DNA from: Chondrilla cf. caribensis
Lineage: Eukaryota > Porifera > Demospongiae > Chondrillida > Chondrillidae
Length of the DNA: 64,000 nucleotides
Reading direction: 5' to 3'
Assembly (NCBI GenBank): GCA_964020155.1
Contig: OZ026557.1
Location: forward strand, 2,052,501 to 2,116,500
Below the pieces are notes generated by a model. It was not told the origin of the DNA, made no database searches, and saw only the letters and a program-made list of their open reading frames with translations. The stretch's first letter is position 1. The number at the start of each line of letters is the position of its first letter. The position numbers were made by a program, and so were the translations under genes. Below, piece by piece: positions 1-64,000 of this stretch.

Positions 1-67
1 CATGTATGCATACACAAATATACTAGCAGCCCACACAGGTACTTGCTGACAGTGCATACTCACACAC

Positions 68-337
68 CTTGAACTTGAATAGTTCCCCGATGAACTTAAT
101 GTGCCCCAGTGATCTGTGGCGAGACTTGAACTCTGCTGCATCGTATTCGTCCTTCCTCACCTTCTTATCATCCTCCTGGTGGACGGCATGGAATTCACAT
201 GATGTAGTCAACAAAGTACAGAGGTATATAACATGGCTACAAGACACTTATAGTAATTGTATAAATATTTCATACATTCTAGGACTAAGGACTAAGTACA
301 GTACCAATCACCAACACACTTAGAATATAGACATTGG

Positions 338-411
<74 letters not shown>

Positions 412-1426
412 ACACCACTTACACTCTTGGCAGCCTCAATGGCTGCTTTCAGCTTCTCAAGATCTTCATCCTCTTTCTTATCCTTTTCAAACTCTTGTTG
501 ACACCTTATGAGCAGAAGAACACGGAATGACTTTATCCTCAATTGACCATCTTCCCCAGTAACTTGAACTTTGTACTACAGGAGAATAGTGAAGAACCAT
601 CCATGATCATGTATTCCACTTACAAGTAAAATTAATATTAAATAATCATTATATATTATGATAGTTGGACTTACAGGTGTTAGGACAAGGGAGAGTTTGG
701 CATAGGCAACACTGTACATTTGTTCATACACTGCCTGCCAGGAAGAGAAATAAAATGGTGAGAAATGCTTCATTATATATTGCTACTAAGTACTGAAACA
801 CTTCCAACTTCTATAACACTACAAAAAGGGACCATCTTGGATTTCACTGGGAATACAAAAACTAAAAGTAACAGTATACCAAGGACATACACAAACCTTT
901 GAATGTAACATCTCAATGCACCCGCTCATCCTCTCTTGAGTGCCCCACTTCTCTGCTAGCTCCTTGGCCTGCTCTGCTAGCTTCTGGAACTTTTGTGGAG
1001 TCAGTTTATTGAGGATGCCACGAAACTTACGATACAGCTCCTAGAACACCAGAAAAACGACAATATATCCCAGGACCAAATGTGTAAGTATGTACGTAAG
1101 TCGGTAGATAAATACGTACAAATTATATCCATATGCATACCTGCCCTGATAAAGGTGCTCAAATCACAGTTCCTATGTCACTCTAATCACTCACACTAGT
1201 TTCTTTCTCCTCTTTCGACAGTTTAGCTAAAACCTCTGTTGCTCTCTTCCATGGGTTCTCAGATTTACTGAGTTCAACTTTCTACAAACAATGAGAAAAG
1301 CACAGGTTGCTTCAGATCCTGCACAATCACTGTATACACATATGTACCAACCTCTACTTCTATCTCAATGACACGTGGATGAGGGCCTTGATTACCACGG
1401 TTACTCCTCCCACGATCTTTGGATTG
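68..1426 (-). CDS. EIF4G: Eukaryotic translation initiation factor 4G, MIF4G domain (partial)
   Basis: Seven exons on the minus strand read in order 1352-1426, 1195-1281, 897-1040, 675-734, 423-575 and 68-175, all phase 0 with GT-AG borders; the gene runs off the left edge. The translation carries the start of the MIF4G HEAT domain (FRGILNKLTPQKF), a SVAYAKL-like helix, LLLIRCQQEFEKD, then an acidic linker and RSLGHIKFIGELFKFK. The LLLxRCQxEFEKD and FIGELFK strings are typical of eIF4G1/3 rather than eIF4G2/DAP5. In the cap-binding complex this domain binds eIF4A and scaffolds ribosome recruitment in the cytoplasm (family knowledge). The N-terminal eIF4E- and PABP-binding part is not visible between 1427 and the kinase gene, so it lies further away, is very short, or is absent. 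The listed exons number six clearly delimited ones; a further upstream exon is expected. Confidence 0.9.
341..415. repeat. CA microsatellite in an eIF4G intron
   Basis: Nearly uninterrupted (CA)n between two MIF4G exons. It reads (TG)n on the coding strand and ends 8 bp from the 5' splice site of the 423-575 exon. Confidence 0.97.
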
Positions 1427-2049
1427 CTGTATACGAACAAAGCGAAACTGTGAAGGTCAATATATGTGCTGCTGTGAGTGAGTGCATGTGTGTGTGTGTG
1501 TGTGCATGTGTGTGTGCATGTGAGTGCGTGTGTGTGTGTGTGTGCGTGCATGTGTTTTTGCATGTGTTGAGATTTACTGAGTCCAACTTTCTGCAAACAA
1601 TGAGAAAAACTAGGATCATCGTGTTTACCTCTACAAATGAGCTCCAACGTGCAAAGGAAGTACGTATACACAATGATGTACAAATGTGCACACGTTCATG
1701 CATACACAGTTTTATGCATATGAATTATATGTACATACTTGCATAAAGATACATACGTATGAACACTAATATCTACGTATGTAGTACCACAATATCCTAT
1801 ATTACTTATATACATATGTACGTACATACATACGTCCTGCTGATCCGACCCTTGGTCCGCCATTTTATTTTGTTCGGGCAGAAAGGGTCGGGTCTGGTCT
1901 GAAACCTATATCTGAACTGGTAGGCGGAGTGGACTATGACAAATTGTAAACATATACGTATATATATAATATCATGATAAAAATAATAATAATAATAATA
2001 ATATAAACTACTCTATAGGCCCCTTTATAACACCTACATATATTGGGCA
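1427..2049. other. Region upstream of the eIF4G exons: microsatellite, exon-edge duplicate, no gene
   Basis: Holds an imperfect TG tract (about 1490-1556). At 1570-1612 there is a diverged copy of the exon/intron edge at 1264-1306. Then comes ACGT/ACAT-rich DNA and an AAT-rich stretch near 1985-2005. No convincing exon of the missing eIF4G N-terminus was seen. Confidence 0.6.
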
Positions 2050-2943
2050 TTATAAAGAGTGCATAGGAACTGTATCCACATTTTTATAGCTCACCATTTC
2101 ACTTTCAACAAAGGAACGAATGGCTGTTGCTGATGGTCGGTCTCTGTAATTGTCTTTCAGACATTGAAGAACAAAGTGTTGCAGTGGGTGATCATTACTT
2201 AGCTTTGATAAGTCCTCTCTACGCCTCACAATCTCTGATTCAATTCCAATTCCAATCAACTTTACTGAGGGATATCGGCCAGTGGCTATCTCCAACATCA
2301 ATACGCCAAGGGAGAACATGTCGATCTTTTCATTGTAATGTGCTTTGTCGCGAAGCGCTTCAGGGGGCATGAAGGGGATTGCTCCAGGCTGACCGGTACT
2401 GAAATAATCAACGGATTCCTCTTTCAACCTGGATTGACCAAGATCACCGATTTTCATGACGCCTTCTTCACTCAGCATCACATTCTTGTCGTTGAGGTCA
2501 CGATGGACTGTTGGAGGAGAACGACTGTGTAAGAATTCTAGACCAGCTACTATCTCAAAGCAGATCTGGAGCTGTCGATGCAGACTGAGCTGCTTTTCTC
2601 GACCAAGTAAGTCCCTTAGGTTTTCTCTCATTCTTTCCATCACCAATATGGGCTCCTTCAGGTTCATCTCGTAAAACGCTCCCATGAATCCGACGATATA
2701 GGGATGTCTTAACGCTTCCAATAGTCGACATTCTCTCTCGAAATTTCGTATTACTGTTGTCCATGCGACTCTTTCACTACTGGCAGCCTCCAGGAGAAGC
2801 CGATGGATTTTCTTCACGGCGACGGGCTTGTCATCCAGTTCTCCTTCATGGACAGTACCGTAGGCTCCCCGGTTGATCTCTACACCGATTCTTAATGAAT
2901 GCGGAGCTGGACGAAAGTAATTCGAAAGATTTCTCTGAGACAT
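2050..2943 (-). CDS. Intronless TKL-like protein kinase
   Basis: A single 297-aa frame is almost entirely a protein kinase domain. The glycine-rich loop is NRGAYG (residues 24-29) and the ATP-binding lysine lies in VAVKK (K44). The catalytic loop is HRDLNDKN (147-154) with D149 as base; the metal-binding motif is DLG (167-169) instead of DFG. APE is replaced by PPE (193-195), followed by DMFSLG with the F-helix aspartate. All catalytic residues are present, so activity is expected. The catalytic-loop lysine of classical Ser/Thr kinases is N, which with the overall pattern suggests the TKL group. The substrate is unknown. The ATG gives the only natural start, and there is no signal peptide or membrane segment. 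Near the 3' end an in-frame GTGAGC (2094-2089) could act as a 5' splice site, so a spliced C-terminus is possible. Confidence 0.9.
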   Translation of the reverse strand: MSQRNLSNYFRPAPHSLRIGVEINRGAYGTVHEGELDDKPVAVKKIHRLLLEAASSERVAWTTVIRNFERECRLLEALRHPYIVGFMGAFYEMNLKEPILVMERMRENLRDLLGREKQLSLHRQLQICFEIVAGLEFLHSRSPPTVHRDLNDKNVMLSEEGVMKIGDLGQSRLKEESVDYFSTGQPGAIPFMPPEALRDKAHYNEKIDMFSLGVLMLEIATGRYPSVKLIGIGIESEIVRRREDLSKLSNDHPLQHFVLQCLKDNYRDRPSATAIRSFVESEMVSYKNVDTVPMHSL

Positions 2944-3324
2944 AGCCGGTGAGGCAGCCGAGGGGAGATTGGGCAGTGACTCCGCTACGCGAGACTAGCT
3001 GTCCGTATACGTCCGTATAGTCACTTTTGAGACCAAATCTGACTCAGTCAAATGGAAGTAGGAAAGGGATCAACACCTACTAGTTGATTAATTTTGTCAG
3101 AATTCTAGTATGAAAGATCTATACATATGATTTGTCGAAGGATGAGAAAGTATACTGGAACCACTCTTCATCTATAGTTGAACTCAATCTTGTCCATAAT
3201 AGGTAGATTTCTTTTTAATTTCATACGAGAAAATGCATAATAAAATTATTTGAGCATATTGTTCTTATGGATAACTATAATTAGTTAATCAGTTTGCACA
3301 CGTTCCACAGAAAGTTGATATAGA
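2944..3324. other. Intergenic region, kinase 5' flank
   Basis: AT-rich DNA with no frame or repeat I can assign. It presumably contains the kinase promoter and the target site of the LINE that begins just to the right. Confidence 0.4.
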
Positions 3325-5884
3325 TAGATAAGATAGATAATTATTATTATAGTGCAACATGTCAACAATACAGACACTAGGACAAATTGTCCAATGAAGC
3401 ACTTATAGATAGACAAAAATTATACACATGTAAAAACAACATGATCAGGAACAAAATCTGTCAGTCCACATAGTATAGATCTTCTTCATAATTGCTGGAC
3501 TTTGACATGCAGCAGTTAGAATCAATACAACTTTAGCTTCATCATTCAAGGTTGGAAAATCAATATATTGCTCCATCATCTTCTTCATGAGGGGGAATCT
3601 ACTGGTTTGCCACGCACTACAGTGCAGTAGCCAGTGATTTAAGTCTTCAATATCTCCCGACGAACACTCCCTGCAAACACGAAGCTCTCTTGGGATCTGT
3701 CTCCATCGCCCAGTCTCGATACGGAAATGAGCTGTTCCCCCCCTCAATTGCATTAGCACACGCCTATAGATCTTTGATTGAACATCGGCACACATGGGAC
3801 TGATGCTGTCACCAAGAGAATGGATTGCATGTAAAACACTCAACTTCGGCCGCTCTACCATCTCCTTCCTCCAGGACTCCAAAACCTTTCTCTGCGCAAT
3901 ATCACTTAACATACGCTTTACTTCATGCCAAGACATCCCCTGTAGACTCTGACCACTAACATCAGACCATCCAAAAAGTGTGAGAACATCCTTAAGATTG
4001 TTCAGCCATGGACCCCTGGACACGGAAATGGCATCTTTAGCTGCTCTACGGATAATACGGTTCTCAAACATGGGAGACAACAGAATCTTAAACCAGAAAA
4101 CCACACATCTCAACCGAGCCTCCCACATTAAAGGGAAGCATGACATTTCTGCCAAAAGAGATACCCTAGGATGGTTCCTGCCCACTCCAAAATATGTTCT
4201 TAGAGCCCTCAGTTGTAATTGCTCCAAAGAGTCCATTTTTTTAAGTAAGCCCCAAGCTTCTGCACCATACAAAAGAACTGAGTGAACCATCGACTCCATA
4301 AGTTTCTTAAATGTGCCACTATATACATCACCAACTGAACGACATTTCTGTAACAAAACATTCAAGGCTAATTTGCCTTTCTCCACCCTCTGCTCCTGCA
4401 TCAATTTCATTTCCAAATACTCGTCAACCTCACATCCAAGATACTTATATGAGGACACAAAAGGTAAGTGCTGACCTTGAATTGCAAGATCACCAGCACA
4501 TCTCTTCACTCCTTTACTTCTGAAGTGTACGATTCCTGATTTCATAACATTTATCCGAACGCCCCACTCATTACACCATTTCTCCAAAACCACGAGACCA
4601 CGTTTCAACTGTATTGCATCTTCACCAAACAAGGAGGTATCATCAGCATACAACAAACCTGGTACTAAGGAGCCTCTACAACTGACACCACAAGCTTCAT
4701 TCTTCAATTCAACTACCAAACTATTAATGTACAGAGAGAATAACAGGGGAGAAAGAACACAACCCTGTCTTAAACCCGTACCTACTCCAAACTCATCACT
4801 GACCACATCAAGCAGCTTCACCTGACACCTACTATCGAAGTACAAAGCCTTTAAAAACCCCAAAAAACGACCTCTAACTCCATTTTGCCATAGACACTTC
4901 CATAACTTCTGCCTATCCACCCGGTCATAGGCTTTCTCAAAGTCAATGAACGCAGCCAACATGCCCTCAGGTTTTAGGGCCATCTGTGTTTGAGCCAAAA
5001 GAATCAATGATACTATTTGCTCAGGACAACCTCTGCCCTTTCGGAAACCACCCTGCTCATTAGCAAGTAGGCCATTCTCCTCAGCTACCACAGCCAGTCT
5101 CTCTTTCAATATAAGGCAGAAGACTTTACACACCACTGATGTAAGGGAAATACCCCGGAAGTTATCTGGCACACATGCTCCAGCTTTATGTGACTTTGGC
5201 ACAGGAACAATCAAACCTTTCCTCCACATCTTTGGAACCATCCCCGACACCCAGCACTCATTAAACAAAGCTACCCATAAATTCCTCAAGACATTGGCAC
5301 TCATCATGCGGATAGATACACCATCAGCACCAGGGGAAGCTTCACTATTAACTTGATGTAAGGCCCATTCAACCTCCTCCGGTGTAATCAATCCATTCAG
5401 CTGATTGGAGTAATCAAGATTAGATAAGTGACAAGAATCAGGTACATTTGAACATTCTAAGGTCTCATCAGCCTGAGAGATTCCCCCATTTAGTAATGGC
5501 TCAAAATAGTTCTTCCACACTTGTATAGCATCCTCACCAGTGACAGTACAACCATTGCCGTCCACTGCTTCCTTCACATTAACCTTACTTCTATTCTTTT
5601 CATTCAGACCAACTTTTCCAACCACATTCCAAAAATGTTTTGAATTATCAAGGTTATTCTCCAACTGGCATCTCAATCCCTCTTCAAAATCTCTCTTAGC
5701 TTTGAAACAGCCTTGGAATACATCCTTCTCTTCTCCAAGTAACTTCTACGCTTTTTCTTCCTCACCTCTTTACTACCTTCATGCAACCAACTAGCCTCAG
5801 CTTTCCGCATATCTTTCCGCATCTTAGCAAGAGATTTTGTATACCATTTATTACCCTTAATTGGCTTCGGATTAACCTCTCTTA
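3325..5884 (-). mobile_element. 5'-truncated non-LTR (LINE) retrotransposon
   Basis: The reverse transcriptase frame (3445-5676) is followed on its own strand by a short 3' untranslated region. That region ends in TATC/TAA-type simple repeats at about 3320-3350, as in LINEs that prime on short tandem repeats. Upstream, coding homology continues to about 5884 in another frame and then stops abruptly next to a TG microsatellite. No endonuclease domain is present, which is the usual sign of incomplete reverse transcription at insertion. Confidence 0.88.
3445..5745 (-). pseudogene. LINE reverse transcriptase (frameshifted remnant)
   Basis: The main frame shows the non-LTR reverse transcriptase motifs in order: a GADGVS lead-in, IVPVPKSHK, GGFRKGRGCPEQ, motif A FIDFEKAYDRVD, motif B GLRQGCVLSPLLFSLY and motif C YADD. 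A C-terminal Cys/His knuckle (CRECSSGDIEDLNHWLLHC) follows. Upstream of about 5745 this frame meets a stop, while the preceding lysine/arginine-rich segment (5700-5884) continues in a different frame, so one frameshift separates the two parts. The long frame otherwise has no stop, which suggests a fairly young insertion. The element has no endonuclease and could not move on its own. Confidence 0.88.
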
Positions 5885-6010
5885 AATATAAATGATATAA
5901 ATGTGATTATTACATTATTATTTGACAGTACCGATCACTGTACTAGTAGAGTGATTGGTACTGTGGCAGTCCAGTATTTGTGCTATAATCATGCATTTTG
6001 GTGTATTTAC

Positions 6011-6055
<45 letters not shown>

Positions 6056-6622
6056 TGTGTGCGTGTGTGTGTATGTGTGTGTGTAAATATATATGCTTGT
6101 GTTGAGTGTGCATGATTGTACATGCATGTGTACATTATGTCTGTTTGTGTGCAGCCATGCATGTGTATGTGTGCATGCAACTCTAAGATCAGTGTAATTT
6201 TGTGTTTACGTCATGTTCGAGTGTGAGCATTTTTACAGTACGTCAAGAGGCAAAACATACAAAGCACTGGTACAGCGACTCTCCTATCAAATACAGTACC
6301 TCTGTTTAGTGAGGGGCAGAATTTTGAAAATGGAATTGAGAATGGGTTGACTGCACAATTCAGGACTATGATATCAAACCACTACCAATAATGAACTGTA
6401 TACAATTAAAACTATCCAATTGCAATTCATTAACCACTTTGTCTAATGTCATTGATTATTTACATTAAAGAATGCCATGTGCAACATTATTGATACAAAA
6501 TATACACAATAAAAACTAACGTAAATCAGCAGAAACAGTAAACACACATACAGATGTATATGTATGTTTACACAATAATCAGTAAAAATAAATAATAATA
6601 GACAAGGGAAGTGTGTATGGTC
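5885..6622. other. Intergenic region with TG microsatellite, 3' of the BAX-like gene
   Basis: Contains an imperfect TG tract at about 6013-6085 and AT-rich DNA that should include the 3' end of the minus-strand BAX-like transcript. No gene was seen. Confidence 0.5.
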
Positions 6623-7285
6623 TTAGGATTTCCAATACCTTGCAATCAGGAAAGAAACAACAACAACGGTTCCCAAGATGACGACATAGTGCGACCAGCT
6701 GGTGGGGACTAAACTGGACCATCCGCCATTCATTCGGATCCACTGCAGCACACTGTACTTCAGGAAAGCTTTCACAAGGAATTGTCCAGTTTGAATTAGA
6801 AAGTTAGAAATATCTTTCTGTATCAAGTGCTTTGCTCTCTGCTTTATTTTCCTCATGTACAACTTAACCAACTTGTAGCTGAAGACCAGGAGAACGATAA
6901 TTCTCTGGGGTGTTATTTTGTCACGAAACACCTGTCCTCCAACTTGTAAGAAGGTATTTAACATGACCTCGCTATCTTCGGATGCCAGCATTCGCTCAAA
7001 GTAGCCGTTGTAGACATCGACTATGTTATCTACTTTGTCTGATATTGTTCTCAACTCGTTTCCAATGGTATCGATGTCACTTTCATCCCCAACATCCATT
7101 TGTTTCTCTGCATTCTGGGATGACTGGAGCAGTATCTCGGTCTCCTCTGTTGACAGATCCTCGTCACACTCTGCTAGATTGCGAACAGTACCCAGGAAAA
7201 CTCGATTGGATTCACGCTCATCTTCAACCTCCTGTTCATCATGCGTGAGAGGTCTTGCTTGTTGTCGCTCCAACTTCTGAGCCAT
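6623..7285 (-). CDS. BAX/BAK-like BCL-2 family protein
   Basis: A single exon encodes 220 aa with the order of a multidomain pro-apoptotic BCL-2 protein. An acidic, probably unstructured N-terminus (1-65) is followed by a BH3-like helix around 72-86 (LRTISDKVD). The BH1/helix-5 region is 113-140 (VFRDKITPQR, then VLLVFSYKLVK), BH2 is 181-188 (WIRMNGGW, compare WIQDQGGW in BAX), and a hydrophobic tail anchor at 198-215 ends in RYWKS. By family knowledge such proteins insert in the outer mitochondrial membrane and permeabilise it. Oddities: the usual NWGR of BH1 is replaced by TPQR, and the BH3 glycine before the conserved aspartate is serine. Sponges are known to carry BAK/BAX-like genes. A pro-survival member cannot be excluded from sequence alone, but the helix-5 and tail pattern favours the effector type. 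Confidence 0.85.
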   Translation of the reverse strand: MAQKLERQQARPLTHDEQEVEDERESNRVFLGTVRNLAECDEDLSTEETEILLQSSQNAEKQMDVGDESDIDTIGNELRTISDKVDNIVDVYNGYFERMLASEDSEVMLNTFLQVGGQVFRDKITPQRIIVLLVFSYKLVKLYMRKIKQRAKHLIQKDISNFLIQTGQFLVKAFLKYSVLQWIRMNGGWSSLVPTSWSHYVVILGTVVVVSFLIARYWKS

Positions 7286-8825
7286 GTCCTTGCGGAGTTA
7301 CGTTTCTACCACCGGTGGTATCCAGTAGTCACCCAAAGCTCTGTGTACGTAGGAAAGGGGGGAATAAACATCACCTGTGAACTTGCTAGCATATGTATGC
7401 ACACACTTGGGAGAATTAAAGGCAGTAAAACTATTCCACTACCACCTCAACACTGCTCTACCGCTACCTCAGTACTATTCTACTACATACTACTTCAACC
7501 CTGCCTCACTACTACTCCACTCAGGATCGAATAGCCCTCTTTAGGTATTCACGGATTCCCGAGCAAATTCCCTTAATTCCTTGTCATAAAAACAAGCACT
7601 TTCAAAAAAACACTTTCAATATTGAGCCGAAAAGAGGGTCTCAATGAGAACTGGATGCTATACACAAACATCGCGTTAGACGGCACATCCATTTCAGATC
7701 GCCAACGACTTAAGAATGCTTGGAGCTTGGAGAGAAGAAACGCAGGGAACTCCTCTATCGGCGCGTAACAATCTCAGCGTGTGAGGGGGATATTTTATCC
7801 CAAGGTAGGATACAATATCCTAGGTTGTTTTATCCCCCGGATACTTCAAACTATCCGGGGATACTTTAAACTGTGACACCGGAACTCGAACCACAGCTTA
7901 ATAATATTGTACCAGAAAGAATACTACACTATGTCGCTGTGAAGAGAGGTCGGTTGAACGGAACAATCCGGCTAGAAGCTACTCAAGTACTCTGTGTTAT
8001 ATTAGTAGTACTCGTTGGACTTCAGTGCACGAACATATGGACAGAATAGCTACGTACAAATGGCCGTTAGACTAGCCGAATACACAGACAGTCAATTTCT
8101 TTACAAATCTAGGGCGGATCATCCCAATCCAATAGGGGTTCGATCCACACATTACGCACATAACAACTACTTTGAAGACGTACTTGAAGGGAATTTCTCT
8201 TCTGTTTGGACCCAGTCAACGCCGGTGAAGTTTACAATGTGGAAAAACACTAGTTATAAAGCCTAAGGTATGAAATAATATCTGATCAGTGTTCAGTTCT
8301 CTTTTCTTCTGAGTTCCACTGCTTCGCTTGCAAAACTACTCCACAACAACAACGTACAAGTCATTTACTAACACACTTTGGGTGTTATGTAACGCAATAA
8401 TAGTGTTTACAAGTGCATCAGAGACCGAGTTTCGTTTCGAATTTCACCATTGCGAACGAGTCTGGAAACTCGAAGGTTTAATATCCCGTGCAATTATGAA
8501 CTCTTGTATGAGAGCACTATCAGGTTGGTTGCAACGTGCATGGTAACGCTGGTTGTCTTTGAGTCTACTGGTTCAGGATAGATCGAGTATCTGCTAGGAC
8601 GTATCTTGTAGCCGTTAGTAATGTCTGTATGCCGTATGCCGGTAGATGTCAATTCACCATCTTCCCCTTTATATTGCTGCAGTAAGAATTGGCCTTTGTG
8701 CTCCGAAAATGGTGAGTGAGTAGTAGAGCTCTACATCTAGGAAGACACCTTTGTTGTCTGTGTACAGACCACATCAAATTCTATAGCAAATTGATGTTGC
8801 TATCCTCTACGAGTTCGATTCAATT
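7286..8825. other. Intergenic region between the BAX-like gene and SCO1
   Basis: Presumed divergent promoter region for BAX-like (minus) and SCO1 (plus). A short inverted region around 7800-7870 repeats 'tatcc' motifs. Frames at 8015-8266 and 8328-8546 lack homology and good splice context. ATG followed directly by GTGAGT at 8709-8717 might mark a 5' exon of SCO1, but this is unsupported. Confidence 0.4.
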
Positions 8826-9356
8826 AAGCACCCTCCATCATGCTCCACCCTCCATCATGATCCACCCTCCATCATGCTCCACCCTCCATCATGATCCACC
8901 CTCCATCATGCTTCACCCTCCATCATGATCCACCCTCCATCATGATCCACCCTCCATCATGCTCCACCCTCCATCATGATCCACCCTCCATCATGCTCCA
9001 CCCTCCATCATGATCCACCCTCCATCATGGTACACCCTCCATCATGATCCACCCTCCATCATGGTACACCCTCCATTATGATCCACCCTCCATCATGCTC
9101 CACCCTCCACCATGATCCACCCTCCATCATGATCCACCCTCCATCATGATCCACACTCCATTATGATCCACCCTCAATCATGATCCACACTCCATCATGA
9201 TCCACCCTCCATCATGCTCCACCCTCCATCATGATCCACCCTCCATCATGGTACACCCTCCATTATGATCCACCCTCCATCATGCTCCACCCTCCATCAT
9301 GATCCACCCTCCATCATGATCCACCCTCCATCATGATCCACCCTCCATCATGATCC
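8826..9356. repeat. 17-bp minisatellite
   Basis: About 31 tandem copies of CCACCCTCCATCATGAT with variants GCTC, GTAC and TTATG at fixed positions. It is strongly strand-asymmetric (C-rich on the plus strand). It lies between the BAX-like gene and SCO1. Confidence 0.97.
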
Positions 9357-9736
9357 ATTATCCAAATTCTCTCTTCTACCCATTTCCTCTCCTCTTATCA
9401 ATATCTCTGCATGTACATTGCACACCAGACCCTACAGTACATATTCATACACGCTCTACATACAGACTCATACAATGTCCAAATACATGCATACATACCA
9501 TATCTGTGATATGTGTGTACCCAGGTGAGACCCGGCAGTATGTAGTAATATTGTAGGTATGCCTTACTAGGGAATACATGACTGCGTATAGTCCCAGACA
9601 TAATCACCATGACTGTTTGTATAATATGTGTGTGTAGTGGCATGAACTGCCAGGGAGGAAATCACAATATTTCTTTAAGTTTAGCTAGCACTAACGTATG
9701 CCTGAGCTGTACTGTACTATTGACACAGTTTTAAGA

Positions 9737-12428
<2,692 letters not shown>

Positions 12429-13164
12429 TTTGCCAAGATGTACCGTTGACGTCATTCATTGTCTGTCATTAATCTCGTTGTGTCGTGGTTAACTGCTGTA
12501 TCTAATGGGGTAATACTTCTATTGCACTTGTACGAGACAATCTAAAGAATGTAAATTTCATTTTATTTTTGTAATTAATGCTGATGAACTCCCGCTATGC
12601 TCATACACTCTAACTGCTTTGTCACAGTGCACACCAAATCTGTTCCTTTTGTGGCTATGGACTAAAAGAACTGTGTGTTAGCAGAAATACATGTACCGTA
12701 AATTCTTGTCAATTGCCACCACCATTTAATTCACTTGAATTTCCCAGTACCAATATAATATACAGGTACTATATTACTACTAATGAAGCTATCCAGTTAA
12801 TCCACCAAACTTGTTAATCCTTCATGTTTTTGGAAAACAAATTGTGGTGGATTAATGAGAAACCAATATACATATGTACATACAATATACCAAGTGTGTT
12901 CCATTAAGTGATGCCTCGATAGCAATAATATACATGCATTAATACACATGACCATTATAACTCATGCATGAAGAATCATGAGTTATACACAGCACATACG
13001 TATGACAACCAACTATCCCCACGGGAGGTATAATGTTAATTGTACTCAACACAGCACCCAATTTTCACTTATCACCTCCATTACATATGCTAAGTACACT
13101 GGTAAGTCCTTTGTATTACATCAATCAGATGACATCCCCTCATGCATGCAGGCATTGTGGGTGG
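12429..13164. other. SCO1 3' flank with a short non-autonomous element
   Basis: Presumed SCO1 3' untranslated region. At about 12696-12865 it holds a TA-bordered element whose inner sequence (ATCCAGTTAATCCACCAAAC, then TTTTTGGAAAACAAATT) recurs almost exactly at 61027-61078. No gene was seen. Confidence 0.6.
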
Positions 13165-15235
13165 GGGAAACCCTAAGCACCTTCTTGCATATCTCATGGG
13201 AGAGGGAGTATGTCAACCTGCATGATAATTTTACCAGCCCTAGCTGAGGGTATGAGCTAACTCTGAACCAATTGCAATTCCCATTATATACATGGCCTGT
13301 AACCTAAGCTACACTTGGAGGTTTAATATGTTTTCAATGTATGGGAGAGTATAGGAGAGAAAATGTTAAGCATCTTTTTGCATAGCTCATGGGGGAGGGG
13401 GCTTGTCAACGTGATATTTCTCACAGACCTAGCTGGAGACGTGAACTAACTTGTGAAATAATTTCCATCTCAATAGGTGGCTCGTAACTCCAGCTACATT
13501 GGAAGGTGCTTAACATTTTTTTCAATGTATGGGAGAGTATAGGAGAGAAAATGTTAAGCATCTTTTTGCATAGCTCATGGGGGAGGGGGCTTGTCAACGT
13601 GATATTTCTCACAGACCTAGCTGGAGACGTGAACTAACTTGTGAAATAATTCCCATCTCAATAGGTGGCTCGTAACTCCAGCTACATTGGAAGGTGCTTA
13701 ACATTTTTTTCAATGTATGGGAGAGTATAGGAGAGAAAATGTTAAGCATCTTTTTGCATAGCTCATGGGGGAGGGGGCTTGTCAACGTGATATTTCTCAC
13801 AGACCTAGCTGGAGACGTGAACTAACTTGTGAAATAATTCCCATCTCAATAGGTGGCTCGTAACTCCAGCTACATTGGAAGGTGCTTAACATTTTTTTCA
13901 ATGTATGGGAGAGTATAGGAGAGAAAATGTTAAGCACCTTTTTGCATAGCTCATGGGGGAGGGGGCTTGTCAACGTGATATTTCTCACAGACCTAGCTGG
14001 AGACGTGAACTAACTTGTGAAATAATTCCCATCTCAATAGGTGGCTCGTAACTCCAGCTACATTGGAAGGTGCTTAACATTTTTTTCAATGTATGGGAGA
14101 GTATAGGAGAGAAAATGTTAAGCACCTTTTTGCATAGCTCATTGGGGAGGGGGCGTGTCAACTTGATATTTCTCACAGACCTAGTTGGGGACGTGAACTA
14201 ACTTGTGAAATAATTCCCATCTCAATAGGTGGCTTGTAACTCCAGCTACATTCAAAGGTGCTTAATATTTTTTCAATGTATGGGAGAGTATAGGAGAGAA
14301 AATGTTAAGCACCTTTTTGCATAGCTCATTGGGGAGGGGGCGTGTCAACGTGATATTTTAGACAGATCTAGCTGTGGACTTGAACTAACTTGTGAAACAA
14401 TTCCCATCTCAATAGGTGGCTCATAACTCCAGCTACATTGGAAGGTGTTTAATATTTTTTCAATGTATGGGAGAGTATAGGAGAGAAAACGTTAAGCACC
14501 TTTTTGCATAGATCATGGGGGAGGGGGCGTGTCAAGTTGATATTTTAGGCAGACCTAGTTGGGAACGTGAACTAACTTGTGAAGCAATTCCCATCTCAAT
14601 AGGTGGCTCGTAACTCCAGTTGCATTGGAAGGTGCTTAACATTTTTTCAATGTATGGGAGAGTATAGGAGAGAAAATGTTAAGCACCTTTTTGCATAGCT
14701 CATGGGGGAAGGGGTGTGTCAAGTTGATATTCTAGGCAGACCTAGTTGGGAACGTGAACTAACTTGTGAAACAATTCCCATCTCAATAGGTGGCCCGTAA
14801 CTCCAGCTACATTCAGTGTTGATAAATATTTTTTTCAATGTATGGGAGAGTATAGGAGAGAAAACGTTAAGCACCTTTCTGCATAGCTCATTGGGGAGGG
14901 GGCGTGTCAAGTTGATATTTCTCACAGACCTAGTTGGGGACATGAACTAACTTCTGAAACAATTCCCATCTCAATAGGTGGCCCGTAACTCCAGCTACAT
15001 TCAAAGGTGCTTAATATTTTTTCAATGTATGGGAGAGTATAGGAGAGAAAACGTTAAGCACCTTTTTGCATAGCTCATAGGGGAGGGGGCGTGTCAAGTT
15101 GATATTCTAGGCAGACCTAGTTGGGGCCATGAACTAACTTGTGAAGCAATTTTCATCTCAATAGATGGCTTGTAATCCCTGATACATTTGAAGGTGCTTA
15201 GTGTACTTTCAAAGCATGGGAGAGTATACTTATTG
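13165..15235. repeat. 188-bp tandem satellite array
   Basis: About eleven units of 188 bp; the equivalent point recurs at 13421, 13609, 13797 and 13985. Units in 13421-14176 are almost identical, and units become progressively diverged to the right and at the left edge, as expected from unequal exchange in the centre. Each unit contains 'GACCTAGCTGGAGACGTGAA', 'TGTATGGGAGAGTATAGGAG' and 'GCATAGCTCATGGGGGAGGG'. The 63-aa minus-strand frames are by-products of the repeat. Confidence 0.97.
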
Positions 15236-15850
15236 AAATATACATACAAATGTATAAATGCTATGTGCCATATGGACACCTGAGAGAATTTTCATCAGCA
15301 ACAAAGCCTATCATTTTTGCTATCAAAGGATCGTATTGGTTCCAGGAGTGTGTCCGTGCATTCGTATTAGATCTGTGATGCATTATGTGCACACAGGAGA
15401 GGTGGTGGTGACAAGCATAAAAATTGACATTTTTTGGCTTGTCACCACGTGGCCCATAGCACACCCAGGACGGTTTGCATGTGTCATAATTTGTGTTGGT
15501 GAGTTTGGGACAGGTACTGGGCAGCCCTTGGTGACCAGCAACGTGATGTCAAATCACCTGAGTTATCACCACAAGGCATATTACACTCATATTGAAATGT
15601 ACATACAAATGTATAATGCTATGTGCCATAATATGGACACCTGAGAGAATTTTCATCAGCAACAAAACCTATCATTTTTGCTATCAAAAGGACCGTATTA
15701 GTTCTAGGAGTGTGTCCGTGCATTCGTATTAGATCTGTGATGCATTATGTGCACACAGGAGAGGTGGTGGTGACAAGCATAAAAATTGACATTTTTTGGC
15801 TTGTCACCACGAGGCCCATAGCACACTCAAGACGGTTTGCATGCATCCGT
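15236..15850. repeat. 250-bp direct duplication embedded in the satellite
   Basis: Segments 15236-15480 and 15591-15842 are about 97% alike by eye. They start at 'TATTGAAATATACATACAAA' (first copy) or its equivalent, and end in 'GACGGTTTGCATG'. Each contains 'GACATTTTTTGGCTTGTCAC' and 'GCATTATGTGCACACAGGAG'. The 110 bp between them resembles the edge of the array. Confidence 0.93.
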
Positions 15851-16303
15851 AATTTTGCATAGCTCATGGGGGAGGGGGTGTGTCAACTTGATATTTTAAC
15901 AAAACCTAGCTGGGGACGTGCATTAACATTTTAAGACCATTCCCATCTCTGTAACTAACCCATAACCCCAGTTATATTTGGAGGTGCTTGATATTTTTCA
16001 ATGTATGGGAGAGTATAGAAGAGAAAAGGCTAAGCACCTTTTCGCATAACTCATGGGGAAAGGTGTGTGTGAGCTTCATATTTTAGGCAGACTTAGCTGG
16101 CAATGTAAACTAACTTATGAATCAACCCCAAGTTCCTTAGCTAAACTGTAACCCCAGCTACATTCGGGGGTGCTTAATACTTTCTCAATGTATTGGAGAG
16201 AATAGGAGGCGTGTCAACCTGATATTTATGCCAGACCTAGTTGAAGATATTTAGTAATCTGAATATCTTCAACTAGGTCTGGTATAAATATCAGGTTGAC
16301 ATG
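15851..16303. repeat. Diverged satellite units ending in an inverted copy
   Basis: Two diverged 188-bp-type units continue to about 16200. The array then ends in a palindrome: 16206-16256 and 16262-16303 are inverted copies around 'CCAGACCTAGTTGAAGATAT', about 42-bp arms with few mismatches and a very short loop. Confidence 0.9.
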
Positions 16304-16450
16304 TTGTATGTTGTTGTTTGTAATGTACTTTTAGTTTAGGATTGACCCTAGGATAAAATGTACACGCGTGCGTGTTCCGGATAAACTTAATTATTTCCGA
16401 TCACGTTCGTGTCCTAGCAACGAAGTATTGGACGGTCCCTGTGCGGGAAA

Positions 16451-19400
16451 ATGAGTCTGGTCAATTTAGACAGTCCTTCCTTTAGAACGGCTTCAACTAC
16501 GCAAATGTCTTCTTCGGAAGATGAAATGTGCTCCGATGAACCACCGAATGAAGAAGGTAAGTAGCAGTTGTACGTGTCGTCATCCAGAAGCGACGTTCGA
16601 TACTCTCTACTTACAGACTGTGTTTGCAGGTCATGCACGTAAGTATGTTGATCGGCATAGCAGTATCACTACCGACAGCTCATATGTGGTTATGTATTTC
16701 TAAGATACCTAGCTAGTCCCGGACTGTAGATCATCCAGGAAAAGGAACATAATCCATAGAATCATACGTTTATCATGCGTCCAGAATGTACAACATGTAG
16801 TCGATCAGTGTTCCAAAGAATTTAGAGTATTATGATCTTGTTGCAGATGAGGAGGAGAGAATGTCAAGTCCAGAAGATGAGCTATTGGAACCCCAGGGTA
16901 TGGATGAGCTTGTTACAGAGGGTCACACAGCTCCAGGACGTGGGAGGAGTCTTGACATGAGAGTGAGTGTTTTGTGCCAACGTTTGTGAACATGTAGAAT
17001 TGGTGCTGCTTGAACTATAATATTATTTACTGTATACAGTGAATTCTTGTTGATCCACCACAGTTAATTTTGTTCTTTAAATGTTTGGTGGATTCATGAG
17101 TTCGGCAGATTAACTTACATTTGTATATTAAATCGATATTGGAATATGGGGTGAATTAATTGATGGTAGATTGATGAAAACTGTAGTCATGTATTTATAT
17201 ATGTATCCTGGTTGAAGGTAACATCAAACGAACCGACTTAATTAAGTACATTCCCCATGTACTAGCTCAGAACGGATGAAGTTGATACACTTTTCGACAA
17301 ATCCAGATTAATTTGATACACTTTTTGACAAAATGTAATTGGTTCTGAGTTGCCAGGATACATAATAGATAAATCCCTCCTTGGATAGGTACATGGGAAA
17401 TTGTACTCATTGCAAAGACTAATTAACCTTGGGCTGCGCCCTCGGTCAATTAGTCTTTGCAATGAGTACATTTCCCATGTACCTATCCAAGGAGGGATTT
17501 ATCTACTACTTACGTACGTATGTAAATGTGTATGTATGTACTATGTATGTAAATGTGTATGTATGTATACTGTAAAAATTGTGTACTGACATGTATACTA
17601 ACCATGAAAATTATATACATATACCATATGTACGTAGTACGTATGTACGTATATGCATATACATAAATCTATGTATGTATAATATGCACTACTAAGCTAG
17701 GTATAAATGTATAGTATAGTATAAATGCTGTATGTATACATACATTCGTATATGCATATGTATCTGCATACATATATCATGTATATTCATGTTTATATTA
17801 TGTAAGTACACACGTACATTTATCCATATGTGTGTATTTAGATGGACTATGTACGTACATACATAAAACTAATGCATATGTACATGTATGTGCATAGGAT
17901 ATGGCTGAAATTTGGCGGCTGAAAAAAGTATTCCGTGGAATGGAAGAGGAATACGAGAGAAAAATCAACGCTGTGGATATATCCAGGTGTGTACATATGT
18001 ACGTATGTACATGCAAGCAGCATACTGAATATGTACATGTGTGTACTGTATGTATGTACATATGTACATATACGTATACTTACATATTTGTTGATATGTA
18101 TTTGCTTCTCTCTTTTTGCCTGTGTGTGTGCACATACAAGTGTGTGTGTCTGTGTATGTGTATGTGTGTGCATACACTGCATGCTCATGTACATATCTGT
18201 AAGTAATCCCTTGTTGTGAATATTCTTCGACTGCAAAGACTGTGCATATCATGTAAATGCATTCATAACAATAGGGCAGATCTACAGTTTTGTCAAGAGC
18301 GACTGGAATTGCTTCAGCTGCAGAGAAATGAGCTGGAACAGAAGCTGACCATGGCAGAGGAAGAGTCAAACAGGTATTGCAATTGTGTTTCAATGTACTG
18401 CATAAGTTCACCACTGCATCTTGCAGTGCTGGAATGAATCTGCATAAGTACCTATGTATATGCATATACGTATGCCTTATGTATGCACCTACGTACGTAC
18501 GTATGTACATATATAAGTACCTGTACCAGATGTTTGTATGTATGACATATGTACGTAAGTACAATTGTATGTATGTAAGTAGTACGTACGTACATGTCTG
18601 CATACGTATACATGCCAACTGTTTTTACATATGTATGTGTACGTACATATGTTATTCCATTACTAGTGAGTATGCATGTGGATTTGAACCTGTTTTGCAT
18701 GTACACCCCTCACTGTAGTTTTCAAACTACATAAGATGTACGTACGTACAAGTTGGTTCTATTCTTTCTTGATGTAGACCTGCTGCAGACCTCACCAGAG
18801 CCCAGCTTGTGAAGGTTGATGAGACCATCGGTAATGAAACTGAGCTCGAGAGGACACTGCGAGAAGCAGTGAAGGAGGCAGAGTGAGTCAGACGTACAGT
18901 ACGTACGTGTCATGTAAGGATCCATTTCCTGTGTCTCCTTCCTAATGGTGATACAGGTAACATTTATCCTGATTAGCAACTTGCTGACCTTTGGATAGCT
19001 AATTGATTAATCAGTTATCCCCTCTGGTGATTTCAGGGATACATGCATACTTATGTATGATATGTGTCCCTGTCAGTCTCTTTGATGTTGCCACCTATCA
19101 GGATGAATACTTATGTATGTACGTATGTATATACGTACATACGTAAACATATGTATGTACGTATGTATGTTCGTACATGTATGCAATGTATGTGTTGTAC
19201 TGCATTTATGTACATACGTACATATGCACATTTGTTCTTCATTTTACACAGGCTGATGTTATTGAAGGCAGATATGGAGGTCTCCGGCTATGTTGATGTC
19301 ATGAGAACACTGGAGGAAGATGAAGCTGACATCAAACTGATGAAAATGAAGCAATATAACGAAAGGTTGGCCAAAGAGGACCAGTTGATGGAGCGTTTTC

Positions 19401-22400
19401 TACTAAGAAAGCGAAATTTGGAAAGGTAACCATGTACGTACAAAGTGTATGGTACTCCAATAGCTTAGTCAGCCCAGAATCATCAGCACTCTGCCCCTTG
19501 GTTCCATTTGACAGTTTGTTTGAAAACAACCCTCGCTATTCAACTCTGTATAGAATCCATGCTAATCTGTGGAGGCTTACTGAACGTATTACGTACATAT
19601 GCACTGTACATATGTACCCGTACGTACATATGTATGTGCGTACATATGTTCTGCACATGCATGTGTTTGCAAATGAGATGTCCATATACACACTTACTCT
19701 CCTAAATACATGTGTACAGCATACGTACGTACATACATACGTATGTACGTTTGTATATTTATGTACATTAGTATGTACGTACATGAAGCATTGTTTGGTT
19801 TGTAGGAAACAGCACAAGGAGATGTTGGATAAAGAGGAACAGAGGAAAAAGGCCCTTTTGGAGGCAAAGAGAGCTCACGAAGTAACTGTAGCACTGATGC
19901 AAGAGTCTTTGGTGAAGGAGAGAGCTAGGAAAGAGAGCGAGGAAACAGAAAGTAGACAGTTGTTGGAGAAAAGAGTCAATGCTGTTTTGAGCCTGAAGAA
20001 GAATATCGATGCTCAGAGAGTGAGTGCTTATGATGTGTTATAGGGTTTTACTGGAGTTCAATGCAATGTGTTCTGTTTAGAGGGGATGCATATGTGGTGC
20101 CTACGATACATACGTATGTCTTAGCGTAATATGTGTGTCAACTGTGGTGAACCTACGTATGCTGCTCATGTAATTTGTGCAATAATTGTACCACACAATA
20201 GGAGATGATGAAGAAATCCCAATCAGCCAGGAAGTCAAAGATTGCTGCCACTTCTCAGAGAGAGTCGGAGTTGGATGTTGCCGATGTTATTAAGCAGAAA
20301 AGACTTGAAGAGTTCTCCAAACAGAAGGAGTGAGTACCTGTGTTTACATGTATGTACGTACATATGTACATATGTCATATGGACGTTTGGATTAATTTTT
20401 TATGTACGTACTCTTCAGGAAATTTGATCGTGTCAGGCGTGAGAGAGAGGTGGATATTGCTGATAAGTTGATCAAGGAAGAAGAACGTCTTAAGCAGATG
20501 AAAGAGAAACTGAACCAACCACATTGGAAGCCAAGGGACTCAAGCATGCCAACCAAACCTCAGGTTTGTCCTTGAATGAGAGATTAGACCCATCTGCGCA
20601 TATGCATATATTATGTTTTATGCAGTCTGATTATATGAATGTGCCTAAGTACATATGTACGTACGTATTTATGTTTGTACAGTATGTGTATTAATTGTGC
20701 TGTATTGTAATTGATGTATGTACGTATGTATGCAGAGCTCTCCCCAGGATTTGTCAAGATGTGACATTCCAGTAGCTTGCACATTGTATGCACTTGTGTT
20801 GTTTGCTGTATCACTGCAGATGATGGTAAAGAGAAGTAAAGCAACACAAAGGAAACAAGAGAGACAGAAGGAGAAGAGCAGTGTGGATGATGAAGAGAGC
20901 TCACAGGGTGTACAGAGTGATGGGCCTCTTCACTCGGTGGTCCTTGAAGAGAGGACTGTAGGTACAAGTGAAGTTGTCAGAGAAGAGACAGACAGGTGTG
21001 CTAGATTGTATGTATGTACATCAGGCACACATGTGATATGTACACTATACACATACGTATGTAGATACGTATGGGTGCACTTTTTATGTACATTGAGTAC
21101 TTATTTGTTTATGTACAGTGCATAGCATGTTGTTTGCTGTTTACATGTATGTACGTATGAATGTGTAGACCACTTGAGGAAGACAAAGTTATTCGTCCTG
21201 AGTTTGATGGTTTATGGAGTGGTCCAGTTGCCTCCACTGGTGTACCACGCCAACACGGCACTCCTGGTGGTGAGGACCCCGACGTTGAGAAGGAATACAA
21301 GTATACCATGAGCAAAATGGAACAGGTACACGCACACACGCACGCACACACACAAACACACACACACACACATACATGTGCATAAAAATACACACACGTG
21401 CTCACATGTATGTCTGTAACTGTGTTGTTTGTGTGTTTAAATGCACATATTTCATGATCCTTTTGAAACTGTAGGATATCTTGAAGAATCACCTGGAAAC
21501 TCAGCGCAAGTTGATTACTCAGAAGCAAGTGGTTGCAGGGATAGAGTTCAAAGTACGTACTGTTTGTTGTGCTAACATACAAAATATGTTTGTATGTACC
21601 TGCTTGTGCATGAATATGTACGTATGTAAGTATGTACATTAGATCAAGTATACTGATCATATAAGTACGTACATACAATAGTACGTATATGCGTACATAC
21701 AGTATACAGAGTGATAATAGAAAATATGATCATTTAGCATTATAATCTGGAACTCTGTATCTGTGATTCTTTTCACATGTATGTACTTATGTACGTATGT
21801 AAGTTCAGTATTTGTGTACGTACTATGGTGTGTGTACATACGTACATGCATGTCTATTGTTCATGTTACTATGATTGTATTTTGTAGGGACCAGCATTCA
21901 AGAGTAATCCAGAAACTATTGAGTTCAAGGTTGTTGCTGTGTTCATATGTCCACTGTTGAGATAACTACCCTCATATCGATATCCTTCCTCTGCATAGGA
22001 TTTTGAAGTTGGGAAGGAGTACAAGAGGACGGTACAACTCACCAACATCTCTTACACCGTCAATACATGCAAGATGGTTGGACTGTCGGAAGAACTGAAG
22101 GACTTCATCTCTATCAAGTATGTAATATCTACGTACGTACGTGTTTACATGAGTACGTACGTACGTATGTGTGTACATACATACATACAATACATGTATG
22201 TATGTACTATTCATGTACCTACAAACGTGCATGTGTCTGTATTTGTATTTGTTAATAGTGTCAGGTGTAACAATGTGTATACGTACGTATGTATACGAAT
22301 GTGTGTATGTGATTTTTATGTATACACATACGGTAGGCGTCAATAAAAAGTGGACGTAACGTAACGTAATTACACCGTAACGTTACGTAGTAATTCCGTA

Positions 22401-25400
22401 GCGCGATTCGTACTTCTACCGTATCTCGATCGTAGAGTAATCGCAATTCGATCGTAGTTCTTCTGTAGTTCAATCGTAACGTGATTGTAATTCGATCGTA
22501 GTTCTTCTGTAGTTCAATCGTAACGTGATTGTAATTCGATCGTAGCTTTTCCGTAATTCGATCCTAGTGTAATCGTAATTCGATCCTGTGGTAGTGTCAA
22601 CGTGATTCCTTCCGTGTGCGCCTATTTCGTTGGATGTACGTATAATATTATACGTAACTTGATGCAGAATGGTTTATTCGGAGTATTGCAAACAAAGAAT
22701 TCTATTTTGGTATTCAAAAGGCTTCAAAGCTCCCACCATTATGCAGAAAATGCATCAAGAAGGAATGTCCTGTTCAAGGCAGGGTATATATAAGCTCATC
22801 AAACGATATCAACTCTCGGGTAGCATTGCTAGGAAGCAGGGATCTGGAAGACCGTCCAAGGTGGTGCAAGAAATCAAAGACATTGTAGAAAGTAGGATGC
22901 AGGAAGATGACGAGACAACCGCTGTACAGCTGCACAAAGTTCTGGAAGAGAAGGGATATAATATATCTTTGAGCACTATTTTACGTTGTAGGAAGAGCTT
23001 GGGGTGGAACTACAGAGGATCGGCATACTGCCAGATGATACGAGATGTAAACAAAGAAAAGCGATTGGCCTGGGCCCGAGAACACCTCCATGATAATTTT
23101 AGCAATGTTATCTGGTCTGACGAGACAACTGTGCAAATGGAGAGCCATCGACGTTTTTGTTGTAGAAAGAATAGTCAAAAACCGAGATACAAACCACGGT
23201 ACGTTGGCAAAGATTTTCTATCATGCAAAACATAATTTAACTATAATAATACGTATAACTTGATGCAATCATTGTAGACCAAAACATCCTACTAAAGTTC
23301 ATGTGTGGGCAGGCATCAGCCATTCAGGGAGGACAGGTGCATGCATATTTGAGGGGACAATGGATGCACCATTATTTACTTCCATTCTTGATGGTACACT
23401 GCTCCCCTTCATTGAGGATAAAATGCCAACAGATCATCGCTTCATGCAAGACAATGACCCAAAACATACATCGAAGTATGCCCAGGATTACTATCAAAGT
23501 GCAGGAATCAACTGGTGGAAGACTCCTGCAGAATCGCCTGATCTGAACCCCATCGAGAACCTTTGGCATGAACTCAAAGAATACATCAGAAGAGTAGTGA
23601 AGCCCAAAGTCAAAGAAGAGTTAATCAGAGGAATACGAGAGTTTTGGACCACTGTAGATGAAGCGAAATGCCAGAAGTATATTGGACACCTGAAAAAGGT
23701 TTTACCAGCTGTGATCGAACGTGAGGGCAATGCCACTGGATACTGAACATCTGTATTTGTCTACTAACTATTCTTAAACTTGTAACGTAGTAAATACATA
23801 TATTATAGTACAGTAGAGTAATAACATACGTACGTATGTACATACATACGTATGTACATGTGTATGTACGTAACTTATGGTATTAAATGTACTCACGTAC
23901 GTACGTATATAGATGGCTACAAACATGCAAGAAAGTACATACGAACATATTACATATATACGTTGTTGTGTATAGAGAAGAATGTCATACGTAGATTACA
24001 ATGTCTTTCTAGCATTCTTGCATGCCTGGCCTATGGCATCCAGGCACGTCTTCCACACTCTCGTGTACTCTGCCGGGTTACTCCACATCCCCGGGAACAA
24101 ACTCTTCAGAGTATTCTTTATTCTTTCCAAGCCTAAAGGAGGCAGTGGTTGTTTGAGGCCTCTCATCCCAAACGGGGTGCTAATTGCCATAATGTCTGGC
24201 CCAAAAACAGCTTCTCTGGCCAGTTTAACTGCCAATCTGGAAATATTGCTATGCGTCTGAAGTTTAGGGTACTTTTGAAGTACTTCCTGAATGCTTAGAA
24301 GATGTCCTGATCCAACATTTTGTGAAGAGCTTGTGTTTAATATGTGTTGTGTGCTATGTGTGTCTATTGTGTCCAGCAGGTTAGCTGTATACTGTGTATC
24401 TAGTGTGTTTGATGTATATTGTGCATGAAGTGTATCCAGTGTGTTTGGTGTATATTGTGCATGCAGTGTATCTAGTGTGTTTGGTGTATATTGTGCATGC
24501 AGTGTATCTAGTGTGTTTGGTGTATGTGGTGTATCTGGTGTGATTAGTGCACTGGGTGTAATGGCTGCTAATGGTGCTGATACATGTGTATTGTTAGTTG
24601 GCACAGGTAGTTGATATGCTGACGGATTGCTTAGAATCAACATTTCCAGGTTGTAAATGCGAGTTTCAAGGCTCTTGTTTTGTTCTACTAATTCTGCTTG
24701 CTTTGTGACCAAGAGCTCTACCTGACTCTCTAGATACTGCACAGTAATTTCCAGCTGAAGAGGATCTGATAGAGACATGGAACTAGAGGATGAGCTGGAT
24801 TCATTCTGACTGTTGGACAACTCCATGTCTTCTGGTACTGCTGCAGTGGTTTCATCCTCATCTTCAACTGTAGCTGATGGCAAGCTTGCCTCACGGTCGC
24901 AGGTGTCATTATAAGGTGCTATGCATAAGATTTTCCCAGGTGCTTTCTCCTTTTTCTTCTTATTAGTATTTGCACTATTTTCCCTGTTACTGCATTTTTC
25001 ACTTTTATTACTTTTGTCCTCAATCTTGTTTGCCCTTCCTTCCTCGAGTAATTTACATTCATCTCTTTCAGCTTTTCGTACCTCCTCAATGCTCCCCTTC
25101 AGCTTCAAAATCCCAGTCAGAACCTGTCGCCCCACCTTGACTTTCACTTCTTTGCCAGGTTCAGTGGTGAGAATAATATCACTTTGCTTAACAATCGAAA
25201 CGGATTCTTCGTTAGGCCAATATACTAGGCTGTAAGATTTCCCATTGTCTGTTTTAAAGAGGGTGTTAAAGCACAAAGGTTAATTTTCAGGAAACCACAG
25301 ATTAATCGTTATCATAACAACTGACCAGCGTCCAAAGGTCGAGACTCCTTCAATAGGGTTCGGGCTGTCATACTTCGTGAAAACGTGCCGTTGAGCGGAC

Positions 25401-28400
25401 GGCTTACTTTACTTCATCGCTAGAAACCAAGTCACTAAATAGACAGGCGAAAGAGTCTAAGAGTCTAACAGCTGCTACAGTTCGGTCGTAATTCTATCGT
25501 AGTCCGGCCGTACTTGATATTCTATCGTAGTTCGGCTGTACTTGATATTCTATCGTAGTTCGGTCGTGATTCGATCGTGATTCTTTTGTAGTTAGGTCGT
25601 GATTCGTTCGTAGTTCAACTGTATTTTAAACGTAGTTATGGTAAATTCACCGCAGTTTTACCGTGATTACGACGTAGTTATACCGTATTACGATTACGAT
25701 ACGTCCACTTTTTATTGACGCCTACCGTATGTACGTTTGTGTGGTAGTTAATTTGTATATATGTACGTACATAATATATTGTATGTACTTGTTGTGTATG
25801 TACGTATATGTATGTACCTACTTATGTACATGTACATACGTAAGTATTTCTGTATATTTATGACAAGACATGCACACATACATATATATACGTATATATA
25901 TATATATATTTTTAGGTTCACTCCACCAGGCCTCATGTCTGCAGGAATAGCGTGTTCACTAGTTGTTACATTCGAACCACAAGTGAGTACCTGCATACCT
26001 ACCTTCCCACATACTGGATCATGCTGTATGTAATTTCCTCATAGATATAATAATTATTATTATATTACGTATGACACAAACGTAATATACCCATTCATAC
26101 GTACATACATATTAAATTTACAATATGGTACATGGTACATATGTATGATATGATATGTGTATACATCTACGTATGTACGTACGTGTATGTACATATGTAC
26201 ACTGTAGATTTCTGTGATACGTACCTATGTAAGTATGTACATACATATGTACTCTGCATACGTATGTATGTATGTCAATGTATGTTTTCTGTAAACTTGC
26301 TGTAGATTGATGAAGATCTTTTTGGTGAAATTGAGATGCTTGCTCAAACTGGTTCATTTTCAATTCCTATCAAGTGCTTGAAAAAGAGATGCATTGTAAG
26401 CTTATACATACGTATGTACCTACGTATGAACTGTACAGTATTAAATACACACTATGCTCTGTATTTCCATTTGTGTACTTATGTACATACGTATATACAG
26501 TACGGTTCAAAAAAAACCAAACGGTAATCTCCTTTACCGTTTTTCAGTTAACAGTTAACGGTTAACCGTTATCCGTTAACCGTTACCGGTAGTTTTTTCA
26601 TTGCGTAATCATTGGTACGCAAGTCTATATTACTAAATAACAGCTGCGAATTGCGTAACTCACGAACGATCCGTCGAAGAGTCGGTCTACTAGATCCAGG
26701 AAGACGGAGAGATGTTCCCATGCCTTTTGTGCTTTTGAATCGTTGCTCAAACACTCGCCTTCGATATTTTAAGACCTTAATTTTCAACGATTAAAAATTT
26801 ATAACGTACCATTGACGGTTATCCGTTAACGGTTATCGGTTAACGGTTACCAGAAATCAGGTAACTTTTAACCGAAAAGCGTTAACTGTTACCGTATTAA
26901 CAGGTAACTTTTATCCGGTAACGTTTAGTTTTTTTTGATCCGTACCGTACGTACGTATGTACATGTACATACAAATTTATTTATATGTTCGTACGTATTA
27001 TGCATATGTATTGAATGTACGTACTTAATCATATATTTTTCACTCTACTATACTTACTATAGGTTGAGATGGACCAGTGTGTAGTTGACTTTGACAGAGT
27101 GTGCATTGGAGAATGTGCCACCAGAAAGATTGTCCTCAAGAACATTGGTGCTCTTGGAACAGACTATCAAATAGCTAAGGTGTGTGCATTATTCTTGTCA
27201 ACTTGTAAGCTCAAATGTGTGTACCTACGTACATACGTGTGTACATACTTATTACACTTGTCTGTACATACCTATGTACATGGATATGCACTTGTGGATA
27301 CCGTAGAAGCATGTGATTTATGTACGTACTTATGTACGTACATACACAGTACATGCTGTTTATGTACATGTACTCACGTACTGTTCATGTTTGATTGGGA
27401 GGATTTAATGTTAAGGGTGTTTAATGATACACACGGCTACACACTCATTTACAAAAATTATTTCTATCGGTGCAAAGTGCAGTATGTAAACACCATCACC
27501 CATTGATATATGGCCTCACCCCTCATTGAAAGATAGCTACGTACATGTATGTACATATGTACATACATCTATATAGAATTAATACTGTATGTGTCAGTAT
27601 GTACATATGTATGTATATGTACGTAATATTAATATGTATGTACGTATGTATACGTACGTATGTATATGCAAGCATTAAATTTTATGTGCATTACATATGT
27701 ATGTACGTATGTAGCTACCATTGGTGGATGTCAGCCTAGCTGAACAAAGTGTACATGTTGAGAGAGAAGCCGTGGATGTGGATGACAAGCTCCGTGCAGC
27801 CACCCCCACTAGTGTGATTGTGCAAAGTGAAGAACAGCAAGAAAGTGTTGACCATGAACTGAAGGATAATGGGGTTGGTGTCCTTGATGTCAAAGAGAAA
27901 GATGACACTTCAGATGTGAAAGATTCAGTTGATGCTCAGCATAAGGGAGATGGGGTCACTGGTGAAGTTGGTCCTACGATTGAACTTTCCAAGCAGGGGC
28001 ATGACAGTGAACTCATTGAAGGAGGTGACAGGCCTCCAGACCCCACCGAGTCATCTCCACCTCCAGCTACTAGGCAGGATCCTGTCTCCAGGGAGTCGCC
28101 TCACCACCGCAGCTCTGAACAGAAAGGATTGCTCCAGCTTTACGACTGTGTCATCATTGACCCAGTATGTTTCAATGTTTATTCACGTGTGTACATACGT
28201 ATATGCATACGTATGTGCATACACATGTACGTATGTATTATAATTTTATTTATGTTTAGAGCTACGTACATGTGTTCTGCATCTACTGCTGTAGGAATCA
28301 GGACTTCTCGGCAGCCGCTCTGAACTCGTACTCCAGGTGACCTTCACTCCTGACAGACTTGGAGAGCTGGATACCACGCTGTCTGTTGACTTCTCTGATG

Positions 28401-31400
28401 ATACAGTGGACAGGGTAGGTTATCCTGTTGGGCCTTGAAGCCTGTCCCTGTTCTGAGGGTGTATAGCAGATATCCATTGCTCTTTCTCAGATTATAATCC
28501 ATGTCAAGGGTTCCTGTGTGGATATTCCTGTTTCCGTGGAGAATGACGTGAGTGTTTGCCTGTCAGCATCATTCCCCCCTCCCCACACACACATACATAC
28601 GTACATATGTTTGTGCATTAGTATCATTTTGTTTGCATATTGTAGGTAGTAAGATGCATACACATACGTATATTGTACATGTATACTGCATACACATACA
28701 TGTATGTATATGTGTACTTATCTTATATACGTACGTACATACATACATAGGTTGTACTGTGAAGACAAATCTGCTGATGTACCCATTCTTAGAAGTACAT
28801 GTGTATCAGTGTGTATTGTATGTGTATCACGTGTATTTTAAGTCACGTACGTATGTATATGTGTATATTTACTGTGCATGCGTACGTAAGTACATACGTA
28901 CGTATGTGGTTATGTAGTCAACGTACACATGTATGTACATATGTACACATGTATTGTATATGTGCATGCATACGTATGTATGTATGTATGTATTTATCCA
29001 GGTCACTGATTTTGGTATTTGTGAGGTCGGAAGGCTGTACCAGACTTCTCTCAACTTCCACAACAGGTTAGTATTAGCACACAAAGACAGATAACCTCTT
29101 GCACACTCCTAGAGAAACCCTGTATTCTTTTGTATCAAACCTTTGTTTGTACATATGTTCCTTACTCCTGATCTGATTCTACAGTGTCTTCTGTTTTGTG
29201 TTCGTTTGTTGCAGCTCATCCAAATCCCTTCAAATGAGCTTCCAAATCCCAAAGGCCAGTCAGTCCTACCTCGATGTCCTACCAGAGCAAGTTGCTTTGA
29301 ATCCTTCTTCTACATCTGCAGTTCAGGTCAAATTTTATCCAAAGTAAGAACACATGTATGCATGTCCATATGTACGTATGTATGTACCCAATTTTGCAGC
29401 ACACGTCCCCACTCGCCAGGATACAAATGTCATACATATGTATGTAGTTACAAACATATGAGTGTATGTACATACATACAGATATCAGACCCTTCCCATG
29501 TTCCCTGCAGTAGGATGCAGAGCTAATAGATTCCTTGGAACCCCACCCTCACTAACCTATTAGAGGTGCATGCCTGCTGCAGTACACCTAGGCTGGATAT
29601 GAGCCACTATTACATTTGGTACATACGTACGTACGTACATACATACGTATGTATGTACTGTACATATATATTCAGAAATGCGTTTACAGATGTACGTAGA
29701 TGCACACTTGACACTTACTCAATTGTTTTCCAGCAAATGAGATGTGTCTCACACGCACGGGGAGGCACCAACTGTAATGTATACTATGTTATGGTTACGA
29801 TATGTATGTACTCGATGTACTGGGTGTAAATGTACGTAGCTGGGAACACTTTGGGTTATGCCTGTACACTAGCTACTTATTCCCTCAGTTGGTTATGAGC
29901 ACTTCCCTATCTGCATCTGGACTGTTAATCTCATGTTTCCTTGTATGTACGTACGTATGTGCTCATATGTGTGTAGGTCTCCACTGTGTTCTGACCTCAG
30001 TGAAGAGCCATTCAAGGCAGAGGTGATGGGAAGGATACCTAATCAGGTTAGTATCACCTCCACAGAGCCATTGTTCGGCATATGGTGTGAGGGGCCAGGG
30101 AATGATGGGTTGGGTTCACACTGTCACAACAAGTACGTGTGTACAGATATTTACGTATTTAAATTCCATATGGGGTATGTTTTGGCATGGGTGACTTCAA
30201 AGGAAAAGCAGTGTACACATTTGTGATGTGTGCACACTTCCCTGATGTACCCACACTTCATTCGATGTTGCATTGTGGATAATTGGTTATTTCCTATTCA
30301 CACATCTACTAATCATTGCTCAACCAAAGGTGCGCTTTCAAAATTAATAGCATCTGATTGACACAACATACCAAATAATAACTAAAGTACCTTTTGAGAA
30401 GCTGTAGCGGATACAGCTTCTCGAGAGGTACTTTAACTATTACATAATATACCTAATGGTGTATTTGCCACATATATATGCATGCTTGTGTATGTTATAG
30501 ACACTGCCAGTGAGGTTCAGTATCTTGGCTACACTGACTGCTCCAAGCTTGGAATTCAGTACATCTCAAATGGACTTTGGCTGCTGTGGTACACAGGAAT
30601 CAGTCAAGTGTGCTCTTGACCTCACAAACAAGTCTCTCCTTCCCCAGCAAGTGGGGTTCATTGGGTTACCCAATGTACGTAGGTTGTTGTACGTAGTTTG
30701 ATACCTTTATATGCTACATATGTATGAATACATACCTAGTTATGTGTGTACAGGCACATGTACATACAACATACGTATATACGTACATGTGTACGCATGT
30801 GTAGTATTGATGTATGTTCACCTGTACCTTCATACATGCATATGTACGTGCACAGACAGTGGATGTCCAGCCATGTGATGGGTTCCTCATTTTGTTGCCA
30901 TTGGAGATGGTCTCCCTTGATGTCATTGTATCTCCAATAAAACCAGGAGTGAGTGCATCTTTGTCTGCTATGGGACACACTGTACACTGCTTGTCATACT
31001 ATGTATGTACAGTGAAACCCCTCTAAACATTTTCATTTGTCCCAGAGGTGTTCGGTTTAGAGGGGTTTCACTGTACATATGTAAGTAAATTTACTGTAGC
31101 TGTGTACGTATTTACTATCTGTACCATGGTTATATACATACGTACATACGTACATACGTACATACGTACGTATGTGTGTACCTGTAGCTACAATCCATAC
31201 ATTTCACCTTGTATGTACGTATGTACATATCATGCCCTTCATATGGTCTATTGCACTTGTAGTCTATGCCAGCAGCTAGTGGTGACTGCATACAATTACG
31301 TATGTCTGTATACGTACATACGTAGTATTAGGTATATAACACATCATGGGACATGAGTCCCATGATGTGTTACAGTGTGTGTTCCATTGATAAGTTTTTG

Positions 31401-34400
31401 TGTACTGCATATTATCAATCCAATTTGTTTATTCCATCCAGCCTTTCTCGTTTAATCTCACCTGTATGACTGCAAATGGCAGGTCAGTATGCACATACAT
31501 ACAGTACAGTATGTACGTACATACGCATGCATGAAACAGTAGTGTTAGGTTCAATAGTAGTATGTACAGACCTACATGTATTATGTATGTGTTTGTATGC
31601 TGTGGCACCTTGAAGAAGAATCCCTTCCTGCATATCCCCCTAATGGTGATATACAGCATGTATGTAGCATGTATTCTGATTAGTCACTTACTGATCTTTC
31701 AATAGGTAATTGATTAATCATTTGTCCCAAATCATCTGTCGGTCTCTTTGATGTGACCACCAATCAGTATGCATTTGTATACATACATATGTACGTATGT
31801 ACGTATGTCAATGCACTTTTCTTTGTAGGAAATATCACACTCCCTGTAAAGGGACAGCAGTGCAATCGCCGTTGAGACTGGACTCCAATACTGTCTACTT
31901 TGCCGGTACTCCTGTCTACAGCTCTGCTGTGGCCACTGTCACTCTGATGTGTGACAAGACCAAACATAAAGGTCCCAAGGTCACTTCAAGGGCGTTCCGG
32001 TTCTGTCTTCCCGGCAACTCTCCAGTGTCAGTCTCACCTGTTGCTGGGATCATAGCGGAAGGGAAGGTCTGTGTAATGACAAGAATGAACATATTGTACA
32101 CACTTAATATAAGTACTAACATACTAGAATGTGCATATATACATACACATTTACCTACATGCGTACCTACATTTTAGCGTGTTCAGTCTATATTATGTTT
32201 TATATGTATGTAAATCAGTGGATTGTACTGGTAGTTTGTATGTAATTGCTCGCGTACGTACGTACGTAGGTCTAAATCTTGATGCGTTATACAATGCTGG
32301 TTTGTTTTCACTATTCACAGAAACAAAAAATTCAAGTTCAGTTTCAACCAAAACTGGACAAACAGGCTGTATCTACTGAAGCCGACAATTTAGCACTACA
32401 GGCAGAACGAGAAGCAAAGATGATTCTAGAAGCTGCCAAGGCTAAGAGAGAAGAAGAAGCTCAAAAGGAGCTTATGTCTAGTCAGGTGTGTCCTGATACT
32501 GAGATGTTTACGTACGTACATACGTACATATACATGTAGTAGATAAATCCCTCCTTGGGTTGGTACATGGGAAATGTACTCAATGCAAAGACTGATTGAC
32601 CGAGGGCGCAGCCCGTGGTCAATTAGTCTTTGCAATGAGTACAATTTCCCATGTACCAACCCAAGGAGGGATTTATCTATTATGTATCCTGGCAACTCAG
32701 AACTAATTACATTTTGTCGAAGAGTGTATCAAATTAATCAGGATTTGTCGAAGAGTGTATCAACATAATCAGGATTTGTCGAAAAGTGTATCAACTTCAT
32801 CCCTTCTGAGCTAGTACAAGGGAAATGTACTTAAGTCGGTTCCTTTGATGTTTACTTCAACCAGGATACATATGGACATGTACATATGTACATATGTTCA
32901 TACTTATGTATCTACGTATGCACACAAATTTGTACGTACTATATGTATTGTCAAGTACGTATGTACACACGTATGTATGTACGTACATGAATAGTGTGTG
33001 TTTGGGAAAGTACTGTACATATGTATTTGGAGAGGATATGATACTCATCCCCCATTACCGACATTTTGTATGATAGTTTGTTTGATGTATGTACGTATGT
33101 AATACATCTTACAGTGGTGCCATTTTACCATTCTGCACATGTGTTGCACAGAAGAGCAGAAAGACACCTGGTAGTACCAAAGGTAAATCACAGAAGAGTG
33201 GTGTTGTAGGGACGTCTGAAGCTACTGGTGATGTCCCACATCCAATAAAGATTGACCCGTTAGTCACGTATAATGTACTTATGTATGTACCTACGTACAA
33301 ACGAACTGCACATACATACACTGTGCGTACACATACTGTGTGTATGTTTGTACATACTGTACATGCATATTTGTTATGCACAAATGTATATGCGTATGTA
33401 ATAGATCTATCTTGGATTAGAAAAAACACTTGGGTGTGTATATGTACGTATGTACTTATGTACGATTGTACAACTGTACCTTGATGTACAAATCCATCCT
33501 TGTCTTGTACTCCCAGGTCACACTATCAGTCCGCTGCCCAACAGAAACTCTTGGCTAACTACTCCACTGAAGAGCTTCATCTAAGGATTCCGTGTTTTGT
33601 AGCTTCCAGTGACTGTGTAGCTAGTGCTGACCAAAGCTACAGGTTTGGTTCACTTACGTATTGTATGTATGTTTTTTGTACTATTGTACTGTGTGTACGG
33701 TTTTTATGTATGTACATACATAGGTACGTATGTTGTGTATATGTATGTATTCATGTATGTAAGCATACATGTACAGTTCCCAACTCAAATCTATGTCGAG
33801 TGCATGAGCCAGTATAGTTTAAACCAACAACACCATTGTAAACTTCAAGTATAGCCATGTACACATACTAGAAATCCTTTAGTATATATTATGTGCTGCC
33901 GTGTATATGTACATATTGTGTGTACTGTACATGCATTCTTTGTCAGTGAGGTTTGTTCACAATATTACTTGTAATGCAACGTAACCACTCGTAGACATGA
34001 AGAGACAATCTTCTTGGATGTGCATGCTCGATCTATCCGTCCATCCCTGATTGTTGCTTCTCAGCATGGAATGACCAAGATGGACTTTGGGAAAGTTGTT
34101 GTTGGTGAGCTCCTGTCAAGTGCATTGAATGATATGTGGTTCACTGTGTTCTAATAACTATTCTTGTTGTGTATTATGAACGTACTGTATGCACTACGTG
34201 TATGTATGTTGTATGTATGTATGTGTGTAAGTGCATAAGTGTAGTCTGTATGTAGTACAGTCTCCAATACGCACTTATTTACTTACATGCATGTGTAGTA
34301 GCATTGTGTAAGTACGTATCTGTAGCATATAGAGTATTCAGTAGGTATGTAAAATACGTATGTACCTACATACGTAGGTACGTATGTATGTTTGAGTTGT

Positions 34401-36151
34401 GTATTTATGTAATAGGCATCGCAATGTGTCTTTTATCCATCAGGTGAAAGAGTAGTCAAAGAAATTCACATAAAGAACATCTCTAATTCAGCAGTTGAGG
34501 TTATCAGCCCCCTTCTCGACCCTACTGGGCCCTTTGAGATCCTCAATGCCTTTAGAAGGATTGATCCGGGGAGAAAGCATGCGGTTGTGGTGGCCTTTGC
34601 TCCTCGAGAGCCCAGTGACTTCTTTGAGCCACTCCACCTGACCTACGGTGAGGGCAGTTTCCTCAACTTGACCTTTTCCGGAAAGGGAGTGACCTGTGAT
34701 GTAGATGTGGAAGGGATTGAAGGGGGAGTGATTGATTTTGGACACGTTCTCAGTGGTGACGTTGTTACAAAGATGCTCAAGGTACATGCTTGCGTGTACA
34801 TACAGTACATACGTACGTATGTGCGTTACTGTACAGTACATTCATGTGTGTGTTTAAGTTGAATTCAGTAGCTGTATGTACGTACACATTTGTGTACATA
34901 CTTATGTAGATGCGTATGTATGTAGATGCATATGTATAAAAATACTTGCTAGTAAGTGCATAAGTGTAATATTGTCTATTACGTATGTATGTACATTATC
35001 CACATTTTACACATGCATACGTATGTGAATACATACATATTATGTATATTGTATGTATTTACCTTATGAAATTTGCTTTATCAGCTGAAGAATAATACTC
35101 CTGTTCCTATTGGCTATGCTGTTACACTTGATGCAACAACTAAAGGTACGTATTGTTGGGTGTGGTGGGAACTTAAATCTCGACAAGTGATTTGTGTTTC
35201 ACGCTCCTGTACTTGTACCAGAGACGGGATGCTGCGCCCAACCATTACAAGTATCACATTCCACATGACCACCCACCTACGTATGTATATTTGTAGCGGT
35301 GCTTATCTCTGTGTTAGTACTTGCTGTACTAGACCACCATCACTATGTCACGTTGCACTGGTTGTAGAGGTGTCCAATTTCAGTGGGAGCAGTGTGTTTG
35401 AATTCAACCCAGCTTGTGGTGAGATCACTCCAGGTTAGTGTATATGACACTTGTACATACATGCATACATATGTACATATAAGTACATACATACGTGCGC
35501 AAGCCAAGATGTTATCAGGGTTTAAACAGCCTGAGGGGGCGGGTGGAACCCAGATCAGTTACATGTTGGTCAGTATATCAGTTAGTACTGTTTGTTGTGG
35601 TGGACACCTACATAGGTTATTTACACTGAGGTACTCCCATACATTGCCTGGGTCACTGAGCATACATATGTACTCACTCCGTGTAACCTAGCAGCAATGT
35701 GGTATGGCTTTATCACATTCACATTTGTACAATGGTCCCTGAAAGGGTATAGGTTTGATGTGTTAGGAAGTGCAATGTCATGTCTGACATGAGTGCCTAC
35801 CACACCCTAGAGAACCTTGAAGCCCATTTGGTATGAGTGCTCCATACTAAACAATGTGCTCTATGACCTGATTCAACATTGAACACACAGCGTTAATATG
35901 TAATTTGTCGTGCACTATCTACCATACGTATGTATGTACATATGTACATCACTCCCAGCAATCATCACAGATACGTATAGTTGGGTGTAACATTCACAAT
36001 ACTGTTTAGCATTTGAACAGTAACAACTATGTACATATGTACATACATGCTTAGTTGCAGTACAATTTTTGCATGCTTACCTAGATTCACTTGCATGCTA
36101 CGTGCGTATGTATGTACTTACTCAGGTAAATACGTACGTATGTTACAATAT

Positions 36152-36203
<52 letters not shown>

Positions 36204-36208
36204 TGTGT

Positions 36209-36245
<37 letters not shown>

Positions 36246-39200
36246 TGTGTGTGGGTGTGTGAGTGTCAGATTTGTTACTTGTCTCTACATTGTCTTTTCA
36301 CAGGATCAACAAGGGACATTACTGTCACCTTCCTTCCCGACCATCCCAGTCTTCTGTATGCAAACAGGTCACACATTACCATAAACACTGAGGTATGTAC
36401 ATATGGAACCTAGTACACATTCTTCCTAACTAGCACAAGTCTACTCTGATGTCATCTATTTGCACTCTAATCTAATCACAGAAGAAAGCATTTCAGTTTC
36501 ACCTAAAAGGTAAGGTTTGGGCTAACAGTATGTACCTGCTACCAGGAGAGATCAACCAAACCCAGTTGGAATCCCTGTTACCGCAGGCCCATGGTATGTG
36601 AGCTTCCCTTCTCATCTGTGTATTTGCACGTGTATGGCTGTAATCTGCAGTCCCTGTTGGCCCTGCTCCCACCAGATCAAGCTTCACTTGTGGTTAGCTT
36701 TGTGAGATGCTTGAGAGATGATACCCTGTCCATTGCAAGCAGACAGGTAGAAATTGGCTGCATCAAATCCAGTAGTCTTAAGAAGGTATGTACGAAGGTT
36801 GTTCTATATATGAACCACATGTATGTATGTACGTACAATTTGATGTTGTATTAATGTGTAGAATTTCTAATATAATATGTAGGCATGTATATTATACGTA
36901 GGCACATGTGTGTGTGTGTGTGTATGTACGTAAGTAGGTATGTACGTACATACTACATGCAGTATACATGTGCTGTATACATACCACTTATAAATGGGTT
37001 ACATGGGACATGTACGTATATGTACTAGGTTTCAAGAGTGAATGGCTGAGAGGGGAACTTTAAAAAAATTCAGATAATTTATTGAATTTAACAGGAAATA
37101 TACTCATACCTGTCCCTTTGAAGTTGATTAAAAGCCCTCTTACCAGGATACATATGAATACCTGGGGAAGGGCTCAACTGTATCAGTTGCTGTTAATGGC
37201 ATTGCGCGAAGAAGCCTGAATATGAAGAGGCCTTTCATGTGTCCCAGCTATGTTAGGTTGTCGCTGGGCAATACCAACCTTGGTCTTGATCAGTCAGTTG
37301 TAGATTGAGAAAAAAACAGATGATAAAAGAGTGCTACAAGTTACGTACTTCATTAGCAATTTTACAAATTATCATGCAATTTCTTTTATTAGAAACATTT
37401 TGTATGTATGTATGTACTGTCCACGTGCAGTAGTGGTATATAAAATTTTGTATGTAAATACGTATACAGTGGAACCTCTCTATTACAAACCTCTGAAATG
37501 CAGAAACCTCTATAATAAGGACACCATTCTGTGTCCCAGTGTAGTACTATAGTGTATTAAGTGACCTCTGAATTGAGGACACCTCTGTAATAAGGACTAA
37601 AATCAAGGTCCCAAAGTGTCCTTCATAGAGAGGTTCCACTGTATTATTACAGTACATGTGTACAGGTATATATATACTGTACATATTCTTGAGCTCAACT
37701 ATTGGGTGTGATATTCTGTAAACTATAGATACATAGGTATGTGTGTACATATGATAGTACTTAGTATCTACATATGTCTGTACATATTGTATATCCTCAA
37801 TAGAGTGGAGGAGACTATTCCTTTGATCCAATTCAAGGCACCGATGCCAAATGCTTTACAATTGAGCCCATGAAGGTTTGTGTGTGTGTCTGCGCATGGT
37901 CTGTGGCTCTTTTATCTCACTTACATGACCTAAATTACGACATATGTATGTAATACTGTCGTATGAAGGTCTCTACGTATGTATGTATGTACGTACATGT
38001 ACGTATGTACAGTATATACTGTATGTACAATGTATCACCACACTAAACTGACGCTTGGTCTATTTACATGCTACAGTAATGTATTGAATGTATGTGCTTA
38101 TATCTCTATTCATGTGTGTATATTTTAGGCAACTGTTGAGGGAGGTGGCCACAAAATGGTAACACTGTCTTTTACACCACCAAAAGGCGAATCAGTGAGT
38201 TTGTAATGATGTGTGTGCCAATGTTTTCAGGTGGCAATACCCCTCCATACGTATAATATACGTATGTACATGTGCATACAAACGCTATGCAGGAATGCAT
38301 AACATTACTGAGTGTTTGGTTGTCCAAAGGCTGGCCCTTTAGTAGTGTTTTCGCTATTGGTAAAGTTTTTGGAACAGTGTTCTTAGTGATCACAAAGTGG
38401 TGGTCGTTTGCTTTACCATTGCCATTACCAAGCCTAACCCTAACCCTAACCTCCAAAAGCCCCACACAGCTTGAGCTGTTTGTGAGAACCAAAGTTTCAA
38501 TTTTCGAGTGTTTTGTCTGTCATTGAGGCCCAACAAGTGTTATCTTATCTCCAAGTAGAATTTATGGAAAACCTACAATGAAGCTTCCTTTGGTAGTTGT
38601 GCCCTGTAAAGGACAAAGAAGTCTATTACAAACTTTATGAGCAAGTAATTCCCAGGGAAGCAGCTAATCCAGGAGTTCTTTTACTCCTATGACTAGTTCA
38701 CTGATCAGCCGTGATAAGGTGTATTGCTCTGTAGTGTGGCACAAACTTTGAGAAGCCAACATCTTGCACATGTCCCCTGCTGAGAGGTGGTACAACTAGT
38801 ATGCATGTACAGTGAATTCACATTAATCTGCCACGATGCATTTTATGGGTGTGGCAGATGAACTGAATATTCGTTACTGTTTTAATATTAAATTGGTGGA
38901 ATATTGGTGGATAATGTGGTGGTTGATTAATGGGAATTCGCGGTACCTGTATATATGTACATGTACGAATTACAATGTTAGCGTATTATAATTTCATCAA
39001 GTATAATAGTAAAATGCATACATACATATATACATGTGTACTTCCCTGCAGCACTCAACAATGGAAGGCAACACTGTGGTAAGTATTTTTGTGTACCTGT
39101 ATACGTATTTACACCTACATATATATGTGTATGCATCCACATGCATATGTACATACATCTGTACTTAATATTAGGCACTAATTCTATCATGAATTATTAC

Positions 39201-39275
39201 ATACGTATCTTAATGGTCTGTTAAAATGTGAGTGCTAACATGAAATTCAATTGTGATAACACCTGATACATGTTC

Positions 39276-39343
<68 letters not shown>

Positions 39344-40037
39344 AGCTTAATCTTTTCATTTTATCATGATAACATCATTGTTGTGTTCCATGTAATTTGT
39401 CATTGTAACCAGATTGCATGTTGCCTATGTCAATACAGCTTTCTTTCACTGTACACAGTTGTTTGTGCAGCACAACTGTTGTTGCAACCCTCATAATGAG
39501 GTCAAAACTCATAACCTTTACCCCATACGTCCAACTAATTAAATTTGACATTATTGATTAAATCATTCAGCCACTGTGTGTTGTGTATGGCTGTGTGAGA
39601 TCAGGATATGCCCCTCAGTACTAACTTATGCTCCTCAGTACTAACTTATGCTCCTCAGTACTAATCTATGCCCCTCAGTACCAACTTATGCTCCTCAGTA
39701 CTAATTTATGCCCCTCAGTACTAACTTATGCTCCTCAGTACTAACTTATGCCCCTCAGTAGTAATTTATGCCCCTCAGTATACTAGCTTATGCCCCTCAG
39801 TATACTAACTTATGCCCCTCAGTATACTTGCTTATTCCCCTCAGCTTGCTAACTTATGTCCCTCAGTATACTAGCTTATGCCCCTCAGTATACTAACTTA
39901 TGCCCCTCAGTATACTAGCTTATGCCCCTCAGTATACTAACTTATGCTTACGTTCTTTCTTCTCATAGCTTACACTAAAAGGAGAACCCAATGCACAACA
40001 AATAAGAGTCGTTTTACGAGGAATTGTTGTGGATTGA
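16451..40037 (+). CDS. CFAP74: CFAP74-like ciliary central-apparatus protein (42 exons)
   Basis: Forty-two exons with continuous phases give about 1677 aa, close to human CFAP74 (about 1.6 kaa). The order is an acidic N-terminus, a long coiled-coil block (exons 3-10), then repeated ASPM-SPD-2-Hydin/MSP beta-sandwich domains. Their signature recurs: VDFDRVCIGECATRKIVLKN (exon 17), VTDFGICEVGRL (21), MDFGCCGTQESVKCALDLTN (24), MDFGKVVVGERVVKEIHIKN (31-32) and IDFGHVLSGDVVTKMLKLKN (32-33). MSP-style VTFEP/FTPP strands also occur. In motile cilia CFAP74 belongs to the C1 side of the central-pair apparatus (family knowledge). The start is the first ATG of the exon before the acidic segment. An alternative identity is another ASH-rich CFAP, but coiled coil followed by ASH repeats fits CFAP74 best. 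Introns 14 and 16 carry DNA transposons. The stop lies 96 bp before the next gene's ATG. Confidence 0.75.
17037..17183. mobile_element. TA-flanked short non-autonomous element (CAGTGAATTC type)
   Basis: Begins CAGTGAATTC after TA and ends AAAACTG before TA, in intron 2 of the CFAP74-like gene. Inner sequence repeats 'GGTGGATTxATGAG' in both halves. Related copies lie at 38810-38943 and 60941-61103. Confidence 0.6.
17207..17505 (-). mobile_element. Palindromic element, copy A
   Basis: A 140-bp near-perfect hairpin at 17366-17505: arms of about 60 bp from 'TAGATAAATCCCTCCTTGGA', loop around 'GGGCTGCGCCC'. It is joined to a 160-bp tail with repeated 'TTGATACACTTTTCGACAAA'. The same element occurs in opposite orientation at 32540-32873. 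Confidence 0.85.
18915..19105. repeat. Dispersed intronic repeat, copy 1
   Basis: Similar along its length to 31610-31772: 'CTAATGGTGATA', 'TAATTGATTAATCA', 'GTCTCTTTGATGT' and 'CCACCxATCAG' occur in the same order. Both copies are in CFAP74-like introns. Confidence 0.75.
22331..22358 (+). repeat. Left terminal inverted repeat of the BEN transposon
   Basis: Starts CGGTAGGCGTCAATAAAAAG immediately after TA. The 28 bp are an exact reverse complement of 25700-25727; similarity beyond that point decays. Confidence 0.97.
22368..22587 (+). repeat. Left subterminal array of 11-bp repeats
   Basis: Twenty consecutive 11-bp units in constant phase, consensus AATTCGATCGT / AGTTCAATCGT. Within it, 22445-22488 and 22489-22532 are an exact 44-bp duplication of four units. 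It lies between the left end and the transposase start, so these are candidate binding sites for the transposase or the BEN protein and part of the transposase promoter. Confidence 0.93.
22669..23746 (+). CDS. Tc1-type DD34E transposase
   Basis: Two exons, 22669-23198 and 23278-23746, joined across a 79-bp GT-AG intron, give 332 aa, a normal Tc1 length. The N-terminal paired-like helix-turn-helix covers about residues 1-60 (ILFWYSKGFKAPTIM, then GMSCSRQGIYKLIKRY) and ends in a GRPSK minor-groove motif. The catalytic RNase-H fold has D in WSDETTV, D in MQDNDPKHTS and E in SPDLNPIENLW, with 34 residues between the last two, i.e. DD34E. It should excise and reinsert the element at TA sites in the nucleus. 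No stop or frameshift is seen. The intron splits an arginine codon in KPRYKPR-PKHPTKVHVW, exactly where relatives are continuous, which supports the splice. A 3' splice-like 'GATGCAG' lies just before the ATG, so an extra 5' exon is possible. Confidence 0.95.
23996..25371 (-). CDS. BEN-domain coiled-coil protein carried by the transposon
   Basis: Exon 1 is 25326-25371 (ATG, 15 codons plus 1 nt) and exon 2 is 23996-25248; the 77-bp GT-AG intron and matching phase give about 432 aa. Order: a small beta-like N-terminal module (YSLVYWPNEESVSIVK, about 20-75); a lysine/acidic linker; a serine run; a coiled coil at about 175-220 (LEITVQYLESQVELL); a Thr/Pro-rich linker with 12-aa repeats (LDTLHAQYTPNT); and a C-terminal BEN domain at about 335-430 (SRLAVKLAREAVFG, LPPLGLERIKNTLKSLFPG, YTRVWKTCLDAIGQACKNAR). 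BEN domains bind DNA and partner proteins in chromatin and in some viruses and transposons. The role here is inferred: binding the element's own subterminal repeats, regulating transposition, or tethering to chromatin. It is convergent with the transposase and has no obvious catalytic domain. Confidence 0.85.
24372..24530. repeat. 36-bp coding repeats in the BEN gene
   Basis: Four to five tandem units of 36 bp (12 codons, LDTLHAQYTPNT on the minus strand); the central ones are nearly identical. Unit length is a multiple of three, so copy-number changes keep the frame. Confidence 0.92.
25479..25700 (+). repeat. Right subterminal array of 11-bp repeats
   Basis: The same 11-bp family as the left end (AGTTCGGTCGT, GATTCGATCGT, AATTCTATCGT). 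Two units are expanded to 17 bp by an inserted 'GATATT' type hexamer and one to about 20 bp. Units read in the same direction as in the left array, not inverted. The array lies just upstream of the BEN gene start. Confidence 0.9.
25700..25727 (-). repeat. Right terminal inverted repeat of the BEN transposon
   Basis: Exact 28-bp reverse complement of the left end, followed by the duplicated TA. Confidence 0.97.
26503..26942. mobile_element. 440-bp TA-flanked non-autonomous transposon
   Basis: TA on both sides; inverted ends beginning CGGTTCAAAAAAAACCAAAC (right end matches with two or three changes). Both ends continue into arrays of a 6-8-bp motif, GTTAACG/GTTATCC. On the minus strand the middle has a short frame with a helix-turn-helix-like stretch (RLPGSSRPTLRRIVREL), perhaps a transposase relic. 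It sits in CFAP74-like intron 16. Confidence 0.85.
30384..30434. repeat. 51-bp hairpin
   Basis: Inverted arms of 23 bp starting AAAGTACCTTTTGAGAAGCT with a 5-bp loop. In an intron of the CFAP74-like gene. Confidence 0.85.
31010..31073. mobile_element. 64-bp TA-flanked miniature element
   Basis: CAGTGAAACCCCTCTAAAC and its exact inverse at the other end, 19-bp arms, with TA on both sides. The terminus type is the same as at 37467-37641 and 46304-46484. Confidence 0.85.
31338..31371. repeat. Perfect 15-bp inverted repeat
   Basis: AACACATCATGGGAC and its exact inverse separated by ATGA. Confidence 0.9.
31610..31772. repeat. Dispersed intronic repeat, copy 2
   Basis: Second copy of the family at 18915-19105, same orientation, more diverged, immediately upstream of exon 27. 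Confidence 0.7.
32540..32873 (+). mobile_element. Palindromic element, copy B
   Basis: Hairpin 32540-32679 with loop around 'GGGCGCAGCCC', then a tail with three copies of 'TTTGTCGAAxAGTGTATCAA'. Inverted relative to copy A (17207-17505); the two share ends 'CCAGGATACATATG'. Located in intron 28 of the CFAP74-like gene. Confidence 0.85.
36156..36260. repeat. TG microsatellite
   Basis: (TG)n with GGTG interruptions, 43 bp before CFAP74-like exon 36. Confidence 0.97.
37467..37641. mobile_element. 175-bp TA-flanked miniature element
   Basis: Ends CAGTGGAACCTCTCTATTAC and its inverse (GAGAGGTTCCACTG), with TA on both sides. Confidence 0.85.
38810..38943. mobile_element. TA-flanked short element (CAGTGAATTC type)
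   Basis: CAGTGAATTCACATTAATC at the left and GATTAATGGGAATTCGCGG at the right, TA on both sides. Same family as 17037-17183. Confidence 0.75.
39281..39343. repeat. TG microsatellite
   Basis: Pure (TG)n of about 60 bp in the last CFAP74-like intron. Confidence 0.97.
39600..39952. repeat. 21-25-bp minisatellite in the last CFAP74-like intron
   Basis: About fifteen units of 'ATGCCCCTCAGTACTAACTT' with ATAC insertions in the right half. It ends 17 bp before the last exon's 3' splice site. Confidence 0.95.
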
Positions 40038-40133
40038 CTTGTAACCATTCAGTGTCTGTAGACTGTGTACTGTGTATTGCATGCAACTTCGTGTTCATAC
40101 TCCGTACATCCTTACCGTATACTATCGAGAAAA

Positions 40134-43100
40134 ATGTCTTCCAATGTTTACGGTTGTTGGGAGAAATTCAGACGCGAATATCTTCAACACATTCTACGTT
40201 TGGGGGAGCTCATCATCGCTTTCGTGATAGGAACTTCCACGCTGGTGGCGTTTGGCACGCAATATTGGGTGGAGACAGAGGAGTACCGCGAGGGACTGTG
40301 GGTGAAGTGTCCGTCGGGCGCCGATGAAGAATGTGTTTATTTACCCGTGACCGGACTGGACAGTGAGTCTCCCAACATGCGTGGGATGTTGTGTGATTAC
40401 TGACCATATAGTGTACATACGTACATACGAGGTTGCATGACGTTTGGCGGAAAACGTTGTAGTCCATGGCCATATGCATGTAATCGAATTTGACTTGATG
40501 TCTGAAATCATAATTGGACTGAAGATCTTACATTTGACAATGGGCATTGGTCGTTAATTGAAATCACCATTAATTCCCTAATATATGATGTATGCAGGCA
40601 CGTACATCATATATATGCATGTAGTACTAGTAGTAATACGTATCTATCTGCATGCTGTTTCACCTGTGGGTGTAAATGTAAGTACGAACATAACATCATA
40701 GGTGGTAGAACCAGGGTGGCGGAGTTGCCCCCCCCCCCCTACTTTTTAGGAGACATGTAACGTTACATAGGACACAGGAATCTATTACACTTATTATATT
40801 ACATACACATATACACATATTAATATAATTTTGAATAGGCCTTGGTGTTATGAACATATGCATAGGATTTACTGAACACTGAATTGAAGGAATGGTTAGT
40901 ATATGTTAATTTGGTGACTTAGTGTTCTGTACTGCACGTGCACTAGACCACCGCCCCCCTAAGATTTTTATGTTCCACTGCCACTGTAACATTATTATGA
41001 GATGCAATCATAATATTATATTGATATTATATTGATTCAATAAATATTATAATCATCCCCAGTCTGGCCAGCTATTACTGGCCCACCAAGCACTTGGGGT
41101 GAGGAGAGACTGTCTAGCAGCAAGAGATTAATGAACACTTTGAGAACATCAAGGAATTGATAGGAGACAATTATACTTAAAAGAAAGGTGTTATTAACAC
41201 GTTTTTCGATGATACTGAGATTCTGGACACTCATAATTTCTTGGTGAATGAGTTGTGTGGTTAATCTCCACTGCTACTAGAGGTCATTCACATCCTGGGA
41301 GCTTAGATGTCCTAACAATGGTTCTATGATTGAAAAATGTGGAACGTTATTGTTCATTCCCACTACTCACTGCCTTGTTTAATATATCTGCATGCACTAA
41401 GGTGCAAATATTTATAGAAGCATACGATTTTAGCTGTTGATGAACTTTCTAGCAAAAACTCTGACATGTGTAGGTCTCTCTGCTTACTTGTTAGATTGAA
41501 CCAGGATGGGCACTAGATGAGGAAGCTCACAATCGCCTGTGCTTGCTCAGTAGTAATATCTGTGGAACTAGTAGTCATTTCAAATTTCTCATAACCCATT
41601 GTCCTCTATATCCAGCATGTCTGTAGACTTGCATGTGTCCATCGTGACTTTCATCTCAATGTGCTCACAATGGACACATTTGTGTGATAACTTTTGCTCC
41701 ATTGTGCCCTGGGCAGCTATTGCAATGGGATAGGGTATGTGGGGTTGTAACAGGATAAGATGAAATGATTGCGAAGTGACACTATAGCTGATACATGAAG
41801 CTAATAAGTTCAAAACAGCAAATAGAATTATTGACCATGTTCATCATTGAGCTATTTCTTAGTACATTTATGCGAACATAAAGGACATACGTAGTAAGAT
41901 AGTGTACAATTAAGTGTGTTATACGTATATGTAGTATACGTACAAGTGTCAGATAATGTGAAATTATCAGTTAGTGTACAAGTGTCAGTGTACAAGTGTC
42001 AGATAGTGTACAAGTGTCAGTGTACAAATGTCAGATAGTGTACTAGTGTCAGATAGTGTACAAGTGTCAGTCAGTGTACAAGTGTCAGTCAGTGTACAAG
42101 TGTCAGTCAGTGTACAAGTGACAAGTTTCTCTCCCCACCATCTACTTTTGCCCTTTCCTCTTGTTCCTTTGTGGAAGAAGACTGTAGTTTCACATTCACA
42201 TACTTTGTTAGTTAGCTAACAACCCTTGGTTCTGGAATTACATACATGTGACGTATCTACTCATGTACGTACGTATGTTCTCCCATACTGTAGGCTATCT
42301 TATGGCTTGTAGGGTGTTCATGGCTTTCAGCCTAATATGTGGACTGTTTGCCTCTGTCGTTGCCATTGTCTCCATGATCTACCAAAGAGGGAAACTTCAA
42401 CTAGCAGGAGGGATTCTATTTGGATGCCAAGGTATGTACATACATACATAGGTACATGTTTATTGTATATGTGTAGAATGTGTGTACATACGTATGTACA
42501 TGGTGCATGCACCCTGTGTATATATGTGTAATTTATGTACCTATGTGTTGTGGATATGTATGTATCATGTACGTATGTACCTATGTACACCAATATAATG
42601 GACAACGTGATGGAGTGTGACTGTGGTGTACACACATGTGGAGTGTGACTGTGGTGTACACACGTGTGGAGTGTGACTGTGGTGTACACGTGTGGAGTGT
42701 GAGTGTGGTGTACACACATGTGGAGTGTGAGTGTGGTGTACACGTGTGGAGTGTGACTGTGGTGTACACATGTGGAGTGTGAGTGTGGTGTACACGTGTG
42801 GAGTGTGAGTGTGGTGTACACGTGTGGAGTGTGACTGTGGTGTACACATGTGGAGTGTGACTGTGGTGTACACGTGTGGAGTGTGACTGTGGTGTACACA
42901 CATGTGGAGTGTGAGTGTGGTGTACACGTGTGGAGTGTGACTGTGGTGTACACATGTGGAGTGTGACTGTGGTGTACACGTGTGGAGTGTGACTGTGGTG
43001 TACACATGTGGAGTGTGAGTGTGGTGTACACGTGTGGAGTGTGACTGTGGTGTACATATTTGTGGAGCACGAGTCATTCATATTGAATCTTTCTCGTGTT

Positions 43101-46100
43101 ACATATGTATTTTCTCCAACACTGCATGATTTGAACTCCATAATTGCATTAGCGTATGCATATACTATACCAACAGCCCCTTGGTAGATTTATATATGTC
43201 GTAATACATATTTATACAGTAGTCTCATCACCAGCTCAAATTACGTACCTTACTGATGAAATTATAATAATGGAATTATAAAATTATGTACTAAACTTCT
43301 GAAATATTCGGCTTATGATGTCTTATTTGTATGCGTATTAACAGTGGGTAGTTTTGTGAATATATCATAATATAATCATAGTATTCAATAGCAGAACAAA
43401 TTTTGGAAAATCCAGAATCTAATCTGTTTGACAAGTCAACTCGTATTCACCCACTCCTGATTAGTGCATCTGCAATGTGTTTGTCCTTGTACATAAGTAC
43501 ATGCATATACGTACGTATATGTACCATAATGTCATGCGCATGTATTACGTAAATGTACGTATTTTCATGTAAACATGACATAATAACACATGCTAATCTC
43601 TCTGTATGTGTGTGTACCATACATACATACATATGTACGCATATGTAGGTAGGTAATACCTACGTATATATTTGTCTGTAGCACAACACTTGTGTTTTTG
43701 AAGTGCACCACAGAGCCTCCCACTCAACCCCACCCTGGTGGTGTCCTTTTGGACCTGGCACTCCAAATCCACTGGACTGTCTCATCAGAAAATGCCCACA
43801 CGGTGCTTATGGTCACAGTTATGCTCACTGGTTTGTATGTTATTGTTGTGTCAAGTATGCGAGCTGGTATCTAATCCACGGGTTATCAAAACCAGTTTTG
43901 ATAACATCCAGGGGGTCATGTAATCCTCAACACCCAATTTGTTGTTTGACTATATTAGGACTTTCGAACGGTTTTCCCATAATAGAGACATAGTTATTCC
44001 ATCGCATAAGAGGATGTTTATTTTGTTGCTGCCTGGTGGCGGTTTGTTGGCAATATGTATTGCCCAGACGGCTGTCTTGGCCTTGGGTCCATTGTGTGTA
44101 CACCCGATGCATGTGAATGAGGAGGAGTGTATTGTATTGTGTTTGTTGATATGTGTAATATTATATATTATATATATAAGACTGCTCGCTGTATGTATGT
44201 ATTGCATGTATACTTATTAGGGTTATCTGTACTATATTGTGTATATGTGTATTGTACATGCTGTATTATCTGTACTGTAGTACGTATGTGTAGTATGTGT
44301 ATTGTGTGTACGTACATACATAAATACATGCATACAGACATTTATTCATGTTGAATGTGTTTTCTTCATCCTGTGCGTATTGATTTATTTCACTCAACAT
44401 GTATCAAATATTTCTTTACAGAGCACAGTGTGCATCATAGTATTATATTGTCCATGTATTTCTACGTACTGCACTGTGCATGTGCTAGTCTGTCACAGTT
44501 GACTCTTCTGCTATGTAACCACAACTATGGGATGTGAAGCTGGCAATGTCAGACTACATGTACGTACATACATATGTGTTTATTGTTTATTCTTATTCCA
44601 CCTGTATACATGTACTGTGTGTGCATTAGTACGTTTGTATATTGTATTTTTTTTACATCTTTGAGAAGTAAATTAACATCAAAGTAATTATGTACATAGT
44701 AATATAAAGTGTATGTGTATTAATTATATCAACACAAGAATGAATTAATCATAGTGTTATAACAATGATATTACTTGTAAAAGGGACCTACCTAGTACAT
44801 TGCAGGGTTTCCCCCAAAGGGGGGTACCAGGGCACTCCCCCCTTCTATTTTCTGTTCTGTGACAACATAATTTCTTTGTTAGAATAAAGATTTATAATAT
44901 TATTGTGTTAAATGTTGAAGCAATATTGATAATTATACATCAAAACATTCACAGTGACTCCCTCCCCTTAATTTTTTTTCTGGGGGAAGCACTGTATATT
45001 GTATTGATGTATTGCAGGAATGGTTAATACCATCCGTTCAGGCCTGCTAGTGGTTGGCATATTGCATTGCTCCTGTACGTCCGTAGTCATTCAACTATGA
45101 GTCTGTCCACCTCTAGCGTAGACATGTACACTTGTTGAAGTTATTATCCACTAGTTCGCTGTTCATCTTCCTATAATTTATGAGGTCTCTGTTTGTTTGT
45201 TTGTTTGTTCACAAAGTCCTCCTTCAGTTCGCATGCAATTGACGTCAAACTCCCCAATCCTTATCAGCATCACCCGTGGAGTGTCCTAAGGGGGTTGGCG
45301 TTTTGTTTTAGGCCTTTCTTCTAGAATTAGAACGAAACCGTACTATCCGCCGTACTTGAAAGGCTTCATTTCATGACACGTTTACGGACAAATATGCCCG
45401 TAGGGCAGTAATTCATACTCTTATGTATAATGCAATGAAATTTCATTATAAAGAATTTCAGGTGGGACTAAAAACATATTTACTGTATCAATAATTCTCT
45501 GTAGCTAGTATCCAGAATATGTTATGTAACTATGTACATGTACGTAAGAAAATGGTAATATCCATTGTGGAAAGAATATCGCTGAAAACTCTTTATAATG
45601 AAATTCCTCTTTGCATTCGGACATACTGTATGTACATACGTATGTATGTAGGTTATGAATAGTTTGTGTTTGGGCGTTGACATGTTACTAATGCTACACG
45701 TTGTTTACACACCTACGGTGAAGCTCTAGTAGTGCAATCACCATGTATGCATATCCGCACACACCGGCTTGTCTAGTTTTATTTTCAGAAGTGGTTTCTG
45801 TTTGACTATCAAGTCAATGTACCTACCTACATGCGTGCATTCTAGCTTGCACAGGGTGGAGAATCCTTTATTTGTTCTTTTGCTAGGTAGCCAGTTAGGC
45901 TTTTATGCTTCAGTGGACCGATGGATCAAGCATACAGCCATGTCCGTGTACATACGTACTTAACATACGGGTGCACTCACGGACACTGGACTTCATCTAA
46001 TGGTCCAGTGAAGAGCGTTGAACTCCCTTTGAGTCAGTTGTAACAAATCACTTACTCCCTCTTGTGCACTCACTTTGAAGTTTATTTTGTGGGAATTGTT

Positions 46101-48902
46101 GACATTGTACATATGTTGGCATTGGTATTTGTGACCGTAACTATAGGTGACCTTAGTCACCCTACGACTGAGCACCTCTTGAAGTGAGACTGGTCCAAGC
46201 CTCACATGACCGCTGACGTTGCTTGAGGGACTTTAACCTTCTTCACTGTTTGTTGTTGATGACTTCATGCATATTTTCCCATTTGTATGCATGTACATAC
46301 GTACAGTGAAACCTCCCTAATCCGACACCTCTATAATCCAACATTCTCTCTACTCCGCCCATTATATGAGGTACAGTCACCATGCGTACATAAGTATGGT
46401 AAGAGGTACTCCATAATCCAACAACCTCCTAATCCAAAATTATTCTCAGGTCACATTTAATGTTGGATTAGAGAGGTTTCACTGTATGTATATGTATATA
46501 TTGTGTACTTATGTATATCGCTTTTACTCAAACACATTCTGTTATAAAGTGACAGTTTTTATGAATTCATGTACGTACTTCTAAGTATTACGTGTGGTAG
46601 TTATTTATTGCCTTAGTACACCTGTTGATCATGGAGATGAGGATATATGTATGTACTTTGTGGTATTTTTTAAAGTTTGTACTGGATGAAGTGAATTTGA
46701 GTGAATTGTGTGTACTGGCTGGGTTATTTACATATTAAGCGACTTGTACGATACGTGTTCACTTACGTACTATGCACTGAATCTACTGTCTACTGTGTGT
46801 TTACAATAACATACGTACATAGTTACTATTGCTTTAATCAAATCACTTAGTATCTCTTGATTTAATTCTTGATAAATAATCGCCACCTGTACTATGTCCG
46901 AGGGTTTCACCAGTTCAGTAAATATACATGTGTAGTACTGTCTGTTACAGGTTCAGCTATCCACTACCTGTACCCAGCTATAGGTTCAGCTATCCACTAC
47001 CTGTACCCAGCTATAGGTTCACCTATCCACTGCCTGTACCCAGCTACAGGTTCAGCTATCCACTACCAGTACCCAGCTATAGGTGTAGCTATCCACTACC
47101 AGTACCCAGCTATAGGTTCACCTATCCACTGCCTGTACCCAGCTACAGGTTCAGCTATCCACTACCAGTACCCAGCTATAGGTGTAGCTATCCACTACCT
47201 GTACCCAGCTATAGGTTCACCTATCCACTGCCTGTACCCAGCTACAGGTTCAGCTATCCACTACCAGTACCCAGCTATAGGTGTAGCTATCCACTACCTG
47301 TACCCAGCTATAGGTTCACCTATCCACTGCCTGTACCCAGCTACAGGTTTAGCTATCCACTACCAGTACCCAGCTATAGGTGTAGCTATCCACTACCTGT
47401 ACCCAGCTATAGGTTCACCTATCCACTACCTGTACCCAGCTATAGGTTCACCTATCCACTACCTGTACCCAGCTATAGGTGTAGCTGTCCAATACCTGTA
47501 CCCGGCTATAGGTGTAGCTGTCCAATACCTGTACCCAACACGTGACCCAATCTCACTATGTTACATTTATGCACCTACAGTACACATATGTATGTATGTG
47601 TTTGTAAAATAAAGGTTATAATATAATATAAAATATACATGTATCTACATGATGAATGTAAAATTATATGTAATATTATAATATTATTATGTATAATAAT
47701 AATAATATATAATGGTATTGTTTTAATGTGTAGTTTATTGAGCACTGTCATAACAACCAGTGTAGACTGAGTGCTTATCTTTTGGGTTGAGGTTCACATA
47801 GTACACTAATTGTTTTGTTTTGTTGTTTTTTATTTTATCAATGTTGTTGAATACATATCATAGGTGTAGGAACCAGGGGGGCACCCCCTTGAAATAAATT
47901 CTTTAAAAGTGCCCCCCCTTGAGAAGATACTGCACTGAGAAAATTTCAGAGTTTTGTATTGAGACCAGGGTATAATTGTAGTCAGCATACTGTTTAACTC
48001 AACAAATAGTCATTTATCAAAGAGCTAACCTCTATCGTTCCCAAACACTCTTGAAAAAAGAACAAACTTGAGAGAAACAGTTGTGAGAACGGCCATTAGT
48101 GTCACATGATATTGAAGTCATGTGATATGGTAGGCGAAATGGACACCCAACAATCGTTACTCAATTTTTTTAGCTCATCAATCTCCAGCAAGTGCCCCCC
48201 CCAATCTGAATTGCCTTCCTACGCCCTTGCATATGCGTAAGAAATGGGTTTAATTAATGAAAATGGTATACTGTAATGATATCATGAGCGTGAATGTAGG
48301 AAAAACAAGTACTGCGAGTTCAAAAACTCATGGGCCTGCTGCCCCTGCACTCGAATTAATCAAGCATCTTTCTTAGGTTCGGAAGAACCTTCACTGTAGT
48401 TTTTAAGTTCGGAGAAGCTTCAGTGCATGAATTCTGGCCCAATTCCTAATTCTCGACGTTCAAAATTGGCCATCTTTCTTCATACAATATAAATTACAAT
48501 ATAAATGCATTGTTGCGATTGCACATAGGAACATGTATTATATTTACATATATATATACGTATATCGACTTATTATCTTCATTATTGTTGTTGTTGTTGT
48601 TATTGTTGTTGTGATGATTATTATGCATTGTTTTGTTTGTAGGTTTGTGGTTGTTACTGGGACTGGGCTCCTTTGGTGCTGGATATTCAGACAGTGCAAG
48701 ACCCAGCTGGTCCTATTCCATTGGATGGCTGGCCTTCGCACTGTCAGTTGTGGCATGCATCTACTTCGTGGTTTCCGGGATCCTCAGAATCAAAGGAATT
48801 GGACAGATGTCAGACGAAATGACGGAAGAAGTTGACTATCGACCCCTCAGGCAAAGAGATACAAGTACAAACAGTAGTGACTCTGATGATGATGAAGATT
48901 GA
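40134..48902 (+). CDS. Claudin/PMP22-superfamily tetraspan membrane protein
   Basis: Three exons, 40134-40362, 42294-42431 and 48643-48902, with matching phases give 208 aa. Four membrane segments are visible: LGELIIAFVIGTSTLVAFGT (about 18-40), VFMAFSLICGLFASVVAIVS (about 84-105), a third spanning the exon 2/3 border (GGILFGC then GLWLLLGLGSFGAG), and IGWLAFALSVVACIYFVVSG (about 158-178). The first extracellular loop has the family signature W...GLWVKC...C (YWVETEEYREGLWVKCPSGADEEC). The tail is acidic and ends in SSDSDDDED with no PDZ ligand. Such proteins act in cell junctions or as channel subunits, or in membrane organisation; which of these applies is not decidable here. The ATG lies 96 bp after the CFAP74-like stop. 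Intron 2 is 6.2 kb and full of repeats. Confidence 0.88.
40363..42293. other. Tetraspan intron 1: non-autonomous element and GTGTCAG repeats, no gene
   Basis: Holds a C-tract-bearing element at about 40697-40985 with weak inverted ends. An AATAAA at about 41039 could serve the upstream gene. No coding exon was recognised. Confidence 0.55.
41955..42122. repeat. GTGTACAAGTGTCAGT minisatellite
   Basis: About eight irregular units of 'GTGTACAAGTGTCAGTCA/GATA'. The last five are regular. Confidence 0.9.
42603..43063. repeat. 24-28-bp minisatellite
   Basis: About eighteen copies of GTGGTGTACACACATGTGGA followed by GTGTGACT; length variants come from ACAC gain or loss. It produces three overlapping minus-strand frames of Thr/His/Cys repeats that are not genes. 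Confidence 0.95.
44803..44996. mobile_element. Short element with CAGGGTTTCCCCC ends
   Basis: Left end CAGGGTTTCCCCCAAAGG; right end CTGGGGGAAGCACTG, roughly inverted. An imperfect flanking duplication (TACATTG/TATATTG) suggests a hAT-like or similar non-autonomous element. Confidence 0.5.
46304..46484. mobile_element. 181-bp TA-flanked miniature element
   Basis: CAGTGAAACCTCCCTAATCC at the left, its inverse (GGATTAGAGAGGTTTCACTG) at the right, and TA on both sides. Confidence 0.88.
46947..47546. repeat. 33-bp minisatellite
   Basis: About eighteen units of GGTTCAGCTATCCACTACCT plus GTACCCAGCTATA, with three alternating variants (TTCAGC, GTGTAGC, TTCACC). Because 33 is a multiple of three, two frames stay open for 205-247 codons; I regard these as non-coding. 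Confidence 0.96.
47871..48215. mobile_element. C-rich element with GGTGTAGGAA ends
   Basis: Left end GGTGTAGGAACCAGGGGGGC; right end GCCTTCCTACGCCC is its approximate inverse. Internal CCCCCC runs face each other. Confidence 0.45.
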
Positions 48903-49179
48903 GTATGCGTGTACAGTGCGTGTTTGTTCGTCAACATGTGTTCGCCAACAAATCTATTTGCTTAGCATAGTACATGAACGTATGTATGATAAATGTACTG
49001 TATTTGAAATTTTGTTCCGCCGGAAATGAAATACCCGCCACAGGACGTACCCCAATCTCATACTTGAGCAATCTAACCAAATTGGCTATCCAGTGTGTAG
49101 TATATACCGGTAACACGAAGCACAGGAGTCCATGTTATAAATTTACGTATTCAAGTTACAGTTAGAGAGAAGAGCGGCG
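48903..49179. promoter_or_regulatory. Short intergenic region before the RhoGEF gene
   Basis: 277 bp must hold the tetraspan 3' end and the RhoGEF promoter or 5' untranslated region. No AATAAA was seen. Confidence 0.4.
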
Positions 49180-49712
49180 ATGTTGTCCTTAGAATCGCAG
49201 ATCAAGTACTTGTGGGAGCGCAGGGACCACACCATAGATCCCGCGCACTCGGTGTCTTCCCCCGTATCCACCAACTCGCCGTCCTGGCTGAGTCTAAGTG
49301 GAAACGTGGCTTTTCTGTCCGGCGGAGCGGGCAGTAGTAGCGAGAGAGTCTCGGAACACCGAGCTCCGTTCCTTCTCTCCTCCCATTGCTCCTTGACGAA
49401 GGACCACCGCATGCGATTTCGTGGAAAGGTTAACGAAAGTGGCGACGAACACTTGAAGGTGTGTAAACTTTTGGTGTGTCAAACTATAATTCGTGTTATG
49501 TAGAGCACTTTGCAGTGGACTATACTGTATTATACGAACAATGTCGTACTCGGAGATCTAGGTTGAAGTTACGTACGTAGAATACTTGGTTACAACATTA
49601 ATGCATGCTTGAAGCGTGCTGTTTGTAATTCAACACGTATGGAGTATTCTGAAAACCCGGGAATGCATATCATGTCACACTCAGCTGTAGTTTCAGTGTG
49701 TGAGAATGTGTG

Positions 49713-49751
<39 letters not shown>

Positions 49752-51554
49752 CATTTGCATAATAGTGTAGTTAAACCCTGACTTCAAGTAACAGTGTTTG
49801 AACTGTATGTGACTTGGCTGCCATCACAGCAGTTGTAGGGTGAGGGTCAGCTTATGATGAAAGTGAGGTCATCATTACACCGTGATCTCTGTTACCATGA
49901 TGGATTTTAAAATTGGACAATTATGTGGCTTAAGTTGAAAAGATTGTCTCAACAACGGATTCCTACTCATGCATACATGTTAACTCTTGTTCAAACTCAG
50001 TAATCCTCTTCTCTTTAAAAATCAAATGTTGAGTGATGATATTATTAGTCAAACAATAGTCAGACATGATATTTCTGTAAGCTGTTATAGAGAGTAATTG
50101 ATGTTTGATGATGTCAGCTAGTGTATCATCTGCTGACTCTGGTGAATGATAGAGGACCAGGGATGACACAACATGAAGTCACTAACTAGTTTTCTTTGTC
50201 GTGCTTGTCACATCCTGTTCAAGAATGCTGAATGTAAAGGATTACAAGTGTTCTGTATCCTGGTTATATCCGATGTTCTTGTTCACGTTATCATAACTAC
50301 CTAGCTATATTATGCGAGATTTGTATGGCATCACGCATGTCACCTGTGTGTAACCGAATCTTTAGGTATTCTCTACTAACAAGGCATCCAAGCGTGACTT
50401 GTGACATTGCAATGGCTTGGTCGTCTCTCTTGCTATACCATAGAAGCTGTCGTGAAATACCAGGCTTTTGAAACGTTAATTGAGTTGATACCGCCCTGCT
50501 CTTCACAGCAGCAGCTTCTCAAGTGCTATTCTTTATTGTAGGATCACTGTTTAGTCTGCACTTGATTCAGAATACATACAGGACGTGAAAGATATTGGCA
50601 GGCTACCTGTATTTGGTACATATGTACATATATAGCCTGATGCTTTGCGAAGTACAGTATCTACAGACTAGCCTATTGTAATTTTCCCGAATGTTTTTCT
50701 CTGCTCTATGTACATACGTACATGTTGTTCACTATACAAATTTTCTTGGGTTGCAAATTTTATAGTTGAGGTCTCATCTGAAATACAAACATGAATATCG
50801 TGCTCCGTGGTAGTAGTTTACTACTATATTGTGCATACATACATATGATGTTTCAGGAAGTGGATATCTACATAAATGTACATAATGTGTACTTTGGATA
50901 AGTGCAATAAACATAATTTTTATAAACAAATTCTAACAAACCTGTCCTTGTGTATTTTAGGCATGTACACTGCACATACGTAATTCACTTCTAAGTCAGT
51001 TTGCGTTTTCAAAATGTTTACAATTATTATTATAACTGAAATAAACCCAAACAAATGTAGGTATTCTACAGAATCTCATGAAGGGAAAAATATATTATGG
51101 ATGAAGTGCTTTATAAATCCTGTTGTCATGGTACTTGACCTCTTCCTTCACTTTTTGACTGATTTTGTTCAGTTCCAACAAGATTCTCTTTGTCACGGTG
51201 ATAGGCTTGACCCCAAAGAACGCACTTTGTTACTGGAATGTAATTTGTAAATGAGCATTTGTTCTGGGCATGTCCAACTCTATTGTGTTGGTCCATGCGC
51301 CTGTCTGCAGTCGTGGAGTGTGTTTGTCTTATGTATGTACTTATGTATAATAAATGCATATGTATACATGTAATACTTCATGTATCTGTAGGCATGTGGA
51401 CAATAGCACTATGTGTTTACCTGTACATTTTTCCACTGATCTGTTTATATGCACAACCACCTCCATGTCAGTGCTGGTCAACACCTACGTACGTACGTAC
51501 GTATATGGCTATTGTATAGCGCTTCATACTATCCATTTCTCCCCTTTGATGTTT

Positions 51555-51628
<74 letters not shown>

Positions 51629-52308
51629 ATGCATGTGTGTGTGTTTGTGCGTGTGTGTGTGTGCGCGCGCGCGTGTGTGTGTGTGTGAATGAGTGGTTTG
51701 CTGTGTGTTTGCTTGTGTGTATGTGTGCTTTTGTGTGTGTGTGTGAGTGGATTGATGGGTGGTTGGCCGTGTATGTACTTTTATCCGTTCGTATATACAT
51801 ATATGTAATGCATTCTCCCACTCTAACAATGTGCAACAACTTGGCCAGGCATTAACATACGTACTTGCATACATACCATATGTACATACGTACTTATCTA
51901 CAAAATTCAATATTGCGTGATTAACCTGTAATATTTTGTATCCAGTACATTCTCAAACGTATGAATTCAGTTTGTTGTACTTTTGTTACATGTGTCTGCT
52001 TTTCTCATGTCCAATTACGAACGTGTTCTCTGTACATGGCATAATGTTAGGTGTACCTGGGACTTCTGTTGAAGACTATTGGCGGCACTGAAGTTACCTT
52101 CCTTCCAGACTCAGTGGACCAATTCAAGAAATGGATCTTAAAACTTCGTTCATTTGGGTATGTTACGATCCGATTTACACTCACACACATTCACTTTTTC
52201 ATAGTTTTTTAGAGAAGTACAAAGCTATGTACGTACATATACGTATGTGTGTACAGTAATAATTTTCATATGATATTTAGTACATATCGATAAGTGATTG
52301 TTACTTAG

Positions 52309-52359
<51 letters not shown>

Positions 52360-53330
52360 TGTTGTCACTGATATGCTCTGAACACATCCATGGATTCATG
52401 CATTAGCCCTCAATGCTCTGGTAAACTGTGTGTACAGTGCAATGCCTAAAGATACCAGTTTACATATGTTATGCTTCAAAGAAGCAACCTCCTCTGATTC
52501 AGGTATTCACAGATTGAGTACGTCATCTTTATAAGCACACTGCATGCAAATGTCTACATACCTTCAAGCACACTAGGCACTTCATGTGTGTACTTGAGCA
52601 TGTATGTACACTTCACGCATGTACTCTCTTGCACACCTCGAGCGCAGCCCTCTTGTTTCCCACTCACGTACCTACCAGTGGTGATGTTGTTGTCGAAGAG
52701 GTTCGCAGGTGTACTGTGGATAGTTGTCAATCTGATACTTGATTATACCTGCCATAATTACGTACTTACGTATGTACGTATGTGTAAATCTCATTTGACC
52801 ATTTATTAGTGATTTTAATGATACCCCATACTGATTCTAATTATGTCATTATAAATCATCATCTCCATGATATTATAAGTTGGATTGAATTGATTATAAT
52901 TCACTGTACTTATGTACGTATGTATTTGTACATACGTATGTATAAGTGAGAGGATATAAAATATTTATAAAAGCAATAAAGTTGGGATAAGAAGAGAGGA
53001 CCATGATGATGTGTGTAGGGTTTGTATACTGTGGTTTAAGGTCTGTTGATTGAGCCCACTCCTCTACCTGCATAATGGTTGATCTAAATGGTTCTTTGGT
53101 GTGTAGGGACTACTGGTTTATGTGCATACGTACTGGTTTATGTGCATACGTATGTATGTACATATATTGAACCTATGAGGTCAGAAGTGCATGTGTGTGT
53201 GTACACTCACCTTTGAGTAGACTATAATATATTGTAAAGCCTGAGTGTTCCTCCCTGACTCGATGTATGTGTGTGCTCATTGTAGGGTGGTGATATCTGG
53301 TACCTTGGAAGAAGAGTTGAAGGTGTGTGT

Positions 53331-53368
<38 letters not shown>

Positions 53369-54829
53369 GTGTGTGTGGTGTGTGTGTGTGTGTATGTGTG
53401 TGTGTGTGTGTATGTGTGTGTTTGCATTTGCGAGTGAACATATCTTTGTGTGTATAAGTGTATGTTGTATGTGTACGTACATGTATATCTGTACACATGT
53501 GGATCTACTCACTAGTTCTCATATTCTCCATACAATAGTTTAGTGTCTGTAGACTGTCCTTTCATTCAGCCCTGAGTATATGTTTCTACACATACAATAT
53601 GTACTATATGTATGTATGTGTATGTATGCATATGTACCCATGTACACTGCAGGTACGTACGTATATACGTATGTGTTTAGCATTACAATAATACTTTTCA
53701 GTTAGTTGACTTTAATTCTTACAAAAGTTCAAATTTTATTTCATTTTGTGAATGTACACATACGTACACATACGTACGTACACATGTGCCTACATACCTG
53801 ATTGTATCTGTGTGCTTGTGGGTTTGTTTTTGCTCTACATTCCTCATTCAACAAATTGAAAGTGTTTTGCAATATCAAGTTATGTGTTTTCTTCTTATAT
53901 TTGGATGCACAATAGCGTCTTGGCCATACGAACGGTATGGTAAGGTCTCCGACCACACCAAAGGATATCTTGCGGAAGTTCCAACTCTTGGAGAAGGAAT
54001 CCTCTGCTCACGAAGTGGCATTTTCCGGCTCATCTCCAACATTTTTGAAGAAGTCAGTCACTCTACAGTCCTTCCACAGCAGACCTCCAAGCCAGCAACA
54101 GGTAGGAACATTCCAGTGATAAGTTTGTTAGTGTATCCTGTCCTTGGTCCCTTTGATCTGCTAAATTTTACAAATCTCGTATTTTTTCTCCATACGTTCA
54201 TTGTGTATTCAATGTCTTTTTCATACGAAAGTCTGGTCCCGAATTACCTACCTCTGTGTGTACTGCTTTCATGTTGCTAGCCAGTCCACACGTATGTAGT
54301 ATGGTCATTAGTGGATAGGAGCCTGGTGTGGATAATGATCCTGATTGCTCAAAGCTTAGCTCCATTCTTCTCTGTAGAGTTTAATTTGTGATATGAAGGA
54401 CTCATTGTTGTAATAGAGTGGTGTCGATTAGACGATAATGGAAGCTAACTTGTTCATTTTGGAAGTATTGTGTTATGCTGACAAATTGTATTTTGATACA
54501 GTTGTTGTGATTGTAATATTCCTTTGATATTTCTTATGTCAGACGTGTAATTAAGGAAATACGTCTGTACAGTGTGTACATACGTACGTACGTAGTAAAT
54601 GGTTCACTGTGTGTGTGTGTGTGTGTGTGCGTGTGTGTGTGTGTGTTGTTACAGTAGTTTTTTAGTTTTTTTCTAGAATATGCATCTACTTATACTCATA
54701 TGTTCATTCTAGACTGTGAATAAGATGTCTGAACGAAGTAATGATCGCAGTGCGAAGGTCATATGGAAAGATGCAATCCAGCGAGCAGTTCACTTGCCTG
54801 TTGCTATCAAAATTGGCAAAAGGATGCAG

Positions 54830-54874
<45 letters not shown>

Positions 54875-56337
54875 TGCGTGCGTGTGTGTGTGTATTTGTA
54901 CATGTAGTACTCTTACATACGTAACTTGATGTTCTTTTGTGCGTGTGCATGTACGTATTCAATCCTTGCCCTTTTCAATTTCTCGTGCTTGCAACATCCA
55001 GTCATTCTTCTCTGTCTGTGATCTCAAGTAGCCTAGTTAACTTCTCGGTGTATTTAAACAAAATGAATAGTTTGTGCTCTAAAACTGTAAGCCACAGGTT
55101 GACATGTCCTCCACCTGTTCTGCAGGCTATTAACGAACTGTTCAAGTCAGAGAGGTCCTATGTGCGTAGTCTGAACTCCCTGGTGCACTTGTATCAGAAC
55201 CCGCTGAAGGTGGCTGCAAAGTCCGGTCTGATTACCGTATCACTGGAACAGCTCAATGATGTGTTCCTCAACTGGTGAGTGCTACATGTGTGCACACGTA
55301 TCTTTCCTGTGAGTTTATATTGCATCAAGTCATTGTACAGTCCAACTTGCTTAGTTGGTCTTACGCATTACAAAAAACATAACAAATCTTCACTTATTAA
55401 AGGTACTTTCTAGTAGTAGTGGTTTACACACATAAGTTAGGGATTAGATAAAGTACGTACGTATATACACTAACCAGGAATATGTACGTACTAACCAGGA
55501 ATATGTACTAACCAGGAGTGTGTACTAACCACAAGTATGTACTAACCGTGAATGTGTACTAACCAGAAGTGTGTGCTAACTGGGGTACTCACATTGCTCT
55601 GTTTTATGCTGTACACAATGCTTCAGTATGTAATGTCAATGTGCATGTATGTAATCACATAGCTATGGACCATCGCAATGTCTTAGTACGAATTTACTAT
55701 ACAAGCACGTACTAATGAATATCCATGTGTACTAACCATGAGTGTGTGCTAGCCAGGTACTCACGTTGCTCTGTTTTATGCTGTACACAATGCTTTAGTA
55801 TGCAGTGTCAATGTGCATGTATGTAATCGCATTTCTATGGACTGCTGCGAGACTTCCCTGACAAATGCTACCTGTGTTTAGTTAACCTCTAGTTCAATTG
55901 ACTGTGTTCTGTAGTACATGAAGAATGTCTCACCTCCTCACACACATGCAGGTGGTCTGACTACATAACGGTTCACTTGGCACGCACAATTCATGTTATG
56001 TGTGTAGTTGCAGTGTTACTGTGGATCCTGCCACTTTGATTACAACACGCACAGTTCAATGAACCATACAAGAATGCATAGGAACACATTCATGCGTACT
56101 GTATACACATACCATAGCCGTACAAGTACACTGGAGATGGGGGATGAACTTGGGAGAATGCTGCTTCGTGCATCCTCAAGCAGAAGGTTCACATCATGTG
56201 GAGTCAAATGGATTGTGTGCGTACCTTCCCAGTTGACTCACCTCCATCAGTAGGTGGACCTCTACAGTTTTACAAAATACAATTTGAACACATTTTATTT
56301 TGACAGAGCATGTCTCCTCTGGCGCACATACATGCAC

Positions 56338-56396
<59 letters not shown>

Positions 56397-56399
56397 TGT

Positions 56400-56462
<63 letters not shown>

Positions 56463-56483
56463 TGTGTGTATGTGTGTGTGTGT

Positions 56484-56536
<53 letters not shown>

Positions 56537-57775
56537 TGTGTGTGAGAATATTCATTCTGATGTCAGATTTTCGTTATTAAAACATAATAAAATTATTGGG
56601 GTGTGACAGTGTAGATGATTGGATAACAAAAACCCTGAGCTCCTAAGACAGTCATGTAACTCGATATTTGATTTGATTACCAGTTCTGATTCGGTGTGCT
56701 ATGCAGGTGACCATTTGTGTAGTGTGTGGTTGGCAGTTTATTATTGCACAGCTGCGGGTTGTGAGCCTATCGGTAGTGAGCTAACTTCGCACCTTCCTTG
56801 TTGTGGAGCTGGTGGTGGATATTGCACATTTCTCCACAATAACACCGCATACCGATGCACAACTTCACTTTTCACAAGAGCTTCGTATTTTACTTTGTTG
56901 TGGACAGGATCCCCAGGACACTGTGTGTACGTGTATCACATCATCATTGCGCAATAATTCTGACGTATTGTTGTCACACGTGCCTCAAGTAATTATCACT
57001 TGCTGAAGAATGCAGTAGAAGTACTGTTCACTCATTCACGGATTAGGAATATGTCCACTACGTGCAGTTAAAAAATGGGTACGGGTATGCTCATAGTACA
57101 TTCAATTTTGTACTGAAAATGCTGTATGTCGTATCTTTGTTCTGAACTGTTTTTTTGGGGTGAATGCTAACGGTAATATAATTACAGTGTTCACCTACTC
57201 ATTAGTAATACTTGTTACCCCAGCAATTAGCTTATATCTAATATGGAGAGGATGTGGATACGTTTGTATGTGTTCTGTTGCAGTGGGTGTGATGCTGTAT
57301 GGATCAGTGTGTTGCTATGTTGTGCGTATGGTGCAGTATGCATTTTTGTGTTGACATACTGTGCACCTATGTATTTGGAGAAACTGGTTAGCAATGATGT
57401 ACGTATGTATGTACGTATGTGTGTAAGTATGGTGAAGCCATTTATATCAGTGAAGCCATATGAAGTCCTCCCCTGGACCAATACCCTACCCCCCTACCCT
57501 AGAGGTACTAGCTTCACTGGACAGACCAGCCATAAGTAATTTATGTGATAAATGACATCTTATAGAATCTACTGATCTACTAATTTTGAACAATGTCTTC
57601 AAATTATTATATTTATAGTATTTTAGCAGATTCCACAAAATGGATGTACATGAATATACATATAATGTACACATACAAGTACATTAGGTACGTATAATTA
57701 TATTCATGTATGCTTCCTTCTTGTGTGCATCTTGATAGACTTTGATATTATGTGTTGACCGGTGTGTGTGTGCAC

Positions 57776-57848
<73 letters not shown>

Positions 57849-59033
57849 TGTTCACACACATATTGCCTCCAATTTTTTCATAGTATGATCTCAATTACAG
57901 AATAGTGTGCCATCCTCAATGCTCTCCGTTAATATGTGCACCCATGCGGTTAATTCCACCTTTAATTGGATCTCATTGATGTTCACCACGAAAGCTATGT
58001 ACCTAATATGTCCCAAGTGATTTGTGTTAGCTGGAATCTTATCTGTTGATAAGTGTTTTGTGGTGGGTCCTATTGACTATGTGTGGCCCACTGTGAGTGG
58101 TTCATGCATACAATACGTATGTATGATTGTTCCCAGTCGTATGTGTAGTGATGTGTGGGTGCCTCTGCATGGTGTTGCTCTAATGATGTGTGAAACCCAG
58201 TGTGGGTAGTTCATATACATTGTAACCTCAGTGATGTGTTTATCACACTATGAGTACTTTATATGTACTTGTATCCTGGTTTGGCAAGAGATCAAAGAGA
58301 AAAGTGTGCACACATCAGCGCTGGAAGCACAGGTCACTGATGTGTGCACAGGTCACCAGACAGGTTTCATTGTTGGGATTAATTGCGTGAGAACAAGGCA
58401 GGAAATTAGTAAACACATTTCTATTGCATATATTATGTTGTATTGGACTATGCGCATATTTGCCGTATAAATTGTCTATTATTTGCCACCCAGGATACAA
58501 CTATTACGTACATACGTATGTAGGTTCATATATGGTGTGATTCCAGCGTGAGTGGTTCACATATGACCCCAATGATGTGTTCATCAAAGCAATGCAAACA
58601 CTTTACTGTATATATGGTGTTCCCTGTGATATGGGTGTCTGGGTGTGAGGTATGCGCATATGTTCCCAGTGATGTGGATACCAGTAAGGTTTCAAAGAGG
58701 GGATCTGAGCAGCACCATTGTAGGCAAGAGTACATTCCTTGTGTTGGACTTACCCTGGCTTGTGTTGATAATCTCCTGTCCTTCTTGGGTAGTAGGTGTG
58801 ATCATCTTCCTAACATCAGAATCATGTCTCCCTTTTGTGATTTGTTTGGTAACATTGGCTGGTTTGTAAATCCTGGCTGTTGGTTGTTTTGATCATTTCT
58901 TAACACTCATTTGCTCAACACGAGAGTTGCTGGGACAGCACTTCAGTTACTCCTTCTCTGTTCACACAATGACTACATCATGTCTGAATATGTGTATATG
59001 ACTGTGCATCATAATAGAATGATGTTTATGTAC

Positions 59034-59073
<40 letters not shown>

Positions 59074-59076
59074 CAC

Positions 59077-59107
<31 letters not shown>

Positions 59108-59120
59108 CGTGTGTGTGTGG

Positions 59121-59198
<78 letters not shown>

Positions 59199-59219
59199 TT
59201 GTGTGCGTGTGTGCGTATG

Positions 59220-59250
<31 letters not shown>

Positions 59251-59264
59251 TTGTGTGCGTGTGT

Positions 59265-59297
<33 letters not shown>

Positions 59298-61447
59298 TGT
59301 GTATGCATGTGTACATTCGTAAGTACTCTTAAATGCACAGTCATCTACATAGTATAACTCCTAAGCTGATGCAGTGTATACATTTACCTCAGTTCTCTTC
59401 ATGTCCTCTTGCTCCACCTACAGTGAAAGCCTGCTGTGTATTCACCAAACTCTGGTCATCGCCATCGCCCGAGCGTGCAGCAAGCCGTCTCCTATGATCG
59501 GAGAGGTCTTCCAGCTTGTTCTCCCCCAGCTTCATGCCTATGCCGACTTCATTACTTTAGAGAATAGATACACCGGAAGAGTGAGTCTACTGGTAGATAC
59601 GAGTGAATATGTACATACATGTATGTACGTATGTATGGGTACATACATACATACATACGTACGTAGATACGTTGTATGTAGATGCCATACACACTGAATA
59701 GATTCATACAGTGTCATACATACATACAGTGTGTATGTATTTCATGGTTGTTACATTATAATTCTGTTTGCAATGAGATTTTAGGGCAATAGTTCAGAAA
59801 CGTGTTTCATTCGTTCTTTGATGGTTGGTCTATCCTCCCATGCAGCTCACTCCCCTGGAACAGTGCTTGCAAAACTCCAGTTTTACGAATTTCCTCGAAG
59901 ACACTCACAAAACACACGACGAGGACGGGAAGTTGTTGAGATGGTTGTTACAGCGGCCCCAAGACAGGGTGAGTGTGGTGATGCAGCACATACAGCACAA
60001 CTTGTACTAAACAGTGTCATGTTGTTAATGTACGTACATGCGTATGTATGTATTTTCATCTGTACATACATATGTACGTATGTATGTATGTTTGCTGTGC
60101 CACTATGATGTTAAGAGTCATTGTTTGTCCTGAGTAGAGCTTTTAGGTGTGAAAGAGGAAATTGGGGATTGTTTGTATCCCACTTTCATAGTCTATTGAC
60201 ACATTTGTTTAAAGAGTTATGTAGTGAGCTATACCGGGCACCTGCTATTCATTATTCACAAACACGAGACTGTCTTGCTGTCCATAGTTGATGGCCCAAC
60301 CATTGCATTGAGGAGGACATTGTAGTTCAAAACCCTACTATTCTTACTGTTTTTGTTGTGTACGTTGTTTTGAAATGTCAATGCCAAATATGGGTGTTGT
60401 GCTCAAATTGGAATTTTTCAATTTTTCACTATTCCCTCTCTTGTAGTTGGATGAATATGCTGAAATTTTGGAAACTGTCAAAATGAACACTAGCAAGGAG
60501 CACTTGGATTATGACCTAGTAGAGAGATCACTTGATCAACTCAATACAATCGTAGCAGTAAGTTCTGTGTCCTGTGTAATTTGCATGTATGCATACGTCC
60601 ACCAGTTCTTGCATAATATGTCTATGTGTGAACACACATACGTATGTACATGCATACGTACATGTACAGGGAGTTATGAGTATGAGGCTGTGCTGTGTAT
60701 TCCTTATTTAGAATAACGTATATGTATTGTACGTACGTATGTGTGTATACGTATATACGCATAGTTTTATACTTTTGTGTTTTGTCTCTTATTTATACTC
60801 TCATCCTGTGTTTACGTCTGTAGCACCTTTATAAGTACATTCATACTGTACGCTCATACACCCTGTACAACCTTATACATACATACTTATGTACATATAT
60901 GTACATACGTAAGTATTCTGTGTACCTTTATACGTATGTACAATGAATCCTCATTAAGTCGCCACCATTTTATCTGCCAAAGCTTTTAAACCATCACAAT
61001 GTCGTACAGTACGTACTAATGAATATCCAGTTAATCCACCAAACTCGTCAATCCAATAATATTTTTGGAAAACAAATTATGGCAGATTAATACAAATTCA
61101 CTGTGCATATGTACATGCGTACATGCCTATCCTACCACTTAACATAGTCATACGTACGTACATGTACAGTAATTTTGTACGGTAGACAATGTGTTGGATG
61201 AAGGCCTGTTCATTTGTATGTACTGTCCATGCTAGCCATGTGACGTTCTACAGTTCAATGTCCTTGTTCTCTGTCGTGGTATCAGGAGTTGAGGAAAGAA
61301 CCCAGTCCCCAGGAAGTACAGGAGAAGATTGCTAAGATCATCAGTGCCGTGGGACCCTCTGGGACATCACTGCTGAGCAGTAATTTTGTTAAAGAAGGTA
61401 CATACATACGTACGTACCAGTGTACATGTCTAGGTCTGTCAACAGAG

Positions 61448-61518
<71 letters not shown>

Positions 61519-62992
61519 TGGTTGTGTGTGTGTGTACGTGTGTGGTTGTGGTAGTGTGTGTAGTTATGTGGGTGACTGCTGTATAAAGGAGAGTGCGAAG
61601 TTGTATACACACACACATATGGATTCACTGATTTCAAATAGTATGTTAATTTCAATTTCAACACTAGAGCATGTACGTACGTATAAGTAGGCATACAATA
61701 TTATATATACGTATATGTACATGCGTATATAGTATAGATAATATATAATATGTATGTATGTGCATAGTACTTAATGTTTTTATGTTCTTTGAACATTTGT
61801 AGATGTTTCCAACTCTGTGAAGATCCCTCTGGTCTCATCACTGAAGAGCACCATAAAGTACAGGGTGGTGCATTTAGTGCTGTTCGACTCAGCCTTGGTC
61901 ATTTGGAGCAAGGATTCCAAGGTACGATGGGCCCACCTCTGCACAGGTGCACATGCATATGCGTACATGTGTGGTGTGTGGCTACAAGCATGCATTCATC
62001 CCATGACTTGCTACTCGTATGTTGTGTACTTCTTGTAGAAATCCCACTACTTATTCCCTTTGTATGGAGCATCCATTTATGAACACGTGTCAATGGACGG
62101 TAAAGTGTTCGGGGACATCACAGCAGGTGGGTGCATGAGTACCTGCACTACAGATTAGTGTACATACCATGAACATGTACCCACATATGACATACTGGTG
62201 TACATGCGTATGTACATATGAATGTGTATACTCATGTATATGTGTGCCATGCACGTTTTTTGAGTTCTCCAAGTTATTCAACAACCAATCAGAATTTTTA
62301 CTACAATAAAAAACATGCATGTTTTTGTTTTGAAGATTTTACATGTACGTACCTACTTGTACTAAGTACGTATGTACTTTATGCAGGGAGGTATGTATAA
62401 AGTATTCATGTATGTATGGGATGTAGTTTGGAGGGATTATTTGTGTTTTGTAATCACCTGGTAGATTGCAGTCAGAGGTGTTTCAAGCTGTACTCACCTG
62501 GCGGTCCTCGACACGGGGCTGTGCTGTGGTTCAAGCAGCATGAAAGTAGGGATGAATGGCTATCACTTTTGAAAAAGGTACGTTTGTGGGTGTACACATG
62601 CCAATGTAACTACACCACTCACTGATGGCTCTCACCAGTGAGTACAGAGCAACCATTGCATGCCTAGTACATCAGTGTGGTGTACATACGTAACTTAGTA
62701 GTGTGAAAATGTTTGTTTCTTGGGAGCGCTAAAGCTTGAAATTTCTTACTGATAGCTACAAATGAAGGCATGTTTTAAGAAATTTGCAAGATAGATAGGC
62801 TTCACTAAACGAATACTTTGTGTTTGTTTAAAACCATTATTCTTTTAACTTTGTGTGCATTAGCATGCATTAGGTCTGTACTGTCTCAAGAGAAGCAGAT
62901 ATGATATGCTGAAAACACTGGTTTTGTGTTATGACAACACAATATAGACAATGTTGTGTGTGCATGTGCCTCTGTGTGTGTGTGTGTATGTG

Positions 62993-63070
<78 letters not shown>

Positions 63071-63737
63071 ATGATTATGATGACCTTGTCTGTAGAAGAC
63101 ATACAAGTGAGGCATGTGACATGTTCCTTTGCCCAACACAAACAGCTACTGTACTTTGTACTGAGGTGTTGATCCTGCTAAAGTTTGCAGAATCAACTGT
63201 TGTGTGCATTGCGTCAGCTTGTCAATGAATTCTTTTCCTCCTTCGCAAAGGCTGTCAACGATGCCCAGCCAAAGTCAACTTTCAAGGACAGCTCTGCCAG
63301 TCCTCGTGCCAAACACTTGAGGCGATCTCTGTCCACTTACTCTCTGACGACTGCTTTTGTTAGCAGTCTATCCTCTTCAATTCGAGGTCACTCTCCTGTA
63401 TCCACTCCAGTTGTAAGTGAATTTTTTTACGATATACATATGTACATACGTACATGTATATTCTGTACATGATATGTATATGTAACAGTTGTGCAACCTT
63501 TCAGCAGGGTACATGGAAATAGACACTTAGACAGTCCCCAAGGGTGGAGCCAGAGGGTCTGTCTAATCTATCAATTTCCCATGTACCCTGGTGAAAGGTG
63601 GTACAACTCCCTTGGCTCCCAGCAACTGTAAGACTATAAGTGAATTTTGTTGTGTTACCATCTCATTAATGAAGTGACAATCAATGTGCCTGTGTTGATA
63701 CAGCTTGATACGTATATCCCAGCTGTGTGTCTACAGG
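49180..63737 (+). CDS. DH-PH Rho guanine nucleotide exchange factor (3' end outside the window)
   Basis: Exons 49180-49458, 52051-52157, 53286-53322, 53916-54101, 54713-54829, 55126-55274, 59424-59580, 59846-59968, 60447-60557, 61286-61397, 61803-61921, 62039-62126, 62465-62577, 63191-63412 and 63704-63737 keep one frame for about 651 aa. The N-terminal part ends in a PH-like strand/helix ([20 protein letters not shown]). The DH domain starts at exon 6 with [19 protein letters not shown], continues through [12 protein letters not shown], and has its third conserved region at [20 protein letters not shown]. The PH domain follows ([16 protein letters not shown] to DEWLSLLKK with the conserved tryptophan). 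A Ser-rich tail with [14 protein letters not shown] follows. It should load GTP on a Rho-type GTPase at membranes. I cannot name the subfamily. The gene continues past the right edge. Confidence 0.85.
49698..49750. repeat. TG microsatellite
   Basis: (TG)n in RhoGEF intron 1. Confidence 0.95.
51557..51688. repeat. TG/CG microsatellite
   Basis: (TG)n with a CGCGCGCG stretch, all alternating purine-pyrimidine. Confidence 0.97.
52312..52357. repeat. TG microsatellite
   Basis: Pure (TG)n in RhoGEF intron 2. Confidence 0.97.
53323..53421. repeat. TG microsatellite abutting a 5' splice site
   Basis: Starts with the GT of the donor of the 37-nt exon 53286-53322. Confidence 0.95.
54608..54645. repeat. 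TG microsatellite
   Basis: (TG)n about 70 bp before RhoGEF exon 5. Confidence 0.95.
54830..54895. repeat. TG and GCGT microsatellite abutting a 5' splice site
   Basis: Begins exactly at the donor GT of exon 54713-54829. Pure TG changes to six GCGT units and back to TG. Confidence 0.96.
55460..55570. repeat. 19-bp minisatellite
   Basis: Six to seven imperfect units of 'TACTAACCAGGAATATG'. Confidence 0.88.
56341..56543. repeat. TG microsatellite
   Basis: About 200 bp of (TG)n with regularly recurring TTTG and TATG units, giving a higher-order period. Confidence 0.97.
57759..57848. repeat. TG microsatellite
   Basis: (TG)n of about 90 bp. Confidence 0.96.
59038..59303. repeat. Compound TG/CG microsatellite
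   Basis: About 265 bp of mostly alternating purine-pyrimidine, with two CG runs (CGCGCGCA near 59068 and CGCGCGCGCGCG near 59270). Confidence 0.97.
60941..61103. mobile_element. Short element of the CAGTGAATTC family
   Basis: CAATGAATCCTCATTAAG at the left and AATACAAATTCACTG at the right. Its core matches 12780-12850 closely (ATCCAGTTAATCCACCAAAC). Confidence 0.65.
61452..61562. repeat. TG microsatellite
   Basis: (TG)n with GGTTG interruptions, in RhoGEF intron 10. Confidence 0.96.
62969..63062. repeat. TG microsatellite
   Basis: (TG)n in the intron before exon 63191-63412. Confidence 0.96.
63497..63601. repeat. 105-bp hairpin element
   Basis: Inverted arms of about 45 bp containing 'AGGGTACATGGGAAAT'-type sequence and 'TTAGACAG', loop around 'CCAAGGGTGGAGCCAG'. 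The GTACATGGGAAAT motif is shared with the hairpins at 17366-17505 and 32540-32679. Confidence 0.8.
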
Positions 63738-64000
63738 GTAAGGACACACATTGCCACCTTGATCTTACTGGGATACCAGTGCATTGTACATTCTCACCTC
63801 ATTGATGAAAATAATACATAGACATTGGCTGCATTTACTGTGATTTGTGTCTATGTAGTATACTGTAGGTACATGTGTGTTTTGCTCAAAATCTGCAGCA
63901 TGTGCACCCATAGTCCTCCTAAAACTGATTCATGCACAGTACATGTGCTGTCACTCTATGTAGAAAATAGCTCTAAAATTTCAATAGAATTCATACATTC
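63738..64000. other. RhoGEF intron at the right edge
   Basis: No further exon was recognised; the gene is expected to continue beyond the window. Confidence 0.4.

Follow-up and report, generated by a model that had tools for sequence, protein, structure and literature searches.

Tc1 transposons with a transposase and a conserved BEN-type gene in an animal genome

Results

We have found in an animal genome (Chondrilla cf. caribensis) a lineage of Tc1 transposons that carries a conserved BEN gene together with the transposase, the two moving as one unit. The lineage is old, is represented by four clades in this genome, and its second protein is under selection. Wnt genes in the same genome point to an animal. 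Known members of the Tc1 group usually carry a transposase alone. The copy described here occupies positions 22331–25727 of a window of 64,000 nucleotides (the whole stretch of DNA analyzed, to which all coordinates refer), and its DD34E transposase, TA duplication and short inverted ends place it in the Tc1 group.

The first-pass annotation of this DNA had delimited a TA-flanked element with 28-bp inverted ends, and its coordinates proved exact. The element starts with CGGTAGGCGTC and finishes with GACGCCTACCG, with a TA target-site duplication on either side (22329–22330 and 25728–25729). The terminal inverted repeats, exact over 28 bp, lie at 22331–22358 (plus strand) and 25700–25727 (minus strand), within a 39-bp pair of arms, 97% complementary, that is partly flank. 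Related fragments elsewhere in the genome have ends that put the boundary at the same TA. The dinucleotide was present at the ends of 5/5 elements whose ends came from plain BLAST, and it bounds the common block in both pairs of near-identical copies. A wider search located ends in 19 of 35 regions (several of the other 16 were cut by the limits of the DNA taken); since the search itself required a TA, its presence in 15 of 15 elements is not an independent test. Elements of the BEN type measure 2.7–4.1 kb in 14 of 15 cases because of the second selected gene, the exception being the C28 copy (1.9 kb), which looks shortened; single-gene Tc1s of the same genome measure 1.33–1.37 kb. The window copy adjoins a CFAP74-like exon, which is uninformative either way on targeting.

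The transposase had been read as an intact DD34E enzyme. The catalytic triad is there (D151, D235 and E270, with 34 residues between D and E), but the frame is intact only when a 79-bp GT-AG intron (23199–23277) is taken out, which makes it collinear with relatives that have a single open frame. Both exons are on the plus strand, at 22669–23198 and 23278–23746 (stop included), and were delimited by translation and Pfam matches, the latter also by the alignment of catalytic residues. The spliced product of 332 aa matches DDE_3 (E 1e-19) and HTH_Tnp_Tc3_2 (E 2.3e-10), and the transposase profile matches Sleeping Beauty (8.8e-42) and Mos1 (1.9e-12). The spacing of 34 was conserved in 17/17 aligned transposases (16 of the BEN type and one control).

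The second gene is convergent to the transposase. Its minus-strand frame is open for 427 codons, not the 432 initially given to a single intact frame; a model with two exons (25371–25326 and 25248–23996) gives 432 aa. The proposed first exon (25326–25371, MTARTLLKESRPLDA) resembles MSLRTAIKASEIET of L058, a related element whose gene model has GT-AG introns, the first of which has the phase of the proposed 77-bp intron (25249–25325, minus strand) and lies at most a few codons from it. The main exon (23996–25248), based on the open frame and on the model of the related element, would code for a Tudor-like domain, a coiled coil, a repeat linker and a BEN domain. The conserved N-terminal domain (25037–25246, minus strand) is likely Tudor-like, judging from the best matches of its model, the Tudor folds of KDM4A-C, ARID4B and RBBP1. 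The coiled coil formerly noticed ahead of the BEN domain is probable (24629–24760, minus strand), as judged from visual inspection of the translated sequence. New relative to the earlier annotation are the N-terminal domain, the exon–intron structure and the subterminal 11-bp arrays described below.

The last ~102 aa (23999–24304, minus strand) can be assigned to the BEN domain through the related elements and the predicted fold. The Pfam match of the window copy itself turned out weak: against PF10523 the C-terminal 142 aa gave E 0.0039 and 17.8 bits, under the cut-off of 23.2, and the whole frame E 0.021. Related proteins exceeded this cut-off (L071, 31.1; L023, 28.1; L032, 24.9), others stayed below it (L018, 19.3; L027, 21.1), and L059 gave no match in the same profile search. 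Two of the six members of the BEN alignment A1 match PF10523 at E <= 1. Compared with PDB sequences, the profile of A1 alone gave nothing significant (BEND3 at E 0.97, with mitoribosomal S17 higher, at 0.2), and the wider alignment A4 found BEND3 at 6e-7. The structural alignment of the C-terminal domain agreed, with BEN domains in all of its top 15 rows.

The window copy is not alone in having the second gene, and neither outcome named beforehand as refuting (a profile search with no BEN match, or other copies devoid of the gene) was obtained. A BEN frame adjoins the transposase in 29/29 relatives fetched from the same genome; because the seeds of the BEN detector came from these very loci, a cleaner test is the Pfam count, in which 13 of the 17 genome matches over the PF10523 cut-off were near a transposase match. 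Two pairs of copies are nearly identical although their flanks are unrelated; in each pair, the common block ends at the TA and holds both genes. Over the genome, 46 of 71 BEN loci adjoin a transposase match vs. 0.36 expected, a count that takes the best 90 of 123 transposase matches (80 loci once merged) and, on the other side, matches reaching the BEN part, those to the N-terminal domain or the repeat linker only being dropped. Among the 40 strong loci with BEN, C10:2231798 and C19:2285142 probably count through a neighboring element, judging from coordinates, and the orientation counts are likewise affected. Several long open BEN frames lie away from any transposase match (e.g., C2:6311766 and C12:3713192). 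Five distant Tc1 copies of the same genome had no BEN frame alongside; they stand for three families (L090, L093 and L095 being copies of one), and with flanks fetched over 0.4–1.4 kb the statement out to 4 kb rests on coordinates. No relatives appeared in viral contigs with the BEN and transposase alignments, nor in genome contigs with the transposase alignment.

Trees of the transposase and of the BEN protein, built with 15 intact elements and leaving out decayed copies, have four clades in common, one of the shared splits being that of two near-identical copies. Five of 12 splits differ, with supports of 27–86. With one distant outgroup, the trees are no test of the root or, with it, of whether BEN was gained once. 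The comparison of dN/dS between copies, which had been suggested as a check, indicated purifying selection on both genes, with 0.11 for BEN where the transposase had 0.08. The BEN values were 0.11–0.57 in seven of eight comparisons; in the eighth (C8/C10) the ratio was >1 from one synonymous and six nonsynonymous changes, too few to weigh.

Inside the ends of the window copy there are CpG-rich arrays of 11-bp direct repeats (RTTCGATCGTA-like), at 22424–22588 on the left and 25469–25634 on the right, in the same strand sense, with autocorrelation at 11, 22 and 44 above mononucleotide shuffles. We rejected them as a general feature of BEN elements: periodicity was clear only in C12, C22 and C12b. 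By autocorrelation neither C13 and C10 nor clades C and D had a clear 11-bp period, marginal values aside. Clear repeats were confined to clades A and B, and clear 11-bp arrays to the clade of the window copy. The ends were CpG-rich compared to coding and flank in 11/11 BEN elements, and four elements of clade C had more CpG in their outermost 100 bp than in the stretch between the genes. CpG richness was rejected as well as a signature of these elements and is not taken as evidence for BEN binding, because 5/5 single-gene Tc1 controls have CpG-rich ends too.

Discussion

The element shares with Tc1 and Sleeping Beauty the DD34E triad, the match to a Tc3-type HTH, the TA duplication and the inverted ends, but departs from their usual single-gene form by its second selected gene. 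A search of the open-licence PMC literature (Repbase being outside its scope) found no two-gene Tc1 with a BEN protein, in agreement with the first impression that this composition had not been described. Close cases within the superfamily include the TBE elements of Oxytricha, ciliate Tc1/mariner elements whose additional frames evolve under purifying selection (dN/dS 0.1–0.3), although these are germline elements and the frames are, in the sections of PMC4724952 cited here, a 22-kD one with no known function and a 57-kD zinc-finger/kinase one. Fanzor-bearing Mariner elements can encode a second and even a third protein; the second proteins are Fanzor1, an endonuclease or a methyltransferase, some of them found in algal viruses, and the corresponding part of PMC3627910 treats them as captured in several superfamilies and not as a single gene pair diverging together. 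In PIF/Harbinger there are also two genes, the second coding for a DNA-binding factor, comparable to the predicted BEN protein here; according to the portion of PMC9710019 on Harbinger3_DR, that protein binds a 9-bp subterminal motif and transposition needs both. The transposase superfamily is however different, and the second protein is Myb/SANT/MADF instead of Tudor-like/BEN. CACTA elements (En/Spm, with TnpD as transposase plus TnpA) have subterminal repeats at both ends which TnpA binds, being required, but differ in transposase, ends, a three-base duplication and an alternatively spliced gene, and the excerpts of PMC2613891 name no BEN. The coiled coil plus BEN, with the same fold, is found in BANP (PMC11472053, in part), but factors of this type act in host transcription and chromatin and are not transposon-borne.

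A putative accessory role for the second protein (end binding, control of the transposase or targeting of integration), as first suggested, is plausible; the retention of the gene and the selection on it bear only indirectly on whether transposition would require it. The reading that we favor, and consider probable, is that of an old two-gene Tc1 lineage whose Tudor-like/coiled-coil/BEN protein binds repeated sites in the ends and acts with the transposase, by analogy with TnpA of CACTA or the Myb-like protein of Harbinger. It would oligomerise via its coiled coil and bind repeated sites inside the ends, which in the clade of the window would be the 11-bp CpG-containing arrays, and then either pair the ends with the transposase or recruit and gate it, a step modelled on TnpA in CACTA and on the Myb-like protein in PIF/Harbinger. 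The Tudor-like domain may add a contact with histones that would couple activity, or the choice of targets, to the state of the chromatin.

A rather less likely option is that the protein stays outside the cut-and-paste reaction and protects or times the element by binding nearby chromatin, countering or imposing host silencing. The chromatin-reader architecture (Tudor-like plus BEN) would suit this role, as would the lack of clear binding arrays in clades C and D and the chromatin-related functions of most human BEN proteins in the part of PMC11472053 that deals with them; sequence does not tell this option from the favored reading, though end binding agrees better with clades A and B, where each end has an array. 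It is improbable, though the matches to Tudor folds (KDM4A-C, ARID4B, RBBP1) point that way, that the protein is a targeting factor selecting insertion sites by tethering the transposase to particular chromatin. Elsewhere BEN is known as a chromatin domain of hosts, and the gene might be a useless passenger captured from the host, but its presence in all 29 fetched relatives, the clades shared by both trees and the low dN/dS in seven comparisons (the eighth resting on seven changes) make this very improbable. There is a negligible probability that a Tc1 landed next to a host BEN gene or enclosed one: both genes travel within a single block in copies found at unrelated sites, which rules out insertion by chance as well as a host gene lying between the ends, and the adjacency far exceeds the 0.36 loci expected.

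Myb-like Harbinger proteins have been domesticated by hosts. By extension, it can be speculated, with considerable doubt, that this is an ancient and obligate two-gene lineage in which the element itself encodes a chromatin reader, the Tudor-like/BEN protein, that it donated BEN genes to animal hosts, and that all or some of the BEN transcription factors of animals are domesticated accessory proteins of transposons. Tc1/mariner elements are the standard example of a transposon with one gene, and gene-transfer tools in wide use derive from them. A second, putatively DNA-binding gene kept through four clades would mean that some Tc1s evolved partner-dependent transposition or control, in parallel to CACTA and Harbinger. 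The lineage offers a ready system for testing what a chromatin-reading accessory protein may give to a transposon, and with it the origin of animal BEN factors becomes a concrete question.

Results

A complete Tc1-type element occupies window 22331-25727. It begins with CGGTAGGCGTC directly after a TA and finishes with GACGCCTACCG directly before another. The TA-flanked inverted ends described in the first-pass annotation were confirmed, the 28-bp repeat being exact, and the ends of related fragments mark the same TA as boundary. The transposase gene (+ strand) codes for 332 aa once a 79-bp GT-AG intron is spliced out; the protein is intact only in this spliced form, and its triad is the annotated DD34E. 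Its product matched DDE_3 (1e-19) and HTH_Tnp_Tc3_2 (2.3e-10) in Pfam, and a profile made from eight transposases of its family matched Sleeping Beauty at 8.8e-42. The second gene (- strand) is convergent with it. What had been taken as a 432-aa frame is open over 427 codons; the 432 aa are recovered by the best model, in which a first exon of 46 bp is separated from the main exon by a 77-bp intron. This model agrees with that of a related element (region L058), whose start is similar and whose first intron has the same phase and nearly the same position. A 12-aa tandem repeat, TPNTLDTLHAQY, lies at window 24386-24565, between the probable coiled coil and the BEN domain, and other Thr/Pro-rich repeats precede this domain in several related proteins. 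On the left side of the element, where one host exon was examined, we found an exon of a CFAP74-like gene (window 21999-22118; PF24771 E 4.2e-15, CFAP74 chain E 1.5e-9), and the element therefore probably sits within a ciliary-gene intron. Matches to the Wnt family, of up to 264 bits, indicate an animal genome.

The window element belongs to a two-gene lineage and is not a one-off. With the BEN protein as query, 19 matches were obtained in the genome, i.e., the protein itself, eight to the BEN part, one to the N-terminal part and nine to the repeat linker; all eight of the BEN part adjoined a transposase match, convergent with it. The profile PF10523 gave 17 matches in the genome, all above the cut-off, and 13 near a transposase match. 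A BEN frame was found beside all 29 extracted transposase loci (the best of 123 matches), using a profile built from the BEN proteins of these same elements. Pooling the BEN-protein, PF10523 and further BEN searches gave 71 BEN loci, 46 of them with a transposase match at 4 kb or less (0.36 expected) and 25 without. BEN was nearby in 40 of the 48 transposase loci of at least 120 bits (two probably counting through a neighbouring element) and absent in eight; for the weaker loci the figures were eight and 24 of 32. The genes were convergent in 22 loci, divergent in 23 and in tandem in three. BEN was absent from five distant intact Tc1 copies of three families (27-29% identity), ordinary single-gene elements of 1.33-1.37 kb.

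Some long open BEN frames had no transposase match within 4 kb: L072 (C2:6311766+; BEN domain 29.9 bits), C12:3713192, C5:5164284, C3:4552289 and C13:2884703. They may represent BEN genes of the host or domesticated ones, or elements that lost the transposase.

Both genes form one mobile unit. Plain BLAST detected inverted ends enclosing them in five elements, always at TA, and 19 of 35 regions had paired ends enclosing both in a search with TA as a condition; among the other 16, several are cut by the extent of the extracted DNA. In the 15 elements compared, the ends start with CGGTA, CAGTA, CGGTT or CAGGT. The copies C2:918837+ and C16:3374919+ were 99.5% identical over exactly TA to TA and not beyond, and those of C8 and C10 98.9% identical, with the right limit at TA and the left one 3 bases short of it. 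In all four copies both genes lie within the shared block. The transposase match of the C16 copy is split into two overlapping pieces, so the reading frame there is probably broken. Another copy of the C2 type, the third, at C22:1442200+, derives by internal deletion (two parts, 99.2 and 99.9% identical). The window element itself is represented by one full copy, end fragments and a short non-autonomous derivative, C18:4286849-4287460 (L002, L003). This derivative matches its outer 438 bp (80%) and 226 bp (92%) and thus includes most of both subterminal arrays.

Four clade B copies (C2, C8, C18; 97-100% identical) contain a third frame of 213 aa between the transposase and the BEN gene (L013 407-1045, - strand; copies at L014, L015 and L016). 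It falls inside the inverted ends in the C2 copy, gave no significant match in Pfam, and may be either a third gene of the element or part of a nested insertion. In the near-identical C14/C1 pair, the C14 copy has about 1.03 kb extra (L018 2823-3853), with a 4-bp overlap at the right side.

The two genes have co-diverged and are under selection. Trees of the transposase and of the BEN domain for 15 intact elements recovered the same clades: A (the window element C12, C12b and C22), B (C2_3171255 and C10_2234881), C (seven elements) and D (C19_3031000, C3 and C4), with convergent genes in A, B and D and divergent ones in C. The trees shared 7 of 12 splits, one being a near-identical copy pair, and the distance matrices correlated at 0.83, a value not reached in any of 5000 permutations. 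The Nei-Gojobori dN/dS was below 1 in the informative pairs, rising from 0.077 (transposase) and 0.111 (BEN) for C8 vs. C2, where dS was larger than 1 and near saturation, through 0.215 and 0.260 (C1 vs. C16) and 0.256 and 0.449 (C19 vs. C10), to 0.441 and 0.572 (C4 vs. C18); for C4 vs. C9 the BEN value was 0.341. Pairs with 3-7 changes in all were uninformative (BEN 1.75 and transposase 0.54 for C8/C10, BEN 0.57 for C2/C16).

Periodic 11-bp (or 22-bp) arrays, above shuffled sequence, were found inside both ends of the clade A elements C12, C22 and C12b, with differing motifs (RTTCGATCGTA, ACTTCGAACGTA and CGTTGATCGACC). Clade B ends have GTTAAC arrays at 7-bp spacing, and the same periodicity comparison gave no clear subterminal arrays in C13, C10 and clades C and D. 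The ends were CpG-rich in all 11 elements analyzed (8.4 and 8.0 CpG per 100 bp vs. 3.0 in coding and 1.4 in flanking sequence). We dropped this as a mark of BEN elements, since the outer 100 bp of the five single-gene controls were nearly as rich (8.2 vs. 10.2), and we regard CpG richness as common to Tc1 ends in this genome.

Discussion

Genes beyond the transposase are reported for other Tc1/mariner elements, and the window lineage resembles in this the ciliate TBE, with three frames under selection (PMC4724952), and the Fanzor-bearing Mariner elements (PMC3627910). A Tc1 with a BEN gene was not recorded in the titles and abstract openings listed by our searches of the open-licence PMC literature, in agreement with the first-pass annotation, and profile scans of viral and prokaryotic contigs found no relatives. 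We rate the lineage as a two-gene DNA transposon of a composition without found precedent in the Tc1/mariner superfamily.

What the second protein does can be approached by analogy. In En/Spm, TnpA is required and attaches to subterminal repeats (PMC2613891); in Harbinger3_DR, the Myb-like protein recognises a subterminal motif of 9 bp (PMC9710019); and BANP and BEND3 have BEN domains with a preference for unmethylated CpG motifs, a selection that in BANP needs oligomerisation (PMC11472053). A part in silencing or anti-silencing seems to us rather improbable, and targeting through the Tudor-like domain more doubtful still. Our data establish two genes with a common history, a single unit, selection on both and a BEN fold. 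From these analogies we infer an end-binding role, in which the BEN protein, as an oligomer, would occupy sites inside the element ends and, once bound, may aid or gate the transposase.
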